Assembly: GCF_900186955.1 (NCBI RefSeq)
Contig: NZ_LT906438.1
Span: 1,240,001-1,304,000, forward strand
Source: Bacillus pumilus
GTDB lineage: Bacteria; Bacillota; Bacilli; Bacillales; Bacillaceae
DNA length: 64,000 nucleotides
Direction: 5' to 3'
In this document: piece after piece, positions 1-64,000 of the stretch
Position numbering within the stretch: the stretch's first letter is position 1
How the letters are laid out: every line of letters begins with the position of its first letter
Program-made: the position numbers and the translations under genes
The notes under the pieces: model-generated
What the model was told of the DNA's origin: nothing
Database searches by the model: none
The model's input: only the letters and a program-made list of their open reading frames with translations

Positions 1-528
1 GTATTGAATGACCTTGATTGGATCCGTTTCTTTTCCAAACAAGTTCTTTAGTGATTTACGATAAAGATTGTCACAATTATGCTCGATCTCTTTGATTTTG
101 ATTGCGTGTGGTTGAATATCTTTTAAGCGATTTTCAGCCAGTAAATCGATTGTAATTAAAATTTCCTTTGCACATTCTCTGATGTAGTGGCTGAATTTGT
201 CGATATGTTCGTCAGAGCTTGTCATTGAATAAATTTCCATTGTCGCTGAAAAATGCTCAATTCCATCTAAAACATCGTCGAGGCTATTCGTCAATTGAAG
301 AATGTCTTCACGTTCAATCGGCGTAATAAAGGCTTTGTTCAGCTCTTTAATCATCGTATGAACATGATTATCACCTTTTGTCTCATATTCCTTCAATGTG
401 TCAGAAAATTCTTTCAGAGTGGTTTGATTTGTTACTTTATAGCTAACAAAATACTCAGCAGTTTCATCTAAATTTTTAGCAATTTCCGTTAACAAGACGG
501 AAAACTTGTCTTTTTTCCTTTTTAACAT
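1..528 (-). CDS. ykaA: DUF47 / PhoU-like protein (YkaA), 3' end outside window
   Basis: Partial gene: the first 176 residues, read leftward off the window edge. It begins MLKRKKDKFSVLLTEIAKNL and is alpha-helical and charged, with no membrane segments, as in the DUF47 family of PhoU-like proteins. In Bacillus this gene (ykaA) is followed by the phosphate transporter gene pit, and such proteins are thought to tune low-affinity phosphate transport. pit would lie off the window, so that link is inferred. The start is the ATG at 528, preceded on the minus strand by GGAGGG about 7 bases away. Confidence 0.85.
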   Translation of the reverse strand, partial: MLKRKKDKFSVLLTEIAKNLDETAEYFVSYKVTNQTTLKEFSDTLKEYETKGDNHVHTMIKELNKAFITPIEREDILQLTNSLDDVLDGIEHFSATMEIYSMTSSDEHIDKFSHYIRECAKEILITIDLLAENRLKDIQPHAIKIKEIEHNCDNLYRKSLKNLFGKETDPIKVIQY

Positions 529-700
529 GTAAAAACCCTCCATTGTATAAATGAGACAATGCACACATCAAATAATTATATATTCTTTTGTCGAAAAAAA
601 ACAGGTGTAGTCGAAAATTTCTTCACTTTTTCTATTTGATCTTATTCTGACCTAAAGATGTGTTCTCAACACACCTTTTTCAGAAAGGAGAAAAGAAATG

Positions 701-731
701 AAAAAAGCGGTCCATTCTTGGCGCCGCTTAA
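701..731 (-). terminator. Terminator of the ASCH-domain gene
   Basis: On the minus strand a 6-bp stem AAGCGG/CCGCTT is followed by a run of six T. It lies just past the stop codon of the ASCH gene. Confidence 0.6.
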
Positions 732-734
732 AGC

Positions 735-1196
735 TTAAGAAGCTGAATAAACTAGTTTAAATCGCTCGCAAACTAGGAGCATGTCTTCTTTAAATTCTAA
801 TCCGTACGGTTTGAGTGCTTCTGTGAAAAATGCTTGATGGGCTTTGTACCAATAGTTATAAGAAAGATCGCCTTCGCCTTCTGCTTGGGCAAATGATTCT
901 GGAACCTCATTCATTGGCATGACATCTACATGTGTGATCTCTATGATGGCTTTTGGTTCGTCATGGCTGTCTAAAATGACCGCATATTGTCCTGCCTTTG
1001 GAAGCGGCTCCTGTTCCTTTTCGTAAAAAAGATGTCCAGAACATGTCGCTGTTTTTTTCCCTTGCAGAACAAGGTCAAGTAAATGATCTGGGTCTGCTCC
1101 AAATGCCCAAGCGGAAACAGATGCGTCAATTGGTGCGCTTTCTGATTTTTCTTTCCAATAAGTTTCCCAAAATAAGGTGCTCTGCTGATTCATCAT
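735..1196 (-). CDS. ASCH domain-containing protein
   Basis: Protein of about 153 residues. The stretch LLDLVLQGKKTATCSGHLFY and the following KAGQYAVILDSHDEP and IIEITHVDVMP segments are typical of the ASCH fold, a PUA-like domain thought to bind RNA or modified nucleosides; it resembles YhfF-type proteins of Bacillus. No catalytic role can be assigned from sequence alone. Two adjacent ATG codons could start it (1196 or 1193); GGGGG lies 4 and 7 bases before them, so 1193 has the better spacing. It is a single gene, pointing away from ggt. Confidence 0.8.
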   Translation of the reverse strand: MMNQQSTLFWETYWKEKSESAPIDASVSAWAFGADPDHLLDLVLQGKKTATCSGHLFYEKEQEPLPKAGQYAVILDSHDEPKAIIEITHVDVMPMNEVPESFAQAEGEGDLSYNYWYKAHQAFFTEALKPYGLEFKEDMLLVCERFKLVYSAS

Positions 1197-1420
1197 TCTT
1201 CCCCCTTTGTGATGCGTTTATTATACCGCGAAATCAAAGACATGAAAGGATAGTGTCTTTATCCCTACTTAGTACATGTGTCATATGTTTTGAAAATCCG
1301 CTTTATATTTGGTGAATATAGGAAGATATAATGAAAAATTTAGAAATTTTAGAATAATCTATTGTATTCTGGTCAAGAAGTCGGTATGGTCAAAGTAAGA
1401 ATATGGAAGGGGTGTTGTGT

Positions 1421-3172
1421 ATGAAACGCATTTCTCTAACTATTTTGTCCATATGTCTGTTGGTTTTCTCGTTTTTTCTGCCTGTCAGTCAGGTCACTGC
1501 AAACGAAACTCATGGGAATAAAGTAGCTGTTGGGAAGGATGGCATGGTGGCTACTGCCCATCCACTCGCATCAGAAGTGGGTGCAGATGTATTAAAGAAA
1601 GGTGGAAACGCTGTTGACGCTGCTGTTGCCATCCAGTACGCACTGAATGTGACAGAGCCAATGATGTCTGGAATTGGTGGCGGAGGATTTATGATGGTTT
1701 ATGATGGGAAGACAAAAGAAACATCCATCATCAATAGTCGAGAAAGAGCACCACAAGGCGCAACACCAGACATGTTTTTAACAGATGAGGGGAAAGTCAT
1801 CCCGTTTGCTGAGCGATCCACACACGGTAATGCTGTTGGTGTTCCAGGGACTGTGAAAGGTCTTGAGGCGGCATTAGAAAAGTGGGGAACCCGCTCGATG
1901 AAGGAATTGATTAAGCCTTCCATTGAGCTTGCAGAGGATGGATTTGAAATCGATTCTGTTCTGGCAAAAGCCATTGATGATCATCAAGGAAAATTGAAAA
2001 AAACGGCCGCAGCGCCAATCTTTCTTCCAGATGATCAGCCGCTCAAAGAAGGAGACCTCCTAGTTCAGCCAGGTCTTGCAAAAACATTTAAGCTCATTGC
2101 GAAAAAAGGAAGCAAAGCATTTTATGAAGGAAAAGTAGCAAAGGCACTTGCAAATACAGTCCAGGATTTTGGCGGGACGATGACAACTGATGACATTGGT
2201 CGTTATGAGGTCGAGACTGACAAGCCTATCTGGGGAGACTATAAAGGATACCAGCTTGCAAGTATGCCTCCACCAAGCTCAGGCGGGGTATTTATGCTGC
2301 AAATTCTCAAAATACTTGACCACTTTAACCTATCTCGATATGACCCCAAATCATTTGAAAAATATCAGCTACTTGCTGAAACGATGCATCTCTCCTATGC
2401 TGACCGTGCTGCATATGCCGGCGACCCCGAGTTCGTAGATGTTCCACTAAAAGGACTATTAGACGATGATTACATTTCAGAAAGAGCCTCTCTTATTCAA
2501 TTAGATCAAAAGAATCGTAACCCGAAAGAAGGGGATCCGTGGGCGTATGAGGATGAAAAAAATCCATCTCCTATTGTTCCGCAGCCTGAAGATAAAACCA
2601 TTGGTGAGACCACACATTTTACTGTTGCCGATCAGTGGGGAAATGTTGTGTCATTCACGACAACCATTGAACAGTTATTTGGTACAGGGATTCTCGTCCC
2701 AGAATATGGTTTCTTCTTAAACAATGAACTAACAGATTTTGATGCAAGACCAGGCGGAGCAAATGAAGTTCAGCCGAATAAACGACCATTGTCTAGTATG
2801 ACACCGACCATCATTTTTAAAGATAATGAGCCTGTCATGACAGTAGGTTCACCGGGAGGAACGACCATTATTGCTTCTGTTTCACAAACCATTTTGAATT
2901 TGCTTGAATATGAGATGGAGCTTCAGGATGCAGTTGAAGAACCAAGAATTTACACAAACAGCCCAACTTCTTATCGTTATGAAGTAGGTGTCCCTCTCGA
3001 TGTGAGAACAAAGCTTAATGACATGGGACATCGTTTCGGCAATTCGCCTATTGATATAGGAAATGTCCAAGCGCTACTCATTGATCGAAAAGCAGGAACC
3101 TTTACTGGAGTGGCTGACTCCTCGAGAAACGGAACTGCCGTTGGCGTCAATTTAAAGCTATCTGCCCAATAA
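1421..3172 (+). CDS. ggt: Gamma-glutamyltranspeptidase, secreted
   Basis: Transfers or hydrolyses gamma-glutamyl groups (glutathione, poly-gamma-glutamate). The 583-residue product has a signal peptide (MKRISLTILSICLLVFSFFL, likely cut after VTA, residue about 28). The proenzyme is split into two subunits at the catalytic threonine of ETTHFTVADQWGN (near residue 400); GSPGGTTI and PLSSMTP are family motifs of the small subunit. Length matches B. subtilis Ggt (about 587). The ATG at 1421 is preferred over the upstream in-frame ATG at 1403 because AAGGGG sits 8 bases before 1421 while nothing suitable precedes 1403. It is single, with its own terminator. Confidence 0.95.
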   Translation: MKRISLTILSICLLVFSFFLPVSQVTANETHGNKVAVGKDGMVATAHPLASEVGADVLKKGGNAVDAAVAIQYALNVTEPMMSGIGGGGFMMVYDGKTKETSIINSRERAPQGATPDMFLTDEGKVIPFAERSTHGNAVGVPGTVKGLEAALEKWGTRSMKELIKPSIELAEDGFEIDSVLAKAIDDHQGKLKKTAAAPIFLPDDQPLKEGDLLVQPGLAKTFKLIAKKGSKAFYEGKVAKALANTVQDFGGTMTTDDIGRYEVETDKPIWGDYKGYQLASMPPPSSGGVFMLQILKILDHFNLSRYDPKSFEKYQLLAETMHLSYADRAAYAGDPEFVDVPLKGLLDDDYISERASLIQLDQKNRNPKEGDPWAYEDEKNPSPIVPQPEDKTIGETTHFTVADQWGNVVSFTTTIEQLFGTGILVPEYGFFLNNELTDFDARPGGANEVQPNKRPLSSMTPTIIFKDNEPVMTVGSPGGTTIIASVSQTILNLLEYEMELQDAVEEPRIYTNSPTSYRYEVGVPLDVRTKLNDMGHRFGNSPIDIGNVQALLIDRKAGTFTGVADSSRNGTAVGVNLKLSAQ

Positions 3173-3187
3173 GAACATTTCCCGGGA

Positions 3188-3222
3188 AAAGAAGCGCCTC
3201 TTGAGGATGGCGTTTCTTTTTT
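3188..3222 (+). terminator. ggt terminator
   Basis: AGAAGCGCC pairs with GGCGTTTCT around a short loop, followed by TTTTTTATTT. It lies 16 bases after the ggt stop. Confidence 0.85.
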
Positions 3223-3420
3223 ATTTAAATAAATGAAACATAGCTGATCAGAGAGCGGAAGACGCTTCGCTATTTATGAAGTACAGGACTGTATGCATTT
3301 CGATGGCTAAGGGCCTTTTTTCCGTATGAATGATAATGTTGTTGCTGACATCAAAGAGCAAGTACTGAGTGATTAGAGAGAGGAAGTCACATTTAATAAG
3401 AAGTAGAGCAGAGTTGATGA
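3223..3420. other. Gene-free stretch, possible decayed gene
   Basis: No convincing gene. On the plus strand short frames (for example MNDNVVADIKEQVLSD, ending in TAG) run toward the strong terminator at 3421, and they change frame and contain stops. This would fit a decayed small gene that kept its terminator, but no homolog is recognised. A 63-codon minus-strand frame across it has no ribosome binding site. Confidence 0.3.
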
Positions 3421-3448
3421 AAGATGCAGAAGCCTGCATCTTTTTTTA
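3421..3448 (+). terminator. Strong terminator hairpin upstream of the gat operon
   Basis: AAAGATGCAG, loop AAGC, CTGCATCTTTTTTT: a perfect 8-bp stem with a T run. It has no intact gene directly before it. Confidence 0.8.
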
Positions 3449-3469
3449 TAAAATTTTCCCTAGGAACAT

Positions 3470-3497
3470 TGACTTATAATTTAGAATATTATAATAT
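3470..3497 (+). promoter_or_regulatory. Sigma-A-type promoter of the gat operon
   Basis: TTGACT (3470-3475), 16 bases, TAATAT (3492-3497). A shared operator-like motif starts 3 bases later. Confidence 0.6.
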
Positions 3498-3498
3498 C

Positions 3499-3530
3499 TT
3501 TACAAAGGTAACAACATTGAACATTTTTCA
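3499..3530 (+). promoter_or_regulatory. Candidate SorC-type operator over the gat start site
   Basis: TTACAAAGGTAACA followed five bases later by GAACA. The same pattern, at the same distance from the -10 box, occurs in the acoA-like promoter (7503-7533). The part ATTGAACATTTTTCA resembles the GAACA half-sites bound by SorC/DeoR-type regulators (from memory). The likely binder is the SorC-family protein encoded at 13862; this is inference. Confidence 0.5.
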
Positions 3531-3541
3531 GGATGAATATT

Positions 3542-3556
3542 TGTAAGCGCTTTATA
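3542..3556 (+). promoter_or_regulatory. Catabolite-responsive element (cre) candidate before gatA
   Basis: TGTAAGCGCTTTATA fits the CcpA consensus TGWAANCGNTNWCA except at its last positions. It lies about 40 bases downstream of the predicted start site, where CcpA would act as a roadblock. Confidence 0.55.
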
Positions 3557-3631
3557 AAAGGTTCTATTCCAAAATGTTCTTTCTTTTTGTTACATGTGTT
3601 CATATTTATACCAAATGAAAGGAGTGATTGT

Positions 3632-4099
3632 TTGAACAACTTGTTTGAGTTAGATGAACAGCTGATCAAGCTGCAGTACGATGCATCTTCAAGAGAGGAG
3701 GTGACCACATATTTAGCAGAGCGATTAGAAGCGGGAGGATATATTAAGTCGAGCTTTTTACCAGCGGTGCTTGAAAGAGAAAAAACATATCCTACGGGCC
3801 TTCCACTTGCGACCTTTGGGGTAGCAATTCCACATACAGATCCTGAGCATGTGAACAAACCGGCGATTAGTGTAGCCACTTTAAAGGAACCTGTTATCTT
3901 TCACAAGATGGGGAGCCCTGATGAAACTGTGCTAGCTAAAATTGTGTTCGTCCTAGCAATCTCTGAACCTAGTAAGCAGCTTGTGATGTTAGAGAAGCTC
4001 ATGACACTTTTTAAAAAAGAAGAGGTGATGACGAAGCTGTCTGATATGACGTCGTATGAAGAAGCGGTTGCTGTGCTTCAGAAAGAATTAAACCAATAG
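3632..4099 (+). CDS. gatA: PTS EIIA component, galactitol/fructose type
   Basis: Cytoplasmic phosphocarrier of a PTS, 155 residues. FGVAIPHTDPEHV contains the expected phosphorylated histidine (His68). The start is TTG at 3632, with AAAGGAG about 7 bases upstream; the longer frame from 3533 lacks a ribosome binding site and would run through the cre site. First gene of a five-gene operon. It should pass phosphate from HPr to the IIB protein at 5546. The galactitol assignment rests on its IIC and IIB partners; another polyol is possible. Confidence 0.85.
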   Translation: MNNLFELDEQLIKLQYDASSREEVTTYLAERLEAGGYIKSSFLPAVLEREKTYPTGLPLATFGVAIPHTDPEHVNKPAISVATLKEPVIFHKMGSPDETVLAKIVFVLAISEPSKQLVMLEKLMTLFKKEEVMTKLSDMTSYEEAVAVLQKELNQ

Positions 4100-4114
4100 C
4101 CTTTCACAAAATAA

Positions 4115-4130
4115 TGTGAGCGCTTTATCT
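4115..4130 (+). promoter_or_regulatory. Second cre-like site, between gatA and gatC
   Basis: TGTGAGCGCTTTATCT lies just before the ribosome binding site of gatC. It is similar to the cre at 3542 and suggests a second CcpA roadblock inside the operon. Confidence 0.45.
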
Positions 4131-4152
4131 GAAAAATCCAGGAGGTGGATGT

Positions 4153-5526
4153 ATGATCAAGCAAGCTGTCGATTTTATATTAGACCTTGGACCAACTATT
4201 ATGCTCCCGATTATTATGACGCTTTTCGGTATGATTTTAAGGCAAGGCTTTAAGAAATCCTTCCGAGCCGGTATTACGATCGGAATTGGGTTTGTCGGTG
4301 TCAACCTTGTCATTAATTTGCTTGTGAGTGGCCTTGGGCCAGCAGCAAAAGCCATGGTTAATTCCCTTGGCCTAAAGCTCGATATTTTGGATGTTGGATG
4401 GCCGATTGGAGCGGCTATATCCTTCGGTACACCTGTTGCCCCTTTGATGATTCCTCTTGTGCTTTTGTTAAATGTCATCTTATTGTCCGTTAACTTTACA
4501 AAAACACTGAATGTAGATATTTGGAACTTCTGGCATTTGATTTTCGCAGCCTCTGTGACTTACTACGCTTATCATAATATGTTCTTGGCACTTGCTGTTG
4601 GTTTGATCGTCTCTGCTATCACGCTTAAATTAGCTGATTGGACGGCACCGACAATCGAACACCATTTTGGATTGAAAGGCGTATCGATGGCTCATGCTGA
4701 AACGGTCAACTTCGCACCGCTTATGTATGCGTCCAACCGTATCATTGACAAGATCCCTGGCTTAAACAAAATTCATGCTGATCCAGAAACATTGAAGAAA
4801 CGTTTTGGTATTTTTGGCGAACCGCTTGTGATGGGTCTCATACTTGGTATCATTATTGGTCTTTTAGGCGGCTATGATGCGAAAGGCGTCATGACGCTTG
4901 GTATTCAAATGGCAGCAGTTCTTGTCCTAATGCCAAGAATGGTTGCGTTATTAATGGAAGGTCTTATTCCAATCTCTGAAGGCGCTCGTTCTTATATTCA
5001 AAAGCGCTTCCCTGGGAAAAATGTCTATATTGGTTTAGATACAGCGATTGTGATTGGTCATCCGGCGAATATGGCGGTAGCCCTTCTTATGGTGCCGATT
5101 ACGATTCTACTTGCAGTCGTTCTCCCTTACAATGGCATGCTGCCGTTTGCTGACTTATCAGTTCTACCATTTACAGTTGTATGGGCAGTAGCAGCCGCTC
5201 GTGGAAACATTATTCGTGGTCTTATTAACAGTATTTTTACATTAATGATTGTCTTCTTTATCGCAACGAATCTCGCACCGCTTGCGACAACAATGGGGAA
5301 AGCAGTCGGGTTTGACTTCCCAGAAGGAGCCAATATGATTTCAGGTATTGACCTTGGTTCCCACGTCATTCCTTGGATCATGGTGAGACTTCTTGATCCG
5401 AGCAACCCGTACTTTATTGCAGCCATCATCTGTGCTCTGGCTTATGCGCTCCTATGGTACTGGGTGCGAAATGATATTAGAAAGCAGTATGCGAAAGAAA
5501 TGGGCTTAGATCAGAAAGATCAATAA
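4153..5526 (+). CDS. gatC: PTS EIIC component, galactitol type
   Basis: Membrane permease of the PTS, 457 residues with about ten or more hydrophobic segments (for example residues 10-30, 85-110, 225-245, 335-375). Family features include VGWPIGAAISFGTPVAP, PLMYASNRIIDKIPGLN and DTAIVIGHPANMAVALL, as in GatC-type IIC proteins. It imports and, with IIB, phosphorylates a hexitol or related polyol. The ATG at 4153 has AGGAGGTG 6 bases before it. The cytoplasmic domains gatA and gatB are separate genes on either side. Confidence 0.9.
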   Translation: MIKQAVDFILDLGPTIMLPIIMTLFGMILRQGFKKSFRAGITIGIGFVGVNLVINLLVSGLGPAAKAMVNSLGLKLDILDVGWPIGAAISFGTPVAPLMIPLVLLLNVILLSVNFTKTLNVDIWNFWHLIFAASVTYYAYHNMFLALAVGLIVSAITLKLADWTAPTIEHHFGLKGVSMAHAETVNFAPLMYASNRIIDKIPGLNKIHADPETLKKRFGIFGEPLVMGLILGIIIGLLGGYDAKGVMTLGIQMAAVLVLMPRMVALLMEGLIPISEGARSYIQKRFPGKNVYIGLDTAIVIGHPANMAVALLMVPITILLAVVLPYNGMLPFADLSVLPFTVVWAVAAARGNIIRGLINSIFTLMIVFFIATNLAPLATTMGKAVGFDFPEGANMISGIDLGSHVIPWIMVRLLDPSNPYFIAAIICALAYALLWYWVRNDIRKQYAKEMGLDQKDQ

Positions 5527-5545
5527 AAGAGCTGGAGGGATTCTT

Positions 5546-5824
5546 ATGGCAAAGAAAATATTGGTTTCATGCGGAACAGCGGTTGCAACATCAACGGTTG
5601 TTGCCAAAAAGGTCGAAGAGACGTTAAAGGAAAAAGGATATGATGTCGTGGTGGAACAGTGCAAGGCATCTGAAGTCCCGCAAAAAGCGGAAGGCGCCGA
5701 TTTAATCGTAACGACAACACCAGTGAGTGATACGAAAGGAACGCCTGTGATTCAAACATTATCCTTTTTAACTGGATTTGGCATTGAAGATGATATTGAA
5801 AAAATCATCGATCATATTAAGTAA
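5546..5824 (+). CDS. gatB: PTS EIIB component, galactitol type
   Basis: 92-residue cytoplasmic protein. Cys9 in KILVSCGTAVATST is the expected phosphorylated residue of GatB-type IIB domains. It takes phosphate from GatA and gives it to the sugar bound by GatC. Start ATG at 5546 follows GCTGGAGGG. It lies 19 bases after gatC. The length matches the family (about 94). Confidence 0.9.
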   Translation: MAKKILVSCGTAVATSTVVAKKVEETLKEKGYDVVVEQCKASEVPQKAEGADLIVTTTPVSDTKGTPVIQTLSFLTGFGIEDDIEKIIDHIK

Positions 5825-5890
5825 ACAATCATTCCATGGAGGAGCTTTGCTTTCCTGGCTCCTTCTATGTATCTGAAAGGAGGACGTCTC

Positions 5891-6337
5891 ATGCAGCATC
5901 ATGCTTATAGCCGAACGTCTGCAGTGTTGTCTATTTTTCTTCCAGCCGTACTCATCTGTCTGTTTTTTCTTTGGTCTCTTTATACGTTAATGTCAGCAGG
6001 GCCTGAACCGTTAGCTGTGTTAGGCGTTTATACGCTGCCTATCCTCATGCTTTCTAGCATCACTGGGCTGAACCAGCCGACAAACGTCATCATTAGTGAA
6101 GATAAACTCAAAATCGGAGCGTTTGGCAGATGGCACACATATGCGGTCTCTGATATTAAAGGAAAGCTTTTTATCAAGCCATACCCTCATATCGGAAAAG
6201 TCTATGTCAGGGTGGGCCCATCTCGCATATTCGGAGGACGTTACTGGATATCCAGTGAGATGAGTGAGTACAAGCAGCTTGTGCAAACGTTGCAGGATTT
6301 TGCGAAAGGTGATGAAAAGGAGGATGCAGCTACATGA
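5891..6337 (+). CDS. Small two-helix membrane protein of the gat operon, unknown function
   Basis: 148 residues. Two hydrophobic segments (about residues 11-35 and 42-62) are followed by a beta-rich tail (NVIISEDKLKIGAFGRW, SDIKGKLFIKPYPHIGKVYV) that resembles the PH-like domains found after two membrane helices in Bacillus proteins. I recognise no named family. The ATG at 5891 with AAAGGAGG 7 bases upstream is preferred over the longer frame at 5867. Its last four bases overlap the start of the next gene (ATGA), so it is translationally coupled within the PTS operon. Its job there is unknown. Confidence 0.7.
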   Translation: MQHHAYSRTSAVLSIFLPAVLICLFFLWSLYTLMSAGPEPLAVLGVYTLPILMLSSITGLNQPTNVIISEDKLKIGAFGRWHTYAVSDIKGKLFIKPYPHIGKVYVRVGPSRIFGGRYWISSEMSEYKQLVQTLQDFAKGDEKEDAAT

Positions 6338-7365
6338 AATCAGCTGTCTTTTATTCTTCAGAGGACATTCGGTATGAGGAGCGGAACCGGCCTGCGATTG
6401 GTGATGATGAAGTGCTATTAAGAATGCGTGCCTGCGGCTTATGCGGCACAGATATTTACAAAGCAACACATGAGACGGTACCTCCTGGAACGGTACTAGG
6501 GCACGAAATCGCAGGAGATGTTGTTGAAACCGGAAAAAATGTGACAAATATAAAAACGGGAGACAGGGTTTATGTTGCGCACCATGTACCTTGCTTCACC
6601 TGTGACTTTTGTCAAAAGGGATTTTATACAATGTGTCCGCAGTTTGCAGCCACTAATGTAGAGCCAGGCGGGTTTTCAGAGTATATCCGCGTCCCTGCAT
6701 TACATGTCAAGCACACAATGGGCAAGCTCCCGAATGATGTCTCATATGAGCAAGGGGCGATGGTGGAGCCAGTCGCCTGCTGCCTGCACGGGTTTGAACG
6801 AGCACCTGTTCATCCAGGAGATTCTGTACTGATTCTTGGAGCGGGGCAAATTGGCTGCATTCAACTACAGCTTGCCAAACATTACTTAGCTGGGAAAGTG
6901 ATGATAACGGATGTGAATGAGAACCGGCTGCTGCAAGCGAGAAATTTAGGTGCAGACGTCGCTTTTCATCCAGCCTCTGAGCCGGTGGAAGACCGGGTCA
7001 TGAGAGAAACAAATGGAAAGGGAGCAGACCTCGTCATTATTTCTGTTGGGAGTAGTGCGCTTTTAAAAGAAGCGTTTCAAGCAGTAGCGAGAGGTGGAAC
7101 GATTTTAGTGTTTGCTCATTTTCCAAAGGGAGACGTCTCCATTCCGGCTGATCGGTTTTTCCATGATGAAGTGAAAGTAGTTGGAGCCTATTCCTCACAT
7201 CCTTATCACTACCTCGAAGCCCTTGAACTTCTAAGAGCAAAAGTGGTCAACACAGAAAAGATGGTGACGCATCGTTATCCGTTAAGTCAGCTCCTTCAGG
7301 CGATAGAATGCGCAAGTCACCCTGAAGGTGAGAGTGTCAAAATCATGATGTACCCAGATGAATGA
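6334..7365 (+). CDS. Zinc-dependent polyol dehydrogenase (GatD-like)
   Basis: 343-residue medium-chain dehydrogenase. It shows the catalytic zinc motifs CGLCGTD and GHEIAGDVVE, four structural-zinc cysteines (CFTCDFCQKGFYTMC) and the Rossmann motif ILGAGQIGC (near residue 168). Last gene of the gat operon, it most likely oxidises the sugar-alcohol phosphate made by the PTS, such as galactitol 1-phosphate to tagatose 6-phosphate. No tagatose-phosphate kinase or aldolase gene is nearby, so the true substrate is open. The start overlaps the preceding stop. Confidence 0.85.
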   Translation: MKSAVFYSSEDIRYEERNRPAIGDDEVLLRMRACGLCGTDIYKATHETVPPGTVLGHEIAGDVVETGKNVTNIKTGDRVYVAHHVPCFTCDFCQKGFYTMCPQFAATNVEPGGFSEYIRVPALHVKHTMGKLPNDVSYEQGAMVEPVACCLHGFERAPVHPGDSVLILGAGQIGCIQLQLAKHYLAGKVMITDVNENRLLQARNLGADVAFHPASEPVEDRVMRETNGKGADLVIISVGSSALLKEAFQAVARGGTILVFAHFPKGDVSIPADRFFHDEVKVVGAYSSHPYHYLEALELLRAKVVNTEKMVTHRYPLSQLLQAIECASHPEGESVKIMMYPDE

Positions 7366-7380
7366 GAACCTAGGAGATTG

Positions 7381-7430
7381 GAAGAGAAAGAGAAGTTCTT
7401 TAGAAAAGGGCTTTGCCTTTCTCTTTTTTT
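7381..7430 (+). terminator. gat operon terminator
   Basis: AAGAGAAAG and AGAAAAGG pair with CCTTTCTCTT, followed by a T run (7422-7430). Confidence 0.7.
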
Positions 7431-7441
7431 CTGATAAAAGA

Positions 7442-7455
7442 TGAAAACGCTTAAA
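7442..7455 (+). promoter_or_regulatory. cre candidate upstream of the dehydrogenase operon
   Basis: TGAAAACGCTTAAA fits the CcpA consensus well. It lies about 17 bases before the -35 box, an unusual place for repression but known for some CcpA sites. Confidence 0.45.
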
Positions 7456-7471
7456 AATGAAAGAGAAATGC

Positions 7472-7500
7472 TTGACTTCAAAGATACTTAAACGTATGAT
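7472..7500 (+). promoter_or_regulatory. Sigma-A promoter of the acoA-like operon
   Basis: TTGACT (7472-7477), exactly 17 bases, TATGAT (7495-7500). It looks like a normal sigma-A promoter; no sigma-54 -24/-12 element was seen, unlike the known B. subtilis acoABCL promoter. Confidence 0.75.
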
Positions 7501-7502
7501 TA

Positions 7503-7533
7503 TTACAAATGTAACATATAAGAACAAATGTAA
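7503..7533 (+). promoter_or_regulatory. Candidate SorC-type operator at the acoA-like start site
   Basis: TTACAAATGTAACA followed five bases later by GAACA. It contains the direct repeat ACAAATGTAA at 7505 and 7524. It matches the gat motif at 3500 at the same distance from the -10 box. Confidence 0.5.
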
Positions 7534-7547
7534 AGGGGAGAGAAGAA

Positions 7548-8531
7548 ATGCAAAAACAAATCACTTTGCCTGAACAGATTAGTCATGAGAGATTAGCAGA
7601 TTTATATAAACAAATGTGGTTAGTGAGATATTTTGATGAAAAGGTCGATCAATTCTTTGCCAAAGGACTTATCCATGGAACCACTCATTTATGTGTCGGA
7701 CAGGAAGCGTCAGCTGTTGGATCAATTGCCGTATTAAAGGACGAAGATAAGATCGTCAGCACGCACCGTGGACATGGTCACTGTATTGCAAAAGGTGCAG
7801 AGGTCAATAAGATGATGGCAGAACTATTCGGACGTGAGACTGGCTATTGCAAAGGAAAAGGCGGCTCGATGCATATCGCTGATTTAGAAAAAGGGAACCT
7901 TGGCGCAAATGGAATCGTTGGCGGCGGTATCCCGCTGGCAACAGGTGCAGCGCTCACATCTAAAATGAAACAGGAAGGCTATGTCGTTCTTTGTTTCTTC
8001 GGAGATGGAGCGACAAATGAAGGCAGCTTTCACGAAGCGCTAAATCTTGCATCCATTTGGGATCTGCCTGTTGTATTCATTTGTGAAAACAATCAGTACG
8101 GCATGTCTGGCCCTGTAAAAGAAATGATCAACATTGAAGACATTTCAACAAGAGCAGAAAGCTACGGAATACCTGGGAAATCGATTGATGGAAATGACAT
8201 GGTCGAGATTATGAACTCAGTAGATGAAGCAGTCAGCCGCGCAAGAGCTGGAGAAGGTCCATCACTTATTGAAATGAAAACGTATCGCTGGAAAGGTCAC
8301 TCTAAGAGTGATGCGAAAAAATACCGTACACGTGAAGAAGAAACAGAGTGGAGACAAAAAGACGGAATCAAGCGCTTTAAGTCTCTCTTGATTGAACTGA
8401 ATGTTTTGACAGAAGAGCAGGCAGCGGCCTTGCAGGAAGAAGCGAAGCAGGAAATTGAAGCGTCTGTAGAATTCGCTAAAAACAGTAAAGAACCGTCAAT
8501 CGATACACTATTAGAGGATGTATACGCCTAA
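7548..8531 (+). CDS. TPP-dependent dehydrogenase E1 alpha subunit (acetoin dehydrogenase-like)
   Basis: 327 residues. The thiamine diphosphate motif runs from GDGATNEG (near residue 147) to ENNQYGMSG. HGTTHLCVGQEA and STHRGHGHCIAKG are typical of acetoin/2-oxo acid E1 alpha chains. With the E1 beta at 8548 it should cleave acetoin or a related 2-oxo compound and pass the two-carbon unit to the lipoyl group of E2. AcoA is the nearest family by eye, but the island context (PTS, SDRs, SorC regulator, no AcoR activator) leaves the substrate uncertain. Start ATG follows AAAGGGGAG. Confidence 0.85.
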   Translation: MQKQITLPEQISHERLADLYKQMWLVRYFDEKVDQFFAKGLIHGTTHLCVGQEASAVGSIAVLKDEDKIVSTHRGHGHCIAKGAEVNKMMAELFGRETGYCKGKGGSMHIADLEKGNLGANGIVGGGIPLATGAALTSKMKQEGYVVLCFFGDGATNEGSFHEALNLASIWDLPVVFICENNQYGMSGPVKEMINIEDISTRAESYGIPGKSIDGNDMVEIMNSVDEAVSRARAGEGPSLIEMKTYRWKGHSKSDAKKYRTREEETEWRQKDGIKRFKSLLIELNVLTEEQAAALQEEAKQEIEASVEFAKNSKEPSIDTLLEDVYA

Positions 8532-8547
8532 TTAGGAGGGGAATCAC

Positions 8548-9543
8548 GTGACAAAAACAACAGTGAGAGAGATTTCATATTTAGAAGCCGTTCGAGAGGC
8601 TATGAGTCAGGAAATGAGAGAGAACCAAGATGTATTCATTTTAGGTGAGGATATCGGCGTATATGGCGGTGCTTTTGGGGTCACGCGCGGCATGATTGAA
8701 GAGTTCGGTCCGGAGCGCGTACGCAATACACCAATCTCTGAGGCTGCCATCGCAGGAGGTGCAGTCGGAGCGGCTTTGACAGGTATGCGTCCGATTTTAG
8801 AGCTTCAATTCTCTGACTTTATTACAATCGCAATGGATCAGCTTGTAAACCAAGCAGCCAAAACACGATACATGTTTGGCGGAAAAGGAAAAGTACCACT
8901 CGTTGTGAGAACACCAGCAGGATCAGGAACGGGTGCCGCAGCGCAGCATTCACAAAGCTTAGAAGCGTGGATGGCTCATATTCCGGGATTAAAGGTAGTT
9001 CAGCCTTCAACAGCTTATGATGCCAAAGGACTTTTAAAAGCAGCAATGGATGATGACAACCCTGTCATTTTCTACGAGCACAAGCTTTTATATAAAACAA
9101 TCGGCGAAGTGCCTGAAGAGCCTTATTCGATTCCTTTAGGGAAAGCTGATGTGAAAAGAAGCGGGAAAGACGTCACAATTGTAGCAACAGCGATTATGGT
9201 ACACAAAGCATTAGAAGCGGCGAAGGAACTAGAAGCAGAGGGAATCGATGTTGAAATCATTGACCCAAGAACACTTGTCCCATTAGATGAAGAAACCATT
9301 ATCGAATCTGTGAAGAAAACAGGTAAATGTATCGTGGTTCATGAGGCTGTCAAACGAGGCGGCTACGGTGGAGAGATTGCAAGTATGATAGCGGAAAGTG
9401 AAGCGTTTGACTATTTAGATGCGCCGATTAAACGACTTGGCGGCCTTGCAGTCCCAATACCATACAACCCGACGCTGGAAAAAGCGGTCATTCCACAAGT
9501 GCCAGATATTATTGAAGCAGCAAAAGAGCTTGTACGCTCTTAA
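8548..9543 (+). CDS. TPP-dependent dehydrogenase E1 beta subunit (acetoin dehydrogenase-like)
   Basis: 331 residues, starting at GTG with AGGAGGGG upstream. [39 protein letters not shown] and the C-terminal transketolase-like domain ([17 protein letters not shown] segment near residue 232) are typical of AcoB/PdhB chains. It forms the alpha2beta2 E1 with the preceding product. It lies 16 bases downstream of it. Confidence 0.88.
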
Positions 9544-9560
9544 ATAAAGGGGAGAAGATC

Positions 9561-10883
9561 ATGCCAAAAGAGATATTTATGCCGAAGCTAAGCAGTACGA
9601 TGGAGATCGGAACCTTGCTTCAATGGTTGAAAGAAGAAGGAGATTCGGTTGAAATCGGTGAGCCTCTTTTTGAAATTATGACAGACAAGATTAACATCGA
9701 GGTGGAAGCCTATGATGACGGCATTTTTCTAAAGAAATACTACGAAGCTGATGATCAAATTCCAGTCAATGCTGTTATTGGATATATCGGAGAGGCAAAT
9801 GAACAGGTGCCGAGCGAGCCGCCAGCACAGGCAGATGAGGATTCCTCAGAAAGCAGCGAATCGTCTTCACCAGACTCGTCTTCATCCAGTTCTACTGAAG
9901 CCCCAAAAACATCTGGTGAAAAAGTACGTGCCACGCCCGCAGCGAGAAAAACGGCAAAGGATCATCATGTGGCGATTCAAGAGGTATCTGGCACAGGGCC
10001 AAAAGGCAGAGTCCAAAAACGGGACGTCGAGGCAGTCGTTCATTCTAGTGAGAAAGACCAGCGCGTCTCACCACTTGCAGAAAAAGTCGCTGCTCGTGAA
10101 GGAATCGATTTAGCAGCAATTTCTGGATCTGGCGCTCACGGTAAGATCATGAAGAGTGACGTACAAGCAGCAACGCAAACAAAAGAGGCTTCGCCTGTGA
10201 AAACACAAAAATTAGCTGGCATGAGAAAAGTGATTGCTGATCGCATGTCACAAAGTGCCTTTACAGCACCGCACGTCACATTAACAAGTGAAATTGATAT
10301 GACGAAAGCGAAAGAAGTGCGTCAGCAGTTACTTCCGGCGATTGAAAAAGAGACAGGCTACCGGCTGTCGTTCACAGAAATCATCATTCATGCGGTCAGC
10401 CATGTACTCACGCGCCACCCGCAGATCAATATGACATTTGAACAAAATGAGCTCCATTTCCATGAAGATGTACACATTGGTCTCGCTGTTGCAGTGAAAG
10501 ACGGCTTGATGGTACCAGTCATTTCTCATGCGAATCAAAAAGGATTAAAACAACTGACAAAAGAAGCGAAAGAAATTGGCCGAAACGCACGTGATCAAAA
10601 ACTACTTCCTGACCAGCTGAAAGGATCCACTTTTACGATTAGTAACTTAGGCATGTATGCCATTGATACCTTTACCCCGATCATTAATCAGCCAGAAGTG
10701 GCGATTTTAGGTGTAGGACGGATTCAAGATAAACCTGTTGCAGTAGATGGAGAAATTCAGGTGCGGCCAATGATGGGTGTCAGTTTATCGTTTGATCACC
10801 GAGTAGTAGATGGCGCTCCAGCGGCTGCCTTTTTAACAGACCTTAAAAAAGTGCTTGAACAACCATTTGAATTGCTAATGTAG
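9561..10883 (+). CDS. E2 dihydrolipoyl acyltransferase with two E3-binding domains
   Basis: 440 residues. One lipoyl domain (residues 1-78, lipoyl Lys43 in IMTDKINIE); a Ser/Glu-rich linker (about 85-115); a first peripheral subunit-binding domain (about 122-158, TPAARKTAKDH...GTGPKGRVQKRDV); a second (about 169-203, SPLAEKVAAREGI...GSGAHGKIMKSDV); and the catalytic domain (about 213-440) with the active-site motif FDHRVVDGAPAA. Most E2 proteins have a single binding domain, so the pair is notable. It transfers the acyl group from E1 to CoA. Start ATG at 9561 follows AAGGGGAG. Confidence 0.9.
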   Translation: MPKEIFMPKLSSTMEIGTLLQWLKEEGDSVEIGEPLFEIMTDKINIEVEAYDDGIFLKKYYEADDQIPVNAVIGYIGEANEQVPSEPPAQADEDSSESSESSSPDSSSSSSTEAPKTSGEKVRATPAARKTAKDHHVAIQEVSGTGPKGRVQKRDVEAVVHSSEKDQRVSPLAEKVAAREGIDLAAISGSGAHGKIMKSDVQAATQTKEASPVKTQKLAGMRKVIADRMSQSAFTAPHVTLTSEIDMTKAKEVRQQLLPAIEKETGYRLSFTEIIIHAVSHVLTRHPQINMTFEQNELHFHEDVHIGLAVAVKDGLMVPVISHANQKGLKQLTKEAKEIGRNARDQKLLPDQLKGSTFTISNLGMYAIDTFTPIINQPEVAILGVGRIQDKPVAVDGEIQVRPMMGVSLSFDHRVVDGAPAAAFLTDLKKVLEQPFELLM

Positions 10884-10895
10884 GAGATGAATCGG

Positions 10896-12278
10896 ATGAC
10901 GAAAACGTATGATCTGACAGTCATTGGCGGAGGGCCTGGCGGGTATACTGCCGCCCTTCAAGCGGCTGAGCGCGGACGGAAGGTTGCTTTGATTGAGGAG
11001 GATTTTCTAGGCGGTACTTGTTTAAATCGAGGCTGTATCCCTTCAAAGACCTTGCTGAAACATGCAGAAGTCATTGAATCAATCGAGAAGGCGAAAAGCT
11101 GGGGAATCGAAACAGGTGACATGATTCTTTCCTTCGATAAAATGAGAAAGCGCAAAGATGACGTCATTGAAAAGCTCAGAGGTGGAATCGCCTTTTTATT
11201 AAAGCAAGGAAAGATTGATGTATATAACGGCAGAGGTACAGCGGTGACAAAGCATCGGATTGAGATTGAAAAACAAGATGGATCAGAATCGATTGAAACG
11301 AAAGAGTTAATCATTGCTACTGGATCTACACCAGCTATTCCGCCAATACCGGGGCTTAAAGATATTTCATTTGATACAAGTGATACAATCTTTGACATCC
11401 CAGATATTCCTGCTTCTGTCGTCATTATTGGCGGAGGCGTCATTGGTCTTGAGCTTGCTTGTATCTTCCAAAGTCTTCAATCAAAAGTCACCATTATTGA
11501 AGCGGCACCGTCCATTATCCCGCAAGAGGATGAAGAAGCATCTAAGCTGCTAGAAAGAGAACTCAAGAAAAAGGGCATCCATATCGCGAAGAAAACCACT
11601 GTGACAGAGGTGACGGAAAGCGAAGGAGTCAAAGCGGTTCATGCAACAGATGATAAAGGGGAGACGCACATCTTTACAGCGGAAAGACTGCTTGTCTGCG
11701 TTGGAAGAAGACCGAATGTATCAGCTGTTAACCAGCTTGATCTTCAGCATGATGGTCCGTTTATCAAGGTGAATGATCGGATGCAGACAAGTGCTGAAGG
11801 TGTATACGCAGTTGGGGATGTCGCCGGCGGTTATCAGCTGGCTCATGCGGCGATGGCAGAGGCTGCTGTTGCGGTCAGCAATATTTGCGGCGTGCCTGAA
11901 AAAATGAATGCTGATATTATGCCTAGATGTATTTATACATTACCAGAGGTGGCAAGTGTTGGTCTTACGGAGAAAGAGGCAAAAGCTAAAGGGCTCAGCG
12001 TACAAACTGAACGATTTGATTTAGCGGCAAGCGGTAAAGCGTTAGCGGCAGGTGTTCAAACAGGCTTTATTAAATTGGTGTACGATACAGCATATGGTGA
12101 AGTGATCGGTGCAACGATGGTTGGTCCGCATGTCACAGAAATGATTTCAGAAGCTTCTTCCTTTATGTATTTAGAAGGAACAGCAGAAGAGATGGCGAAA
12201 ATGATTCATCCGCATCCGACCATCTCAGAAGGTTTTTATGAAGCAGCTCTTGATATCGTGAGTAAGCTGAGAAAATAA
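10896..12278 (+). CDS. Dihydrolipoyl dehydrogenase (E3)
   Basis: 460 residues. FAD-binding GGGPGGYTAALQAAERG, the redox disulfide GGTCLNRGCIPSK, NAD-binding IIGGGVIGLELA, the second FAD motif GVYAVGDVAGG, and C-terminal HPHPTISEG with the catalytic His-Glu. It reoxidises the lipoyl group of the E2. Start ATG at 10896 has TAGGAG 9 bases upstream; the in-frame ATG at 10887 directly abuts that sequence and is less likely. The ribosome binding site overlaps the E2 stop codon. Confidence 0.9.
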   Translation: MTKTYDLTVIGGGPGGYTAALQAAERGRKVALIEEDFLGGTCLNRGCIPSKTLLKHAEVIESIEKAKSWGIETGDMILSFDKMRKRKDDVIEKLRGGIAFLLKQGKIDVYNGRGTAVTKHRIEIEKQDGSESIETKELIIATGSTPAIPPIPGLKDISFDTSDTIFDIPDIPASVVIIGGGVIGLELACIFQSLQSKVTIIEAAPSIIPQEDEEASKLLERELKKKGIHIAKKTTVTEVTESEGVKAVHATDDKGETHIFTAERLLVCVGRRPNVSAVNQLDLQHDGPFIKVNDRMQTSAEGVYAVGDVAGGYQLAHAAMAEAAVAVSNICGVPEKMNADIMPRCIYTLPEVASVGLTEKEAKAKGLSVQTERFDLAASGKALAAGVQTGFIKLVYDTAYGEVIGATMVGPHVTEMISEASSFMYLEGTAEEMAKMIHPHPTISEGFYEAALDIVSKLRK

Positions 12279-12309
12279 ATGCCAAACAAGGGATAGGGAG
12301 GAGATGCAT

Positions 12310-13005
12310 GTGCACGTCCAGCTTCATCAGAAAGCGGCACTTGTGACAGGTAGCACAGATGGATTTGGAGAAGCCATCTGCCTGGCTTTAGCCCAGGCAG
12401 GTGCACATGTTTTTTTACACACATTTCATGATGAATCAAAGGCTAGAACCATTTGTGAAGACATTCAAAAAATGGGTGGTCAGGCGAGTATCATCATGAA
12501 TCCGCTTGAAACGCCTCGTGATGCCACGCGTATGCTGAGACAAGTGATCGATACGTGCGGAAAACTGGATATTTTGGTCAATCAAGCAGCACAAGGAACG
12601 GAAGCGGAGCTTGACGCCGCACACCCTAATGAGTGGATGGACGAAGTGGAAACCGCTGTGAATACTGTCTTTCTTTCCAGTCAAGCTGCCGTATGGCACA
12701 TGGTTGACCAGAAAAAAGGCTGCATTATTAATATATCGTCATCAGGCAGTATCACAGGTGATGGCGGGATTTCACATGCGACATCGAATTCTATGCTGAA
12801 TGCCATGACAAAAGGGCTGGCGCGAGAATTTAAAGACAAAGGGATTCGGGTGCTCGCTTTATTGCCGCCGCCTCTCCATTTGATTCCTAATGCAGAGCAA
12901 ATCAAGGAGTCTGTGGCCCATATGACGGTCTTTTTAAGTACATCATATGGCGCATTTACTGATGGTGCAGCGATTATGCTTGACGGGGGTGAGAGTGCTG
13001 GCTAA
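12310..13005 (+). CDS. Short-chain dehydrogenase homolog lacking the catalytic Tyr and Lys
   Basis: About 231 residues. It keeps the SDR cofactor motif TGSTDGFGEA (near residue 12) and the ISSSGS segment with the usual serine. However, where active SDRs have YxxxK this one reads ISHATSNSM: Tyr is replaced by His and Lys by Asn. It is therefore probably a pseudoenzyme or a partner subunit. It overlaps the following active SDR by 11 bases. GTG at 12310 (GGAGGAG 6 bases upstream) is preferred; an ATG at 12304 directly touches the Shine-Dalgarno. Confidence 0.8.
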   Translation: MHVQLHQKAALVTGSTDGFGEAICLALAQAGAHVFLHTFHDESKARTICEDIQKMGGQASIIMNPLETPRDATRMLRQVIDTCGKLDILVNQAAQGTEAELDAAHPNEWMDEVETAVNTVFLSSQAAVWHMVDQKKGCIINISSSGSITGDGGISHATSNSMLNAMTKGLAREFKDKGIRVLALLPPPLHLIPNAEQIKESVAHMTVFLSTSYGAFTDGAAIMLDGGESAG

Positions 13006-13768
13006 TGATCAAAAAACAGTTCTCATCGTTGGCGGTGCCCAAGGGATTGGAAAGGAAATTGCCGAGCGTTTTTTAAAAGAAGGTCACAGAGTGGCTGTGT
13101 CCGATATAGATGAACAAGGACTTTCGCTTTTAAAAAAACAGCACTCTGAGCTGCTGACATTTCAAGCTGACGTTTCATCGTGGGAAAGTGTTCAGCAGAT
13201 GGTCTCAGCAGCTGAAAGGGAGCTAGGCGGCATTGCTCATCTTGTGTATTCAGCAGGGATGACAAAATCACTTCCTTTTTTAGAAGTCGATTTTTCACTT
13301 TGGAAAAAGACACTGGCTGTGAACTTGTATGGTCTTTACTATTGCATCAAAGCGTCAGCACCTTATATATGTGAGCGGCAAGAAGGAAGCATTGTCGTGA
13401 TTGGATCAGGATCTGCTATAACTGGCTCAGGCGGTGGAATTCAGTATTACGCCTCAAAAGCAGGTGCTTTTGGCCTGATGCGCTCGCTTGTAAAGGAATT
13501 AGGGGCACACCATGTGCGTATCAATGTGATTGCACCCCGCGTGATTGAATCTCAAATGCTTGATACGCTCTATCCTACTGAGGTGGAGAAAAGGCAGCTA
13601 CAATCGCTCATTCCTGTCGGGAGATTAGGAAGACCAGACGATATCGCAGGACTCACTTTATTTCTTACAAGTGACGAGGGAAGCTATTTACACGGACAAA
13701 TTATTCTGTTAGACGGCGGGAGAACGTATCAGCCAAAATATACGGAGGGAAAAAGAGCGGAGAGGTAA
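12995..13768 (+). CDS. Short-chain dehydrogenase/reductase (SDR)
   Basis: 257 residues. Cofactor motif GGAQGIGKEIA, active-site serine in VIGSGSAITGSGGG and the intact YYASKAGAF (YxxxK). Substrate unknown; in this operon it may handle a ketol, diketone or sugar-derived carbonyl. The start is GTG at 12995, with GGGGGTGA just upstream, overlapping the previous gene by 11 bases; the longer frame from 12947 would bury the start deep in that gene. Its end overlaps the operon terminator. Confidence 0.85.
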   Translation: MLANDQKTVLIVGGAQGIGKEIAERFLKEGHRVAVSDIDEQGLSLLKKQHSELLTFQADVSSWESVQQMVSAAERELGGIAHLVYSAGMTKSLPFLEVDFSLWKKTLAVNLYGLYYCIKASAPYICERQEGSIVVIGSGSAITGSGGGIQYYASKAGAFGLMRSLVKELGAHHVRINVIAPRVIESQMLDTLYPTEVEKRQLQSLIPVGRLGRPDDIAGLTLFLTSDEGSYLHGQIILLDGGRTYQPKYTEGKRAER

Positions 13769-13783
13769 TCGCTCTTTTTGTCA
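13750..13783 (+). terminator. Terminator of the dehydrogenase operon
   Basis: AAAAAGAGCG pairs perfectly with CGCTCTTTTT. The upstream arm lies within the last codons of the SDR gene. Confidence 0.85.
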
Positions 13784-13861
13784 TTTTCATAACAATTGTG
13801 CCAATTAGAAACGAATGTTTGGTATACTGGGAATCATAGTATATTAAAAGGATGATGTCAC

Positions 13862-14818
13862 ATGCTGAATTGGGAAGAAAGACGACAGCTCGTCAAAGTT
13901 GCTCATCTTTATTATACAGACGGGTGGACGCAGCAGGAAATCGCAAAAAAGCTCAATGTCTCAAGACCAGTCATTTCAAAGCTCTTACAAAAAGCAAAAG
14001 ATGTGGGAATTGTTGAGGTGTACATTAAAGACGAAAGTATTCATACGGTGGAACTGGAAAAGCAGCTAGAAACAACTTTTCAATTAACAGATGCTGTCGT
14101 TGTCCCAAGCGTCGGGACAATGTCTGAGATGGTGAAACGGGCAGTCGGTCAAGCAGGCGCCTATTATTTATCTAAAAACATGAAAGACGCGGAGAAAATC
14201 GGTATTTCATGGGGAACTACACTAGCTGCGCTTGTAAAGGAATACCCGTTCGAGCGAAGAAACGATGTGAAGGTCATTCCATTAGAGGGCGGAATGGGCA
14301 GGCAGGCAGTCGACATTCATGCCAATCAGCTGGCATATGAGCTGGCAAAGAAAATGAATGGCACGTGTTCCTATTTATATGCCCCGGCGATTTTAGAAAC
14401 AGAAGAATTAAAAGAGCGGCTCATGGCAATGCAGGATATAGAAGCTGTGCTTGAAGAAGGTAAAAATGTAGATATTGCCCTCATCGGTATTGGCAACCCG
14501 CATAAAGGTTCAACGTTAAAAACAGTTGGTTACTTAAAAGAAGAAGATTTATCTGGTTTAAGGCAATCAGGGGCTGTTGGTGATATTGGCTTTCGTTTCT
14601 TTGACGGTCAAGGCAAACCTGTCCAAGATGAACTGAACCAAAAGGTCATTGGTTTATCACTGGAGCAGTTAAAGAGCGTCAAAACGGTCATCGCTGTTGT
14701 AGAAGGAACCCATAAGGCTGAAAGTATTTTAGGGGCTTTAAATGGCGGCTTTATTCAAGTACTGGTGACAGACGAACTAACGGCCGCAGCCATTTTAAAG
14801 GAAGCTTCCGTCCAATAA
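13862..14818 (+). CDS. SorC-family sugar-binding transcriptional regulator
   Basis: 318 residues. N-terminal helix-turn-helix (about residues 18-45: GWTQQEIAKKLNVSRPVISK) followed by the sugar-phosphate-binding domain of the SorC/DeoR_Bsu/CggR family (GISWGTTLAAL, LEGGMGRQAVDIHANQLA, ALIGIGNPHKGS). It probably senses a phosphorylated sugar or polyol. Its position right after the gat and aco-like operons, and the operator-like motif shared by both promoters, make it the likely regulator of both. Start ATG follows AAAGGATGATG. It is separated from the SDR gene by a terminator, so it has its own promoter. Confidence 0.88.
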   Translation: MLNWEERRQLVKVAHLYYTDGWTQQEIAKKLNVSRPVISKLLQKAKDVGIVEVYIKDESIHTVELEKQLETTFQLTDAVVVPSVGTMSEMVKRAVGQAGAYYLSKNMKDAEKIGISWGTTLAALVKEYPFERRNDVKVIPLEGGMGRQAVDIHANQLAYELAKKMNGTCSYLYAPAILETEELKERLMAMQDIEAVLEEGKNVDIALIGIGNPHKGSTLKTVGYLKEEDLSGLRQSGAVGDIGFRFFDGQGKPVQDELNQKVIGLSLEQLKSVKTVIAVVEGTHKAESILGALNGGFIQVLVTDELTAAAILKEASVQ

Positions 14819-14881
14819 ACGGCTAATACCCATCGAATTGTATAAAAAGAGCAACATCAAACGAGAAAGGAGCTGTGTATC

Positions 14882-15220
14882 TTGAAGAAAACCGAAATGG
14901 AAGCGAACCTACATTGTACTCGGTGCCAAGAAGAGACCCTCCACAGCATCGTTTATGTGAATGATCAGATGAAAAGCGTTGAGTGTACAGAGTGTCATCA
15001 GAAGATCAGTGTGAAAGTCGACATCATGAAGGAATTTTACAAAGAAGTATACGAAAAAATTGCGACAAAGCCAAAGCGGATGACGCAGGAATATAAGGCG
15101 AATTTGAATGGATTTATCTCAAGACTCCCAATCCGCGTGCTTAGTAAGCCATACCGGCTCATGAGATATTTAAACGAATCATACAAAGTGATTAAGCAAT
15201 ATAAAAAAAAGCAGAGCTGA
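14882..15220 (+). CDS. Small zinc-ribbon protein of unknown function
   Basis: 112 residues. The N-terminal half has two CxxC pairs (CTRCQEE and CTECHQK) that look like a zinc ribbon. The C-terminal half is basic and helical (RLPIRVLSKPYRLMRYLNE). The start is TTG at 14882 with AAAGGAG 9 bases upstream. Similar proteins are conserved in Bacillus without assigned function. It is convergent with steT and shares a bidirectional terminator that begins inside its last codons. Confidence 0.75.
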   Translation: MKKTEMEANLHCTRCQEETLHSIVYVNDQMKSVECTECHQKISVKVDIMKEFYKEVYEKIATKPKRMTQEYKANLNGFISRLPIRVLSKPYRLMRYLNESYKVIKQYKKKQS

Positions 15221-15238
15221 TTAGCGCTCTGCTTTTTT
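15203..15238. terminator. Bidirectional terminator
   Basis: AAAAAAAAGCAGAGC pairs with GCTCTGCTTTTTT, with T runs in both directions. It serves the zinc-ribbon gene and steT, overlapping both coding ends. Confidence 0.85.
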
Positions 15239-16546
15239 GTGTGTTTTTTTCATATAATAATAAATAGGCAGTCCAGCAATCCCGATCAGCATAGAGATGA
15301 GACAGCTTTTCCAGTCGGTGATCATGGTGCTGATTAAGACGAATAAAGAACCGATAATCGCAACGATTGGTGTGAGCGGATAAAGTGGTACGCTATAAGC
15401 ACGCTCGATTCCTTTGTTTTGTTTTCTCAGTTTAAAGACTGCGAAAAAGGCCATGACATAAAAGATGTAGATCATGAAGATCGAAACCTCTGACAGCTTT
15501 TCTGGATTGCTGACGACCATAAACACAATGGCGATCAAAATTTGTACAAATACAGCAATCCACGGTGTTTTAAATGTAGGGTGAATACGTGAAATCGCGT
15601 TTGCGAAAGGAATTTGCTTTCGCTCTGCCATCGCGAAAATCACACGTGGGAATGAAAGAACCTTTCCGTTCAAACAGCCAAAGATACTAATGATGATGCC
15701 GATACTAATGACCTTACCGCCGATTGGTCCAAAGAGCATTGTCGCAGCAGTACTTGTCGCATTTTCTCCAAGCTGTACGATTTGATCTGCTGGTAACACG
15801 TGCAAAAGAGCGACATTAATAAAGAGATAGCAAGCCGTGACGATTAAAATCCCGCCTGCCATTGCACGAGGAAGCAGCTTCTCTGGGTTTTTCATCTCAC
15901 CGCCAAGTGCTGCAAGCAATATCCAGCCGTCATAGGCAAACAACGTAGCCAAGATCGCTGCACCGAAGTTCATTTGAGCGATGCTATCGTTGACAGCCAT
16001 AAAAATATTTTCGTTTCCTTTCCATAAGCCAAACACAATAATAGCGGCAATCGGGACAAGCTTTCCGATGGTGGTCAGCCCTTGAACAAAACCGCCGTAT
16101 TTTGTTCCCATGATGTTAATGAAACATAAAAATAAAACAGTGATAATGCCAATTGTTGTCGACCATAAAGAAGATAGAGAAAATAAATTAGCTAACAATG
16201 AACCAAAATAAAGACCGAGCGCACCGATGATGGCAGGTCCGTAAATGATAATCTGCACCCAGCCGCATAAATAGCCCCAAAACTCACCATACACTTCTTC
16301 AAGGTAGGCATACAATCCGCCAGTCCGAGGGATTTGTGTACCAATTTCAGCAACAGTGAGTCCGCCTGCAAGGGTTAAAATGCCGCCTAGCAGCCAAGCG
16401 AATAATGCGATATCTGAGCTTCCTGAATAGGAAAGGACGTTGCCTGGCTTCATAAAGACGCCGGACCCGATAATAGTCCCGATGACAAGAGATAGGGCGA
16501 AAAATAAGCCGATGTCCTGTTTTAACGCTGGTTGTTCTTTGTTCAT
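15221..16546 (-). CDS. steT: APC-family serine/threonine exchanger
   Basis: 441 residues with about 12 membrane helices. The first helix contains IGTIIGSGVFMKPGNVL, the substrate-binding signature of APC/LAT-type transporters. By length, sequence and position next to mhqA it matches B. subtilis SteT (YkbA), an obligate Ser/Thr exchanger. The ATG at 16546 has AGGAGG about 10 bases upstream on the minus strand. Upstream, inverted GTTCG repeats (16669-16717) may take part in its control. Confidence 0.88.
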   Translation of the reverse strand: MNKEQPALKQDIGLFFALSLVIGTIIGSGVFMKPGNVLSYSGSSDIALFAWLLGGILTLAGGLTVAEIGTQIPRTGGLYAYLEEVYGEFWGYLCGWVQIIIYGPAIIGALGLYFGSLLANLFSLSSLWSTTIGIITVLFLCFINIMGTKYGGFVQGLTTIGKLVPIAAIIVFGLWKGNENIFMAVNDSIAQMNFGAAILATLFAYDGWILLAALGGEMKNPEKLLPRAMAGGILIVTACYLFINVALLHVLPADQIVQLGENATSTAATMLFGPIGGKVISIGIIISIFGCLNGKVLSFPRVIFAMAERKQIPFANAISRIHPTFKTPWIAVFVQILIAIVFMVVSNPEKLSEVSIFMIYIFYVMAFFAVFKLRKQNKGIERAYSVPLYPLTPIVAIIGSLFVLISTMITDWKSCLISMLIGIAGLPIYYYMKKTHKKAER

Positions 16547-16668
16547 TACTCGCGACCTCCTGCATCACTTTCGTACGTTACTGTGACATGTATTTCGTTC
16601 ATTGTAATACGATTTTAGGAAAACAAGAATTAAAAAAATTTTCTGATTTTCGTATTTGTATTTAAAAG

Positions 16669-16717
16669 TGTTCGTTTATTGGAGATATCAGGGTGAATGT
16701 TTCGTTAAAAACGAACA
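16669..16717. repeat. Inverted repeats in the steT-mhqA intergenic region
   Basis: TGTTCGTTT (16669-16677) and AAACGAACA (16709-16717) form an exact 9-bp inverted repeat. A related inner pair (GTTTCGTT/AACGAAC) and a third copy, ACCGAACA (16761-16768), are nearby. This could be an operator array or a leader hairpin of steT; the binder is unknown. Confidence 0.4.
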
Positions 16718-16781
16718 ATAAAAGATTATTTTTGATTTAATGTTAATTTTATCGTTAGAAACCGAACATCTAGCCAAATGG

Positions 16782-16810
16782 TTGACTTTTCTTGAAAAAT
16801 GACCTATTTT
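16782..16810 (+). promoter_or_regulatory. Sigma-A promoter of mhqA
   Basis: TTGACT (16782-16787), 17 bases, TATTTT (16805-16810). Confidence 0.6.
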
Positions 16811-16824
16811 ATTCATAAGGATAT

Positions 16825-16842
16825 TATCTTGAATTCGAGATA
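16825..16842 (+). promoter_or_regulatory. MhqR operator upstream of mhqA
   Basis: TATCTTGAATTCGAGATA, a near-perfect palindrome matching the known MhqR box (TATCTcgAATTCgAGATA, from memory). It sits just downstream of the predicted start site of mhqA. Confidence 0.8.
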
Positions 16843-16864
16843 TTTAGAAATAGGAGTGAACATA

Positions 16865-17821
16865 ATGAAAATCAATGGAATTCACCACGTATCTGCATTA
16901 ACAGCCAATGCTCAAAAAAATGTTGATTTCTACCGCCAGATTCTTGGCTTAAAACTTGTAAAGAAAACGGTCAATCAGGATGACCCATCTATGTATCATT
17001 TATTTTATGGAGATGAGGTCGCTTCACCGGGAACGGAGCTCACATTCTTTGAAATTCCAATGCTCGCTCGTCGTTTGAAAGGAACAAACGCGATCACAAG
17101 CACAGGCCTTCTCGTTTCTTCTGAAGAAGCACTTTCATTTTGGGAAAAGCGTTTTGAAGAGACAGACGTACAGCAAGAAACGGCTTCCTTGAGAGGGGGC
17201 AGACCTGCCTTGCGCTTTCAAGATCCAGAAGGGCAGCAGCTATTTTTAACAGTAGAACCGAACGCACAAGAAGCAGGCTCACCGCCAGTGCATGATGATA
17301 TTCCGGCAGAGTTTGCCATTAGAGGTTTGGGTCCAGTGGAATTAACTGTTGCAGAAGCGGACAAAACGATCCGTGTTTTAACAGACATCCTTGGCTTCAC
17401 CGAAAGAGCGCGTGAACAATCAAATGATGGTGAGATCGTGACCATTTTTGAGTCAGGAAATGGCGGTGCTGGAACAGAAATTCATGTGATCGAAAAAACT
17501 GAAGGGCCTTCTGAGCGTTCCGGCAGAGGAAGTGTGCATCACGTAGCCTTTCGCGTGGAAGATGCAGAGGAACTGGAAAAATGGTATGACAAAATATCAA
17601 AAGCAGGCTTCACGAACTCTGGTGTTGTGGAACGTTTCTACTTTAAAGCCCTTTACTTTAGAGAACCGAATGGTATCTTATTTGAAATTTCAACAGACGG
17701 CCCTGGATTTACAGTCGACGAAGGAGTAGATGAGCTTGGCGATCAATTAGCCCTTCCGCCATTTCTAGAGCACAAACGAGCAGAAATAGAACAAAGATTA
17801 ACGCCAATTCAGTCATCATAA
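16865..17821 (+). CDS. mhqA: Ring-cleaving dioxygenase, hydroquinone/catechol detoxification
   Basis: 318 residues, two tandem glyoxalase/VOC modules (about 1-150 and 150-318) beginning GIHHVSALTANAQKNVDFY and GLGPVELTVAEADKT; HHV, HHVAF and FEI segments supply likely metal ligands. It corresponds to B. subtilis MhqA (YkcA), a dioxygenase induced by methylhydroquinone and repressed by MhqR. The ATG at 16865 follows AGGAGTGAA; the frame could extend to 16799 but would run across the operator. The MhqR palindrome in the leader supports both the gene's identity and its regulation. Confidence 0.88.
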   Translation: MKINGIHHVSALTANAQKNVDFYRQILGLKLVKKTVNQDDPSMYHLFYGDEVASPGTELTFFEIPMLARRLKGTNAITSTGLLVSSEEALSFWEKRFEETDVQQETASLRGGRPALRFQDPEGQQLFLTVEPNAQEAGSPPVHDDIPAEFAIRGLGPVELTVAEADKTIRVLTDILGFTERAREQSNDGEIVTIFESGNGGAGTEIHVIEKTEGPSERSGRGSVHHVAFRVEDAEELEKWYDKISKAGFTNSGVVERFYFKALYFREPNGILFEISTDGPGFTVDEGVDELGDQLALPPFLEHKRAEIEQRLTPIQSS

Positions 17822-17824
17822 AAA

Positions 17825-17845
17825 AGCAGCTCATGATGAGCTGCT
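17825..17845 (-). terminator. Hairpin next to repeat copy A
   Basis: An exact 9-bp stem, AGCAGCTCA/TGAGCTGCT. On the minus strand it is followed by a T run, so it can stop leftward transcription. The repeat element starts at its right edge. Confidence 0.6.
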
Positions 17846-17949
17846 CAGCGTATAGACAAACCCTCGCATTCTTTGTCAGATCTGCAAAGGTTTTCTATCA
17901 CGCTGAAAAGAAAAAAGGGCTAAAATCATCTTGATTTTAGCCCTTTTAC
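17845..17949. repeat. Dispersed hairpin-associated element, copy A (short form)
   Basis: The left end TCAGCGTATAGACAAACC and right end (17889-17906) GGTTTTCTATCACGCTGA are imperfect inverted repeats. The roughly 60-bp middle present in copies B and C is missing. The right end is followed, as in the other copies, by a hairpin around AAGGGCTAAAATC/GATTTTAGCCCTT that can terminate transcription in both directions between mhqA and htrA. Confidence 0.75.
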
Positions 17950-17957
17950 TTTTTGCA

Positions 17958-19262
17958 TTAGGAACTTACCTGCTTAGATTCAGTTTGTGTTAATGTCACC
18001 TTCTTCGTTTCTTCTTTTCCGTTTCGAATGAGTGTGATGCTCACGGTGTCTCCAACTTTCGTATTCGTGTATAGTTCATGACGTAATTCACTTCCGGTTT
18101 TGATTTGTTTCCCATTGATGGCGGTAATGACATCCTCAGACTTTAAGCCGGCTTTGGCGGCAGGTGAGCCTGCGGCGATTTCTTTGACGTATACGCCTTG
18201 ATCAAGCCGACTATTTTTGAGACCGAGTGTTTCTTTCTGATACACGTCCGGGACTTGTTCGAGATCCAGCATGCTGATGCCGATATATGGACGCTCAATC
18301 TTTCCTTTTGCGAGAAGCTGATCGGCGATTGGTTTGACATCATTGATTGGAAGCGCGAATCCAATGCCTTCAACACCTGTTTCAGAAATTTTCATACTCG
18401 TGATCCCCACAACCTTTCCATCTGTCGTAAGAAGCGGGCCGCCGCTGTTTCCTGGGTTAATAGCTGCATCTGTTTGAATGACATTAATGCTGCTTTCACC
18501 TGAGGATGTGTTCATCGAGACTGTTCGGTCGACACCGCTGACAATTCCTTGTGTCACGGTTCTTGATAGATCTTCACCAAGCGGGTTTCCGATCGCGATG
18601 ACGGTTTCCCCAGCACGCAGCGAGGAGGAATCACCTAATGCCGCAACCTTCGTTACGTGACTGCTGCTAATTTCTACAACAGCTAGGTCAGTCAGCGGGT
18701 CAGCTCCAACCAGTTTACCTTTGACGGTTTTGCCATCGTGTAAGGATACTGTGAGTTTATTTGCCCCTTCAATGACGTGGTTATTTGTTAAGACATAGGC
18801 TTTACTGCCGGATTTTTTGAAAATCACTCCTGAGCCTGTACCTGTTTTTTCCTCTTGACTGCTTTTATTTTGCTGTGATTCATCAAAAGGCGTATTGAAA
18901 TCGCCGAAGCTCGTGTCTGTTTGACTTTGCGCTTGGTAGTTTGTAATGCCGACAATGGCTGGTGATACATTTTCCACCATGCTGGAGATGCTGCTCGATG
19001 AATGTGATGTTTGGACGGCGGTTGTTTTTGACGAATTGGCACTTGTATCATTTGTCGATACCACTGCTGAATTATGTGCTGTGTTGTCTGATGCGTGCTG
19101 GGCATATGGCGAAAGGACGTACACACCTAACGCCAGCGTACCGCCTACAACACCGCTGACAAATGGCTTAAACCAGCCGTTTGGCTTCTTCTTTCGTTTT
19201 TGTGGCTGCTCCGTTGTTTGAAGTTCTTGAGAAGGTTGTTGTTCATTTTTGTGATGTGTCAT
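17958..19262 (-). CDS. htrA: Membrane-anchored serine protease HtrA (DegP family)
   Basis: 434 residues. One N-terminal membrane anchor (about 33-52, FVSGVVGGTLALGVYVL), a Ser/Thr-rich linker, a trypsin-like domain with catalytic His in LTNNHVIEG, Asp in DPLTDLAVV and Ser in NPGNSGGPLL, and a C-terminal PDZ domain (about 330-425). It degrades misfolded exported proteins. B. subtilis htrA is controlled by CssRS; no confident CssR box was called here. It is divergent from proG as in B. subtilis. Start ATG follows AGAGAGTGA. Confidence 0.93.
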   Translation of the reverse strand: MTHHKNEQQPSQELQTTEQPQKRKKKPNGWFKPFVSGVVGGTLALGVYVLSPYAQHASDNTAHNSAVVSTNDTSANSSKTTAVQTSHSSSSISSMVENVSPAIVGITNYQAQSQTDTSFGDFNTPFDESQQNKSSQEEKTGTGSGVIFKKSGSKAYVLTNNHVIEGANKLTVSLHDGKTVKGKLVGADPLTDLAVVEISSSHVTKVAALGDSSSLRAGETVIAIGNPLGEDLSRTVTQGIVSGVDRTVSMNTSSGESSINVIQTDAAINPGNSGGPLLTTDGKVVGITSMKISETGVEGIGFALPINDVKPIADQLLAKGKIERPYIGISMLDLEQVPDVYQKETLGLKNSRLDQGVYVKEIAAGSPAAKAGLKSEDVITAINGKQIKTGSELRHELYTNTKVGDTVSITLIRNGKEETKKVTLTQTESKQVSS

Positions 19263-19430
19263 TTAAATCACTCTCTTTCATCATTTTTTCATGTATGGGT
19301 TTAAGGGGTTTTACCTTTTGTTGTGGATACTGACTTGATCGTAAGAAAAAAGTGTGGGATAAAAATGAAAACATTGTGGGAAATTGTTAAAATAAGTAGT
19401 GAATCTAAGCAAAATAGAGGAGATTAAACT

Positions 19431-20255
19431 GTGAAGACAATTGGAATCATTGGATATGGAAGCATGGCTGATATGATGGTGCAAAAATGGCTGGAAAAAG
19501 AAGTGCTCGATGCCCCTCAAATCATGATCCACACAAGAAGTGAAACGGACCGCCTGCTTCAACTTAAAGACAAGCATCAAGAAATAAACATCTGCTCATT
19601 AGAGGAACTTTCTGCGTCATGTGATGTACTTTTTATCTGCGTGCCGCCGCTTGCTGTACTTGATGTACTCGATCAACTGTCTTCAGCAGCCAAATCGGTG
19701 CATATTGTGTCAGTAGCCGCGGCTGTGACGTTAGACAAGTTATCAAAGCATACGACTCAACCAATATCCAGATACATCCCAACGCTCACGTCAGCTGTTG
19801 GAACGGGCGTTTCCCTCGTTGCGCATGGTGAAACTGCTGGAGAGGAAGAAAAGGCGCGTTTGCACCGCCTGCTTTCAGCTTTTAGCATCGTACGTGAAGT
19901 TGAAGAAGACAAGTTCGATGCGGCGAGTAACTTGACGAGCTCATCTCCTGGTTTTATCGCTGCTCTTTTTGAAGAAATGGCGAGAGCTGCTGTGAGAAAT
20001 AGTGAGCTTTCCTTAGAGGAAGCGTATGAATTTTTAACGTATGCCCTTTTAGGCACAGGTCAAGTCCTTGTAGAACGGGGCCTCACCTTTGCTGAAACCG
20101 TCGATAGAGTGGCGACAAAAGGGGGCATTACAGGAGAAGGCGCCGAGGTTATTCAAAAGCAGGCACCTCAGATGTTTGATGATCTATTTACACAAACGAT
20201 GAAGAAATATGAACAGCTGAAATCACAGATTAACGAAGCAGACAAACACCACTAA
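19431..20255 (+). CDS. proG: Pyrroline-5-carboxylate reductase
   Basis: Last step of proline synthesis: NADPH reduces pyrroline-5-carboxylate. 274 residues with the N-terminal Rossmann motif GIIGYGSMADMM, the P5CR-type segment ARYIPTL-like RYIPTLTSAVGTGV, and the C-terminal helical signature (GTGQVLVERGLTFAE..VATKGGITGEG). The start is GTG at 19431, with AGAGGAG 7 bases upstream. B. subtilis has several P5CR genes; position beside htrA and dpp points to proG. Confidence 0.88.
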   Translation: MKTIGIIGYGSMADMMVQKWLEKEVLDAPQIMIHTRSETDRLLQLKDKHQEINICSLEELSASCDVLFICVPPLAVLDVLDQLSSAAKSVHIVSVAAAVTLDKLSKHTTQPISRYIPTLTSAVGTGVSLVAHGETAGEEEKARLHRLLSAFSIVREVEEDKFDAASNLTSSSPGFIAALFEEMARAAVRNSELSLEEAYEFLTYALLGTGQVLVERGLTFAETVDRVATKGGITGEGAEVIQKQAPQMFDDLFTQTMKKYEQLKSQINEADKHH

Positions 20256-20280
20256 AGACATAGTTAGTGGTGTTTTATTT
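20244..20280 (+). terminator. proG terminator
   Basis: AACACCACTAA pairs with TTAGTGGTGTT, followed by TTATTTG. The left arm overlaps the proG stop. Confidence 0.8.
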
Positions 20281-20294
20281 GTTAAAAAAATCCT

Positions 20295-20321
20295 TTGTCA
20301 TACAGTCTTTTGATCTATAAT
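20295..20321 (+). promoter_or_regulatory. Likely dpp operon promoter
   Basis: TATAAT (20316-20321) with TTGTCA 15 bases upstream; the spacing is short, and TTTGTC with 16 is the alternative. Confidence 0.5.
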
Positions 20322-20339
20322 ATCTGAGTCTAATTTCCT

Positions 20340-20398
20340 TATTTTCAGACATTGTATTGAAAAATCGATCAAGTAATCATATAATTTTTTAGAAAATT
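20340..20398 (+). promoter_or_regulatory. CodY boxes in the dpp leader
   Basis: ATTTTTTAGAAAATT (20384-20398) differs from the CodY consensus AATTTTCWGAAAATT at two positions. A weaker copy, TATTTTCAGACATTG, is at 20340-20354. Both lie downstream of the predicted start site, fitting CodY repression as known for B. subtilis dpp. Confidence 0.7.
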
Positions 20399-20444
20399 TA
20401 GAAAAATATACACAAATTTTAAGTTTAATTTAAGGGGGATGGGA

Positions 20445-21269
20445 ATGAAGCTCTATGTATCTGTCGATATGGAGGGGATTACTGGTCTAGCTGATCATAC
20501 ATTTGTCGATGCCCGTCAGCACAATTATGAACGGGGCAGAAAGATCATGACGGGTGAAGTGAATGCCTGTGTGGAGGCACTTCTTCAGCATGGCGCAACC
20601 AATATTTTGGTCAATGACAGTCATTCTAAAATGAATAATTTGTTGATTGAAGAATTGCATGAAGAAGCATCTCTTATATCTGGTGACGTCAAGCCTTATT
20701 CAATGGTTCAAGGGTTAGATCAAACCTATGATGCTGCTGTTTTTTTAGGCTATCATGCGAGGGCGTCTATGAAAGGTGTGATGTCCCACAGTATGATTTT
20801 TGGTGTTAGACATTTTTACATAAATGATCATCCAATTGGTGAAATGGGCTTTAATGCGTATGTTGCAGGCTACTATGGTGTGCCGGTGATTCTTGTTTGC
20901 GGAGACGATCAAGCAGCTCTTGAAGCAGAGAAGCTGATGCCTGGTGTGAAAACAGTGGCAGTGAAAGAGACCATATCAAGATCTGCTGTGAAATGTCTCA
21001 CTCCTGCCAAAGTCAACCAACAAATCTCACAGCAAGTGGAAGCCGCAATGAAACAGATTCATCACATCAAGCCGCTGACGCCTCCTGATCAGCCGCTGCT
21101 GAAGATTGAGTTTGCCAATTATGGACAAGCTGAATGGGCGAATTTAATGCCTGGTACTGCCATTATTGAAGGGACAACAACGGTGACGTATCAAGCAGAG
21201 AATATATTAGAAGCCTACCAAGCGATGCTTGTCATGACAGAGCTTGCCGCACGTACAACATTTTGTTAA
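20445..21269 (+). CDS. dppA: D-aminopeptidase DppA
   Basis: Zinc-dependent D-stereospecific aminopeptidase, 274 residues, the same length as B. subtilis DppA. Metal ligands Asp8 and Glu10 (VSVDMEGITG) and His60 (NDSH) are in place; MSHSMIFGVRHFYIND contains further conserved histidines. The start is ATG 20445, six bases after AAGGGGG; the in-frame ATG at 20439 touches that sequence. It is the first gene of the nutrient-peptide operon dppABCDE and probably trims D-Ala peptides from cell wall turnover. Confidence 0.93.
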   Translation: MKLYVSVDMEGITGLADHTFVDARQHNYERGRKIMTGEVNACVEALLQHGATNILVNDSHSKMNNLLIEELHEEASLISGDVKPYSMVQGLDQTYDAAVFLGYHARASMKGVMSHSMIFGVRHFYINDHPIGEMGFNAYVAGYYGVPVILVCGDDQAALEAEKLMPGVKTVAVKETISRSAVKCLTPAKVNQQISQQVEAAMKQIHHIKPLTPPDQPLLKIEFANYGQAEWANLMPGTAIIEGTTTVTYQAENILEAYQAMLVMTELAARTTFC

Positions 21270-21287
21270 GCGAGGGGGAGACGGCAG

Positions 21288-22223
21288 ATGACCAGCTTTT
21301 TGCTCAAGCGTTTTATTGCGATGATTGCCACGATTTTAACGATTACGACGTTAACGTTTATTTTAATGAAGGTCATCCCAGGATCGCCCTTCAATGAAGA
21401 ACGAAATACAAACGAAACCGTCCAGCGAAACCTCGAAAGCTACTATCACTTAGACGAACCACTGTATGTTCAATATGTCATCTATTTAAAATCCATCGTT
21501 ACCTTTGATTTTGGTCCTTCCATTAAAAAGCCTTCTGAAAGTGTCAATGATCTATTGGCGAGAGGCTTCCCAGTCTCATTAGAACTTGGTCTTATCTCAA
21601 TATTGATTGCTGTCATCTCCGGCATCCTGCTAGGGGTCATGGCTGCCCTCCGGCACAATGGCTTGATTGATTATATCGCCATGACCATTGCTGTTTTCGG
21701 TATATCCATTCCAAACTTTATCTTTGCTACCTTATTAATTCAGCAGCTTGCTGTGAATTTGAAGCTCTTTCCTACAGCGATGTGGACAAGTCCGATGCAT
21801 ATGGTGCTGCCAACCATTGCTCTTGCCGTTAGTCCGATGGCCATTATTGCCCGGTTAACAAGATCGAGCATGATTGAAGTGCTGTCTCAGGACTATATTC
21901 GCACTGCTAAAGCAAAAGGACTTTCTCCCTTTAAAATTGTGTTTAAACATGCACTTCGAAATGCGCTTTTGCCTGTTGTGACCATTCTTGGCACACTTGT
22001 CGCAAGCATTTTAACAGGAAGTTTTGTCATTGAAAAAATATTTGCGATTCCTGGCATGGGAAAATACTTTGTCGAGAGTATTAACAACCGTGATTATCCT
22101 GTCATCATGGGAACCACTGTTTTTTACAGCATCATTTTAATCACACTTCTTTTCATTGTCGATGTGGCGTATCGCCTGCTTGATCCAAGGATTCAGCTGC
22201 ATCAGAAAGGAGGAAAGGCATGA
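21288..22223 (+). CDS. dppB: Dipeptide ABC transporter permease
   Basis: 311 residues, six membrane helices, beginning with the DppB/OppB-type MTSFLLKRFIAMIATILTI. The EAA-type loop TAKAKGLSPFKIVFKHALRN (near residue 207) contacts the ATPases. It forms the channel with DppC. ATG at 21288 has GAGGGGGAG upstream, and its stop overlaps the dppC start. Confidence 0.93.
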   Translation: MTSFLLKRFIAMIATILTITTLTFILMKVIPGSPFNEERNTNETVQRNLESYYHLDEPLYVQYVIYLKSIVTFDFGPSIKKPSESVNDLLARGFPVSLELGLISILIAVISGILLGVMAALRHNGLIDYIAMTIAVFGISIPNFIFATLLIQQLAVNLKLFPTAMWTSPMHMVLPTIALAVSPMAIIARLTRSSMIEVLSQDYIRTAKAKGLSPFKIVFKHALRNALLPVVTILGTLVASILTGSFVIEKIFAIPGMGKYFVESINNRDYPVIMGTTVFYSIILITLLFIVDVAYRLLDPRIQLHQKGGKA

Positions 22224-23182
22224 GTATACATTTGCAGCAGGATCAACCGAATCCGCATCATGAAGTGCCGGACGAATGGTTTTCTCCGAGAGAGCAAAAG
22301 AAAACGGAGGCCCATGCCATTAAAAGACCCTCTCTTTCGTATTGGGCAGACACATGGAGGCGACTGAAGCAAAATAAGCTTGCGATGTTTAGTTTATCGG
22401 TATTGATTTTACTTTTTATCATGGCACTATTAGGCCCATTGCTTGCACCTAATAGCGTGACAGAGCAGCGTCTTTCGATGCAAAATCTGCCGCCATCCGC
22501 TGCTCACTGGTTCGGAACGGATGAGCTTGGACGAGATGTGTTCACGCGTACATGGTACGGGGCGCGTATTTCTTTATTTGTAGGCGTCATGGCAGCCCTG
22601 ATTGATTTTGCCATCGGCGTGATCTATGGAGGCATTGCCGGTTATAAGGGCGGGAGATATGACCATGTCATGATGCGAATCGTCGAGGTGCTCTACGGTC
22701 TTCCTTATTTACTTGTTGTCATTTTATTGATGGTTCTGATGGGGCCAGGGCTCGTCACCATTATTGTAGCGCTCACTGTCACCGGATGGATTGGAATGGC
22801 AAGAATCGTGAGAGGTCAAGTTCTTCAGCTGAAAAGCCAGGAATATGTCCTTGCCTCAAAAACCTTTGGTGCAAAGAGCCTTCGTATCATTCGCCGCAAC
22901 CTGCTGCCGAATACAATGGGGCCGATTATCGTTCAGATGACCTTAACTGTACCAACCGCGATATTTGCAGAAGCGTTCCTAAGCTTTCTTGGTTTAGGCA
23001 TTCAAGCACCGTTTGCAAGCTGGGGCGTGATGGCAAATGATGCGCTGCCGACAGTGCTGTCAGATAACGGGCATTGGTGGCGTTTATTTTTCCCTGCGTT
23101 TTTTATTTCGCTCACGATGTTTTGCTTTAACAATTTAGGTGATGGCTTGCAAGATGCGCTTGATCCGAAGATGAAGAGGTGA
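22220..23182 (+). CDS. dppC: Dipeptide ABC transporter permease
   Basis: 320 residues. A 60-residue polar N-terminal tail precedes the DppC/OppC helices; HWFGTDELGRDVFTRTWYGA is the family signature, and the EAA loop is LASKTFGAKSLRIIRRNLLP. It pairs with DppB. The ATGA overlap with dppB indicates translational coupling. Confidence 0.93.
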   Translation: MSIHLQQDQPNPHHEVPDEWFSPREQKKTEAHAIKRPSLSYWADTWRRLKQNKLAMFSLSVLILLFIMALLGPLLAPNSVTEQRLSMQNLPPSAAHWFGTDELGRDVFTRTWYGARISLFVGVMAALIDFAIGVIYGGIAGYKGGRYDHVMMRIVEVLYGLPYLLVVILLMVLMGPGLVTIIVALTVTGWIGMARIVRGQVLQLKSQEYVLASKTFGAKSLRIIRRNLLPNTMGPIIVQMTLTVPTAIFAEAFLSFLGLGIQAPFASWGVMANDALPTVLSDNGHWWRLFFPAFFISLTMFCFNNLGDGLQDALDPKMKR

Positions 23183-23189
23183 TGGCGCT

Positions 23190-24200
23190 TTGAAAAAAGT
23201 TCTACAAATCATCGATCTGCACGTCAGCTTTCGGACATATGGCGGCTCAGTTCGAGCGGTACGCGGGGTGAATGTGGATGTATATGAAAAAGAAACCCTT
23301 GCCATTGTAGGAGAGTCAGGCTGCGGGAAAAGTGTGACTTCACAAAGCATTATGAGGCTGCTGCCAGCTTACAGCGCTCATGTTGATCGGGGAGAAATCT
23401 GGTTTGAAGACCGAAATTTGCTGTCATTATCTGAAAAAGAAATGCGCGCCATACGAGGTGTCGATATTTCGATGATCTTCCAAGATCCAATGACCGCACT
23501 GAACCCAACCTTGACGATAGGGGATCAGCTCATGGAGGCGGCAAAGGAGCATCAAAAGCTGACGAAAAAAGAAGTGAAAGAAGCCGCCATTCGGATGCTT
23601 GATTTGGTCGGCATTCCGCAGCCGAAGGAAAGGTTAAAGCAATACCCTCACCAGTTCAGCGGGGGAATGAGGCAGCGGCTCATGATTGCCATGGCACTGA
23701 TTTGCGAGCCCAAAGTGCTGATTGCTGATGAACCGACGACCGCACTGGATGTGACCATACAGGCACAAATATTAGAGCTGTTTAAAGAGATTCAGAGAAA
23801 AACAGGGGTCACCATTATTTTAATCACACATGATTTAGGGGTCGTCGCCCAAGTCGCAGACCGGGTAGCCGTCATGTACGGAGGGAAAATGGTGGAGGTC
23901 GGAACGAGGCGAGATATTTTTTACAGTCCGCAGCATCCCTATACAAAAGGACTTCTGCAATCCGTTCCAAGACTTGATATGAAAGATGAACTCATTCCAA
24001 TTGAAGGAAGCCCGCCTGATTTATTTGCTCCGCCAAAGGGCTGTCCGTATACAGATCGCTGCCCGTCCGCCATGAAGGTGTGTGATCATATCATGCCGCA
24101 CGAAACGCAGCGGTCACCTACCCACAAAGTGCATTGCTGGCTCCAAGATGAGCGAGCGAATCAAACCGTTTTATCTTCAACACAAAGGGGGAGTTTTTGA
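23190..24200 (+). CDS. dppD: Dipeptide ABC transporter ATP-binding protein
   Basis: 336 residues. Walker [11 protein letters not shown], signature [15 protein letters not shown], Walker [13 protein letters not shown], and the C-terminal oligopeptide extension with cysteines ([14 protein letters not shown]) as in DppD/OppD. Start TTG at 23190 follows AGGTGATGG. Only one ATPase is in dppABCDE; YkfD (29057) is the likely second. Confidence 0.93.
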
Positions 24201-25822
24201 TGAGAAAAAAGGGATGGATCATCAGTATATGTTTGTTCACGATCATGCTGCTCGCAGGATGTACAGCCAATGAGCAAGCAGGGAAAGGATCATCAAGCAA
24301 TCAGGGTGAAAAGAAAATATTAACCTTAAATAACGAAAATGAACCGACGTCGTTTGATCCGCCGATTGGTTTTAATAATGTATCGTGGCAAGGACTCAAT
24401 AACTTAATGGAGGGATTAACAAGACTGAATGAAAAGCACGAACCATCTCCTGCAATGGCGGAAAAATGGGAGATATCAGAGGATGGAAAAACGTACACGT
24501 TCCATTTAAGAGATGGCATCAAGTGGTCAAATGGTGATCCAGTGAAAGCGAGTGACTTTGAATATGCGTGGAAGCGGCTGCTTGATCCGAAAACAGGCTC
24601 ATCTGCATCGTTCCTAGCCTACATGATTGAAGGCGGAGAGGCATTTAACAGCGGAAAAGGAAACAAAGAAGACGTGAAAGTCAGCGCTGTAAATGACAAA
24701 ACGCTTAAGGTCACACTGGCATATCCGCAGAAATCGTTCTTAAATATGACCGCAAACCCTGCTTTTTTTCCTGTCAATGAACAGGTAGCTAAGAAGGACC
24801 CAAACTGGGCAAAAGACGCCAAAACCTTTGTCGGAAATGGACCGTTCAAGCTGACAGAGTGGAAGCATGATGAGAGCTTCACAATGGAAAAAAGTGAGAC
24901 GTATTGGGACAAAAAAACAGTCAAGCTGGATCAAGTGAAGTGGCTGATGATCAGTGATCGAAACACAGACTATCAAATGTATCAATCAGGAGATTTAGAT
25001 ACTGCCTTTGTCCCAGCAGAGCAAAGTGAAAATCTGCTGAAAAATAAAGATGTACAAATTGAAGACCAGGCTGGATTGTTCTTTTATCGTCTGAATGTGA
25101 ACATGGAACCTTTTCAAAATAAGAACATCCGCAAAGCTTTTCAAATGGCGATCAACCCGCAAGATATCGTGGATTATGTAACGAAAAATGAAGAGAAGCC
25201 AGCACGTGCCTTCGTCTCGCCAGGCATTCTTGATTCAAAGGGTGAGGATTTCAGAAAAGCTGGCGGTGATCTTTTGAAGAATGATAAGAGTGAAGCTGCG
25301 AAGTTATTAGAAAAAGGGCTGAAAGAAGAGAACTATTCAAAACTGCCAGCCGTCACATTGACATACAGTACAAAGCCTGAGAACAAGAAAAAAGCTGAAG
25401 CCATCCAGCAGCAGCTGAAAGAAGCGCTAGGTGTAGATGTGAAGCTTGCAAACATGGAAGCCAATGTGTTTGCAGAAGATCAAAAGGCGCTCAAATTCCA
25501 ATTCTCACAAAGTTCATTTTTAGCAGACTATGCAGATCCGATCAATTTCCTAGAGAGCTTTCAAACAGGGAATGCGATGAACCGGACAGGATGGTCAAAC
25601 GATACCTATGATCAGCTGATCAAAAAGGCGAGCCAGGAAGCAGACGAGCAAAAGAGAAATAACATTCTTCATGATGCAGAGGCACTTCTCATTGAAGAAG
25701 CACCGATCATTCCGATTCATTTTTATAACCAAGTTCATTTACAAAAAGAAGGCGTGAAGGGGATTGTCCGTCACCCTGTTGGGTATATCGATTTGAAATG
25801 GGCACAAGTAGATGGAGAGTAA
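24200..25822 (+). CDS. dppE: Dipeptide-binding lipoprotein
   Basis: 540 residues. Lipoprotein signal [20 protein letters not shown] with the lipid-modified cysteine in LLAGC. SBP family 5 features: LTRLNEKHEPSPAMAEKWEI and DGKTYTFHLRDGIKWSNGDP. It delivers dipeptides or murein tripeptide to DppBC. Start is ATG 24200, right after the dppD stop, with AAAGGGGGAG upstream. Confidence 0.93.
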   Translation: MRKKGWIISICLFTIMLLAGCTANEQAGKGSSSNQGEKKILTLNNENEPTSFDPPIGFNNVSWQGLNNLMEGLTRLNEKHEPSPAMAEKWEISEDGKTYTFHLRDGIKWSNGDPVKASDFEYAWKRLLDPKTGSSASFLAYMIEGGEAFNSGKGNKEDVKVSAVNDKTLKVTLAYPQKSFLNMTANPAFFPVNEQVAKKDPNWAKDAKTFVGNGPFKLTEWKHDESFTMEKSETYWDKKTVKLDQVKWLMISDRNTDYQMYQSGDLDTAFVPAEQSENLLKNKDVQIEDQAGLFFYRLNVNMEPFQNKNIRKAFQMAINPQDIVDYVTKNEEKPARAFVSPGILDSKGEDFRKAGGDLLKNDKSEAAKLLEKGLKEENYSKLPAVTLTYSTKPENKKKAEAIQQQLKEALGVDVKLANMEANVFAEDQKALKFQFSQSSFLADYADPINFLESFQTGNAMNRTGWSNDTYDQLIKKASQEADEQKRNNILHDAEALLIEEAPIIPIHFYNQVHLQKEGVKGIVRHPVGYIDLKWAQVDGE

Positions 25823-25835
25823 TATTAGGATCAAA

Positions 25836-26059
25836 AGACGCTTTTAGATAAAAGCGTCTCAGCGTGTAGACAAACCCTCGCATTCGTTGTCAGTCCTGCG
25901 CGCTGGTGCTCACGAATGACAAATTCGCTCCGCGCCAGTGCTCGTCCTTCCTAGACTGCAAAGGTTTTCTATCACGCTGAAAAGAAGACAAAGGGCTAAA
26001 ATAAACATCATTTTAGCCCTTTGTCAACAATCTAAGACGCTTTTAGATAAAAGCGTCTG
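25836..26059. repeat. Dispersed hairpin-associated element, copy B, with duplicated flanking hairpin
   Basis: The element (25860-26034) runs from CAGCGTGTAGACAAACC to a hairpin AAAGGGCTAAAAT/ATTTTAGCCCTTT and ends CAACAATCT. Its inner inverted end GGTTTTCTATCACGCTGA is at 25963-25980. An identical 24-bp palindrome (AGACGCTTTTA...AAAAGCGTCT) stands at 25836-25859 and 26036-26059, directly flanking it. Copy C has the same arrangement with another hairpin. It differs from copy C by 7 substitutions and one indel. It now separates dpp from ykf. Confidence 0.8.
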
Positions 26060-26132
26060 TTCCTTTATTCGTTCATGTTATGAAGCAGAAACCCATAGAT
26101 TGAAAGAAACAAAGAGAAAGAGGGGATATGGC

Positions 26133-27074
26133 ATGAGCCAGCTGCCAGTGGCACTTCAAACAGGGGATACGGTGGGGATTATTGCACCAGCAAGTCCGCC
26201 TGATGAGCTGAAATTAGCAAAAGGGATTGCCTTTTTAGAAAGCCTCGGGCTAAAGGTGAAAAAAGGGAAGTATTTGGGCCGCCGGTATGGATATTTAGCA
26301 GGTCATGATCATGAAAGAGTGGAGGATCTTCATCGTATGTTTCAAGATCCAGAAGTGAAGGCGGTTATTTGCGCTTGCGGAGGATACGGGACTGGAAGAC
26401 TTGCGGAAGTCATTGACTATGACCTGATTCGCCGGAATCCAAAAATCTTTTGGGGCTATAGTGATATTACGTTTTTACATACGGCCATCCAGCAGCAGAC
26501 GGGTCTTGTGACGTTTCATGGGCCAATGCTTTCCTCTGATGTGGGACTTGAGGAGGTCCATCCTTATACGAAAGATACCTTTTTACAGCTGTTCGCACCG
26601 AAAGCCTTTACGTATGCGCACCACTTGTCACCCCTTCATACTTTCTATCCGGGCACCGCTTCAGGTGAGATTGCAGGAGGAAATCTTGCCCTCATCGTGA
26701 CAACACTTGGTACGCCTTTTGAAATCGATACGAAGGGAAAGCTTTTGTTCATTGAAGATATTGACGAAGAACCCTATAAAATCGATCGAATGATGCAGCA
26801 CCTCACATCTGCTGGAAAATTGGATGATGCGGCTGGATTCATCATTGGAGATTTTCATCAATGTGAGCCAAAAAAGAAAGATCAGTCCCTCACATTGAAT
26901 CAAGTATGGGACACCTATATTGTCCCGCAAAAGAAACCTGCACTTGGGGGCTTCCGGATCGGTCATTCTTCGCCAAACTTTGCCATTCCAATGGGCACGC
27001 AGGCTGCATTAGATGCGACAGGAAAAAAACTGCACATTTCTCCAGGCGTTGCAGCGAAAGAGGCGATCAAATGA
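26133..27074 (+). CDS. ykfA: LD-carboxypeptidase, murein tripeptide recycling
   Basis: 313 residues, peptidase family S66 (LdcA type). Nucleophile Ser in the WGYSDITFLHTA segment, acidic residue in FIEDIDEEPYKIDRM, His in FRIGHSSPN near the C terminus. It cleaves the L-D bond of murein tetrapeptides. ATG at 26133, with AGAGGGG 7 bases before it; a longer frame that starts inside repeat copy B is rejected. First of ykfABCD. Confidence 0.9.
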   Translation: MSQLPVALQTGDTVGIIAPASPPDELKLAKGIAFLESLGLKVKKGKYLGRRYGYLAGHDHERVEDLHRMFQDPEVKAVICACGGYGTGRLAEVIDYDLIRRNPKIFWGYSDITFLHTAIQQQTGLVTFHGPMLSSDVGLEEVHPYTKDTFLQLFAPKAFTYAHHLSPLHTFYPGTASGEIAGGNLALIVTTLGTPFEIDTKGKLLFIEDIDEEPYKIDRMMQHLTSAGKLDDAAGFIIGDFHQCEPKKKDQSLTLNQVWDTYIVPQKKPALGGFRIGHSSPNFAIPMGTQAALDATGKKLHISPGVAAKEAIK

Positions 27075-28150
27075 AAATCGTTGATGTTCGTACATGTAGA
27101 ATGAGTGTACCGCTAAAAAAGCCTTTCAAAACCGCTTTACGAACGGTGTATGACGCAGCATCTCTGATCGTTATCATCACATATGATCAAGGTGACGTCA
27201 GCTACGGAGAGGCAGTCCCGACAACAGTGATTACAGGTGAAACGCTGGAAAGCATCGACTATGCCATCTGCGAAGTGATCAGACCGAGTTTGCTTGGAGC
27301 TTCCTTGTCAGAATATGAACAAATTTTTTCTCATATGAACCGGGTGCTCGCTTGCAACACAAGCGCAAAGGCAGCGGTTGACATGGCCATTTATGATGGC
27401 TTAGCGAAGCAGGCAGGACTTCCGCTTTATCAATACCTTGGCGGATATCGCAGTCAGCTTGAAACCGATTATACGGTCAGTGTAAACCGTCCGCTTGAGA
27501 TGGCGGAAGATGCGAAGCAATACGCAGCTGAAGGCTTTCAGACATTAAAGATCAAGGTAGGAAAAGATGATATAGATACGGATATTCAGCGTATCAAGCG
27601 AATTCGAGAAAAGATCGGGCCGGATATTCAGATTAGACTCGATGCGAACCAGGGCTGGACGTGGAAGGAAGCGGTCGTAGCCATTCGGAAAATGGAGCCA
27701 CTGAATATCGAACTAGTCGAGCAACCAGTGCCAAAAGAAGATATCGAAGGCCTACGCCGTGTGACGGAGGCAACAGATACACTGATAATGGCAGACGAAA
27801 GTATTTTTAGTTTTCATGATGCGATCAAGGTGCTTGAAACGAGAAGCTGTGATTTAATCAATTTAAAATTAATGAAATCAGGCGGCATAAAAGAAGCCCT
27901 AAAAATCAATGCACTGGCAGAAGCATACGGCGTAAAGTGCATGATTGGCAGCATGATTGAGTCAAAACTTGGCATTACAGCAGCCGCTCATCTCGCCGCC
28001 AGCCAGCCAAATATCACCCGCTATGATTTTGATGCCCCGCTCATGCTAAAAGAGGACATGGTGGACGGAGGAATCGTGTACAAAGGAAAAGATATCTTTT
28101 TCCCGCCGCATCATGGGTTAGGCATTCAAGGAGTGAAAGGAGTCTCATGA
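27071..28150 (+). CDS. ykfB: L-Ala-D/L-Glu epimerase
   Basis: 359 residues, enolase superfamily. Catalytic lysines in LKIKVGKD and in LINLKLMKSGG; metal ligands in IRLDANQGW, ELVEQP and MADESIF. It converts L-Ala-D-Glu from cell wall peptides to L-Ala-L-Glu so that it can be degraded. ATG at 27071 overlaps the ykfA stop; the longer frame from 26906 is not used. Confidence 0.92.
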   Translation: MKIVDVRTCRMSVPLKKPFKTALRTVYDAASLIVIITYDQGDVSYGEAVPTTVITGETLESIDYAICEVIRPSLLGASLSEYEQIFSHMNRVLACNTSAKAAVDMAIYDGLAKQAGLPLYQYLGGYRSQLETDYTVSVNRPLEMAEDAKQYAAEGFQTLKIKVGKDDIDTDIQRIKRIREKIGPDIQIRLDANQGWTWKEAVVAIRKMEPLNIELVEQPVPKEDIEGLRRVTEATDTLIMADESIFSFHDAIKVLETRSCDLINLKLMKSGGIKEALKINALAEAYGVKCMIGSMIESKLGITAAAHLAASQPNITRYDFDAPLMLKEDMVDGGIVYKGKDIFFPPHHGLGIQGVKGVS

Positions 28151-29067
28151 TGATATTTGAATCAAAGGTTGCAGTTGCGAACGTATGGACAGCGCCGCAG
28201 TCACCGAGAGAAATCGATCAAAAGGTACTTCAGAGCTCCTTCAAATTCAAAGAGTGGATTGACAAGCAAACATATGAAGAAAAACTGGCTTTATGTGAAG
28301 AAAATCTGATCCAGTCGCAAGTACTGCTCGGTGAACGAGTCATTGGCTTAGAAGAAACAGACGGCTGGATGAAAGTCGTTATTCCGCAGCAAGCCAGCCG
28401 GAAACACCCACAAGGCTATCCTGGCTATATACCTGCGAACCAACTAAAGCAAGTGACAGAAGGAAGTGCACCAACTATATCTCATATCGTTTGTCAGAAA
28501 AAAGCCATGCTCTATCGAAACGGGCAAGCGGACATGGAAATTAGTTTTTTAACAGAGCTCGCAGCTGTAGAAGAAACGAGTGATTGCTTTCGTGTTGTCA
28601 CACCAGCAGGGACGAGAGAAATCAATAAAGCAGATGTGCAGCCAGTTTCATCCATTTTTTCTATGGCCGGCAAAGATGTTGTAGACAAGGGAAAACAATT
28701 TATTGGTCTTTCGTATTTATGGGGCGGCATGAGCAGCTTTGGCTATGACTGTTCGGGCTTTGCTTACAGCATGTATAAAGCGTGCGGATATCTTTTGCCG
28801 AGGGATGCAAGTGACCAAGCAGTGCAAGGAACACCGGTCGCATCAAGCCATTTAGAACAAGGCGACTTATTGTTTTTCGCCAATGACAACGGAAAGGGAG
28901 CAGTCCGCCATGTTGGGATCTACGCAGGTGACGGTATGATGCTTCATTCGCCTAAAACCGGCAGAGAAATTGAACTTCTTTCCCTTGTTGGCACTTCATA
29001 TGAAAAAGAATGGGCAGGTGCAAGACGGTATTTGCCAAGCGAGAGGAGCAAAGGTCATGGCAGTTGA
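28147..29067 (+). CDS. ykfC: Gamma-D-glutamyl-L-diamino acid endopeptidase (NlpC/P60)
   Basis: 306 residues. Two SH3-like regions (about 10-170) precede the NlpC/P60 domain, with Cys in YDCSGFAYSMY, His in VRHVGIYAGDG and a polar third residue in MMLHSPKTG. It releases L-Ala-D-Glu from murein tripeptide, feeding YkfB. There is no signal peptide, consistent with cytoplasmic recycling. Start ATG at 28147 (or 28150), 3 bases after AAAGGAGT; it overlaps the ykfB stop. Confidence 0.9.
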   Translation: MMIFESKVAVANVWTAPQSPREIDQKVLQSSFKFKEWIDKQTYEEKLALCEENLIQSQVLLGERVIGLEETDGWMKVVIPQQASRKHPQGYPGYIPANQLKQVTEGSAPTISHIVCQKKAMLYRNGQADMEISFLTELAAVEETSDCFRVVTPAGTREINKADVQPVSSIFSMAGKDVVDKGKQFIGLSYLWGGMSSFGYDCSGFAYSMYKACGYLLPRDASDQAVQGTPVASSHLEQGDLLFFANDNGKGAVRHVGIYAGDGMMLHSPKTGREIELLSLVGTSYEKEWAGARRYLPSERSKGHGS

Positions 29068-30025
29068 ACCACTTTTACAAGTAAACAATCTCAAAAAACA
29101 TTTTCATCTATCGAAAGGAAGAACGCTAAAAGCGCTAGACGGTGTCTCCTTTCAGCTGAAACAAGGCGAAACATTTGGCCTTGTTGGCGAGTCCGGCTGC
29201 GGGAAATCCACACTTGGAAAAGTGCTTATGCGCCTTTATGAACCGACAGATGGAGAAGCTTTGTATGAAGGGAAAAGCCTTCATCACCTTTCACAAAAAG
29301 AATCCTTTGATTTTAATCGGCAAATTCAAATGGTGTTTCAAGATCCGTATTCCTCCTTAAATCCGCGGCTATCTGTAAAAGATATTATGCTGGAGCCAAT
29401 GGAGATTCATAACCTTTATGGGAGTCAAAAGAAAAGGGTTGCCCGGGTGAAAGAACTACTGGAAGCTGTTGGACTTAGCTATGACTTTGCCACGCGCTAT
29501 CCTCATGAATTCAGCGGAGGGCAGAGGCAGAGAATCGGTATTGCAAGAGCACTCGCCTTAGCGCCGAAATTTATTGTGGCAGATGAACCAATTTCTGCAC
29601 TAGATGTCTCCGTTCAAGCGCAGGTCGTGAATTTGCTGAAGAAACTGCAAAAGGAGGAAGGGCTGACATTTCTCTTTATTGCGCATGACTTGTCGATGGT
29701 CAAATATATTAGCGACCGAATCGGTGTCATGTATTTAGGTCATCTCGTCGAATTGACTAGCAGTGATACGTTATATCAAACACCGCTGCACCCCTATACA
29801 CAAGCATTGCTGTCAGCGATCCCCATTCCAGATCCTGACGTGGAGGACAAGCGCAAAAGGTTCATTTTAAAGGGAGAAATTCCAAGTCCAGTGAACCCGC
29901 CAAGCGGCTGTGTATTTCGAACAAGGTGTCCTGCAGCGATGGATGTGTGTGCTGAAAAAAAGCCAACATTACAAGCAGTAGAAGAAGGGCATGATGTCGC
30001 CTGTCATTTATACGATCGGACATAA
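29057..30025 (+). CDS. ykfD: Oligopeptide ABC transporter ATP-binding protein
   Basis: 322 residues. Walker [11 protein letters not shown], signature FSGGQRQRIGIARAL, Walker B FIVADEPISALD, and an OppF/DppF-like C-terminal extension (CVFRTRCPAAMDVC). The ATG at 29057 follows GAGGAGC and overlaps the ykfC end by 11 bases. It probably works with DppD as the second ATPase of the Dpp permease. Confidence 0.9.
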   Translation: MAVEPLLQVNNLKKHFHLSKGRTLKALDGVSFQLKQGETFGLVGESGCGKSTLGKVLMRLYEPTDGEALYEGKSLHHLSQKESFDFNRQIQMVFQDPYSSLNPRLSVKDIMLEPMEIHNLYGSQKKRVARVKELLEAVGLSYDFATRYPHEFSGGQRQRIGIARALALAPKFIVADEPISALDVSVQAQVVNLLKKLQKEEGLTFLFIAHDLSMVKYISDRIGVMYLGHLVELTSSDTLYQTPLHPYTQALLSAIPIPDPDVEDKRKRFILKGEIPSPVNPPSGCVFRTRCPAAMDVCAEKKPTLQAVEEGHDVACHLYDRT

Positions 30026-30035
30026 AAATAGGCAG

Positions 30036-30083
30036 AAAAAAAGCCAGCAAGTAGACAAACTGTTCTACACGCTGGCTTTTTTA
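30036..30083. terminator. Bidirectional terminator resembling fused ends of the dispersed element
   Basis: AAAAAAGCCAGC pairs with GCTGGCTTTTTT. Inside the loop GTAGA pairs with TCTAC. The arms read CCAGC-aa-GTAGACAAAC and, on the other strand, CCAGCGTGTAGAACA, close to the terminal repeat CAGCGTGTAGACAAAC of copies A-C. It ends both ykfD and ykgA, and the ykgA stop codon lies inside it. Confidence 0.7.
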
Positions 30084-30946
30084 GTGAACGAACGCCTAAT
30101 CGGCAATGTGCAGCATCTAAAAGAGCCGCCAGATTTAATGATTTCTGAAAAATCCACTTCAATGACAGTGTAGCCGTGAGCGGTTAATGCAGCATTTGTT
30201 TCTTGATTGATGGGCAAACTGATCACTTTTTTCTGTCCAATGGATAAAACGTTTGGGCCGAGTGTGAATTGCTCTTGTTCGCTTATTTCAATTAGATGAT
30301 AATGCATGTTGAGCAGGTGAAGATCCTCTTTTTTGAACGCTTCTGGATAAATCAATATCTCATCATGAGAGAGAATATTCATCACACAATCGAGATGCAA
30401 AATGTGAGCAGGAAGATGAATGGGAATGATGTCATGATCCGGCAGTTCTTTTTTAAGCTCATGAATAGCGGCTGGGTTTGTTCTTTTGCTCGTTCCGACA
30501 AATACGCGTCTTTGATCCACAAGCACATCGCCGCCTTCAATCGTTCCATTTGTCAGGGTAACAGTCTTCAACCCATTTCCCTGTGCCCACTCTTTTAACA
30601 ATTGTTCTTCTCCTTGCCTAACTGGAGCGGCCATGCTTGAAACAAAGAGTGTATGTCCAATCGTAAACCCAATATCCCGGGTAAACACTTGTTCAGGAAA
30701 GCGGTCATTTGCAGGAAGCATAATGGGGCGTACTTGATGGTCTTTTAGGGTTTGGATCAATTGCTTATGCTGAGTAATGGCTTTCATTTGAGAAATATTT
30801 TCTCTTGCAAAATGTTTTTGGGTTTCGTTGATGATCTGTTTGATTTCCATATAGATGGGACTGCATAAAAGGACTTCTTGTAAATCGTCATATTCACTCA
30901 TGCATTGCGGCATTTTGTGTATTTGTTCTGCTCTCATAGAATCCAT
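30065..30946 (-). CDS. ykgA: Dimethylargininase / amidinotransferase-family protein
   Basis: 293 residues, guanidino-group-modifying superfamily. Family motifs: FTRDIGFTIGHTLFV, GTIEGGDVLVD, HLDCVMNIL and the C-terminal catalytic Cys in SGGSFRCCTLP. It may hydrolyse dimethylarginine or a related guanidino compound; its neighbours do not settle the substrate. Start is the ATG at 30946 (AAGGAGG 7 bases upstream); the longer frame to 31099 runs over the ykhA promoter. The last codons (KKASV-stop) are part of the shared terminator. Confidence 0.85.
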   Translation of the reverse strand: MDSMRAEQIHKMPQCMSEYDDLQEVLLCSPIYMEIKQIINETQKHFARENISQMKAITQHKQLIQTLKDHQVRPIMLPANDRFPEQVFTRDIGFTIGHTLFVSSMAAPVRQGEEQLLKEWAQGNGLKTVTLTNGTIEGGDVLVDQRRVFVGTSKRTNPAAIHELKKELPDHDIIPIHLPAHILHLDCVMNILSHDEILIYPEAFKKEDLHLLNMHYHLIEISEQEQFTLGPNVLSIGQKKVISLPINQETNAALTAHGYTVIEVDFSEIIKSGGSFRCCTLPIRRSFTKKASV

Positions 30947-31125
30947 CAAATGGCCTCCTTGTTTGTTCATAGTTCTATTATTCCTCGTTCTAGTCATAGT
31001 TGAAACATTTCCGAAAGAAAATCTCTCACAGGAGACTAAAGCAAAATGTTTAGACAAACCTAAAAGAATAGTGTTTAATAAAAGTCGTTCCGCATTCACG
31101 AAAACAGCAAGAAGGAGCTATGATG

Positions 31126-31647
31126 ATGAGTGAAGAAAATTTTAAATACTGCAAGGAATCAAAAGTTGTCAAAACCAGCAGGGTATTCCCTCTCGATACG
31201 AATAATCACCAAACCTTATTTGGTGGAAAATTAATGAGTTATATAGATGACATTGCCTCCATCTCGGCAGCAAGGCACAGCCGATGTGAAACGGTCACGG
31301 CATCAATGGATTCAGTTGATTTTTTAGAGCCGATTGGACAAAAGGAGTCGGTATGTTTAGAGTCCTATGTCACATGGGTGGGTACGTCTTCTATGGAAGT
31401 GTTCGTCAAGGTCATCAAAGAAAACTTGATGTCTGGAGAGCGCAGACTCGCAGCGACTTCATTTCTTACCTTTGTGTCGTTAGATGACAATGGGAAGCCT
31501 AAGAAAGTCCCACAAGTCATGCCGGAAACAGAGGAAGAAATCATGCTGCATCAAACCGCAAAACAGCGGGCTGAAGAAAGAAAAAGCCGCCGAAAGCATA
31601 GCAAGGCACTGGCTGACGCACTTGGGACAGATAAACCATGGGCGTAA
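31126..31647 (+). CDS. ykhA: Acyl-CoA thioesterase (hotdog fold)
   Basis: 173 residues. Contains the typical hotdog segment DTNNHQTLFGGKLMSYIDDI, with the following SAARHSRCETVTASMDSVDF. Hydrolyses acyl-CoA; BACH-type family. Three consecutive ATG codons (31120, 31123, 31126) could start it; the last has the best spacing (8) from AAGGAG. Divergent from ykgA. Confidence 0.9.
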   Translation: MSEENFKYCKESKVVKTSRVFPLDTNNHQTLFGGKLMSYIDDIASISAARHSRCETVTASMDSVDFLEPIGQKESVCLESYVTWVGTSSMEVFVKVIKENLMSGERRLAATSFLTFVSLDDNGKPKKVPQVMPETEEEIMLHQTAKQRAEERKSRRKHSKALADALGTDKPWA

Positions 31648-31676
31648 AAATCACCCTTTAAGCGGTGATTTTTTTC
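31646..31676 (+). terminator. ykhA terminator
   Basis: AAAATCACC pairs with GGTGATTTT, then a T run; it overlaps the stop codon. Confidence 0.85.
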
Positions 31677-31684
31677 TAGAACGG

Positions 31685-31741
31685 TATCTTGCATGGCAAG
31701 ATAGTGTGTGGTAAGATGATGCTATCTTGTGATGCAAGGTA
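31685..31741 (+). promoter_or_regulatory. PadR promoter with two palindromic operators
   Basis: TATCTTGCATGGCAAGATA (31685-31703) is a perfect 8-3-8 palindrome. TATCTTGTGATGCAAGGTA (31723-31741) is an imperfect copy 38 bases further on. A sigma-A promoter, TTGCAT (31689-31694), 17 bases, TAAGAT (31712-31717), is embedded, so the first palindrome covers the -35 box and the second the start site. This is the classic layout for autorepression by the PadR protein encoded next. Confidence 0.75.
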
Positions 31742-31761
31742 CTGGAATCGGAGGAACAAAG

Positions 31762-32088
31762 ATGACAACATCCACACAAATGCTAAAAGGAATTTTAGAA
31801 GGCTGCCTGCTGTCGATTATTTCAGAGGGTGAGATTTATGGATATGAAATGACGAAGAAGCTCGCTCATTATGGATTTGATCAAATTAGTGAAGGCAGTA
31901 TCTACCCGATTCTGCTGCGTATGCAAAAGGAACAGTTTGTGACCACTGTCACAAAAGCATCAGCAAGCGGGCCGAAAAGGAAATACTATACGCTCACACA
32001 AGCTGGAGAACAAGCGCTCACAGAGTTTATGACCCGCTGGAGTGAGCTTTCAAAAAATGTGAACTGTTTACTACAAAAAGGGAAGTGA
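31762..32088 (+). CDS. PadR-family transcriptional regulator
   Basis: 108 residues, winged helix. IISEGEIYGYEMTKKLAHYG, GSIYPILLRMQKEQ and SGPKRKYYTLTQAGEQAL are PadR signatures. It is followed 4 bases later by a membrane protein that is probably its target and partner. The ATG at 31762 is preceded by GGAGGAAC; the longer frame from 31729 would cross the second operator. Effector unknown. Confidence 0.9.
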   Translation: MTTSTQMLKGILEGCLLSIISEGEIYGYEMTKKLAHYGFDQISEGSIYPILLRMQKEQFVTTVTKASASGPKRKYYTLTQAGEQALTEFMTRWSELSKNVNCLLQKGK

Positions 32089-32092
32089 GATT

Positions 32093-32845
32093 ATGGTATC
32101 AAAAGAAACAAGACACATCTTACTAGAGCTGAAATTTTATCTCATATCAATGGGAAAAAATGAGGGCGAAATTGATGAGCTGATGGATGAGCTAACGACA
32201 CATGCGGTTGAGGCTGAAAAAGATGGCAAAACAGGGGAGGCTGTGTTTGGCGGAGATCCGAGGGGCTATGCTGATGAACTCGCAAAAGAGCTGTCAGGAA
32301 ACCATAAAGACTGGGTTCCTTTCGTCAGTGCCTTCTTAATTGGTTCACTCTTTTATATGATTTTATCAGATGCGATCAGTCAAAGCTTATCCTATTCTTG
32401 GTATGCGTTAATTGGCTATCCGCTCGTTTTAGTAGCCAATGTCATCATGATTATTGTGATGTTTAGAGCGTCTGCCTTTCAGACAGGCGGCCGGGCATTT
32501 CTTTATTTTTGGATCTTAGGAATCTTTCAACTGACTTCAATGGTCACAATCAAACTATTGGATCAAAAGCTCGGCACACCATTACTTGTGCTGACCTCAG
32601 GTCAAAGATTGGGCGTCATCCTGCTTATGCTGTTATGTATCATTGTCTTTAATGCAATCTTAAAGGCGAATGTCGTTTCATTGATACCGGTTATCTTCTT
32701 CGGACCGCAGCTCATATTCGAATGGCTTGGCTGGACATCACCAAGCGTGCTTCTCATGCAAAGTCTACTATCGGTTGTGATCGTAATAGGGCTTATGCTC
32801 ATGGTCTTACGCCGGGCGAACAAGAAAAATGAAAACACGATGTAA
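32093..32845 (+). CDS. HAAS-domain membrane protein paired with PadR
   Basis: 250 residues. An N-terminal helical cytoplasmic domain (about 1-80; LKFYLISMGKNEGEIDELMD and FGGDPRGYADELAKEL) of the HAAS / DUF1700-like type found next to PadR regulators. About six membrane helices follow. Function unknown; such pairs are often linked to envelope or antibiotic response. The operon with padR (4-base gap) suggests co-regulation. Confidence 0.7.
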   Translation: MVSKETRHILLELKFYLISMGKNEGEIDELMDELTTHAVEAEKDGKTGEAVFGGDPRGYADELAKELSGNHKDWVPFVSAFLIGSLFYMILSDAISQSLSYSWYALIGYPLVLVANVIMIIVMFRASAFQTGGRAFLYFWILGIFQLTSMVTIKLLDQKLGTPLLVLTSGQRLGVILLMLLCIIVFNAILKANVVSLIPVIFFGPQLIFEWLGWTSPSVLLMQSLLSVVIVIGLMLMVLRRANKKNENTM

Positions 32846-32851
32846 AAAATA

Positions 32852-32885
32852 GAGCACATCCATCCGGTGTGCTTTTCTTTTTCTA
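32852..32885 (+). terminator. Terminator of the padR operon
   Basis: AGCACA pairs with TGTGCT around a nine-base loop, followed by TTTCTTTTTC. Confidence 0.65.
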
Positions 32886-32957
32886 AAAAAATGTAGAAAT
32901 GGTAGCGTATTTTTCATTACAATGGGAAGAGGACAAAAATGAAAAGGGGTTCTATGC

Positions 32958-33446
32958 TTGGATATTTTATGGGGATATGTACTTGTTTTTGTATTGGCTG
33001 CTTTGCCTTTTTTTGAAGTGGTTGGTGTTGTTCCACTGGCCATCTTAGGTGGACTGCATCCTGTGACAACGGCTGTAATTGGATTCATCGGCAACTTTCT
33101 CACAGTCTTGCTCCTCATTGTTTTCGTAGACCGCTTCAAAGCATGGCGGTTGAGAAGAAAAGAGGACAAAAGTGATGAAAAAGGAGAAAAAAAGCAACTG
33201 CGAGCCAGAAAAATTTGGGAACGATATGGTCTCCCGGGATTAGCGCTTATTGGTCCTTTTATCATCGGCAGTCATCTAGCGGCATTTATGTGCATGAGCT
33301 TCGGGACGAAGAGAAAGCAAGTTGCGGTGTGGATGACAGTCAGTTTAATGATGTGGACGGCGCTGGCAGCTAGTTTAACCGGTGCGGGAATCCATTACTT
33401 TGCCCCAGATTCAAATGGATTGTTCGGTGATATTTTTAATCAGTAA
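32958..33446 (+). CDS. Small multidrug-export family membrane protein
   Basis: 162 residues, about four membrane helices. FFEVVGVVPLAILGGLHP and KIWERYGLPGLALIGPFIIGSHLAAFM are typical of the putative small multidrug export family (PF06695); a highly charged loop (residues 60-85) lies between helices. Export activity for this family is by annotation only. The start is TTG at 32958, eight bases after AAAGGGG; an ATG at 32954 is out of frame. Confidence 0.75.
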   Translation: MDILWGYVLVFVLAALPFFEVVGVVPLAILGGLHPVTTAVIGFIGNFLTVLLLIVFVDRFKAWRLRRKEDKSDEKGEKKQLRARKIWERYGLPGLALIGPFIIGSHLAAFMCMSFGTKRKQVAVWMTVSLMMWTALAASLTGAGIHYFAPDSNGLFGDIFNQ

Positions 33447-33464
33447 GTGAGAGGGGGATCATAA

Positions 33465-34010
33465 ATGAAACTTCAAACACGCACAGTGCTTGAAACAGAG
33501 CGCCTTAGACTGAGAACGATGAATGAACATGATGCACCATTTTTATATGACATGTTGTTCCAAGATGAAGAAGTAATGAAGTATTATCCTTCTTTGAAGG
33601 ATGAGCAGCAGACGAAAGAGTGGATTGCATGGAATCAAAAGAATGACCGTATGTATCATACTTCTCTCTGGATCATTGAAGACAAAGAAACGAATGAACC
33701 ACTTGGACAAAGCGGGATTGTTCTGCAAAACATTGAAGGACAAACAGAACTTGAAATCGGCTACATGCTAAAAAAAGCAGCGTGGGGAAATGGCTATGCT
33801 GCTGAAGCCGCAAAAGGCTGTCTCACCTATGGTTTTGAAGAAATGAAGGTCAGACGAATGGTGAGCTTAATCCGCCCAGACAATGAAGCATCGGTAAAGG
33901 TCGCTTTAAAAATGGGCATGAAAAAAGAAAAAACCATTTCAAAATGGGACCAAATCATTGATGTATACAGCATCACCCGCAACGAAGAAAACGGCTCGCT
34001 TACAAAATAA
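33465..34010 (+). CDS. GNAT N-acetyltransferase
   Basis: 181 residues of the RimJ/RimL type: TERLRLRTMNEHDAPFLYDM at the start, IGYMLKKAAWGNGYAAEAAK as the acetyl-CoA loop, and IRPDNEASVKVALKMGM. The substrate is unknown. ATG at 33465 with GAGGGGG upstream. Convergent with ada, sharing a terminator. Confidence 0.85.
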   Translation: MKLQTRTVLETERLRLRTMNEHDAPFLYDMLFQDEEVMKYYPSLKDEQQTKEWIAWNQKNDRMYHTSLWIIEDKETNEPLGQSGIVLQNIEGQTELEIGYMLKKAAWGNGYAAEAAKGCLTYGFEEMKVRRMVSLIRPDNEASVKVALKMGMKKEKTISKWDQIIDVYSITRNEENGSLTK

Positions 34011-34027
34011 GCAGAGCCGTTTTTATT
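33990..34027. terminator. Bidirectional terminator between the GNAT gene and ada
   Basis: AACGGCTC pairs with GAGCCGTT, followed by TTTTATTTT on the plus strand; the left arm is inside the GNAT coding end. Confidence 0.75.
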
Positions 34028-35071
34028 TTATATCCGCTGTTCTAGCTGAAGTAAATATTTCTTACGTTCAACCCCGCCGCCGTAGCCGCCAAGCTCACCA
34101 CTTGTTTGAATGACGCGGTGGCATGGAATGATGATCGCCAATTGATTGGCACCATTTGCATTCCCTACCGCCCGGACCAAATGCGGATCGCCCAGCATCA
34201 CAGCAAGATCTCGGTATGAACTTGTTTCGCCTGATGGAATGCGTGTGAGCAGGTCCCACACCTTCATTTGAAAAGGGGTGCCATGCATGGAAAGTGGTAC
34301 GGTAAACTGCGTCAGTTTTTTCTCGAAATATAAGGTCAATTCCTTTACCAATTGTTGGTGGACGTTTGTTTCCCCAACTAAAATACGCGCATGATGCTTT
34401 TCTCTCATGTTCTCAATTTCCTTTTCTAGTCCCCGCCTGTCCATAAATTCCAGTAAATACACATGCGCGGCATCTGTCACGCTGATCATGCGTCCAATCG
34501 GTGTGGAAATAAAATTGGCATGGAGAATCTTAGTCTGCGCCTTTTTAGGGGGATTTCCCATGATTTTCGTAAAGGCATCATTGAAGGCACTCGAAGAATC
34601 ATAGCCCAAGGCGACCTGCTGATCAATCACTTTTTTTCCATTCATAATTTCTTTAAAGGCAAGCCCCATTCGGCGTGATCTCGCATATTGAACAAAGGTC
34701 ATGCCGTAGATTTCTTTGAATTTCCGTCGGGCCGTTGCAGAGTGAATCCCTAACTCGCGAAAGTCCTCTTCTTTCCAGCGTTTTTCAGGATGTGTTTCAA
34801 CTGCTGAAACGAGTGTTTTGACTTCTTCTGGAATGCTGTTTGGATAGGTTAATGGAGTGCAGCGCTTGCACGGACGATACCCTGCTAACAGTGCTTCCTC
34901 TGCTGTAAAGAAAAACTCACAGTTCTCATATTTTGGTTTTCTAGCGGTACATGTGGCATGGCAGAAGATACCGGTCGTCTTAATGCCGGCGAAGAATGTG
35001 CCGTCATATTGCGGATTCTTGTCAACCAGTGCTTGATAAAATTCATGTTTCTGTACGTCGGTTATCATCAT
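34028..35071 (-). CDS. ada: Bifunctional Ada: methyl-DNA repair and transcriptional activator
   Basis: 347 residues. The N-terminal Ada domain has four zinc cysteines (HATCTARKPKYENC, CKRC) including the phosphotriester acceptor; then an AraC-type helix-turn-helix (about 90-180); then O6-methylguanine methyltransferase with the acceptor Cys in IIPCHRVIQTSG. This is the single fused E. coli-like form; B. subtilis splits these functions over adaA and adaB. The start ATG (35071 or 35068) has AGAGGTGG upstream; the GTG at 35080 overlaps the Shine-Dalgarno. Confidence 0.92.
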   Translation of the reverse strand: MMITDVQKHEFYQALVDKNPQYDGTFFAGIKTTGIFCHATCTARKPKYENCEFFFTAEEALLAGYRPCKRCTPLTYPNSIPEEVKTLVSAVETHPEKRWKEEDFRELGIHSATARRKFKEIYGMTFVQYARSRRMGLAFKEIMNGKKVIDQQVALGYDSSSAFNDAFTKIMGNPPKKAQTKILHANFISTPIGRMISVTDAAHVYLLEFMDRRGLEKEIENMREKHHARILVGETNVHQQLVKELTLYFEKKLTQFTVPLSMHGTPFQMKVWDLLTRIPSGETSSYRDLAVMLGDPHLVRAVGNANGANQLAIIIPCHRVIQTSGELGGYGGGVERKKYLLQLEQRI

Positions 35072-35245
35072 ACGATCCACCTCTTGGTTTCATTATTTGG
35101 GCCGATACAACGGATGATCTATAAATGCAGCATCCTAAAGTTGAACGTTCATCACATCAATCTGAGTTCATTATACCAGCGATATGATCGTTCCTTTAAC
35201 GTCTGAGCGTGTCTAACTTGGTCCTTCTTCCATATTTTTTCTGTT

Positions 35246-35380
35246 TTAGTTCATATACTTTAGTTGTTTCTGTTTCATTTCTTCATAAAATGTTTCAACT
35301 TCTTGTTCGTAAAGAACGGTCTCCATGTCCTTGTATTTACGCTTGATCGTCAATGTAATAAAAAATAAATGGATTGTCAT
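35246..35380 (-). CDS. YrzI-family small protein
   Basis: 44 residues, starting MTIHLFFITLTIKRKYKDME and ending in a charged helix (YEQEVETFYEEMKQKQLKYMN). A hydrophobic start containing the pattern FFxTxTIKRK is the mark of the short YrzI family of Bacillus (TIGR02413), whose function is unknown. A possible AAGGGAA lies upstream on the minus strand, at long spacing. It lies alone between ada and the guanidine riboswitch. Confidence 0.6.
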   Translation of the reverse strand: MTIHLFFITLTIKRKYKDMETVLYEQEVETFYEEMKQKQLKYMN

Positions 35381-35603
35381 ATACGTTCATTTCCCTTCGG
35401 TTAGCAGCACGCAAATATCCCGCAGATCTTCTTTATCAGTTGATCTGTTTCTAACACTTAGTATACGCCGGTCCGAAACCATTTCTTTCGAAAAATGAAC
35501 AAGTATATTTGAAGAGGGAGAGCAAACTGGTAGACCGGCATATCGGGGTGTGATAAGATTTTTAATACAGAATCTGCTCTAAGTCAGGTCTGTTTATCAT
35601 GAA
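35381..35603. other. Intergenic region with no gene seen
   Basis: Between the YrzI-like gene and the guanidine riboswitch. It should hold the promoter of the gdnCD transcript; TAAGAT near 35553 after TGTGA may be an extended -10 box, but no clear -35 was found. Confidence 0.4.
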
Positions 35604-35712
35604 TTGGTTTTCTAGGGTTCCGTGCGCTGGCGCAGTCTGGACCGAGAGAAAACACATAGGGTCTTAGAAGAGGCCATATGGACACGGAGGGATAAAAGCC
35701 CGGGAGATTTGA
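35604..35712 (+). ncRNA. Guanidine-I (ykkC) riboswitch
   Basis: Conserved core elements in order: TCTAGGGTTCCG, CTGGACCGAGAG, ACACGGAGGGATAAAAGCCC and GGGAGA. These are the diagnostic ykkC motif segments. It stands directly before gdnCD, the classic arrangement, and overlaps an intrinsic terminator, so guanidine should prevent termination. Confidence 0.92.
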
Positions 35713-35742
35713 TCAAACGATCGATTTCCAGGCTTTTTTTGT
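35696..35742 (+). terminator. Terminator of the guanidine riboswitch
   Basis: AAGCC...GGAGAT...GATC pairs with GATCGATTTCC...GGCTT, followed by TTTTTTT. The left arm shares bases with the aptamer core, giving the switch. Confidence 0.85.
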
Positions 35743-35774
35743 TGGTTGGAATCGTTCAGAAAGGAGAAGATCAG

Positions 35775-36104
35775 ATGAAATGGGGAAATGTCTTTATTGC
35801 GGCCATCTTTGAAGTCGGCTGGGTGATGGGGCTGAAATATGCCCACTCGCTCATAGAATGGGGCGCAACCATCGTTTGTATTATCGTGAGCTTTTATTTA
35901 CTCCTGAAAGCAACAAGTGTACTCCCAGTTGGCACACTTTATGCCGTTTTTACCGGGCTTGGGACAGCAGGAACCGTCGTCATAGGCATGGTGCTTGGTG
36001 AGCCGGTTCAGCTTGTCAAACTGCTTTTGATTGTCATGCTTTTGTGCGGTGTATTAGGACTGAAGCTGACAACAGGTGAAAAGAAGGGAGAGGCTGAATC
36101 ATGA
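35775..36104 (+). CDS. gdnC: Guanidinium exporter subunit, SMR family
   Basis: 109 residues, four membrane helices, with the SMR glutamate in [14 protein letters not shown] (Glu13). Formerly YkkC. It forms a heterodimeric exporter with the next product. ATG at 35775 follows AAGGAGAAG. The guanidine riboswitch in front supports guanidinium as substrate. Confidence 0.92.
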
Positions 36105-36415
36105 GCTGGCTTTTACTTATTGGAGCAGGCATCTTAGAAATGTTTTGTGTGACCATGATGAACCAATTCCAAAAAGACAAGCATGTCAAATGGATTTTAT
36201 TCATTGCGGCTGGCTTTTCGATGTCCTTTCTGATGCTGTCTCTTGCGATGAACACGATTCCGATGGGAACGGCGTATGCCATTTGGACTGGAATCGGAGC
36301 TGCTGGAGGCGCCATCGTCGGTATGCTGTTTTACGGAGAATCGAAAGACGCAAAACGTATTTTCTTCATCGCACTGATTTTATCTGCGGCAGTAGGATTG
36401 AAAATCATTGAATAA
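36101..36415 (+). CDS. gdnD: Guanidinium exporter subunit, SMR family
   Basis: 104 residues, four membrane helices, conserved Glu13 in [14 protein letters not shown] and the [20 protein letters not shown] helix. Formerly YkkD. ATGA overlap with gdnC implies coupled translation of the two halves of the pump. Confidence 0.92.
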
Positions 36416-36416
36416 G

Positions 36417-36446
36417 AAAAGGCTGGCAGATAGATGCCAGCCTTTT
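36417..36446. terminator. Terminator between gdnD and the small membrane gene
   Basis: AAGGCTGGCA pairs perfectly with TGCCAGCCTT around a six-base loop. T runs are present on the plus side and A-rich bases on the other, so it may work both ways. Confidence 0.8.
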
Positions 36447-36447
36447 G

Positions 36448-36633
36448 TTACATCGAATGATGATTGGAATCGTTTTCATTTTTGCGGTAAAGCTGGCTAA
36501 CAAGCAGAAAACACACACCAAATGTGAGAAAAGGAATGAGTCTTTCACCGGCTATAAAAAGAGAAATACCTGTGATCAGACAAATGATGCCGAGCCAAAA
36601 GCTCACTTTTCCAAACAAAGTCATACTTTTCAT
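36448..36633 (-). CDS. Small two-helix membrane protein, unknown function
   Basis: 61 residues with two hydrophobic segments (about 8-26 and 31-47: VSFWLGIICLITGISLFIAG, FLTFGVCFLLVSQLY). It is followed by a polar tail. The start is the ATG at 36633, eight bases after AAAGGAG; longer frames begin inside the Shine-Dalgarno or upstream of it. No family was recognised. Confidence 0.65.
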   Translation of the reverse strand: MKSMTLFGKVSFWLGIICLITGISLFIAGERLIPFLTFGVCFLLVSQLYRKNENDSNHHSM

Positions 36634-36795
36634 CTCCATCACTCCTTTTATGATAAAAGGTCTATTCACATTATATCACGATAGGTGCAGAATTGAATGA
36701 ATATTCAATGAAAAATAGGGCTCTACATTGCTTTTTCTCTTTCCAGTCCAGTATAATATTTCATTAGAATGAAAACGTAAATGAGGTCATGATAC

Positions 36796-37698
36796 ATGAG
36801 AACTTTGATAACAGAGAAACTTGAATTACACAGACAAAAGCATGAGCAAAAAGGAAGATTACTTGTCAGCTGCCCGGATCAGCCTGGAATTGTATCAGCT
36901 GTCTCTTCCTTTTTATTTGAGCACGGAGCAAATATCATTGAATCCAGCCAATACACAACAGATCATGAAAGCGGCCGGTTCTTTTTAAGAATTGAATTTG
37001 ATTGGAAAGACATCTCGGCAAATATGGATCAGCTGAAGCAGCAGTTTGAACCAATTGCAGCATCTTTTCAAATGACGTGGAGCATGTCGCGTGCAAGTGA
37101 GCTGAAAAAGCTGGCAATCTTTGTGTCAAAAGAGCTTCATTGTTTACATGAGCTGCTATGGGAATGGCAAAGCGGCAATTTGATGGCTGAAATTGCGGTC
37201 GTGATCAGCAATCATGAAACGGCAAAAGATACAGTAGAAGCGCTTGGAATTCCGTTCCATTTTGTGAAGGCGAACAAAGACATTCGCAAAGAAGCGGAAA
37301 AACAGCAGCTCACATTATTAGAAGAGTATGATATTGATGCCATTGTGCTTGCTAGATACATGCAAATTTTAACGCCTGGATTTATAGAACAACACCCGAA
37401 CAAAATCATTAATATTCATCATTCCTTCCTGCCAGCGTTTATCGGTGCGAATCCATATAAGCGGGCATATGAGCGAGGAGTCAAATTAATTGGCGCAACC
37501 TCTCATTATGTGACCAATGATTTAGACGAAGGACCGATCATTGAACAGGATATTGAGCGTGTAGATCACCGGGATGATGCGGAAGCTTTAAAAAATATTG
37601 GCCGAACAATTGAGCGGAGTGTGCTTGCACGTGCCGTCAAATGGCATCTAGAAGATCGAATTATTGTGCATGAGAATAAAACGATTGTATTTAATTGA
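36796..37698 (+). CDS. purU: Formyltetrahydrofolate deformylase
   Basis: 300 residues. N-terminal ACT domain (GRLLVSCPDQPGIVSAVSSF, residues 20-90) followed by the formyltransferase fold with IINIHHSFLPAFIGANPY and DLDEGPIIEQD. It hydrolyses 10-formyl-THF to formate and THF. Formerly ykkE in B. subtilis, beside ykkCD as here. The ribosome binding site (GAGGTCATG) is weak. Confidence 0.92.
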   Translation: MRTLITEKLELHRQKHEQKGRLLVSCPDQPGIVSAVSSFLFEHGANIIESSQYTTDHESGRFFLRIEFDWKDISANMDQLKQQFEPIAASFQMTWSMSRASELKKLAIFVSKELHCLHELLWEWQSGNLMAEIAVVISNHETAKDTVEALGIPFHFVKANKDIRKEAEKQQLTLLEEYDIDAIVLARYMQILTPGFIEQHPNKIINIHHSFLPAFIGANPYKRAYERGVKLIGATSHYVTNDLDEGPIIEQDIERVDHRDDAEALKNIGRTIERSVLARAVKWHLEDRIIVHENKTIVFN

Positions 37699-37702
37699 CC
37701 GC

Positions 37703-37731
37703 TTGACTTTTCCTTAGCAATTGGTGATAAT
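37703..37731 (+). promoter_or_regulatory. Sigma-A promoter of the proBA leader
   Basis: TTGACT (37703-37708), 17 bases, GATAAT (37726-37731), about 15 bases after the purU stop. Confidence 0.75.
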
Positions 37732-37743
37732 ATAAAAAAATTA

Positions 37744-37987
37744 ACGAGCGTTGAAAAGGAATAGTAAGCAGGAACTGATGCGTAAAGAGAGCAAATGACA
37801 TGCTGAAACATTTGCCGCAGACAGCTGCTGAACCTGCCCTTTGAGCCTTAGAGGAAAAATCTAAGCGCGTGCCTGGCGTTACAGGAGTTGAGTGGAATAA
37901 GCTAGATGTATGCTTATTCAATGAAGGTGGTACCACGGAAAATCCCTTTTCGTCCTTTACATAAGGAGAAAAAGGGATTTTTTTGTG
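37744..37987 (+). ncRNA. T-box leader, tRNA-Pro specific
   Basis: The T-box sequence AAGGTGGTACCACGG lies at 37924-37938, with the TGGT bulge that pairs with the tRNA 3' end. In the specifier loop AACCTGCC the codon CCT (37833-37835) is proline. A terminator hairpin, AAATCCCTTTT/AAAAGGGATTT with a T run, ends it at 37987. Uncharged tRNA-Pro should allow read-through into proBA. Confidence 0.92.
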
Positions 37988-38015
37988 CCTAAAGGTATAG
38001 CGGAGGGAATCAATA

Positions 38016-39113
38016 ATGAAAAAGCAAAGGATCGTCATCAAAATTGGCAGCAGTTCATTAACAGAGCAAAAAGGAGCCATTGATGAACAAAAAATGCAGG
38101 ATCATGTGAAAGCGATAGCAAAGCTGAAAGAGGCTGGGCATGAAATTATTTTAATTTCATCAGGAGCCGTGGCAGCAGGGTTTGGCAGCTTAGGGTATCC
38201 ATCAAGACCTGTGACCTTAAAGGGAAAACAGGCAGCAGCAGCCGTTGGTCAGGGCTTATTAATGCAGAAATATACAGAACTATTTTCACAGTTTCACATG
38301 ACACCTGCACAAATGCTTTTAACCCGTAATGACTTTTCAGATCGAACAAGATATCGAAATGCTTACGCAACGATGATGGAGCTGCTAGAAAGAAAAATTT
38401 TACCGATCATTAATGAAAATGATTCTGTCTCCATTGAGGAGCTTACCTTTGGTGATAATGACATGCTGTCAGCTCTTGTCAGTGGATTAATTCATGCAGA
38501 CCAATTGATCATCTTAACAGACATTAACGGTATTTATAATGCAAATCCAAATGAGCATCCTGAGGCGAAGCGTTTTGATGTACTAACACACATTTCAGAA
38601 GAATTGTTTTCATATGCGAAGAGCACAGGCTCAAAAGTGGGAACAGGCGGGATGAAATCAAAGCTGTCTGCTGCACAAACGGCACTTTCACTAGGCGTGA
38701 AAGTCTTCATTGGTACAGGTACTGGTGAGGATAAGCTGCTTCATATTCTAGCGGGTCAAGGAGACGGAACGTATATCGGAGAACAGGACTTATCAGCTGT
38801 TAACAACCGCCGTCAATGGATTCAATTCCATTCACCCGTTTCTGGGAAAATTATGATAGATGCAGGAGCGGAAGCGGCGATTTTGCATCATGGCAGAAGT
38901 CTTCTTCCAGCTGGCGTCATTGATGTCGCTGGTGACTTTTCTAAAGGAGAGGTCGTTGAAGTCGTCGGTCCGAATGGGCTAGTAGGTAAAGGACAAACCT
39001 TGTACGCATCCGATGAGCTTCTCAGTATTAAAGGAATGCGAAGTGATGAGCTTTCAAATGAGAAGCCTGAAGTCATACACAGAGATCACTGGGTACAGCA
39101 TGTACAAAACTGA
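38016..39113 (+). CDS. proB: Glutamate 5-kinase
   Basis: 365 residues. Amino acid kinase domain ([45 protein letters not shown]) and a C-terminal PUA domain (about 275-360). First step of proline synthesis. ATG at 38016 follows GGAGGGAA. The proline T-box upstream places it in the anabolic, proline-controlled route. Confidence 0.95.
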
Positions 39114-39125
39114 GGAGGGAATACG

Positions 39126-40373
39126 ATGAATGAAGTTCTTGAAAAAGCAAAAAAAGCAAGTGTAGCCAAAGATCAGCTGCTCCTAAAAACGACGGAGCAA
39201 AAAAATGCAGCTTTACATGCCATCGCAACGGCACTTAAAGCATCTTCCGCTTATTTACTCGATGAGAATAAAAAGGATGTGCAGGCTGCAGAGGAAAAGC
39301 AGTTCACGCCTTCTGTTATTGACCGGATTAGACTCACGGAAGAGAGAATTGAAGCCATCGCAGACGCGACCCTTCAACTCATTCACCTAAAAGACCCAAT
39401 TGGTGAAACATTAGAAACCATTCAAAAAGAAAACGGTCTGTACATCGAAAAGGTGCGTGTGCCTCTTGGAACGGTTGGAATGATTTATGAAGCAAGACCA
39501 AACGTGACTGTAGATGCTGCCACCCTTTGTTTGAAAACTGGGAATGCTGTTATTCTTCGCGGGAGCTCCTCTGCCATCCATAGTAATAAAGCGATTGTGA
39601 AGGTGATCCATGAAGCGCTTCACACAACGGATATTCCAGTAGACAGTGTGCAATTGATTGAAGATACAGGCCGTGAAACGGCGAAAACGCTGTTCACTTT
39701 AAATGAATTTCTGGATGTCCTTATTCCGCGCGGCGGGAAAAATTTAATTGATCTTGTTGTGAGAGAGTCTACCGTGCCAGTGCTTGAGACAGGTGCAGGG
39801 AACTGTCATATCTACATTGATGAAACAGCGAAAAACGAAATGGCTGAGCAGATTGTGCTGAATGCTAAAACCCAAAGGCCGTCTGTTTGCAACGCGATCG
39901 AGAGCATTGTTATTCATGAAACATGGGCAAAAACATATGGCGCTTCGTTATTTGAAGCCCTTCATGCAAATGGGGTAGAGATACGGGGCGATGAAGCTGT
40001 ATGTGCTCTTGCGCCAAGTGCTTCATTAGCGACCACAGAGGACTATGAAACAGAGTTTTTAGCGCCGATTGTCAGTATTAAAATCGTAGCCAATATAGAA
40101 GAAGCGATTCAGCATATACAAACGTATAGCTCCAAGCACTCTGAAGCGGTCATTACGGAAAATGATCAAAATGCGTCACTTTTCTTAACAGCTGTCGACG
40201 CTGCCGCTGTCTATCATAATGCCTCTACTCGGTTCACAGATGGCTTTGAATTTGGCTACGGAGCAGAAATAGGGATTAGTACACAAAAACTGCATGCAAG
40301 AGGACCTATGGGTCTGCCTGCCTTAACCTCTGAAAAGTTTGTCATTCGCGGTCAAGGACAAATAAGAGAATAA
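39126..40373 (+). CDS. proA: Glutamate-5-semialdehyde dehydrogenase
   Basis: 415 residues. Family motifs [20 protein letters not shown], the region [13 protein letters not shown], and the nucleophile Cys in [14 protein letters not shown]. Reduces gamma-glutamyl phosphate. It lies 12 bases after proB. proBA is therefore one T-box-controlled operon; the reductase is proG at 19431. Confidence 0.95.
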
Positions 40374-40381
40374 CGAATTCA

Positions 40382-40416
40382 AAAGAGAGTCTTGTGACAA
40401 AAGGGCTCTCTTTTTC
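40382..40416 (+). terminator. proBA terminator
   Basis: AAAGAGAG pairs with CTCTCTTT around a sixteen-base loop, followed by TTCC. Confidence 0.65.
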
Positions 40417-40498
40417 CTTTCATTTTTGTATTTCTTCGGTCAAGTATGATAAAATATGGTAATGTTTTATATTTTGAGAAGATTGGAGAAGGCAACGT

Positions 40499-41635
40499 AT
40501 GGCGAAAATCATTCCCTCTTCGGATATTGGAGTGAAAATCAACAAGTGGTATGAATTAATCCGCAGATTTGATTCAGAACAAGCAGAACAACTAAAGCAG
40601 GAAATTCGCACCTCTCTTGATTCAATGGAAGAAGATCAGAATTTGCTTCTCTATTTTTCTTTAATGGAATTCAGACATGAGGTCATGCTCGATTATTTAA
40701 AGCCATTAAAGGAAGGAAAGCTTCGCGCCAACTTTTCCGAGCTTTCGAAAGAAATAGATGAGCATCAAACACATGTCACAGGCATGCTTGAATACTACTA
40801 TCATTTTTTCAGAGGCATGTATGAATTTGGCCGTAGGCAGTATATTGCTGCCATCTCGTCTTATCAAAAGGCAGAGCACAAGCTTTCTTTTGTGTCAGAT
40901 GATATTGAACGTGCGGAATTTCATTTTAAAATGTCAGAAATATATTATCACATGAAACAAACACATATCTCGATGCATCATGCCAAACTGGCGCGAGATG
41001 TCTATATTCAACATGAGCTATATGCGCTTCGCACGATCCAATGCGAATTTATTGTGGCAGGTAATTATGATGATATGAGAAGACATGAAAAGGCATTACC
41101 ACATCTCGAGAGAGCGCTTGCGAGATCAAGAGACTTTCAAAATGTGCGTTTTATTGCTTCCTCTTTGTTTAATATGGGCAACAGTTATTACCGAATGGGC
41201 GATCTTGACCGCGCACTCGAACTAATGAAAGAATCCATCTCGTTATTTGACCAAAATCAATCCGATCATCTTCGTCGATCCATAGACCCTCTTTATACAG
41301 CCGCTCAGATATTATACAAACAAGGCAAACACGAAGAAGCCTTACACTACAGAGAAGAATGTATGAAGCGAGCAGAAGCACTTCAAGATGACATTCATAT
41401 TCAAAAGACGATATTTTTAGAAGCATTGTATTTAAAGCAAGATGCGGAGCATATTAAACGAATTTTTCATTTTTTAGAGTCTGCCTATGCATATCCAGAT
41501 ATAGAGGAGCTGGCATTAGACACCGCAAAGTATTATAATGAAATGGAAGATTATGAAAAATCTTCCATGTTCTACGGAGAAGCGGAACATGCTCGAATCT
41601 ATATTCAGAGAGGGGATTGTTTATATGAATTTTAA
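40499..41635 (+). CDS. Rap-family aspartate phosphatase / response-regulator inhibitor
   Basis: 378 residues. N-terminal three-helix bundle (about 1-75; VGVKINKWYELIRRFD-like start) followed by six or more TPR repeats, for example RAEFHFKMSEIYYHMKQTHI and ASSLFNMGNSYYRMGDLDRA. Such proteins dephosphorylate Spo0F or block ComA-type regulators and are inhibited by their Phr pentapeptide. It overlaps the phr gene by 11 bases. In B. subtilis proA and ohrA are neighbours, so this cassette looks like an insertion. Confidence 0.92.
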   Translation: MAKIIPSSDIGVKINKWYELIRRFDSEQAEQLKQEIRTSLDSMEEDQNLLLYFSLMEFRHEVMLDYLKPLKEGKLRANFSELSKEIDEHQTHVTGMLEYYYHFFRGMYEFGRRQYIAAISSYQKAEHKLSFVSDDIERAEFHFKMSEIYYHMKQTHISMHHAKLARDVYIQHELYALRTIQCEFIVAGNYDDMRRHEKALPHLERALARSRDFQNVRFIASSLFNMGNSYYRMGDLDRALELMKESISLFDQNQSDHLRRSIDPLYTAAQILYKQGKHEEALHYREECMKRAEALQDDIHIQKTIFLEALYLKQDAEHIKRIFHFLESAYAYPDIEELALDTAKYYNEMEDYEKSSMFYGEAEHARIYIQRGDCLYEF

Positions 41636-41759
41636 AAAATGGGCAGTCGTCTGTACAAGCATCACCATCCTGGCGTTATGGCTGGCAGCAGCAAATGCCG
41701 ACCCGGATAACAGAAATCATACGCTACAACAACCAAATGCGCAGCATGACATCATCTAA
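41625..41759 (+). CDS. Phr signalling pre-peptide
   Basis: 44 residues: a basic start (MNFKKW), a hydrophobic export segment (AVVCTSITILALWLAAANA) and a polar tail ADPDNRNHTLQQPNAQHDII. The segment NRNHT fits the xRNxT pattern of Phr pentapeptides (SRNVT of PhrE, DRNTT, ARNQT, from memory). As in PhrE it is internal and followed by Leu, so it is the likely mature signal. AGAGGGGAT lies upstream. It should inhibit the Rap protein encoded just before it. Confidence 0.85.
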   Translation: MNFKKWAVVCTSITILALWLAAANADPDNRNHTLQQPNAQHDII

Positions 41760-41784
41760 AAGCCCTTATTAAGGGCTTTTTTTA
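41757..41784 (+). terminator. rap-phr terminator
   Basis: AAAGCCCTT pairs with AAGGGCTTT around a four-base loop, then a T run; it overlaps the phr stop. Confidence 0.85.
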
Positions 41785-41838
41785 CTGTGTACATAAAATA
41801 GAGGAGAAAGGAAATCTTAAAAAAAGAGTGTGTATTCG

Positions 41839-41876
41839 TTGACTCTTGAATTTTAATTGTGTACAATTCAATTGTA
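41839..41876 (+). promoter_or_regulatory. ohrA promoter with OhrR operator
   Basis: TTGACT (41839-41844), 17 bases, TACAAT (41862-41867). The palindrome TACAATTCAATTGTA (41862-41876) starts at the -10 box and matches the OhrR box of B. subtilis. AATTGTGTACAATT just upstream adds another half-site. Confidence 0.85.
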
Positions 41877-41910
41877 GAAAATATTATTGGAGAGAAAGAG
41901 GGTTATATAC

Positions 41911-42339
41911 ATGTCAGAAGTTTTATTTACTGCAACGGTATCAGCTGTAGGAGGAAGAGAAGGAAAGGTTATTTCAACTGATGGTGTGCTTGAGCATGAT
42001 GTAGCAATGCCTGGAACACCAAGAGCGAAAAAAATTGAAAAAGCAACAAATCCAGAGCAATTATTTGCAGCAGGCTACTCTGCATGTTTTGATTCAGCCC
42101 TTCAAATGGTCGCAAGACAAGAGCGTATCCGTTTTGAAAGTGAAGTAACAGCACATGTGAGCTTAGTAAAAGACAGTTCAGATGGCGGCTTCAAACTAGG
42201 CGTTAAGCTAGAAGTAAAAGGAACTGGAATTGAGCAATCAGCATTAGATGAGCTTGTTCATAAAGCACACGGCGTATGCCCATATTCAAAAGCGACTCAA
42301 GGAAATATTGAAGTAGAATTAGTAGCTGTCGCACAATAA
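41911..42339 (+). CDS. ohrA: Organic hydroperoxide resistance protein
   Basis: 142 residues. Ohr thiol peroxidase with the two redox cysteines in YSACFDSAL and GVCPYSKAT. It reduces organic hydroperoxides using lipoylated partners. The OhrR operator sits on its promoter, and the repressor gene is convergent downstream. ATG 41911; the longer frame from 41887 lacks support. Confidence 0.93.
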   Translation: MSEVLFTATVSAVGGREGKVISTDGVLEHDVAMPGTPRAKKIEKATNPEQLFAAGYSACFDSALQMVARQERIRFESEVTAHVSLVKDSSDGGFKLGVKLEVKGTGIEQSALDELVHKAHGVCPYSKATQGNIEVELVAVAQ

Positions 42340-42348
42340 TTGATATCA

Positions 42349-42384
42349 TAAAAGGCTGAGGGAATGTTCCCTCAGCCTTTTGAT
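42349..42384. terminator. Bidirectional terminator between ohrA and ohrR
   Basis: AAAAGGCTGAGGGA pairs perfectly with TCCCTCAGCCTTTT around a four-base loop. Confidence 0.9.
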
Positions 42385-42818
42385 TGTGTTAATTTTTGCA
42401 AAAGCTCATGCAAAGAGGCGCGCAGCGTTTTTAACTCTTCTTCCGATCTGCCTGTCCCAGACAGCATCTGAAATGGAATTGCAGTAGCCTTCTCTTTTAG
42501 TTGCTCGCCATATTCCGTTAAACGAATTTGCACAGAACGTTCATCCTCTTTCGAGCGCTCGCGGATGATGAGTCCGTTTTGCTCCATCCGTTTCAGCATA
42601 GGTGTGAGTGTACCGGAGTCTAAATATAAAAGCTCTCCCATCGTTTTCACATTTAATGTCCCATGCTCCCACAATAAAAGCAGTGCCAAATATTGCGGAT
42701 ACGTAATGTCTAACTCTTCTAATAACGGTTTATACTGCTTCGTCATCTCTCTTGAACTTGCATATAACAAGAAACAAAGCTGATTTTCCAGCTTCATATG
42801 CTCGAATTCATTTGTCAT
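42372..42818 (-). CDS. ohrR: Organic-peroxide sensing repressor OhrR (MarR family)
   Basis: 148 residues. Cys15 (KLENQLCFLLYASSREM) is the single reactive cysteine at the same position as in B. subtilis OhrR. The winged-helix core contains LTPMLKRMEQNGLI and RSKEDERSVQIRLTEYG. It represses ohrA until oxidised. ATG 42818 follows GGTGA; the GTG four codons earlier is part of that site. The last codons are inside the shared terminator. Confidence 0.93.
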   Translation of the reverse strand: MTNEFEHMKLENQLCFLLYASSREMTKQYKPLLEELDITYPQYLALLLLWEHGTLNVKTMGELLYLDSGTLTPMLKRMEQNGLIIRERSKEDERSVQIRLTEYGEQLKEKATAIPFQMLSGTGRSEEELKTLRASLHELLQKLTQSKG

Positions 42819-42980
42819 GTCAGTCACCAACTATTTTTTGTCATACTTATCATTGTATAAGATTTTCTTCTTTTTTAAAATAAATACAGCCCAAAAACGA
42901 AAAAATTCTTTAATGTGCGATAAATGTTTGAGAAATGGATAGAACGTGAAAGGAATAAATAGATAAAGGAGGAGATGAAG

Positions 42981-43397
42981 ATGAAACCATTATTCACAGC
43001 AAAAGTAAAGGCACAACATGGAAGAGCTGGACATGTTCGTTCAGAAGATGGTGTGCTCGATCATAACATTGTCATGCCTAATGCAAAGAAAGACGGAGAA
43101 ACTGGTACGAATCCAGAGCAATTATTTGCAGCGGGCTATGCAGCTTGTTTCGGAGGGGCACTTGAACAAGTAGCGAAAAAGCAAGGGGTCAACATTGAAT
43201 CAGAAGTCGAGGGACATGTCAGTCTTTTAAAAGATGAAAGTGATGGCGGATTTAAGCTTGGTGTCAAGCTGATTGTATCTGCAAAAGGCCTTGACCATGA
43301 CAAGGTGAAAGAGCTTGTTGAGGCTGCGCATGAATTCTGTCCATATTCAAAAGCAACAAGAGGAAACATCGAAGTAGAGCTTGAAGTGGCTGAATAA
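42981..43397 (+). CDS. ohrB: Organic hydroperoxide resistance protein, second copy
   Basis: 138 residues, an OhrA paralog with cysteines in YAACFGGAL and EFCPYSKAT. In B. subtilis ohrB belongs to the sigma-B general stress regulon; no clear sigma-B box was seen here. The start is ATG 42981, seven bases after AAAGGAGG; the in-frame ATG at 42975 is too close. The order ohrA-ohrR-ohrB is the same as in B. subtilis. Confidence 0.92.
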   Translation: MKPLFTAKVKAQHGRAGHVRSEDGVLDHNIVMPNAKKDGETGTNPEQLFAAGYAACFGGALEQVAKKQGVNIESEVEGHVSLLKDESDGGFKLGVKLIVSAKGLDHDKVKELVEAAHEFCPYSKATRGNIEVELEVAE

Positions 43398-43402
43398 AAA
43401 AG

Positions 43403-43420
43403 GTTCTCTATTACGCTGAA
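43403..43420. repeat. Solo right end of the dispersed element
   Basis: GGTTCTCTATTACGCTGA matches the right terminal repeat of copies A-C (GGTTTTCTATCACGCTGA) at 16 of 18 positions and, as there, is followed by AAAAGAA and a terminator hairpin. It is probably a remnant of the same family. Confidence 0.6.
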
Positions 43421-43427
43421 AAAAAGA

Positions 43428-43460
43428 AACACCTGCTGATGAGCAGGTGTCTTTTTTAAT
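43428..43460. terminator. Bidirectional terminator between ohrB and guaD
   Basis: AACACCTGCT pairs with AGCAGGTGTC around a short loop, followed by TTTTTT. Confidence 0.85.
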
Positions 43461-43926
43461 ATTCTTTCTTTTGTTCGTAGGTTTCCCATGCTTCAAATGG
43501 TGCAAGGGTTTTTTGAAGTGTCAGCTGATAAAATGGAATATTTCTTGATTCGTAATCTTTATTGATTTCTTCATAAATAAACGAGTCATCAAAACCAGAA
43601 ACTGCTGCATCCTGATGTCCAGCAGCAAAATAGACCGCTTTTGGTCTAGCCCAGTAAATAGCACCAAGGCACATCGGACAAGGCTCACAGCTTGTATATA
43701 AAATACAATCTTCTAATTGGTATGTATTCAGCGTCTGGCACGCCTTTCGAATGGCTGTGACTTCAGCATGTGCGGTTGGATCATTTGTTGTTGTCACATT
43801 GTTGCTTCCCTCGGCAATAATCTGTCCATCCTTGACAATGACTGCTCCAAAAGGGCCGCCAGTACCACTATTGACTCCTTCTACTGCAAGATCAATTGCG
43901 CGTTGTAAAAAATCTTCGTGATTCAT
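43456..43926 (-). CDS. guaD: Guanine deaminase
   Basis: 156 residues, the same length as B. subtilis GuaD. Cytidine-deaminase fold with the zinc and proton-shuttle residues in PTAHAEVTAIR and SCEPCPMCLGAIYWA. It converts guanine to xanthine in purine catabolism. ATG 43926 follows AGGGAGGAAG on the minus strand. Confidence 0.93.
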   Translation of the reverse strand: MNHEDFLQRAIDLAVEGVNSGTGGPFGAVIVKDGQIIAEGSNNVTTTNDPTAHAEVTAIRKACQTLNTYQLEDCILYTSCEPCPMCLGAIYWARPKAVYFAAGHQDAAVSGFDDSFIYEEINKDYESRNIPFYQLTLQKTLAPFEAWETYEQKKEY

Positions 43927-44023
43927 TGTCTTCCTCCCTTTGTTCGACTGACTTCTCTAGTATAAACGAATCATGCTAGAAAAGGAAACCTCCTAGTAGA
44001 TGGTCAAGCAGGACAATTTACGC

Positions 44024-44056
44024 ATAAAAATCCCCCGCCATGATAGCAGGGGAGAG
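44024..44056 (-). terminator. metE terminator
   Basis: On the minus strand CCCCTGC pairs with GCGGGGG around a short loop, followed by ATTTTTAT. Confidence 0.7.
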
Positions 44057-44064
44057 GGTATCAA

Positions 44065-46353
44065 TTATGCATGCTGCGCCAGCTTTTTACGAGCGACTTC
44101 AGCTGCCGTCACCATGTTTTTCAAAGCAGCAATGGTTTCAGGCTCTTGTCTCGTTTTTAGACCACAGTCAGGATTCACCCAGAAGCGATCTGCCGGGCAT
44201 ACGTTCAGTGCATCATCAATGATTTGACTCATTTCTTCGATAGATGGAACGCGCGGGCTATGGATGTCATATACACCAAGTCCAAGTCCTTTCAAATACG
44301 GGTGCTTCTCTAGGTAATCGAGGAATCCACCATGACTGCGTGAATGTTCAATAGTGATCACGTCGGCATCAAGGTCTTCAATCGTATCGACAATATCCTC
44401 GAAGTTACTGTAGCACATATGTGTATGAATTTGCGTTTCATTTTGAACAGATGATGTTGATAGACGGAATGACTCTGCTGCCCAGTTTAAATAGTCTGCC
44501 CAATCACTTTCTTTGAGCGGAAGACCTTCTCTTAGTGCAGGTTCATCCACTTGAATGACTTGAATCCCTGCTTCTTCTAACGCTTCTACCTCTTTACGTA
44601 ATGCGAAAGCGATTTGGAAGGCAATGTCTTTTCGGGAGATATCTGTTCTTGGGAAAGACCAGTTTAAGATGGTGACAGGACCTGTCAGCATTCCTTTGAC
44701 CTTTTTCTCCGTTAAGCTTTGTGCGTAAACCGTCTCTTTCACGGTCATTGGCGCTGTAAACTCGACATCTCCATAAATGATTGGCGGCTTCACGCAGCGT
44801 GAGCCGTAGGATTGTACCCAAGCAAATTTCGTAAAGGCAAATCCGGCTAGCTTTTCACCAAAGTATTCAACCATGTCTGTACGCTCGAATTCTCCATGTA
44901 CGAGAACGTCCAGACCGATTTCCTCCTGAATATCAATCCATCTTTTTGTTTCTTTCTTAATAAATTCATCATATTCTGCATCTGTCCATTCATTTTTACG
45001 CCATTTTTGACGAGCACTTCGCACTTCAGCAGACTGCGGGAAGCTGCCAATGGTTGTTGTTGGCAAGAGCGGCAGTTCAAGAGATTCGTTTTGGATACGA
45101 AGGCGCTCTTCAAAGGCAACTGGACGTTTAAAGTCTTTCGATGAAAGATTGTTGCGTTCTGCTGTCAAATCCGCATTGGTTCCTTTTGCAAATTCTTTTA
45201 AAGTAAGAAGTGCTTGCTTGGCTTCATTGATGGCGGCTTCAATCGCCGCAGCTCCTTTTGTTAAGCCCTCTTTTAATGTTGTTAATTCAGCCAGCTTTTC
45301 AGTAGCATAAGAAAGTCCGTTTAATAGTTTTTCTTCAAGCTGTTCGCTTGGGTGTTTTGCAACTGGTACATGCAGCAAACTGCTTGATGGCTGCAGCCAT
45401 ACTTCCTTCGGCTGAGCGTCAGCAATGACCTCAGAAACGAATGACAATCTTTCACCAAGATCTGATCTCCAAATATTTCTTCCATCAATGACGCCTGCTG
45501 CTAAAATTTTATCTTTCGGGAAGCCGTGCTTTTTCACTTGATCAAGATTGCGTCCTTGATCATGGACAAAATCAAGACCGATGGCTTCAACAGGATATGT
45601 GACAAGCTCTTCATACGCATCTACTGAATCAAAGTAGGTTTGAAGAAGAATATTTAAGGCAGGTACGGCTTCTTTGATCGTTTGATAGATTTCTTTGACG
45701 GCTTTCACGTCTTCATATGAAGCTGTGACAAGTGCTGGCTCATCAATTTGTACCCATTTGACGCCAGCTTCTTCAAGTTCTTTTAAAACTTGAGTATAAA
45801 GCGGGACGAGACGCTGCTGAATCCCTTTTACTTCATTTGGTTCATAGCCTTTAGAAAGTGAGACAAATGTATAAAGACCAAGTACGACAGGTTTTGTTTC
45901 AACACCAAACGCCTTCTTCACCTTTTCGTAAGCTTCAAGCGGTTTGTTATGTGTGAGTTTGAATTCGGTGGTTTTTTCGTATTCTGGAACGATGTAGTGA
46001 TAGTTTGTATTAAACCATTTTGTCATTTCACTTGAGACAGCATCTTTTGTTCCTCTTGCCATCGCGAAGTATGTATCTAGCGGGTCTTTTAAGCTGCGGA
46101 AGCGCTCTGGAATCCAATTGAACATGACAGCAGTATCGAGCACGTGATCGTAGAAGGTAAAATCTCCAGAAGGAACAACATCAATTTGTTGATCAATTTG
46201 CGTTTTAATGGCAGTTAAAAATTGTTCATCCAGTGTGCTTAAGAGGGTTTCACGGTCAGTTTGACCTTTCCAATAAGACTCAAGTGCTTTTTTCCATTCT
46301 CTGTTTAAACCAATTCTCGGAAAACCTAGATTACTTGTTTTAACAATTGTCAA
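44065..46353 (-). CDS. metE: Cobalamin-independent methionine synthase
   Basis: 762 residues. N-terminal domain starts [20 protein letters not shown]; the C-terminal catalytic domain has zinc ligands in [10 protein letters not shown] (His, Cys), the distal Glu and the final Cys in [10 protein letters not shown]. It transfers methyl from 5-methyl-THF triglutamate to homocysteine. The start is TTG at 46353, seven bases after AGGAGGA, giving the family length; the frame to 46416 would enter the terminator. It sits behind a cobalamin riboswitch, not the S-box that I recall for B. subtilis. Confidence 0.95.
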
Positions 46354-46375
46354 TTCCAATTCCTCCTCTAAATAT

Positions 46376-46424
46376 AAAAAGACATTTACACTCATGGTGA
46401 AGATTGATGAGGGCAAATGTCTGG
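46376..46424 (-). terminator. Attenuator terminator of the metE leader
   Basis: On the minus strand AGACATTT...CTCAT pairs with ATGAG...AAATGTCT, then TTTTATATTT, 23 bases before the metE start. It is placed to act as the off-state of the B12 riboswitch. Confidence 0.8.
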
Positions 46425-46479
46425 TTTAAAAAGACAAAATGTGTGTGCGAAATAAGGCGTGAGCAGAACTGACGCTTTT

Positions 46480-46695
46480 TTCCGACATCTCCTATCAACC
46501 GTAGGGGGTTTGATGTGATAGAGCGGCTGGTATCCTGGCTGGTGAATCTGCAAGCTTTTCATCCTTCCCGTCCTTATGACAGTGGATTCATAAGAAAAGC
46601 TCTCCTCACTCACAGTGGCGGGACCGCGCCGGATTTTCACCGGTCTTCCCAATTAAAATTCGACGTATGATCGAATTACCGACTCTCAAACTATG
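46480..46695 (-). ncRNA. Cobalamin (B12) riboswitch of metE
   Basis: Minus-strand reading shows the diagnostic blocks in order: TTGGGAAGACCGGTGAAAATC, CGGTCCCGCCACTGTGA (B12 box region) and AGCCAGGATACCAGCC. The aptamer lies about 130 bases upstream of metE, with an intrinsic terminator in between. B12 should switch metE off, which makes sense if a B12-dependent MetH exists elsewhere in the genome. Confidence 0.93.
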
Positions 46696-46709
46696 AATTT
46701 ATTGTGTTC

Positions 46710-46738
46710 GATTATATAACGTCCATTTCATTTCGTCA
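46710..46738 (-). promoter_or_regulatory. Sigma-A promoter of the metE leader
   Basis: On the minus strand TTGACG (46738-46733), 17 bases, TATAAT (46715-46710); the leader would be about 350 bases long. Confidence 0.8.
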
Positions 46739-46762
46739 AAGTAAATTTTGAATAATTTTAAT

Positions 46763-46801
46763 TAAAAAAATCCTGAGAAAATTCTATCTATTCTCAGGAC
46801 C
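46763..46801 (-). terminator. ispA terminator
   Basis: On the minus strand GTCCTGAGAAT pairs with TTCTCAGGAT, followed by TTTTTT. Confidence 0.85.
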
Positions 46802-46811
46802 TCTATTCAAG

Positions 46812-47771
46812 CTATAGAGATAAAAGATCTGCTTCCAATGTTTTTTCTAAAAGGACATCAGGCGCAGTTAAATATAAAAATCCATTTCCGACGAGGGCTT
46901 TAGATTGCTTCAGTGGAAGGGTTCTTCTGACAAGCTGAGCATAGACCTCAGGCTCTGTCAGCTTACGCTGGAACGCTTCTTCTTCGGCATTTTTAATAAT
47001 GGCTAGTGCACCGCTCACGTGAGGGGCAGCCATTGAGGTGCCTGTGAGTCTGCCATATTTATGGTTAGGAAGAGTGGATAAAATGTCTTCTCCTGGAGCG
47101 ACGAGGTCGATTTCTTTATTGGCGTTGGAGAATTCAGAGGATTCTCTTGCAAGGGAGACAGAGCCGACGGCAATGACTTCATTGTATGCTGCTGGGTAGG
47201 AGAACTCTTCCGTTCGCTCGTCCCCGTCCCCTTCATTTCCTGCTGCGCACACAACAAGTACACCGCTTTTCACCGCATTTTGAATGGCTTCCTGCAAGGC
47301 GGGCTCATTGCTTGGACCACCGAGAGACATAGAGATAATATCCACCTTCTGCTCAGCGGCATAGTTGATGCCATTAATGATCCATTCGTATTTCCCGCTG
47401 CCATTTTCACCGCCAAGAACTTTCACGATCAGCAGCTTGGCTTCAGGGGCAACCCCTAGAATTCCGCCATTTTGATCTGTTGCTGCAATCGTTCCTGCTA
47501 CATGGGTACCATGCCCGTTGTAGTCTTTTACATTTTCAGCATCTCCATTGTCATCATCGGTAAAGTTCTTGCCTCCGATAATCTGATCTTTTAAGTCGGG
47601 ATGCTCTGTGTCACAGCCTGTATCAAGGACAGCAATGGTTATGCCTTTTCCTTTGAAGCCACTTGACCAAAGTTCGGGTGCTTTAATCTCCTGAATACTT
47701 TCCGGCGTCTCTTTCGCTTCCATCACATTGGCTTTTACTTCATACGGAATTAAGCGAATTTCACCTTTCAT
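46812..47771 (-). CDS. ispA: Intracellular serine protease (ISP, subtilisin family)
   Basis: 319 residues. Catalytic Asp in IAVLDTGCDTEHPDL, His in NGHGTHVAGTIA, Ser in LTGTSMAAPHVSG. The N-terminal LIPYEV is the ISP inhibitory propeptide motif, and there is no signal peptide, so it acts in the cytoplasm. Major protease in stationary phase. ATG 47771 follows AAGGAGGG. Confidence 0.95.
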   Translation of the reverse strand: MKGEIRLIPYEVKANVMEAKETPESIQEIKAPELWSSGFKGKGITIAVLDTGCDTEHPDLKDQIIGGKNFTDDDNGDAENVKDYNGHGTHVAGTIAATDQNGGILGVAPEAKLLIVKVLGGENGSGKYEWIINGINYAAEQKVDIISMSLGGPSNEPALQEAIQNAVKSGVLVVCAAGNEGDGDERTEEFSYPAAYNEVIAVGSVSLARESSEFSNANKEIDLVAPGEDILSTLPNHKYGRLTGTSMAAPHVSGALAIIKNAEEEAFQRKLTEPEVYAQLVRRTLPLKQSKALVGNGFLYLTAPDVLLEKTLEADLLSL

Positions 47772-48149
47772 AAGAAAGCCCTCCTTATTTTGTTTTCAAA
47801 GTAGATTCAGGCTGCGTAATGTTATTGTATAAAAGAAACTTTTGATCGGAAAGGGTCAATTGTAATAATTTTTCAAATAATCAATCTATTATCAAAAGTG
47901 CAGTTCTCCTCACATCTTGACGAAAGAACTCAGCTTTTGAGGAAAACTCTTGATATCATATGAAAAAGAAGGAAATGCTGCATAGTGAGCTTGCACCTGT
48001 ATAGATGAAAATGGGTGAAAAGAACTAAAAAAGGCTTTCTGATTAAACAACGAAAATAAGTGATGGTTGAGAAGTGAGAAGAAGGAAGATTGAGCGGAGA
48101 TATTTTTGTTCTAAAATAATTTTCACTCTAGTACCCGTTTGGTGAACAG
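47772..48149. other. Gene-free interval upstream of ispA
   Basis: No gene seen. It should contain the ispA promoter, with TACAAT-like and TATACA-like sequences on the minus strand near 47826; no pairing -35 box at normal spacing was found. Only short frames, such as MKKKEMLHSELAPV at about 47958, are open on the plus strand. Confidence 0.5.
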
Positions 48150-48629
48150 TTAGGATAACCATAAGCTCATAATCAACTGTTCACCAATTGGACCGATTTT
48201 TCTTTTACCTGTATCCTTATAGCCTACTTGTGAGTACAGAGTCTGAGCAGGAATATTTTGATGATTTACAGCCAGTACGATCTCGTTACAGTTAGGGAAT
48301 TCAGAGGTGACAAATTGATTTAATAAGAACATTGCTTGTTTAGCAAATCCTTTTCCTTGCTGAGTCTGATGAATAGATAATGAAGTTAACAACATAGCGT
48401 TTGGGTTATCTGAATAATCCTTAATACGATCTGTTGCATGTAATACAAAGAATCCAACCGGTTCATCTTCATTGAGTATGACAATTCTGTATTGCCCTTC
48501 GGTAAACTCAAAATATGCGCTTGGTAAAGCAGTAAATTTTGCTTGTTCTTCCTCTAGAACAAAAGACGATAAGCCTTCTATGTATACATCTGAAAAGTGC
48601 GTTAATTTCACATTGTTTTTGCTTTTCAT
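48150..48629 (-). CDS. GNAT N-acetyltransferase
   Basis: 159 residues. MLLTSLSIHQTQQGKGFAKQ is the acetyl-CoA-binding motif A (LSIHxxxQGKGFAKQ), followed by AVNHQNIPAQTLYSQVGYKD. The substrate is unknown. The ATG at 48629 has AGGAGG 11 bases upstream, somewhat far. Single gene between ispA and the yko block; not part of the B. subtilis order that I recall. Confidence 0.8.
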   Translation of the reverse strand: MKSKNNVKLTHFSDVYIEGLSSFVLEEEQAKFTALPSAYFEFTEGQYRIVILNEDEPVGFFVLHATDRIKDYSDNPNAMLLTSLSIHQTQQGKGFAKQAMFLLNQFVTSEFPNCNEIVLAVNHQNIPAQTLYSQVGYKDTGKRKIGPIGEQLIMSLWLS

Positions 48630-48897
48630 AGAATGGTGTTCCTCCTTGTATTTTTTATAAATGAGTGCGATTTGCATATTCTATAGGTATGTTTATAAAA
48701 ACGAATGAAATAGGATTACGTTCAGGTGCTTACAATATCAATAACTGTTAGGATGATAACCTCATTATAGAACAAATGTTCTTTTTTATCAATGTTCATA
48801 TAAAAAATAACATGTGAAGTTTGTGACTGTTCCAAATGGGAAAGGCAACATATAATAATGGAAAGACAAGCTTGCCTTTCAGATAGGAGAGATAGAG

Positions 48898-49584
48898 ATG
48901 AACAAAGGGAAGATACTCGTAGTCGAAGATGAAAAGAAAATTGCAAGGGTGCTGTCACTAGAGCTTGAATATGAAGGATATGAGGTGACAGTCAAAGAGA
49001 CAGGAATGGATGGACTCCAGGCTCTTGAAGAGGAAAGCTTCGATTTGGTGCTGCTTGACGTCATGCTTCCAGAATTAAGCGGTCTTGAAGTGCTGAGAAG
49101 GGTTCGAAAGACAAATACAGCGACACCTATTATTTTGATAACAGCAAGAGGGAGTGTGCCTGATAAAGTAAGCGGCCTCGATCTTGGGGCGAATGATTAT
49201 ATTACAAAGCCTTTTGACATAGAAGAATTATTAGCGCGAATTCGTGCGCAGCTAAGGTTGAATATTCATGCGCAAGAAGAAAAGGAAACAGAGCTTAGCA
49301 TAGCAGATTTGACCGTCAACGAGAAAACAAGAGACATACAAAGGGCCGGGCAAATGCTTGAGCTCACACCGAGAGAATTTGACCTGCTTGTCCACTTGCT
49401 GAAGCATCAGCAGCAAGTGCTTACAAGAGATCAGCTTTTAACAGCCGTTTGGGGCTTTGATTACTTCGGTGACACAAACGTAGTGGATGTCTATATTCGT
49501 TATTTAAGGAAAAAAGTCGATTACCCATTCGAAAAACAGCTGATTCACACAGTGAGAGGTGTGGGTTATGTGATGAAAGGATAA
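48898..49584 (+). CDS. ykoG: OmpR-family response regulator
   Basis: 228 residues. Receiver domain with Asp10/11 (VVEDEKK), phosphorylated Asp54 (LVLLDVMLPE), Thr and Lys (ITARG, ITKPFD). Winged-helix DNA-binding domain (about 130-228) with LTPREFDLLVHLLKH. It works with the histidine kinase that follows 3 bases later. Same order as B. subtilis ykoGHIJ; the signal is unknown. Confidence 0.9.
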   Translation: MNKGKILVVEDEKKIARVLSLELEYEGYEVTVKETGMDGLQALEEESFDLVLLDVMLPELSGLEVLRRVRKTNTATPIILITARGSVPDKVSGLDLGANDYITKPFDIEELLARIRAQLRLNIHAQEEKETELSIADLTVNEKTRDIQRAGQMLELTPREFDLLVHLLKHQQQVLTRDQLLTAVWGFDYFGDTNVVDVYIRYLRKKVDYPFEKQLIHTVRGVGYVMKG

Positions 49585-49587
49585 AGA

Positions 49588-50937
49588 ATGAGATTAAAAA
49601 ATAAAATTCAGCTTTATACATCGTTGTCCTTGTTTTTAATGGTGCTGCTATTTCATACAGCCATTTATTTTATTTTTTCGATGACCTTAACGCAAAAAGA
49701 TATGTCCCGGCTGTCTGAGGTCGCTGAAAATATTGCCATTGCCTTAAAAAAATCAGAAGAAGAGGGTCTTCCATCCTCGGAGCTGCTGAAAGCGTACCTG
49801 CCCCAAAATGGTATGATCCGTGTCGTGACAGAAAAGGGTGAGTCAAAGTTGACTGTCACAAAGGAATCAACGTTTAGCTCACTGCCTTTTACATATGAAA
49901 CTGGTCAGACAGCAGAAATAAAAGAATACAACAAGCATATGATTGCGTTCGCTGCGATTCCGGTCATTTGGACAAATGGAGAGATTGTGTCGCTTCAAGT
50001 ATATGAAGAAATCGAAAATACGGAAGAGAATTTGGCGTTATTAAGAATGATTTTAATCGCTGCTGGCGTTTTAATTATAGTGCTTTCCTATTTTGCTGGC
50101 CACATTTTAACAAAACAAATCGTACGCCCTATTAGTAGAATGACGAGCACCATGAAGGCAAGTATGAAGGAGAAGGCGTTTAAGCGAATCAAACTAGCAG
50201 GGGATTCAAAGGATGAATTGTATCAAATGGGACAAACCTTTAATGAAATGTCAGAAATACTCGAGAAGCATTATGAGAAAGAGCAGCAATTCTTGCATGA
50301 TGCCTCTCATGAATTGAAGACACCGATTACCGTCATTATGAGCTACAGCAATTTACTAAAGCGCTGGGGACAAACACGTCCAGAGGTTATAGAAGAATCC
50401 TCTCAAGCGATTCATGATGAAGCGAAAAAAATGAAAAGGCTGACAGATCAATTATTAACACTTGCGAAAAATGGTCAGCCGCTTTACTTGGACATGAGGC
50501 CAGTTGATCTTGGCCATTTATGCAAGCAGATATGCCATACACTTGAAGTCGCAACGAATCGAACCATTGAGCCTGATGTGCAAACAGATCAGCCGCTCGT
50601 CGCTGAGGGGGATGAAGAGAAAATCAAACAGCTTTTGACCATCTTGATTGATAATGCGGTCAAATATAGTACAGAGCCAGTTGATGTGACCTGCGGATGG
50701 AGAGGAGAGAAGCCGTTTATTTCAGTCGTTGACCATGGAATTGGCATAAAAGAAGAGAATCTTCCGAAAATCTTTGACCGCTTTTTCCGTGTGGATGAAG
50801 CAAGAAACAGTGAGACCGGCGGAACGGGTCTTGGTCTTTCAATTGCGAAGCAAATTGCAGAAGAGCATGGAGCTGAGCTGATGGTAGACAGCCGAATCGG
50901 CGAAGGGACAACCATGACCATTCTTTTCCCGAAATAA
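49588..50937 (+). CDS. ykoH: Sensor histidine kinase
   Basis: 449 residues. Two membrane helices (about 10-32 and 151-172) enclose an external domain; HAMP (175-230); H-box HDASHELKTPITV (His about 241); N-, G1- and G2-boxes (LIDNAVKYS, VDHGIGIKEENL, GGTGLGLSIAKQI). Partner of YkoG. The following PepSY proteins may feed signals to it. Confidence 0.9.
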   Translation: MRLKNKIQLYTSLSLFLMVLLFHTAIYFIFSMTLTQKDMSRLSEVAENIAIALKKSEEEGLPSSELLKAYLPQNGMIRVVTEKGESKLTVTKESTFSSLPFTYETGQTAEIKEYNKHMIAFAAIPVIWTNGEIVSLQVYEEIENTEENLALLRMILIAAGVLIIVLSYFAGHILTKQIVRPISRMTSTMKASMKEKAFKRIKLAGDSKDELYQMGQTFNEMSEILEKHYEKEQQFLHDASHELKTPITVIMSYSNLLKRWGQTRPEVIEESSQAIHDEAKKMKRLTDQLLTLAKNGQPLYLDMRPVDLGHLCKQICHTLEVATNRTIEPDVQTDQPLVAEGDEEKIKQLLTILIDNAVKYSTEPVDVTCGWRGEKPFISVVDHGIGIKEENLPKIFDRFFRVDEARNSETGGTGLGLSIAKQIAEEHGAELMVDSRIGEGTTMTILFPK

Positions 50938-51003
50938 ATGGGTCTTTTCTCATCAATTTCTCATTTCCTCCTTATAAAATAGGAAATAGGAAGGAGGCGC
51001 TGC

Positions 51004-51693
51004 ATGTCTAGAAAAACGAAAATGGTGCTTGCGCTTGCAGGATGTCTCGTCGTTCTTGCAGCCTTTGCAATGCTCATGATTCAAACCATTGATCAAAAAA
51101 TATTAAGTGAAGCAGAGATCAAAAAAATCATCGCAAAAGACTACAATGGAAACATTACAAATATTGATTTAATCAATCATAAACAGGACTATACCTTGAC
51201 CCTGGAAAATTCAAATGGGATCTATCAAATCATTGCATCCTCCGCAAGCGGTCAAATGAAAGAAATCAAGCAGTTAAAAAGCTATCAAAAGCCAAATGAA
51301 AAAAATGCTGAGCTTCTGGCAGAAGAAGCGGCTGTTAAAAAAGTGAGCGGTACGGTCATTCAAAAGAAAGAAAAGTCCGATCGTTTTATCTTTACGATCC
51401 AATCAAAAAAAGAATTATATCAAGTCGATGTCGACAAGCAAACGTTTAAGGTGCTTGAAGCAGAAAAGAAAAACCCGACCTCTAAAGAAAAGAAAATGAC
51501 AAAAATCACGGTCGAAGAAGCCATCCGAATTGCAGTAAAAGAAGTCGGAGGGACAGTGGATGATGCCGATCTTGAAACATTTAGCGGTATGCTCGTATTT
51601 GAGGTGGAGCTGGATTTGCCTGACGGGCGAGAGGCAGAGGTGCTTGTGAACGCATATACAGGAGATATAGAAGGAATTACGTACGAAAACTAA
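51004..51693 (+). CDS. ykoI: Membrane-anchored PepSY-domain protein
   Basis: 229 residues. N-terminal anchor (MVLALAGCLVVLAAFAMLMI, about 7-26), then PepSY-type repeats, the last near residues 160-229 (ITVEEAIRIAVKEVGGTV..DGREAEVLVNAYTGDIEGI). PepSY domains often inhibit proteases or modulate sensors. ATG 51004 follows GGAAGGAGG. Confidence 0.85.
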   Translation: MSRKTKMVLALAGCLVVLAAFAMLMIQTIDQKILSEAEIKKIIAKDYNGNITNIDLINHKQDYTLTLENSNGIYQIIASSASGQMKEIKQLKSYQKPNEKNAELLAEEAAVKKVSGTVIQKKEKSDRFIFTIQSKKELYQVDVDKQTFKVLEAEKKNPTSKEKKMTKITVEEAIRIAVKEVGGTVDDADLETFSGMLVFEVELDLPDGREAEVLVNAYTGDIEGITYEN

Positions 51694-51786
51694 TCCTTTT
51701 CTCATGATTTTCTCATGTTTCTTTCCTTCCTTTATCATCTTGTTTCTTTAAGATAAAGGAGAAATCAAATAGAGGAGGACATGAAC

Positions 51787-52305
51787 ATGATGAAAAAAGT
51801 ACTAGTAATTACAGCATTAACAGGAACTCTTGTCGCAGGTGGTTTCACACTTCAAGCGCAAAATACAAATCAAACAGCACACGCGGAGCAAGTGGTGCAA
51901 AAGAAATCTTCGTTTGTCTCAAAGAAACAAGCAGAAAAAGCAGCCCTAAAAGTGGTGAAAGGGTATGTGGACGATGTGGATCTTGAGCGTAAAAAAGGAA
52001 AATGGGTGTACGAGGTCGAGATTAAAAAAGGCGGCTTTGAATATAAAGTATATGTCGATGCCAAAACAGGAAAAGCGTTGAATGATCCAGTCAAAGAAAA
52101 GAAACAAAATGTGAAAATCACTAAAAAGCAGGCTGAACAAATTGCCCTTGCAAAAGTAAAAGGAACAGTCACAGATTCTGATTTAGATAAAGAAAATGGT
52201 GTGTACTTATATGAAGTCGAAATCACCACACCAAACGGCGAGGAAGTTGATTTTGAGATTTCCGCTAAAACAGGCAAAATCCTGAAGCAAGAATGGGATG
52301 ATTAA
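51787..52305 (+). CDS. ykoJ: Secreted PepSY-domain protein
   Basis: 172 residues. Signal peptide (KKVLVITALTGTLVAGGFTL, likely cut after AHA, about residue 36) and two PepSY repeats (VSKKQAEKAALKVVKGYVDD and ITKKQAEQIALAKVKGTVTD), each ending in a YxVxxDAKTGKxL-like strand. ATG 51787 is 8 bases after AGGAGG; 51781 is too close. Probably under YkoGH control. Confidence 0.85.
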   Translation: MMKKVLVITALTGTLVAGGFTLQAQNTNQTAHAEQVVQKKSSFVSKKQAEKAALKVVKGYVDDVDLERKKGKWVYEVEIKKGGFEYKVYVDAKTGKALNDPVKEKKQNVKITKKQAEQIALAKVKGTVTDSDLDKENGVYLYEVEITTPNGEEVDFEISAKTGKILKQEWDD

Positions 52306-52335
52306 TACGCCAGCAATCCTAAGATAAATTTGTAT

Positions 52336-52372
52336 GCGGTCTGAACCGATGGTTCAGACCGTTATTTTTGCC
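52336..52372 (+). terminator. ykoJ terminator
   Basis: CGGTCTGAACC pairs perfectly with GGTTCAGACCG, followed by TTATTTTTG. Confidence 0.85.
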
Positions 52373-52438
52373 TAATTGATTGTATACAAGTATAAATGAA
52401 TATCAAACTGAATAGCGTACTTCCAAGTATCTGTACAC

Positions 52439-52649
52439 CAAGCATGTTAATGCTTTCAGCGTGTAGACAAACCCTCGCATTCGGTGTCAGTCCTGCGTGC
52501 TGGTGCTCACGAATGTCAAATTCGCTCCGCTCCAGTACTCGTCCTTCCTAGACTTCAAAGGTTTTCTATCACGCTGAAAAGAAGACAAAGGGCTAAAATA
52601 AAGATCATTTTAGCCCTTTGTCAACAATCTGCAAGCATGTTAATGCTTT
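52439..52649. repeat. Dispersed hairpin-associated element, copy C, with duplicated flanking hairpin
   Basis: The element (52457-52630) is nearly the same as copy B. It is flanked by exact direct repeats of CAAGCATGTTAATGCTTT (52439-52456 and 52632-52649), itself a hairpin (AAGCAT/ATGCTT). The right copy, followed by TTTATA, looks like the original plus-strand terminator; it also contains the stop codon of the leftward aminotransferase gene. Confidence 0.8.
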
Positions 52650-53932
52650 TTATATTGATTGCTTATCATTTCAGTTGTTCTTAAAAACGTCTCAATCTCT
52701 TGAATAGTATGACAATGGAGAGGTGATATTCTAATAGCCCCTTTCATTCCAAAGGAATCCAGCATCCTTTTAGAATAAATGCTTGTATTCAACCTTTCAT
52801 ATACGATCACACCGTGCTGTTCATATTGTCTTACTGCATCCTCATGGTTTGTTCCTTCTATCGATATGGCTACGATGAAATCTTTTTTTGATAAATCATG
52901 GTCATCAAGATGCACGGTAACTCCTTTGATTTCTCTTAGCCCTTTTACGTTGGGTGTCCCGTCTAGCATTATTTTTAATAAAGACCTTTCTTGTTTTCCG
53001 ATAGCTTCCATACCTGCTGCGAATAACTGTCGTCTGGCATTCACTGTTGTAAAATGACCTCCAAGCCAGCACACATAATCAACAATTGCGCTAATAGCCG
53101 CATAATGAGCAGGTGCTGGAGTTCCTAGACCCCATTCAGTTTCTTTCTTTCCTTTTAACTTATGATGAGGGAGAAGAGCAGCTCTTTCCGATAAATAAGC
53201 AATCCCGCAGCCTCTAACACCAAAAAATTTATATGGGGCAAAATTTATCACATCCACAGGTGTTTTTTCAATATCAATTAAACCATGAGGTGCATGTTGA
53301 ACGGCATCAACCATGATAAATAAGTTTGGTTTCTTTTTTCTTGCCTCTTGTACAATTTGTTCAATGTCTAAAATAGCACCAGAGATATTCGAAGCATAGA
53401 TGACGCTTAGAAGAACAGTATCTTGATCGATTAATGCCAAGATGTCTTCTACGTTCACTCCACCTGTTAAAGGATTAGACTTGGCCACTCTCAGCTCTTT
53501 GTTTAATTTATTTGCATAAAAACTAGCTGCGTCATAGGCTGCTGGATGTTCTAAGGATGTTGTGACAATATTTGTTCCTTGAATATGTTCTGCAATGATA
53601 CCCGTAGTTTGAAAGATAGCCTGTGATGCTGTCAGATATGTGGCGAAGCTTCCTTGTTTCACGTTAAAAATGGTTTGAAGATCAACAATCCCCTTTTTTT
53701 GGATATCAATCAAGTGTTTTGCAGCTTTATGATTTCTTTCAGAACAATCTGGGATGCCATCAATGATTGAAAATATATGATTTGCCTGTTTTAAACGAAG
53801 AGAGCCACCTGCATTGTCAAAAAAGAGTCGTTCCTTTTTTAGGATAGGATCCTCATCAATATATAAAAATTGTTCTCTTACTTTTTTTAATAAATCATTT
53901 GAAAAGTGCATGTTCAGTGTAGATTCGCTCAT
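52640..53932 (-). CDS. Class V aminotransferase family protein (cysteine desulfurase-like)
   Basis: About 430 residues, PLP fold type I. FFDNAGGSLRLKQ, TTSLEHPAAYDAASFYA, VDAVQHAPHG and NFAPYKFFGVRGCG (PLP lysine) match NifS/CsdA/isopenicillin-N-epimerase-like proteins. No Fe-S assembly or biosynthetic partner is nearby, so the substrate is open. Adjacent ATG codons at 53938, 53935 and 53932 could start it; 53932 has the best spacing from GGGGG. It lies between ykoJ and mgtE beside a repeat copy, where B. subtilis has no gene that I recall. Confidence 0.8.
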   Translation of the reverse strand: MSESTLNMHFSNDLLKKVREQFLYIDEDPILKKERLFFDNAGGSLRLKQANHIFSIIDGIPDCSERNHKAAKHLIDIQKKGIVDLQTIFNVKQGSFATYLTASQAIFQTTGIIAEHIQGTNIVTTSLEHPAAYDAASFYANKLNKELRVAKSNPLTGGVNVEDILALIDQDTVLLSVIYASNISGAILDIEQIVQEARKKKPNLFIMVDAVQHAPHGLIDIEKTPVDVINFAPYKFFGVRGCGIAYLSERAALLPHHKLKGKKETEWGLGTPAPAHYAAISAIVDYVCWLGGHFTTVNARRQLFAAGMEAIGKQERSLLKIMLDGTPNVKGLREIKGVTVHLDDHDLSKKDFIVAISIEGTNHEDAVRQYEQHGVIVYERLNTSIYSKRMLDSFGMKGAIRISPLHCHTIQEIETFLRTTEMISNQYKKH

Positions 53933-54127
53933 CATCATATCCCCCAATATTCATTTCTTATACTTAGTATTATACATTGTGTTATCAATCAATGGCTGTA
54001 CCCTAATCAGAGAGAGCTTTTTTCTGTAAACAATCATTCATTTTTAGCTAAAGCGACGGTTATCAGCGCATTGCCAATGGTGACATTCGCCGCACCTTTA
54101 TGAGTTCAGCTGTTTTGTACTAATCAC
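53933..54127. other. Interval with a possible gene remnant
   Basis: No intact gene. On the plus strand the frame ending at 54103 reads FLAKATVISALPMVTFAAPL before a stop, like the end of a membrane transporter, but there is no start or ribosome binding site. It may be a decayed fragment; this is weak. Confidence 0.25.
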
Positions 54128-54160
54128 TCCTTACACTTTCATGTGTAAGGTTTTTTCATT
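54128..54160 (+). terminator. Orphan terminator
   Basis: CCTTACAC pairs with GTGTAAGG around a six-base loop, followed by TTTTTTCA. No intact plus-strand gene precedes it, supporting a decayed gene in 53933-54127. Confidence 0.75.
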
Positions 54161-54192
54161 GGGACAAACTACGGGAAAGGAGGCGAGAGAAT

Positions 54193-54333
54193 ATGAAGAA
54201 AAAAGAAGAAGAGCAAACAATGGACCATGCGGAATATGTTCCGCATCCTGATGGAGAAGGATATGCTTTGTTTTTGCATGATTCCTTTCATCTCCTCTCC
54301 CAAGAGGATATGAATCAGCCAGAAGAGGAATAA
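54193..54333 (+). CDS. 46-residue acidic small protein, unknown
   Basis: Open frame with a good ribosome binding site (AAAGGAGG about 9 bases upstream) and its own terminator. It starts MKKKEEEQTMDHAEYVPHPD, has a short hydrophobic middle (GYALFLHDSFHLL) and an acidic end (NQPEEE). No family recognised. It lies between the orphan terminator and the M-box promoter. Confidence 0.55.
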   Translation: MKKKEEEQTMDHAEYVPHPDGEGYALFLHDSFHLLSQEDMNQPEEE

Positions 54334-54343
54334 AAGACATGAA

Positions 54344-54380
54344 AGGGCGATGGTCTACTTTGTCTATCGCTCTTTTTTTC
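54344..54380 (+). terminator. Terminator of the small acidic protein gene
   Basis: GCGAT pairs with ATCGC (extended by AG/CT) around a loop, followed by a run of seven T. Confidence 0.7.
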
Positions 54381-54421
54381 AAAAGTAAGCGAATACATAA
54401 GGGAAATTGGCATCTTGCTTA

Positions 54422-54450
54422 TTGACATCACTGCGCTTTTTCTGTAATCT
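54422..54450 (+). promoter_or_regulatory. Sigma-A promoter of the mgtE leader
   Basis: TTGACA (54422-54427), 17 bases, TAATCT (54445-54450), preceded by TG. It gives a leader of about 380 bases. Confidence 0.75.
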
Positions 54451-54470
54451 CAGTGTGTCAACAATATGAG

Positions 54471-54624
54471 ACTTCGTTAGGTGAGGCTCCTGTATGGAGA
54501 TACGCTGCTGCCCAAAAATGTCCAAAGACGCCAATGGGTCAACAGAAATCATCGACATAAGGTGATTTTTAATGCAGCTGGATTTTTCCTATGCCATACA
54601 GTGCTAAAGCTCTACGATTGAAGG
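54471..54624 (+). ncRNA. M-box (ykoK) magnesium riboswitch
   Basis: Contains the conserved M-box blocks CTTCGTTAGGTGAGGCTCC, TACGCTGCTGCCCAAAAATG, CGCCAATGGGTCAACAGAAA and CATAAGGTGATTTTTAATG, closing with CTACGATTGAAG. Magnesium binding should promote the terminator at 54649 and shut off mgtE. Confidence 0.93.
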
Positions 54625-54648
54625 AGCAAGTGTTTATTTGTCATGCTT

Positions 54649-54684
54649 ACAAAGCGCCTTCATTCGGTTGAAGGTGCTTTTTTA
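54649..54684 (+). terminator. M-box terminator
   Basis: AAAGCGCCTTCA pairs with TGAAGGTGCTTT, followed by TTTT; the expression platform of the riboswitch. Confidence 0.85.
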
Positions 54685-54704
54685 TGAGAAAAGGAGGTGT
54701 GGGG

Positions 54705-54797
54705 ATGGATCATCCCGATTCGAGACACATAGAGGATATGTCAAAAGATCAGATTGAGACATCAGATAGAGGAGATCCTGACCCCCGCACATTCTAA
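54705..54797 (+). CDS. Candidate 30-codon leader peptide of mgtE
   Basis: Open frame with an excellent ribosome binding site (AAAGGAGGTG, 5 bases before ATG). It lies between the M-box terminator and mgtE. The product starts MDHPDSRHIEDMSKDQIETS and ends in an acidic, proline-containing tail (DRGDPDPRTF). This recalls the MgtL leader of enteric bacteria, whose Pro/acidic codons sense magnesium through ribosome behaviour; no homology is implied. Codons 23-27 form one arm of alternative hairpins that control access to the mgtE Shine-Dalgarno. Expression is not proven. Confidence 0.55.
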   Translation: MDHPDSRHIEDMSKDQIETSDRGDPDPRTF

Positions 54798-54829
54798 GGG
54801 ATTCGGGTATCTCCTGACTTTGGGGAGGT
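54771..54829 (+). promoter_or_regulatory. Mutually exclusive hairpins at the mgtE ribosome binding site
   Basis: ATCTCC (54809-54814) can pair with GGAGGT (54824-54829, the mgtE Shine-Dalgarno; one wobble pair). It can also pair with GGAGAT (54771-54776) inside the leader ORF, extended by ACCC/GGGT (54781-54784 with 54805-54808). The second structure is longer and frees the Shine-Dalgarno. A ribosome on the last leader codons would disrupt it. Regulation is inference. Confidence 0.5.
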
Positions 54830-54836
54830 AACAGCG

Positions 54837-56195
54837 ATGATACAAAATATTACGTATGATGAACTCATTTTACGCATCATTATTTTACTAAGAGATGGAA
54901 AACGAAAAGAATTTAAAAACATCATGGAAGAACTTCAACCATATGATATGGCCTATTTATTTAAAGAGCTTCCAGAGAAACACCGCGGCCGCTTCCTCAG
55001 CTTTTTACCAGTCGATGACGTGACAGAAATGATGGGTGAGCTGGAGCGGGAATATCAAGAAATTGTTCTTGAAAAAGTAGGTAAAGACAAAGCGACCTTC
55101 GTCACAAACAAAATGGATAACGATGATCTAGCCAACTTGTTTGATGAGATGGAGGATGAGCTAAAGGATCAGCTTTTATCTAACATGGAAGCAGAGGAAT
55201 CCAAGGCCGTCCAGCTTCTTATGAATTATCCTGCTGAGACAGCGGGACGGATCATGACCAACCGTTATGTTTGGATTCCTCAGCATTTTACAGTGCAGGA
55301 TGCCGTTGTGAAGCTGAAAAGCTTTGCTGAAATTGCGGAATCAATCAACTATTTATATGTGATTAATGATCAAAAACAGCTTGTAGGCGTTCTCTCATAC
55401 CGGGATCTCATTTTAGGTGAACCGGATGAAAAGGTACAGGATCTCATGTTTACAAGAGTCATTGCCGTTGGAGCCTTTCAAGATCAGGAGGAAATCGCAA
55501 AGCTGATTGAACGATATGATTTCCTTGCGATTCCTGTTGTGGAAGAGAACAATGTCCTAGTCGGAATTGTTACAGTCGATGATATCATTGATGTTGTGAT
55601 TCAAGAGGCGGGCGAAGACTATGAAAAGTTTGCTGCCTCTGGTAAAGATATCACGTTCGACACGCCGGCATTTGTGGCGGCATACCGCCGTCTTCCGTGG
55701 CTCATTTTGCTCTTGTTCATTGGGCTGATTTCAGGCAGTATTTTAAATTATTTTGAAGGTACCCTTCAGCAAGTCGTTGCTTTAGCGTTCTTCATGCCGA
55801 TGATTGCCGGGATGACAGGGAATACAGGGACACAGTCTCTTGCCGTCGTCATTAGAGGGCTTTCAAAAGAAGAATTAACGAAAAAAACCATCATGCGCCT
55901 TATTTTTAGAGAGCTGAGAACGAGTATTTACATTGGGATTGTCTGTTCCATTATTATTACAGTCGTCGCAATGGTGTGGCAGGGCAATATGATTTTAGGT
56001 TTTGTTGTCGGTTCCTCACTGCTTGCAACACTGATTATTGGGACAATGGCAGGTACGGTTGTACCGATTATTTTACACAGATTAAACGTGGACCCAGCCA
56101 TTGCATCTGGGCCGCTAATCACAACATTGAATGATATTTTATCCTTACTGATCTATTTTGGAATTGCAACTGCATTCCTTCATACACTGATGTAG
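54837..56195 (+). CDS. mgtE: Magnesium transporter MgtE
   Basis: 452 residues. N-terminal helical domain (1-125), tandem CBS domains (about 135-255, for example VVEENNVLVGIVTVDDIIDV), a connecting helix and five membrane helices (from about 283) with the pore motif GMTGNTGTQSLAVVIRGLS. It is gated by cytoplasmic Mg2+. B. subtilis name ykoK; the same M-box leader. ATG follows GGGGAGGT. Confidence 0.95.
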   Translation: MIQNITYDELILRIIILLRDGKRKEFKNIMEELQPYDMAYLFKELPEKHRGRFLSFLPVDDVTEMMGELEREYQEIVLEKVGKDKATFVTNKMDNDDLANLFDEMEDELKDQLLSNMEAEESKAVQLLMNYPAETAGRIMTNRYVWIPQHFTVQDAVVKLKSFAEIAESINYLYVINDQKQLVGVLSYRDLILGEPDEKVQDLMFTRVIAVGAFQDQEEIAKLIERYDFLAIPVVEENNVLVGIVTVDDIIDVVIQEAGEDYEKFAASGKDITFDTPAFVAAYRRLPWLILLLFIGLISGSILNYFEGTLQQVVALAFFMPMIAGMTGNTGTQSLAVVIRGLSKEELTKKTIMRLIFRELRTSIYIGIVCSIIITVVAMVWQGNMILGFVVGSSLLATLIIGTMAGTVVPIILHRLNVDPAIASGPLITTLNDILSLLIYFGIATAFLHTLM

Positions 56196-56196
56196 C

Positions 56197-56235
56197 AAGA
56201 AGACTGTAAAACGTGACGTTTTACAGTCTTTTTTG
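56197..56235 (+). terminator. mgtE terminator
   Basis: AAGACTGTAAAACG pairs with CGTTTTACAGTCTT, followed by TTTT. Confidence 0.9.
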
Positions 56236-56296
56236 AATAAAGATTGCATATAGCGCTTCCATCCTTTACATTTTAAGGAGAAGGTGGGAGAGAAAA

Positions 56297-56695
56297 ATGA
56301 AGAAGTTTTTATTCATTTTAATGTGCATTGTATTGCTAGGTGCATGTTCAAGGGAAGACGAGGGGAAAGACAGAAGACTAGTGGCTGCAGAGCATATGAT
56401 TGAAGCGATTACCGAAGGAAATAAACAAAAAATAGAAAACATCTATGTTGAAGGTGCTGTCCCAAGCCCAAATGACATTCTAAAGCTGAAAAAAGAATGG
56501 GGCATAGAGACGCTTTCTTATGATGATTTTCAATTGGAAGAAGCCAGCATTCACGTCTTTCATGCGAATTACGAAGATGAAAAAACAGGGGAGAAAAAGG
56601 CACTGGCCATGCGGGTCATAGAAGATCCCGAAAAAGGCGGTGTACGGATTGACTTTGTAGGACTCGTTGAAGGAACTGACACTTCCTCTCAATGA
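56297..56695 (+). CDS. Putative lipoprotein, unknown function
   Basis: 132 residues. Signal MKKFLFILMCIVLLGACS with the lipobox LLGAC (Cys17). The mature part is charged and small (about 115 residues), with no recognised domain; it may have an NTF2-like or DUF4878-like shape (AAEHMIEAITEGNKQKI). ATG 56297 follows AAGGAGAAGGTGGGAG. Confidence 0.75.
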   Translation: MKKFLFILMCIVLLGACSREDEGKDRRLVAAEHMIEAITEGNKQKIENIYVEGAVPSPNDILKLKKEWGIETLSYDDFQLEEASIHVFHANYEDEKTGEKKALAMRVIEDPEKGGVRIDFVGLVEGTDTSSQ

Positions 56696-56717
56696 AAGCT
56701 AAAATAATTTTATGTAA

Positions 56718-56768
56718 AAAGGATAGAAGAGCTGAAAGAATGTCGCTCTATCTATCCTCTTTTTTACC
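56718..56768. terminator. Bidirectional terminator between the lipoprotein and LysR genes
   Basis: AGGATAGAAGAGC pairs with GCTCTATCTATCCT, with TTTTTTA on the plus side and A-rich bases on the other. Confidence 0.75.
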
Positions 56769-56781
56769 ACAAATGACCCGA

Positions 56782-57645
56782 TCACATATGAGTTATGCCC
56801 AATAATTCCATAAACCGTGAGAGGGCACTGGTCATGTACGAATCGCGGCGCCTTATAAACACAGTTGGCACGATTCTGTGTGGTTCCGGTAAAGGATGAC
56901 AGGTAAATCTGCCTTGCACCCGAGATTCAACCATAGATTTTGGTAATACGGTAACCCCTAGCCCGTTTTCAACGCATTTAAGCACGCCCTCTAAAGTGCC
57001 ATATTCCATTACCTTCATCGGAGCAAAGCCATTGCTCTCTAACCATCGTTGCCAACGCCCCAAATAGATGCAATGCGCAAATGACGAAAGCAATGGTTCA
57101 TGTAAAATTGATTCTACCTGGAATTCCTCCTGGGAGTAGCTTGTAATGAGAACAAGTGATTCTTCCAATACCGGATATTCAATAATGTCGGGATGAAGAA
57201 TGGGCCCATCAACCAATGCACCGTCTACCTTGTAGTTGAGAATAGCATGAACCTGATCTACAGTAGGTGCCATATACAAGCTCAATTCTACTTGTGAAAA
57301 TGTCTTGTGATATGCTGCGAAAATGCTGGGCAATCTTGTCGAAGCGGTAGACTCTATAGATCCAATGTGCAAAGTACCTCGCGGAGTAGAGGAAAGCTTT
57401 ACGGCCTCTATCGCTTCTTCAAAATCGTAGAGTAATTTGTTTGCATATGGCAACAGTTCTCGCCCTGCAGGCGTTAAGGATATCTTTTTGTGATATCGAT
57501 AGAAAAGAGGAACACCTAATTCTTGTTCAAGACGCTGGATTCGTGCAGTGACATTGGACTGTACATAATTTAATTTCTCAGCAGCTTTTGTAACGCTTTG
57601 TTCAATAGCTACTGCTTTAAATATCTCCAAAGATGTAATATCCAA
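56782..57645 (-). CDS. LysR-family transcriptional regulator
   Basis: 287 residues. N-terminal helix-turn-helix (VTKAAEKLNYVQSNVTARIQ, about 18-37) and an effector-binding domain starting near residue 90 (GTLHIGSIESTASTRLP). It is divergent from a cupin gene 215 bases away, with a palindrome between, which suggests control of that gene and of itself. Effector unknown. Confidence 0.88.
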   Translation of the reverse strand: MDITSLEIFKAVAIEQSVTKAAEKLNYVQSNVTARIQRLEQELGVPLFYRYHKKISLTPAGRELLPYANKLLYDFEEAIEAVKLSSTPRGTLHIGSIESTASTRLPSIFAAYHKTFSQVELSLYMAPTVDQVHAILNYKVDGALVDGPILHPDIIEYPVLEESLVLITSYSQEEFQVESILHEPLLSSFAHCIYLGRWQRWLESNGFAPMKVMEYGTLEGVLKCVENGLGVTVLPKSMVESRVQGRFTCHPLPEPHRIVPTVFIRRRDSYMTSALSRFMELLGITHM

Positions 57646-57663
57646 AACAATGCTCCTTTTTGT

Positions 57664-57678
57664 ATCACAAATTGTGAT
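57664..57678. promoter_or_regulatory. LysR-type operator candidate
   Basis: ATCACAAATTGTGAT is a perfect 7-1-7 palindrome with the T-N11-A pattern of LysR sites, 18 bases upstream of the lysR start. Confidence 0.65.
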
Positions 57679-57859
57679 GAACTATACATTATTTTTTGAT
57701 TTTACGTGATCCAACAGAATAAGTAAACTTAATAATATAAGAGGTTGATGCTCATTGTGTCCCTTGATGTTTATCATGAGGAGGAGAATTTGCAAGGTAG
57801 GGAGTTCTAGCTTAAGAAAGATAAAAAAGACGTTTCCAAGTAAATGAGGAGGGAATCTA

Positions 57860-58231
57860 TTGATTTCAAAGGTTAATATCCAAGAGAAATTTTCGCAAAT
57901 AAATGATTATTGGAATCCTAGAATAAGTGGAGAGTTGAACGACTCATACATGAAAATGGTAAAAATTAAGGGTGAATTCATTTGGCATCACCATGATGAC
58001 GAGGATGAAATGTTCTTTGTATGGAAAGGAAATCTAGTCATCCGTTTTAGGGATAGAGAAATAGCGCTTAATGAAGGTGAGTTTCTTGTGATTCCAAAAG
58101 GAATTGAACATCAGCCAATTGCTGAAGAAGAAGTTCATTTGCTCTTAATTGAACCAAAAACGACGTTAAACACGGGGAATGTGATCAATGAACGAACTGT
58201 TTCGATTCCTGAACGAATGGATAAACGCTAG
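57860..58231 (+). CDS. Cupin-domain protein
   Basis: 123 residues. Single cupin: metal-binding HHHDDEDEMFFVWKG (His, His, Glu) and second motif EFLVIPKGIEHQP. The substrate is unknown; the LysR neighbour suggests control by a small metabolite. Start TTG 57860 with GAGGAGGGA about 7 bases upstream. Confidence 0.8.
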   Translation: MISKVNIQEKFSQINDYWNPRISGELNDSYMKMVKIKGEFIWHHHDDEDEMFFVWKGNLVIRFRDREIALNEGEFLVIPKGIEHQPIAEEEVHLLLIEPKTTLNTGNVINERTVSIPERMDKR

Positions 58232-58400
58232 ATCGCCTGCACTTAACAATATACCTAAAACGCTATTTGATATAATGTTGTTTCTTAGAATGAAATGTTG
58301 TGGAACACCGCCTAAAAAAAGTAAATTTAAACGGATGTCCTTGCCTATATAGCTTATTTCACTGAGTATGATTTGGCATTGCCAAGGGCTTTGGTTTGAT
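58232..58400. other. Intergenic region after the cupin gene
   Basis: No confident gene. A 54-codon frame (58188-58352) overlaps the cupin end, with a GGGG-like site upstream. Its basic, cysteine-containing product has no recognised relatives, so it is left uncalled. Confidence 0.3.
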
Positions 58401-58434
58401 AACGGAGACAGCAAAAAAAGCTGTCTCTTTTTCA
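58401..58434 (+). terminator. Terminator of the cupin transcript
   Basis: GGAGACAGC pairs with GCTGTCTC around AAAAAAA, followed by TTTTTC. Confidence 0.85.
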
Positions 58435-58497
58435 TTAAGCCATGACCAAAAATCAAGTACGAACAAAGCCTAAAAGAGTCAGCTAAACTTTATTTGT

Positions 58498-58827
58498 TTA
58501 TCGATTTTTGTACCGGAAGTGTGCGTTAATTTGACCTTCCAGCATTTTTTTCTTATATTGTCCGCTTTTTAATGCCTGTTCCTTTTTCTTCATGTCTTTC
58601 AAAATCTCCGCTGTTTGCACACCGTCTTCTCGTTTGTTGGCGATGTCCATTAATCGTTCTACATCAGAAAAAGAATATTTACGCGTGCCTCTTGTTGAGC
58701 GCTGGGGGTAGATGAGTCTGCGTTCCTCATAATATCGGATTTGCCTGACGGATAGCCCTGTTAATTCACTGACAATCCCGATTGAAATGACTTTTTTATC
58801 TTTATAAGATGCATCTTCCTGCGTCAT
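58498..58827 (-). CDS. tnrA: Nitrogen regulator TnrA (MerR/GlnR family)
   Basis: 109 residues. Winged helix [20 protein letters not shown] with the ERR...RGTRKYSF wing, and the glutamine-synthetase-binding C terminus [12 protein letters not shown]. It activates or represses nitrogen genes when nitrogen is limiting. The C-terminal tail and the autoregulatory box upstream separate it from GlnR. ATG 58827 follows AGGGGTGAG on the minus strand. Confidence 0.95.
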
Positions 58828-58856
58828 ATACTCACCCCTGCAAGTCTTTTCTTCAT

Positions 58857-58908
58857 ATTATACAGAATGACAACGAAAAAAACCTATCGTTTGTTAGAAA
58901 ATATAACA
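58857..58908 (-). promoter_or_regulatory. TnrA box and -10 of the tnrA promoter
   Basis: TGTTAGAAAATATAACA (58892-58908) fits TGTNANAWWWTMTNACA exactly. On the minus strand TATAAT (58862-58857) places the box centre about 50 bases upstream of the start site, the usual distance for TnrA activation, here of tnrA itself. Confidence 0.85.
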
Positions 58909-59015
58909 TAAAAACATAAAAATGAAAAAACGATGGAAGGAAAGTTGACAACATATGTGAAGTGATTGCTACGCTTGCATATAATGATGATGAGTTGAAA
59001 TAGGAGGAGGAGCAT

Positions 59016-59174
59016 ATGATGGAGCAAACACGGATCATCTGTATGGCAAAAGAAATCATCGCATTAGATATGAAGAGGGATGAATTACTGGAGCGATTCA
59101 TGCAGGCTGCAGGTCAGAATGCGCATGCTCTTCTAAGAGCTGTACAAAATGATTTGTATAAAAGGTCTTCATAA
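59016..59174 (+). CDS. ykzB: YkzB-like small protein
   Basis: 52 residues, starting MMEQTRIICMAKEIIALDMK. It is helical and charged, with no known domain. Its position, divergent from tnrA and followed by the ykoL-like gene, matches B. subtilis ykzB-ykoL, which I recall as TnrA-controlled. Start ATG 59016 or 59019 with AGGAGGAG upstream. A TATAAT at 58980-58985 may be its -10 box. Confidence 0.7.
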   Translation: MMEQTRIICMAKEIIALDMKRDELLERFMQAAGQNAHALLRAVQNDLYKRSS

Positions 59175-59212
59175 GCACCTGCTCCAGATCAATTGATAGG
59201 AGGGGATAATCG

Positions 59213-59377
59213 GTGCGGCGTATCCTAACAGAAGCTTTAGCAAAGGAAAGACATTATTATACGAAGCAGCTCTGTTCATTAGGAGTGTACAGTCCTAGTG
59301 CGGCCAAGAACATGACAATTAGTGACTTAAAAAAAGAGTATCACTTCTTTTTCAACAAAACAAAGCGTGATTTGTGA
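59213..59377 (+). CDS. ykoL: YkoL-like small protein
   Basis: 54 residues, GTG start with AGGAGGGG upstream. RRILTEALAKERHYYTKQLC at the start and TISDLKKEYHFFFNKTKRDL at the end. No known domain; named by position and size after B. subtilis ykoL. It lies 38 bases after ykzB, so probably the same transcript. Confidence 0.65.
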   Translation: MRRILTEALAKERHYYTKQLCSLGVYSPSAAKNMTISDLKKEYHFFFNKTKRDL

Positions 59378-59422
59378 AAATCCCTTGAAATGTGCGCATG
59401 TCACATAAAGGGTTCTTTTTTT
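59378..59422 (+). terminator. ykzB-ykoL terminator
   Basis: AATCCCTT...ATGTG pairs with CACAT..AAGGGTT, followed by CTTTTTTTG. Confidence 0.75.
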
Positions 59423-59732
59423 GTTTAATGTTATAGCAATATTGAATTTTGTAGAAATTTGACGAATACAGTGTAAAGAAACATAGAGTCTTTACAGATT
59501 ATGTTAAACTGTGTCGTATCTTGATGGTTTGCTAAAAAACCTTTTTTTCGAGATGGTTGTGAAAAATAAGAAGGATTTTAAAAGTTTATATCGAAATCTT
59601 ATACATAACACGAATGGAGTCACTTATGTGGTTGAAAGGGTTTTCAAAAACGTACTTCTATTTTTTACGAAAGGCTCCAACTGCACCGCAAGAAAGCCTT
59701 GAAGTTAAAAAAATATTATAAGAGGTAGATAT
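59423..59732. other. Upstream region of the MarR gene
   Basis: Long AT-rich leader with TTTACA and TAAACT (59492-59507 area) as possible promoter boxes at poor spacing. A 63-codon frame (59511-59702) lacks a ribosome binding site and is not called. Confidence 0.4.
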
Positions 59733-59735
59733 GTG

Positions 59736-60197
59736 ATGAGACTATCGTTTAATGAAGAAGAAGTAGAACGTTCAATGACACTTTACAAGGTATTTGCAAG
59801 AGCATTTAAAAGCGTTTCAGAACACAGCATTAGAGACAGCAAAGAGCATGGATTTAATCCAACTGAATTTGCGGTTCTTGAATTGCTGTATACAAGAGGT
59901 GCTCAAAAACTTCAGCAAATCGGCTCAAGACTCCTGCTTGTCAGCGGGAATGTGACGTACGTAATTGACAAATTAGAACGAAATGGTTTCATTGAAAGAG
60001 AGCAGGACCCAAAGGATAAAAGGTCGGTTTATGCCCATTTAACAGATAAAGGGCGCAGTTATCTTGATAAAATTTACCCGATTCATTCTCTCCGGATTGC
60101 GCGTGCCTTCTCAGGCCTCTCGCGAGAAGAACAAGAACAATTGATTAGTCTATTGAAAAAAGCAGGTATTCACAGTCAACATTTATTATTTAGATAG
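59736..60197 (+). CDS. ykoM: MarR-family transcriptional regulator (YkoM-like)
   Basis: 153 residues. Winged helix with NPTEFAVLELLYTRGAQKLQ, VSGNVTYVIDKLERNGFIER and the DPKDKRSVYAHLTDKG wing. There is no cysteine for redox sensing. Its position after ykoL matches B. subtilis ykoM. ATG 59736 (or GTG 59733) follows AAGAGGT. Target and effector are unknown; the MhqR-type operator at 16825 could be bound by a relative of this family. Confidence 0.8.
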   Translation: MRLSFNEEEVERSMTLYKVFARAFKSVSEHSIRDSKEHGFNPTEFAVLELLYTRGAQKLQQIGSRLLLVSGNVTYVIDKLERNGFIEREQDPKDKRSVYAHLTDKGRSYLDKIYPIHSLRIARAFSGLSREEQEQLISLLKKAGIHSQHLLFR

Positions 60198-60199
60198 AA

Positions 60200-60231
60200 C
60201 GAAAAGGTGCCATGATTGGCACCTTTTTTAT
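60200..60231. terminator. Bidirectional terminator between ykoM and ykoW
   Basis: AAAAGGTGCCA pairs with TGGCACCTTTT with T runs on both sides; it overlaps the ykoW stop. Confidence 0.85.
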
Positions 60232-62651
60232 GTGTCCAGCTGATGCGCTGGATAGGCAATGAATTTTTCGATATCGTTTGCTGGAAGGGGCTTTGCATAA
60301 TAAAAGCCTTGCAAGTCGTCACATCCTTGCGCAGATAAAAGCTGCGCCTGCGCAAAGGTTTCAACACCTTCTGCTATGACCTCGAGAGATAGTTGATGTC
60401 CCATCGCGATAATGGCACCTGTAATCTGTTCAGATTTTGAATCATTTAAAATATCTTCGATGAAGGATTTGTCGATTTTTAGGCGATGAATGGGCAAATC
60501 CTTTAAATAGCTTAAGGAGCTATGCCCTGTACCAAAGTCATCAATACTAATGCGAACGCCCAGATGTTTCAGTGAGGTCAGTACCTGTTTTGATTGCTTG
60601 ATATTGTCCATTGTCATACTTTCTGTGACTTCAAGCTCGAGCAGTGACGGTGTCATATCGTATTTTTTCAGTGTCAGCTTAATCAAATCAATTAAGTCTT
60701 CAGAATTGAATTGTTTTGCAGATAAATTGACAGCCACGGGAATTTTCAGCCCGTTGTCATACCACGTTTTAGCCTGCCTGCATGCGGTATCAATCACCCA
60801 TCTGCCAATATCAATGATCAGTCCTGATTCCTCTGCCAGCTCAATAAAAGCCTCGGGTGATTTTAACGAACCATCTGGTGCTTTCATTCTTAGAAGAGCT
60901 TCTACGCCAGTCATCTGTCTTGTTTTCGCACTCACTTGCGGCTGGTAATGAAGCACAAACTGTTCTCTTTGAATGGCATCTCGTAACTCAAGCTCTCGGT
61001 TCAACCTATCTTCACTTGATCTTTCCATTGATTCGGTGAAAAACTCATAACGGCTTTGCTCATGTTTTTTGGATAAATACATCGCCATATCGGCTTTCCT
61101 CATTAACTCCATCCCATCTTTGCCATTTTGAGGTGAGATAGCGATTCCAATGCTGATAGAAGTAATGAGCTGATGATTCTGGATGAAAAAAGGACGCTCA
61201 AATTGCCGAATGATATTTTGAGAAAGTTGTTCAATTTTCTGTGTGTCATGCCCCATGTCAGGGAAGATCATTAAAAATTCATCCCCGCCTAGTCTGGCTA
61301 TAAAGCCGTTGTCTGGTAAACATTGCGTCAGTCTGTTTGCAGCTGCTTTAAGAAGTAAGTCCCCTATGTTATGACCAAGTGCATCATTGATAATTTTAAA
61401 ACGATTCAAATCAAGAAACAGAACAGCCGTCGATGTTCCTGTCTCTTCTTGAGCGGAGAGAACATCACTTAAATGGTTGATGGCGTGGCGCCGATTAGGA
61501 AGCTCGGTTAACGCATCATAATGTGCCATGACATGAATTTCTTTTTCTGCAATCCGCTGCTGCGTTAAATCTTTTAAGACAAGATAAATACTGTCAAGCG
61601 TATTGTTGACATGAACAGGTATGTAAGTGACATGATAATAATAAAAGCGATCTGCTGCTTTTAGTTCTGCTTCACGTGTGATGGCTTTTTTTGACTCGTA
61701 AATAAATTCTTCCCACATGTCAGTCGGCATGACGTATTGGCTGACATCATCACCAATCCAAGAATTGCACATTTTTAGAATTTGTTTACCTGAGTCGTTC
61801 GCAGAAAGCACCTTTCGATTGACCGATAACACGATAATGCCATCGATATTATGTTTGATGAGCGATTGGAACCGCTGTTCATTTTCCTTTAGCTTATCTG
61901 CCTGCTTCATGATTCGGTGATCTATATAGGCTCCAAAAATCATCAGTGTTTGGACAATCAGTGTCATTAAGCCGATGAAAATCGACAGACTGAATGGTGA
62001 TAGTTCAAGAGAACCACCCCCAGGGGACTGTCCGTCTGAATGAAAAAACATAGTAGAAGCAGCCATACCGGTATAGTGCATGCCAGAAACAGCACCGCCC
62101 ATCACGAGTGCACCAGCTATTTTTAACAGATGATCCTCCTGCTTTTTCCCGGATCGATGGAGCCGAAAAAAGAGATGAAGCGAAAAGAAAGACGCTATCG
62201 CAGCAATGAAAAACGAAAGAAAAAAGAGGACTGGATCATAGCTGATTGAGACATTGGCCATTGATTCCATTCCAAGATAATGCATGCTGCAAATAGCTGA
62301 GCCCATGGTGATTGAACTAATGAGCAGCCGCCTTGTGGAGAGCTGCTCTTGAATGCATATTGTGAATGCGATCAAGGACCCGACAAAAGATGCCAAAATC
62401 GATAAAATGAGCAAGGGTGTTTCATATGTGATACCAGCACGCACGTGAAGTGCCATCATGCTGATAAAATGCATCGACCATATCCCCATTCCCATGATCA
62501 AGGCACCAACGATCAGCCATACCTTTTTCTTTGCACCGCTTGACTGTGCCACTCGGCTGGCTAAATGAAGAGCTGAGTAGGAGGCGACAGCGGCGACTGC
62601 GATTGACAGAAAGACAAGCCATCCATTGTAGCTTCCTGTTAAATGGGTCAT
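60228..62651 (-). CDS. ykoW: Cyclic di-GMP enzyme with MHYT, PAS, GGDEF and EAL domains
   Basis: 807 residues. Seven membrane helices with three MHYT-type motifs (MHFISM, MHYLGM, MHYTGM; residues 1-250), which may sense a gas or metal ligand; a PAS domain (about 262-370); a GGDEF domain with an intact ARLGGDEFLMIF (near residue 455); and an EAL domain with GVEALLR and DDFGTGHSSL. Both catalytic signatures look intact, so it could make and/or break cyclic di-GMP. Matches B. subtilis DgcW (YkoW). ATG 62651 follows GGAGG. Confidence 0.92.
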   Translation of the reverse strand: MTHLTGSYNGWLVFLSIAVAAVASYSALHLASRVAQSSGAKKKVWLIVGALIMGMGIWSMHFISMMALHVRAGITYETPLLILSILASFVGSLIAFTICIQEQLSTRRLLISSITMGSAICSMHYLGMESMANVSISYDPVLFFLSFFIAAIASFFSLHLFFRLHRSGKKQEDHLLKIAGALVMGGAVSGMHYTGMAASTMFFHSDGQSPGGGSLELSPFSLSIFIGLMTLIVQTLMIFGAYIDHRIMKQADKLKENEQRFQSLIKHNIDGIIVLSVNRKVLSANDSGKQILKMCNSWIGDDVSQYVMPTDMWEEFIYESKKAITREAELKAADRFYYYHVTYIPVHVNNTLDSIYLVLKDLTQQRIAEKEIHVMAHYDALTELPNRRHAINHLSDVLSAQEETGTSTAVLFLDLNRFKIINDALGHNIGDLLLKAAANRLTQCLPDNGFIARLGGDEFLMIFPDMGHDTQKIEQLSQNIIRQFERPFFIQNHQLITSISIGIAISPQNGKDGMELMRKADMAMYLSKKHEQSRYEFFTESMERSSEDRLNRELELRDAIQREQFVLHYQPQVSAKTRQMTGVEALLRMKAPDGSLKSPEAFIELAEESGLIIDIGRWVIDTACRQAKTWYDNGLKIPVAVNLSAKQFNSEDLIDLIKLTLKKYDMTPSLLELEVTESMTMDNIKQSKQVLTSLKHLGVRISIDDFGTGHSSLSYLKDLPIHRLKIDKSFIEDILNDSKSEQITGAIIAMGHQLSLEVIAEGVETFAQAQLLSAQGCDDLQGFYYAKPLPANDIEKFIAYPAHQLDT

Positions 62652-62895
62652 GTAAGAAAACCTCCAGTATCTTAAAACAGACGTATACCTAATATATCGG
62701 ATCGAATGGCTTCTGTGTTCACTTTTCCTTCACATAAATACCACAATCAACTTTTTTTCACCTGTCTTTTATAGTAAAATCAAATTTAATGTAAAAAAAC
62801 GACGAAAAGTGAATCGTTTCTTCGGTTTTATTCGTTTAATATATGTGCGATTCTAAAAGAGATAGAATCAGTTAAACGATTATGTGTGAAAGGGA
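62652..62895. other. Divergent promoter region of ykoW and ykoX
   Basis: No gene. AT-rich, with repeated ATTCGTTTAAT and GTTAAACGATT near 62829-62881 (a partial inverted repeat) that may belong to the ykoX promoter. Confidence 0.35.
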
Positions 62896-63510
62896 TTGAT
62901 AAACATCGAAGATTTTATTATTTCTTTAGCTGATGCCTTTAAGAACTTGTCGTACTTTGGCATCTTCCTTGCATTATGTATTGAATTTGTTCCTGCTGAA
63001 GTGGTTCTGCCTCTTGCGGGTTACTGGGTCTCAGAAGGGGACATGGCCTTCATTGGTGTTGTGGCAGCCGGCTCTATTGGCGGCGTGGCTGGCCCTTTGA
63101 CCTTGTACTGGTTAGGACGTTATGGCGGTAGACCCTTTTTAAATAAATATGGGAAGTACTTTTTTGTTAAACCGGAGTCGCTTGATAAATCGGATGCCTT
63201 CTTTGAAAAGCATGGTGGATTCGTCGCATTTAGCGGCCGGTTTATTCCAGGAGTCAGAACGCTTATTTCCATCCCGTGCGGTATTGCCAAGATGAATGTG
63301 TGGGTCTTTTGCCTGTACACGTTTTTAGCGATTACGCCTATTACATTTGTATATGTGTATCTTGGATTTGTGCTCGGGGAGAACTGGAAAGAGGTTGGCG
63401 CAATGTTAGATCCATATCTTCTGCCGATTGGGATCGGGATTGTGTTGTTGTTCGTGATGTATATATGGCTGAAACGTAGAAAAAGAAAAGCAGAAACGCC
63501 AACTGCCTAA
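62896..63510 (+). CDS. ykoX: DedA/SNARE-associated family membrane protein
   Basis: 204 residues, about five hydrophobic segments. LCIEFVPAEVVLPLAGYWVS and FSGRFIPGVRTLISIPCGIAKM are DedA signatures (conserved Glu and Arg). The family contributes to lipid scrambling or flippase activity and membrane homeostasis. The TTG at 62896 gives the full N terminus but has poor spacing from AAAGGG, so the start is uncertain. Matches B. subtilis ykoX by position. Confidence 0.8.
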   Translation: MINIEDFIISLADAFKNLSYFGIFLALCIEFVPAEVVLPLAGYWVSEGDMAFIGVVAAGSIGGVAGPLTLYWLGRYGGRPFLNKYGKYFFVKPESLDKSDAFFEKHGGFVAFSGRFIPGVRTLISIPCGIAKMNVWVFCLYTFLAITPITFVYVYLGFVLGENWKEVGAMLDPYLLPIGIGIVLLFVMYIWLKRRKRKAETPTA

Positions 63511-63538
63511 TTACTGGACCCGAGGTGAAAGTCCCCTG

Positions 63539-63567
63539 TTGACAATACAGTGTCTATTGATTAAAAT
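63539..63567 (+). promoter_or_regulatory. Sigma-A promoter of ykoY
   Basis: TTGACA (63539-63544), 17 bases, TAAAAT (63562-63567); 26 bases upstream of the riboswitch aptamer. Confidence 0.8.
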
Positions 63568-63592
63568 ATAAGTAATCTAAATATTCTTAAAT

Positions 63593-63675
63593 CCCACCAA
63601 AGGGGAGTAGCGTCCGGTTTTTACCGGAAACAAAGTCGTCATTACATGGACTTAAGTTCCATCGGCTTTGTTGGC
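63593..63675 (+). ncRNA. yybP-ykoY manganese riboswitch
   Basis: Conserved AAAGGGGAGTAGCGTCCGG and GTCGTCATTACATGGACTT segments. The outer stem CCACCAAAG/CTTTGTTGG closes it. It stands before ykoY, the namesake gene. Manganese should stop the terminator at 63702 from forming. Confidence 0.92.
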
Positions 63676-63699
63676 ATGATTCTACATATCACATGTCTA

Positions 63700-63738
63700 G
63701 CAAGACCTTTGCCATTACAGGCAAAGGTCTTTTTTGCA
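63700..63738 (+). terminator. Terminator of the manganese riboswitch
   Basis: AAGACCTTTGC pairs with GCAAAGGTCTT, followed by TTTT. Confidence 0.9.
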
Positions 63739-63791
63739 TTCATAAGCCTTTGACTGTTGTGGGACAATAGATAAAACAAGGAGGAATGATG

Positions 63792-64000
63792 ATGGATGCA
63801 GCAATTATTTTAGAGTACGGGTGGGTTCTTCTCGTACTGATTGGATTAGAAGGAATTTTAGCCGCTGATAATGCGCTGGTCATGGCTGTAATGGTGAAAC
63901 ACCTTCCAGAAAAACAAAGGAAAAAAGCATTGTTTTACGGACTTGCGGGTGCGTTTGTCATGCGATTTGGTTCCCTGTTTCTTATTTCGTTTTTAGTAGA
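63792..64000 (+). CDS. ykoY: TerC-family membrane protein YkoY, 3' end outside window
   Basis: The first 69 residues are visible: a membrane helix with EYGWVLLVLIGLEGILAADN, where GLEGILAADNALVMAVM is the TerC/YkoY metal-handling motif (Glu, Asp). It probably exports manganese or supplies it to exported enzymes. Of three consecutive ATG codons, 63792 is best spaced from AAGGAGG (7 bases). Confidence 0.88.
   Translation, partial: MDAAIILEYGWVLLVLIGLEGILAADNALVMAVMVKHLPEKQRKKALFYGLAGAFVMRFGSLFLISFLV

Follow-up and report, generated by a model that had tools for sequence, protein, structure and literature searches.

Magnesium leaders and the mgtE locus of Bacillus pumilus

The mgtE gene behind an M-box is a textbook riboswitch gene. 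In attenuators of the ermC type, early stalling in the leader causes a switch between alternative hairpins that conceal a downstream ribosome site, and the trigger is an antibiotic. Salmonella mgtQ is an uORF of eight codons between mgtC and mgtB, inside the operon and with no riboswitch; its RNA arms are supported by mutations and compensating mutations, and Asp2 and Glu5, which are said to destabilize ribosomes, are needed for regulation (PMC8092293). For MgtL, the enteric leader of mgtA, an EPDP motif has been named, and a toeprint placed Pro3 in the P site (PMC11282234). In Mycobacterium tuberculosis, the M-box hides the ribosome site of uORF2 (Rv1805A) and termination is Rho-dependent; the authors regard the peptide as specific to mycobacteria and suggest a role as a protein (PMC12810186). 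The mgtE gene of B. subtilis has the same aptamer (RF00380) and terminator upstream as the locus described here, and its published control is the terminator; those passages of the M-box literature that treat this gene give no account of the stretch between terminator and mgtE. Our search of the literature, mostly outside subscription papers, turned up no account of a leader peptide that lies, in these bacteria, between an M-box and its mgtE or corA gene. The nearest cases met in that search are mycobacterial uORF2 and the enteric leaders.

We analysed a stretch of 64,000 nucleotides from Bacillus pumilus (the window), in which the following elements stand in this order:

54466..54629, forward strand: M-box (ykoK) Mg2+ riboswitch aptamer (Rfam RF00380, 148.2 bits, E 1e-34)
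54651..54683, forward strand: intrinsic terminator of the M-box, stem 54651-54662/54669-54680 plus T-run, recognised by eye and absent from the list of a simple scan
54691..54697, forward strand: leader Shine-Dalgarno AAGGAGG, with 6 or 7 of 7 matches in 42 non-redundant leaders of the genus Bacillus
54705..54797, forward strand: leader ORF of 30 codons, MDHPDSRHIEDMSKDQIETSDRGDPDPRTF, ATG at 54705 and TAA at 54795-54797, conserved part MDHPDS (codons 1-6)
54837..56195, forward strand: mgtE, Mg2+ transporter gene, 452 aa, with Pfam domains MgtE (PF01769), MgtE_N (PF03448) and CBS

The M-box scored far above the gathering score of 44 for RF00380, and an intrinsic terminator follows it. A short ORF with a good Shine-Dalgarno thus lies upstream of a Mg2+ transporter gene, as the initial annotation had said of a 30-codon ORF between the M-box terminator and mgtE. 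A longer in-frame leader starting at 54684 was rejected, since its ATG is missing in loci L010, L011, L012 and L013.

The locus resembles mgtQ in its short ORF, strong Shine-Dalgarno, acidic residue 2 and predicted control at the translational level. While mgtQ has 8 codons, comes from a Gram-negative bacterium and lacks a riboswitch, the Bacillus-type start usually adds Pro, and the ORF continues through arm 2 and often through arm 3 of the RNA described below; the likeness is one of layout and does not imply relatedness. With MgtL, the locus shares its place as leader of a Mg2+ transporter gene and may share acid/Pro alternation at residues 2-5. MgtL works through Rho-dependent transcription termination, whereas the target here seems to be the mgtE ribosome site, behind the intrinsic terminator of the M-box. 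Like uORF2/Rv1805A, the ORF is small, conserved and behind an M-box, with a conserved N-terminus; in uORF2, most peptides have a conserved Pro at position 7 (PMC12810186).

Distribution and conservation of the leader

A search with the DNA of the locus matched 42 of the 44 genomes of the genus, and the M-box was present in 43. A wider comparison drew on 80 named neighbourhoods of mgtE, which ranked best among 444 relatives, and on M-box loci of the genus, family and order. Before the blind test we dropped 36 of 122 loci in which a simple pattern recognised no M-box, L212, which likewise lacked an M-box pattern, and 26 duplicates. Ten loci were dropped for a doubtful main gene (L155, L158, L162, L163, L169, L173, L175, L202, L209, L210). 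The final set held 139 non-redundant M-box loci, with 123 mgtE (by tblastn), 10 corA and 6 mgtC genes; Pfam confirmed 6 of 6 mgtC and 6 of 10 corA.

In the blind test, only the ORF with the best Shine-Dalgarno was taken from each locus, and the control consisted of 2,660 shuffled versions of mgtE and corA loci with dinucleotide content kept. Such an ORF was present in 106 of 123 mgtE loci, compared with 44.9% of shuffles. It had Asp or Glu at residue 2 in 87 of 123 (4.7% of shuffles), and acidic residue 2 together with Pro in residues 3-10 in 77 of 123 (1.2%), the 123 loci being related and hence not independent cases. Among corA loci, 4 of 10 had such a leader by blind choice, and several others begin MG..DDP or MG...EPDPP. 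None of the six mgtC loci had an acidic/Pro leader in this test, an imperfect control because most of their gaps (48 to 161 bases) leave little room for an ORF. Curation with an acidic start as criterion gave leaders in 124 of the 139 loci, with L049, L064 and L140 as doubtful picks; the 15 loci without one comprise 8 mgtE, 1 corA and 6 mgtC, that is, 9 of the 133 mgtE or corA loci. A search of the phylum added 40 loci among its M-box matches, 38 from other classes and 2 from the same class. Their best-Shine-Dalgarno ORFs had an acidic residue 2 in 14 of 40 cases, 7 of them also with Pro, counts that have no shuffle control; the starts include MDPDPGSS, MDADPDDL and MEDPYPGYP. In the order, most of the M-boxes before mgtE and corA that were compared are followed by such leaders, as are some in other classes. 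The subtilis-group leader had no match in a search of plasmids, and in a protein search it matched five clusters, the named ones being hypothetical proteins and one labelled Bacillus subtilis.

The comparison shows a conserved ORF start of acidic and Pro-containing character, usually with an acidic residue 2 and then Pro. The N-terminus is MDHPDS in the B. pumilus group and MDSPHS in the subtilis and licheniformis groups, and elsewhere MDSSPSPR, MDSSPEPDS, MDSYPEPEPEPE, MDPDS, MDAEDPCS, MGTDDPNP and similar; some leaders have no Pro at the start, such as MDNYSRR. Of the acid/Pro alternation at residues 2-5, the window has D2 and P4; PEPEPE or DPDS starts elsewhere come closer to it, and other leaders show nothing of the kind. 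In the 49 sequence clusters, residues 2, 4 and 6 are the preferred places of Asp/Glu, and residues 3, 5 and 7 those of Pro. Pro occurs 1.37 times per leader in residues 2-10, compared with 0.73 and 0.37 when the other two frames are read, 0.21 in the window's Shine-Dalgarno-led ORFs and 0.04 in downstream genes, and all four Pro codons are used in leader starts. Acidic residues number 2.04 per leader against 0.92 in ORFs of the window, but 1.98 in the downstream genes' own starts, which are never acidic at residue 2. Since an acidic residue 2 was a selection criterion, its count over the 49 clusters is circular, and the blind count over 123 loci is the valid figure.

In the pumilus group, codons 2-9 encode the same amino acids in 17 of 17 leaders, with two silent variants, although this and other zero-change figures are partly circular because the groups were defined by N-terminus. 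Selection was therefore retested after the leaders had been grouped solely by their downstream gene. Pairwise comparison within the MDSSPSP group (8) gave 22 silent differences but 0 at the amino-acid level in codons 2-9, with pN/pS of 0.93-0.97 afterwards, and in the MDS-PEP group (4) pN/pS is 0.21 at the start (codons 2-9) and 1.2-1.8 later; for codons 10-28 neither group falls below 0.93. The contrast is smaller in the group with MDNYSRR and MENDPCS leaders (13; 0.66 at the start, 0.9-1.2 later) and in that with MDSDS leaders (4; 0.72 and 0.8-0.9), and a Metabacillus-type group (8) has 1.2-1.4 throughout. Within the genus Bacillus (42, treated as a single group), codons 2-6 hardly vary in nucleotide sequence (pS 0.028), the pumilus group is set apart from the other leaders by residues 3 and 5 (pN/pS 4.55), and pN/pS is near 1 afterwards. 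Because these nucleotides are nearly fixed, RNA pairing may explain part of the conservation of the start, and grouping by downstream gene weakened the case for amino-acid selection in this genus. Judged from these comparisons, the leader start is conserved, in several groups as a peptide and in Bacillus also as RNA; the remainder of the ORF is not kept as a peptide, and its later codons drift.

RNA arms and the predicted effect of a ribosome

Folding of 54683-54861 paired the leader's ribosome site with its last codons, the intrinsic terminator separating the aptamer from the leader. Four arms can be recognised:

54692..54715, forward strand: arm 1, leader Shine-Dalgarno and codons 1-4 (AGGA, GTGTGGGG, GGATC, TCC), from the minimum-energy fold and cognate pairing tests
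54771..54795, forward strand: arm 2, GGAGATCC...CCCCGCAC...TTCT, leader codons 23-30 and first stop base, partner of arm 1 or arm 3
54798..54815, forward strand: arm 3, GGG...TCGGG.ATCTCCT, anti-Shine-Dalgarno, partner of arm 2 or arm 4
54823..54830, forward strand: arm 4, the mgtE Shine-Dalgarno region GGGAGGTA, paired with 54808-54815 in the closed state

The hexamers ATCTCC (54809-54814), GGAGGT (54824-54829) and GGAGAT (54771-54776) lie exactly where the initial annotation had placed them, the ACCC/GGGT extension being at 54781-54784/54805-54808, and folding supports its proposal that the mgtE ribosome site is hidden or freed by pairings of which only one can form at a time. Arm 1, absent from that annotation, was revealed by folding. 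In the best fold of the window, arms 1 and 2 pair through 54697-54704 with 54783-54790 (8 pairs), 54707-54711 with 54774-54778, 54713-54715 with 54771-54773 and 54692-54695 with 54792-54795, so that the DPDP codons, which sit in arm 2, lie opposite the leader's own ribosome site. Arms 3 and 4 pair through 54808-54815 with 54823-54830 and cover the mgtE Shine-Dalgarno. When a ribosome footprint is masked at codon 3, arm 2 is predicted to turn to arm 3 (54770-54776/54809-54815 and 54777-54781/54803-54807), which largely frees the mgtE site. Folding thus gives, in the window, pairings 1:2 and 3:4 that exclude 2:3, with 3:4 hiding the mgtE site. The predicted arrangement is like that of mgtQ, where 1:2 and 3:4 are closed, 2:3 is open and a ribosome on arm 1 opens the transporter site. 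Across 49 representatives, this behaviour is clear in only about a third.

A plain multiple alignment of the 42 genus leaders with RNAalifold was set aside, since MAFFT misplaced the subtilis arms, and anchored arms and pairing energies were therefore used instead. GGAGA is present in 42 of 42 leaders, and so is TCTCC (once as TCTTC); as these motifs are the alignment anchors of the 2:3 core, its first five pairs are no test. The sixth, unanchored pair changes from T-A to C-G between groups (25 TA, 1 TG, 16 CG and 0 broken among 42). The outer 2:3 pairs are ragged except in the licheniformis group. In that group, 8 of 9 leaders have their stop immediately behind arm 3.

To follow the effect of a ribosome, the P site was moved along the leader codons of the window with four choices of folded region and three footprints. 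The predicted accessibility of the mgtE Shine-Dalgarno is 0.005-0.14 in the free RNA and 0.46-0.69 with the P site at codons 1-4, that is, closed and open, the reverse of the earlier proposal that mgtE is open without a ribosome. It depends on the footprint at codon 5 (0.00-0.64) and is mostly below 0.2 at codons 6-28, with single values up to 0.43; at codon 30 (0.01-0.48) the mask can reopen the site. The position of Pro3 in the P site of MgtL falls inside the codon window that opens the predicted switch. In a masking scan of the curated leaders without L049, L060, L061, L064, L065 and L140, the pumilus group gave 0.06 for free RNA, 0.56-0.65 at codons 1-5 and 0.01-0.12 at codons 7-29. From free RNA to codon 3, group means rise from 0.06 to 0.65 in the pumilus group, from 0.20 to 0.55 in the subtilis and licheniformis groups and from 0.33 to 0.44 in the others. 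Gains in the subtilis group are small (0.20-0.31 in 13 of 16, 0.16 in two, a loss in L116), and in several genera the free mgtE Shine-Dalgarno is already open in the model.

With the mask at codon 3, the 49 cluster representatives gain 0.149 on average (from 0.320 in free RNA to 0.469). When shuffling was confined to the sequence that separates the mask from the Shine-Dalgarno of the gene, the mean was -0.011 (from 0.457 to 0.446), with an sd of 0.017 among the means of 30 replicates and a highest replicate of 0.018. The gain exceeds 0.3 in only 11 of 49 representatives and lies above all 30 shuffles in 16; most of the remainder change little and a few lose accessibility. In the test for the window, none of 30 shuffles of L001 reached its gain. 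In the 49 representatives, the mean energy of pairing between arm 1 and the downstream stretch of the same locus is -27.1 kcal/mol, compared with -21.9 (sd 0.5) for permuted partners, where the lowest of 10,000 permutations was -24.0 kcal/mol; in 6 of 49, swapped arms pair more strongly on average than the cognate one. Because leader and downstream stretch have similar base composition, each locus's own stretch was also shuffled, which gave a mean of -20.0 and a lowest replicate mean of -21.1 kcal/mol among 100. At most 5 of 100 shuffles were as strong as the cognate pairing in 27 of 49 loci, and the cognate was weaker than the shuffle mean in 2. These computations show the potential for four-arm pairing and its response to a ribosome mask.

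Proposed control and its alternatives

We propose, with a probability of about 0.6, that the leader peptide runs a translational attenuator in series behind the M-box. Transcripts that pass the M-box terminator would expose the leader ribosome site first. With no ribosome on the first codons, arms 1 and 2 would pair, arm 3 would hide arm 4 and mgtE would be closed. A ribosome held on the acidic, Pro-containing start would cover arm 1, so that arm 2 takes arm 3, and the folding model suggests that mgtE is probably opened in this way; a ribosome reading beyond codon 6 would restore the closed state. Given the layout of mgtQ and the toeprint of MgtL with Pro3 in the P site, slow or abortive acidic/Pro translation is proposed as the opener. 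By analogy with MgtL and MgtQ, such translation of the M-D-x-P start would be favoured when Mg2+ is scarce. Translation of the leader, pausing or abortion of ribosomes on it and, in Bacillus, selection on the peptide beyond RNA pairing are presumed by this scheme, as are Mg2+ as the signal and the direction of control in the cell. The switching of alternative hairpins by early leader stalling is like that of ermC-type attenuators, with a trigger that differs from theirs and is presumably Mg2+-sensitive acidic/Pro translation.

The attenuator has to be weighed against the three-arm scheme of the initial annotation, in which a ribosome reaching the DPDP tail frees ATCTCC to hide mgtE, and drop-off or absence of ribosomes leaves the gene open. 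Its arms exist, 2:3 and 3:4 are mutually exclusive, and mgtE stays mostly closed in the model with a ribosome at codons 22-28 (0.00-0.23), but free RNA is predicted to be closed once arm 1 is included, and we consider the scheme quite improbable. The proposed sensor, the DPDP tail, occurs in 16 of 17 pumilus-group leaders (L014 has DADP) and in no other curated leader, and since its codons pair with the leader ribosome site, RNA structure alone can explain their conservation. The end of the ORF is not fixed either: 4 of 17 non-redundant pumilus-group leaders stop elsewhere, the lengths being 30 codons in 13, 41 in three (by a one-base change of a C-run) and 37 in one, so that whatever happens at the last codons falls outside the conserved part. 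The initial annotation was thus probably wrong on the sensing site, which it put in the tail instead of the start, and on the default state, because arm 1 had not been seen. Its idea of an acidic, Pro-codon leader stacked behind the M-box has held, and the leader is conserved in the genus. The net direction, in which leader trouble in low Mg2+ would turn mgtE on, is kept in the attenuator model, with a different sensing site and mechanism.

The strongest rival, itself unlikely, is simple translational coupling, with a leader that just delivers ribosomes to the mgtE start, a leader stop close ahead of the mgtE Shine-Dalgarno and a peptide sequence that is irrelevant. It would fit the leader end at a median of 24 bases before the downstream start (49 representatives) and the tendency of a mask at the last codons to open the Shine-Dalgarno. 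It accounts poorly for the recurrent acidic/Pro starts, for amino-acid-level constraint in some groups, and for the stop between arms 2 and 3, 39-40 bases before mgtE, in the window strain and 12 of 16 other pumilus-group leaders. The nearly fixed start nucleotides of the Bacillus genus and the pairing of arm 1 are what would be expected if the start codons were kept by that pairing alone, in a structured RNA element or a site for an RNA-binding protein with no role for the peptide. This we hold to be improbable, as the Shine-Dalgarno and in-frame start are kept across genera with codons varied for the same acidic/Pro character, and codons 2-9 of the MDSSPSP group have silent but no amino-acid changes. 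A small protein acting on MgtE or elsewhere, like enteric MgtR, MgtU and MgtS, would agree with the conserved start and the annotation as a hypothetical protein in a few genomes, but it is the least probable of these readings: evolution is near neutral beyond about residue 9, length ranges from 16 to 45 residues in the representatives, and the reading frame changes within the pumilus group. A small protein made of the whole ORF was rejected because the later codons drift.

The attenuator behind the M-box, in contrast to these, is likely to be a second control layer that recurs in many Bacillus relatives. Its logic appears to be like that of mgtQ and MgtL, coupled to a riboswitch in another phylum. 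A more tentative and somewhat doubtful extension is that two-stage Mg2+ control is widespread in the phylum and independent of enteric mgtL and mgtQ, with transcription attenuation by an M-box and, after it, an acid/Pro leader that senses how ribosomes perform and gates the translation of mgtE, corA and perhaps an NRAMP-type transporter. In that case, mgtE mRNA that is already made could respond to Mg2+ and the state of the ribosome, beyond free Mg2+ during transcription.

EF-P, YfmR and YkpA of B. subtilis affect translation of Asp-Pro or charged stretches (PMC11381351), and the leader model makes predictions for mutants of all three. An M-box reporter with the full mgtE 5' UTR has been used with an L22 ribosome variant (PMC11567004). 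If the model is true, such full-5' UTR reporters would also read the ribosome's handling of the leader, and free Mg2+ may account for only part of what they report. In B. subtilis and many relatives, the space between riboswitch and gene seems to contain a leader akin to those that respond to Mg2+ in enterics. If it works as proposed, Mg2+ uptake in these bacteria would have a second sensor, based on translation as in enterics, and the two would suggest convergent evolution.

Leaders of reduced length and leaders with a TTG start

In two loci of the comparison set, an early stop codon leaves a very short leader, and both the Shine-Dalgarno sequence and the start codon are retained. The leader of L052 (Bacillus sp. 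SD075) is MDNYSR, with 6 residues, and that of L082 (Bacillus sp. BA3) is MDNYSRRHTRE, with 11 residues. These short leaders with intact translation signals are consistent with a function that is confined to the first codons.

At loci L162 and L173, the leader behind the M-box starts with TTG, and its N-terminus reads MDSSPEPD. By visual inspection, this leader is overlapped by a long ORF in another frame, and the gene behind it apparently specifies no more of MgtE than its membrane portion.

M-boxes and leader-like sequences elsewhere

Leader-like ORFs with a Shine-Dalgarno sequence also follow M-boxes upstream of other transporter genes, which were classified by Pfam: an NRAMP-type transporter gene at L169 (N-terminus of the ORF MDDVPGGS) and an ABC permease gene at L155 (N-terminus MDGGSRLC). 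Some genomes (G084, G194, and G244) contain three M-boxes each. The acidic/proline-type leader was missing from all six examined M-box copies upstream of mgtC.

The leader start pattern matched a second site with three mismatches (GAGGTGTTGATGATGGAGCCTCC...) in ten genomes (G003, G005, G009, G011, G015, G033, G035, G036, G038, and G040), and this site may be the start of an unrelated gene.

mgtE loci lacking an M-box

By pattern, the M-box was absent from six mgtE loci of Rossellomorea and Bacillus sp. strains, which have a hairpin in common (approximately AGGAGATACTA...GTATCTCC):

About 50–110 bases upstream of mgtE: hairpin, loci L074, L077, L080, L081, L091, and L096

An Rfam search of four of them (L074, L080, L091, and L096) returned no matches.

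A published mgtE reporter

PMC11567004 describes a full-length mgtE 5' UTR reporter with which free Mg2+ was compared between wild-type and L22-variant ribosomes; according to the legend, the M3 control is expressed in wild type. The leader ORF should lie inside this 5' UTR and is a possible confounder of the free-Mg2+ comparison.
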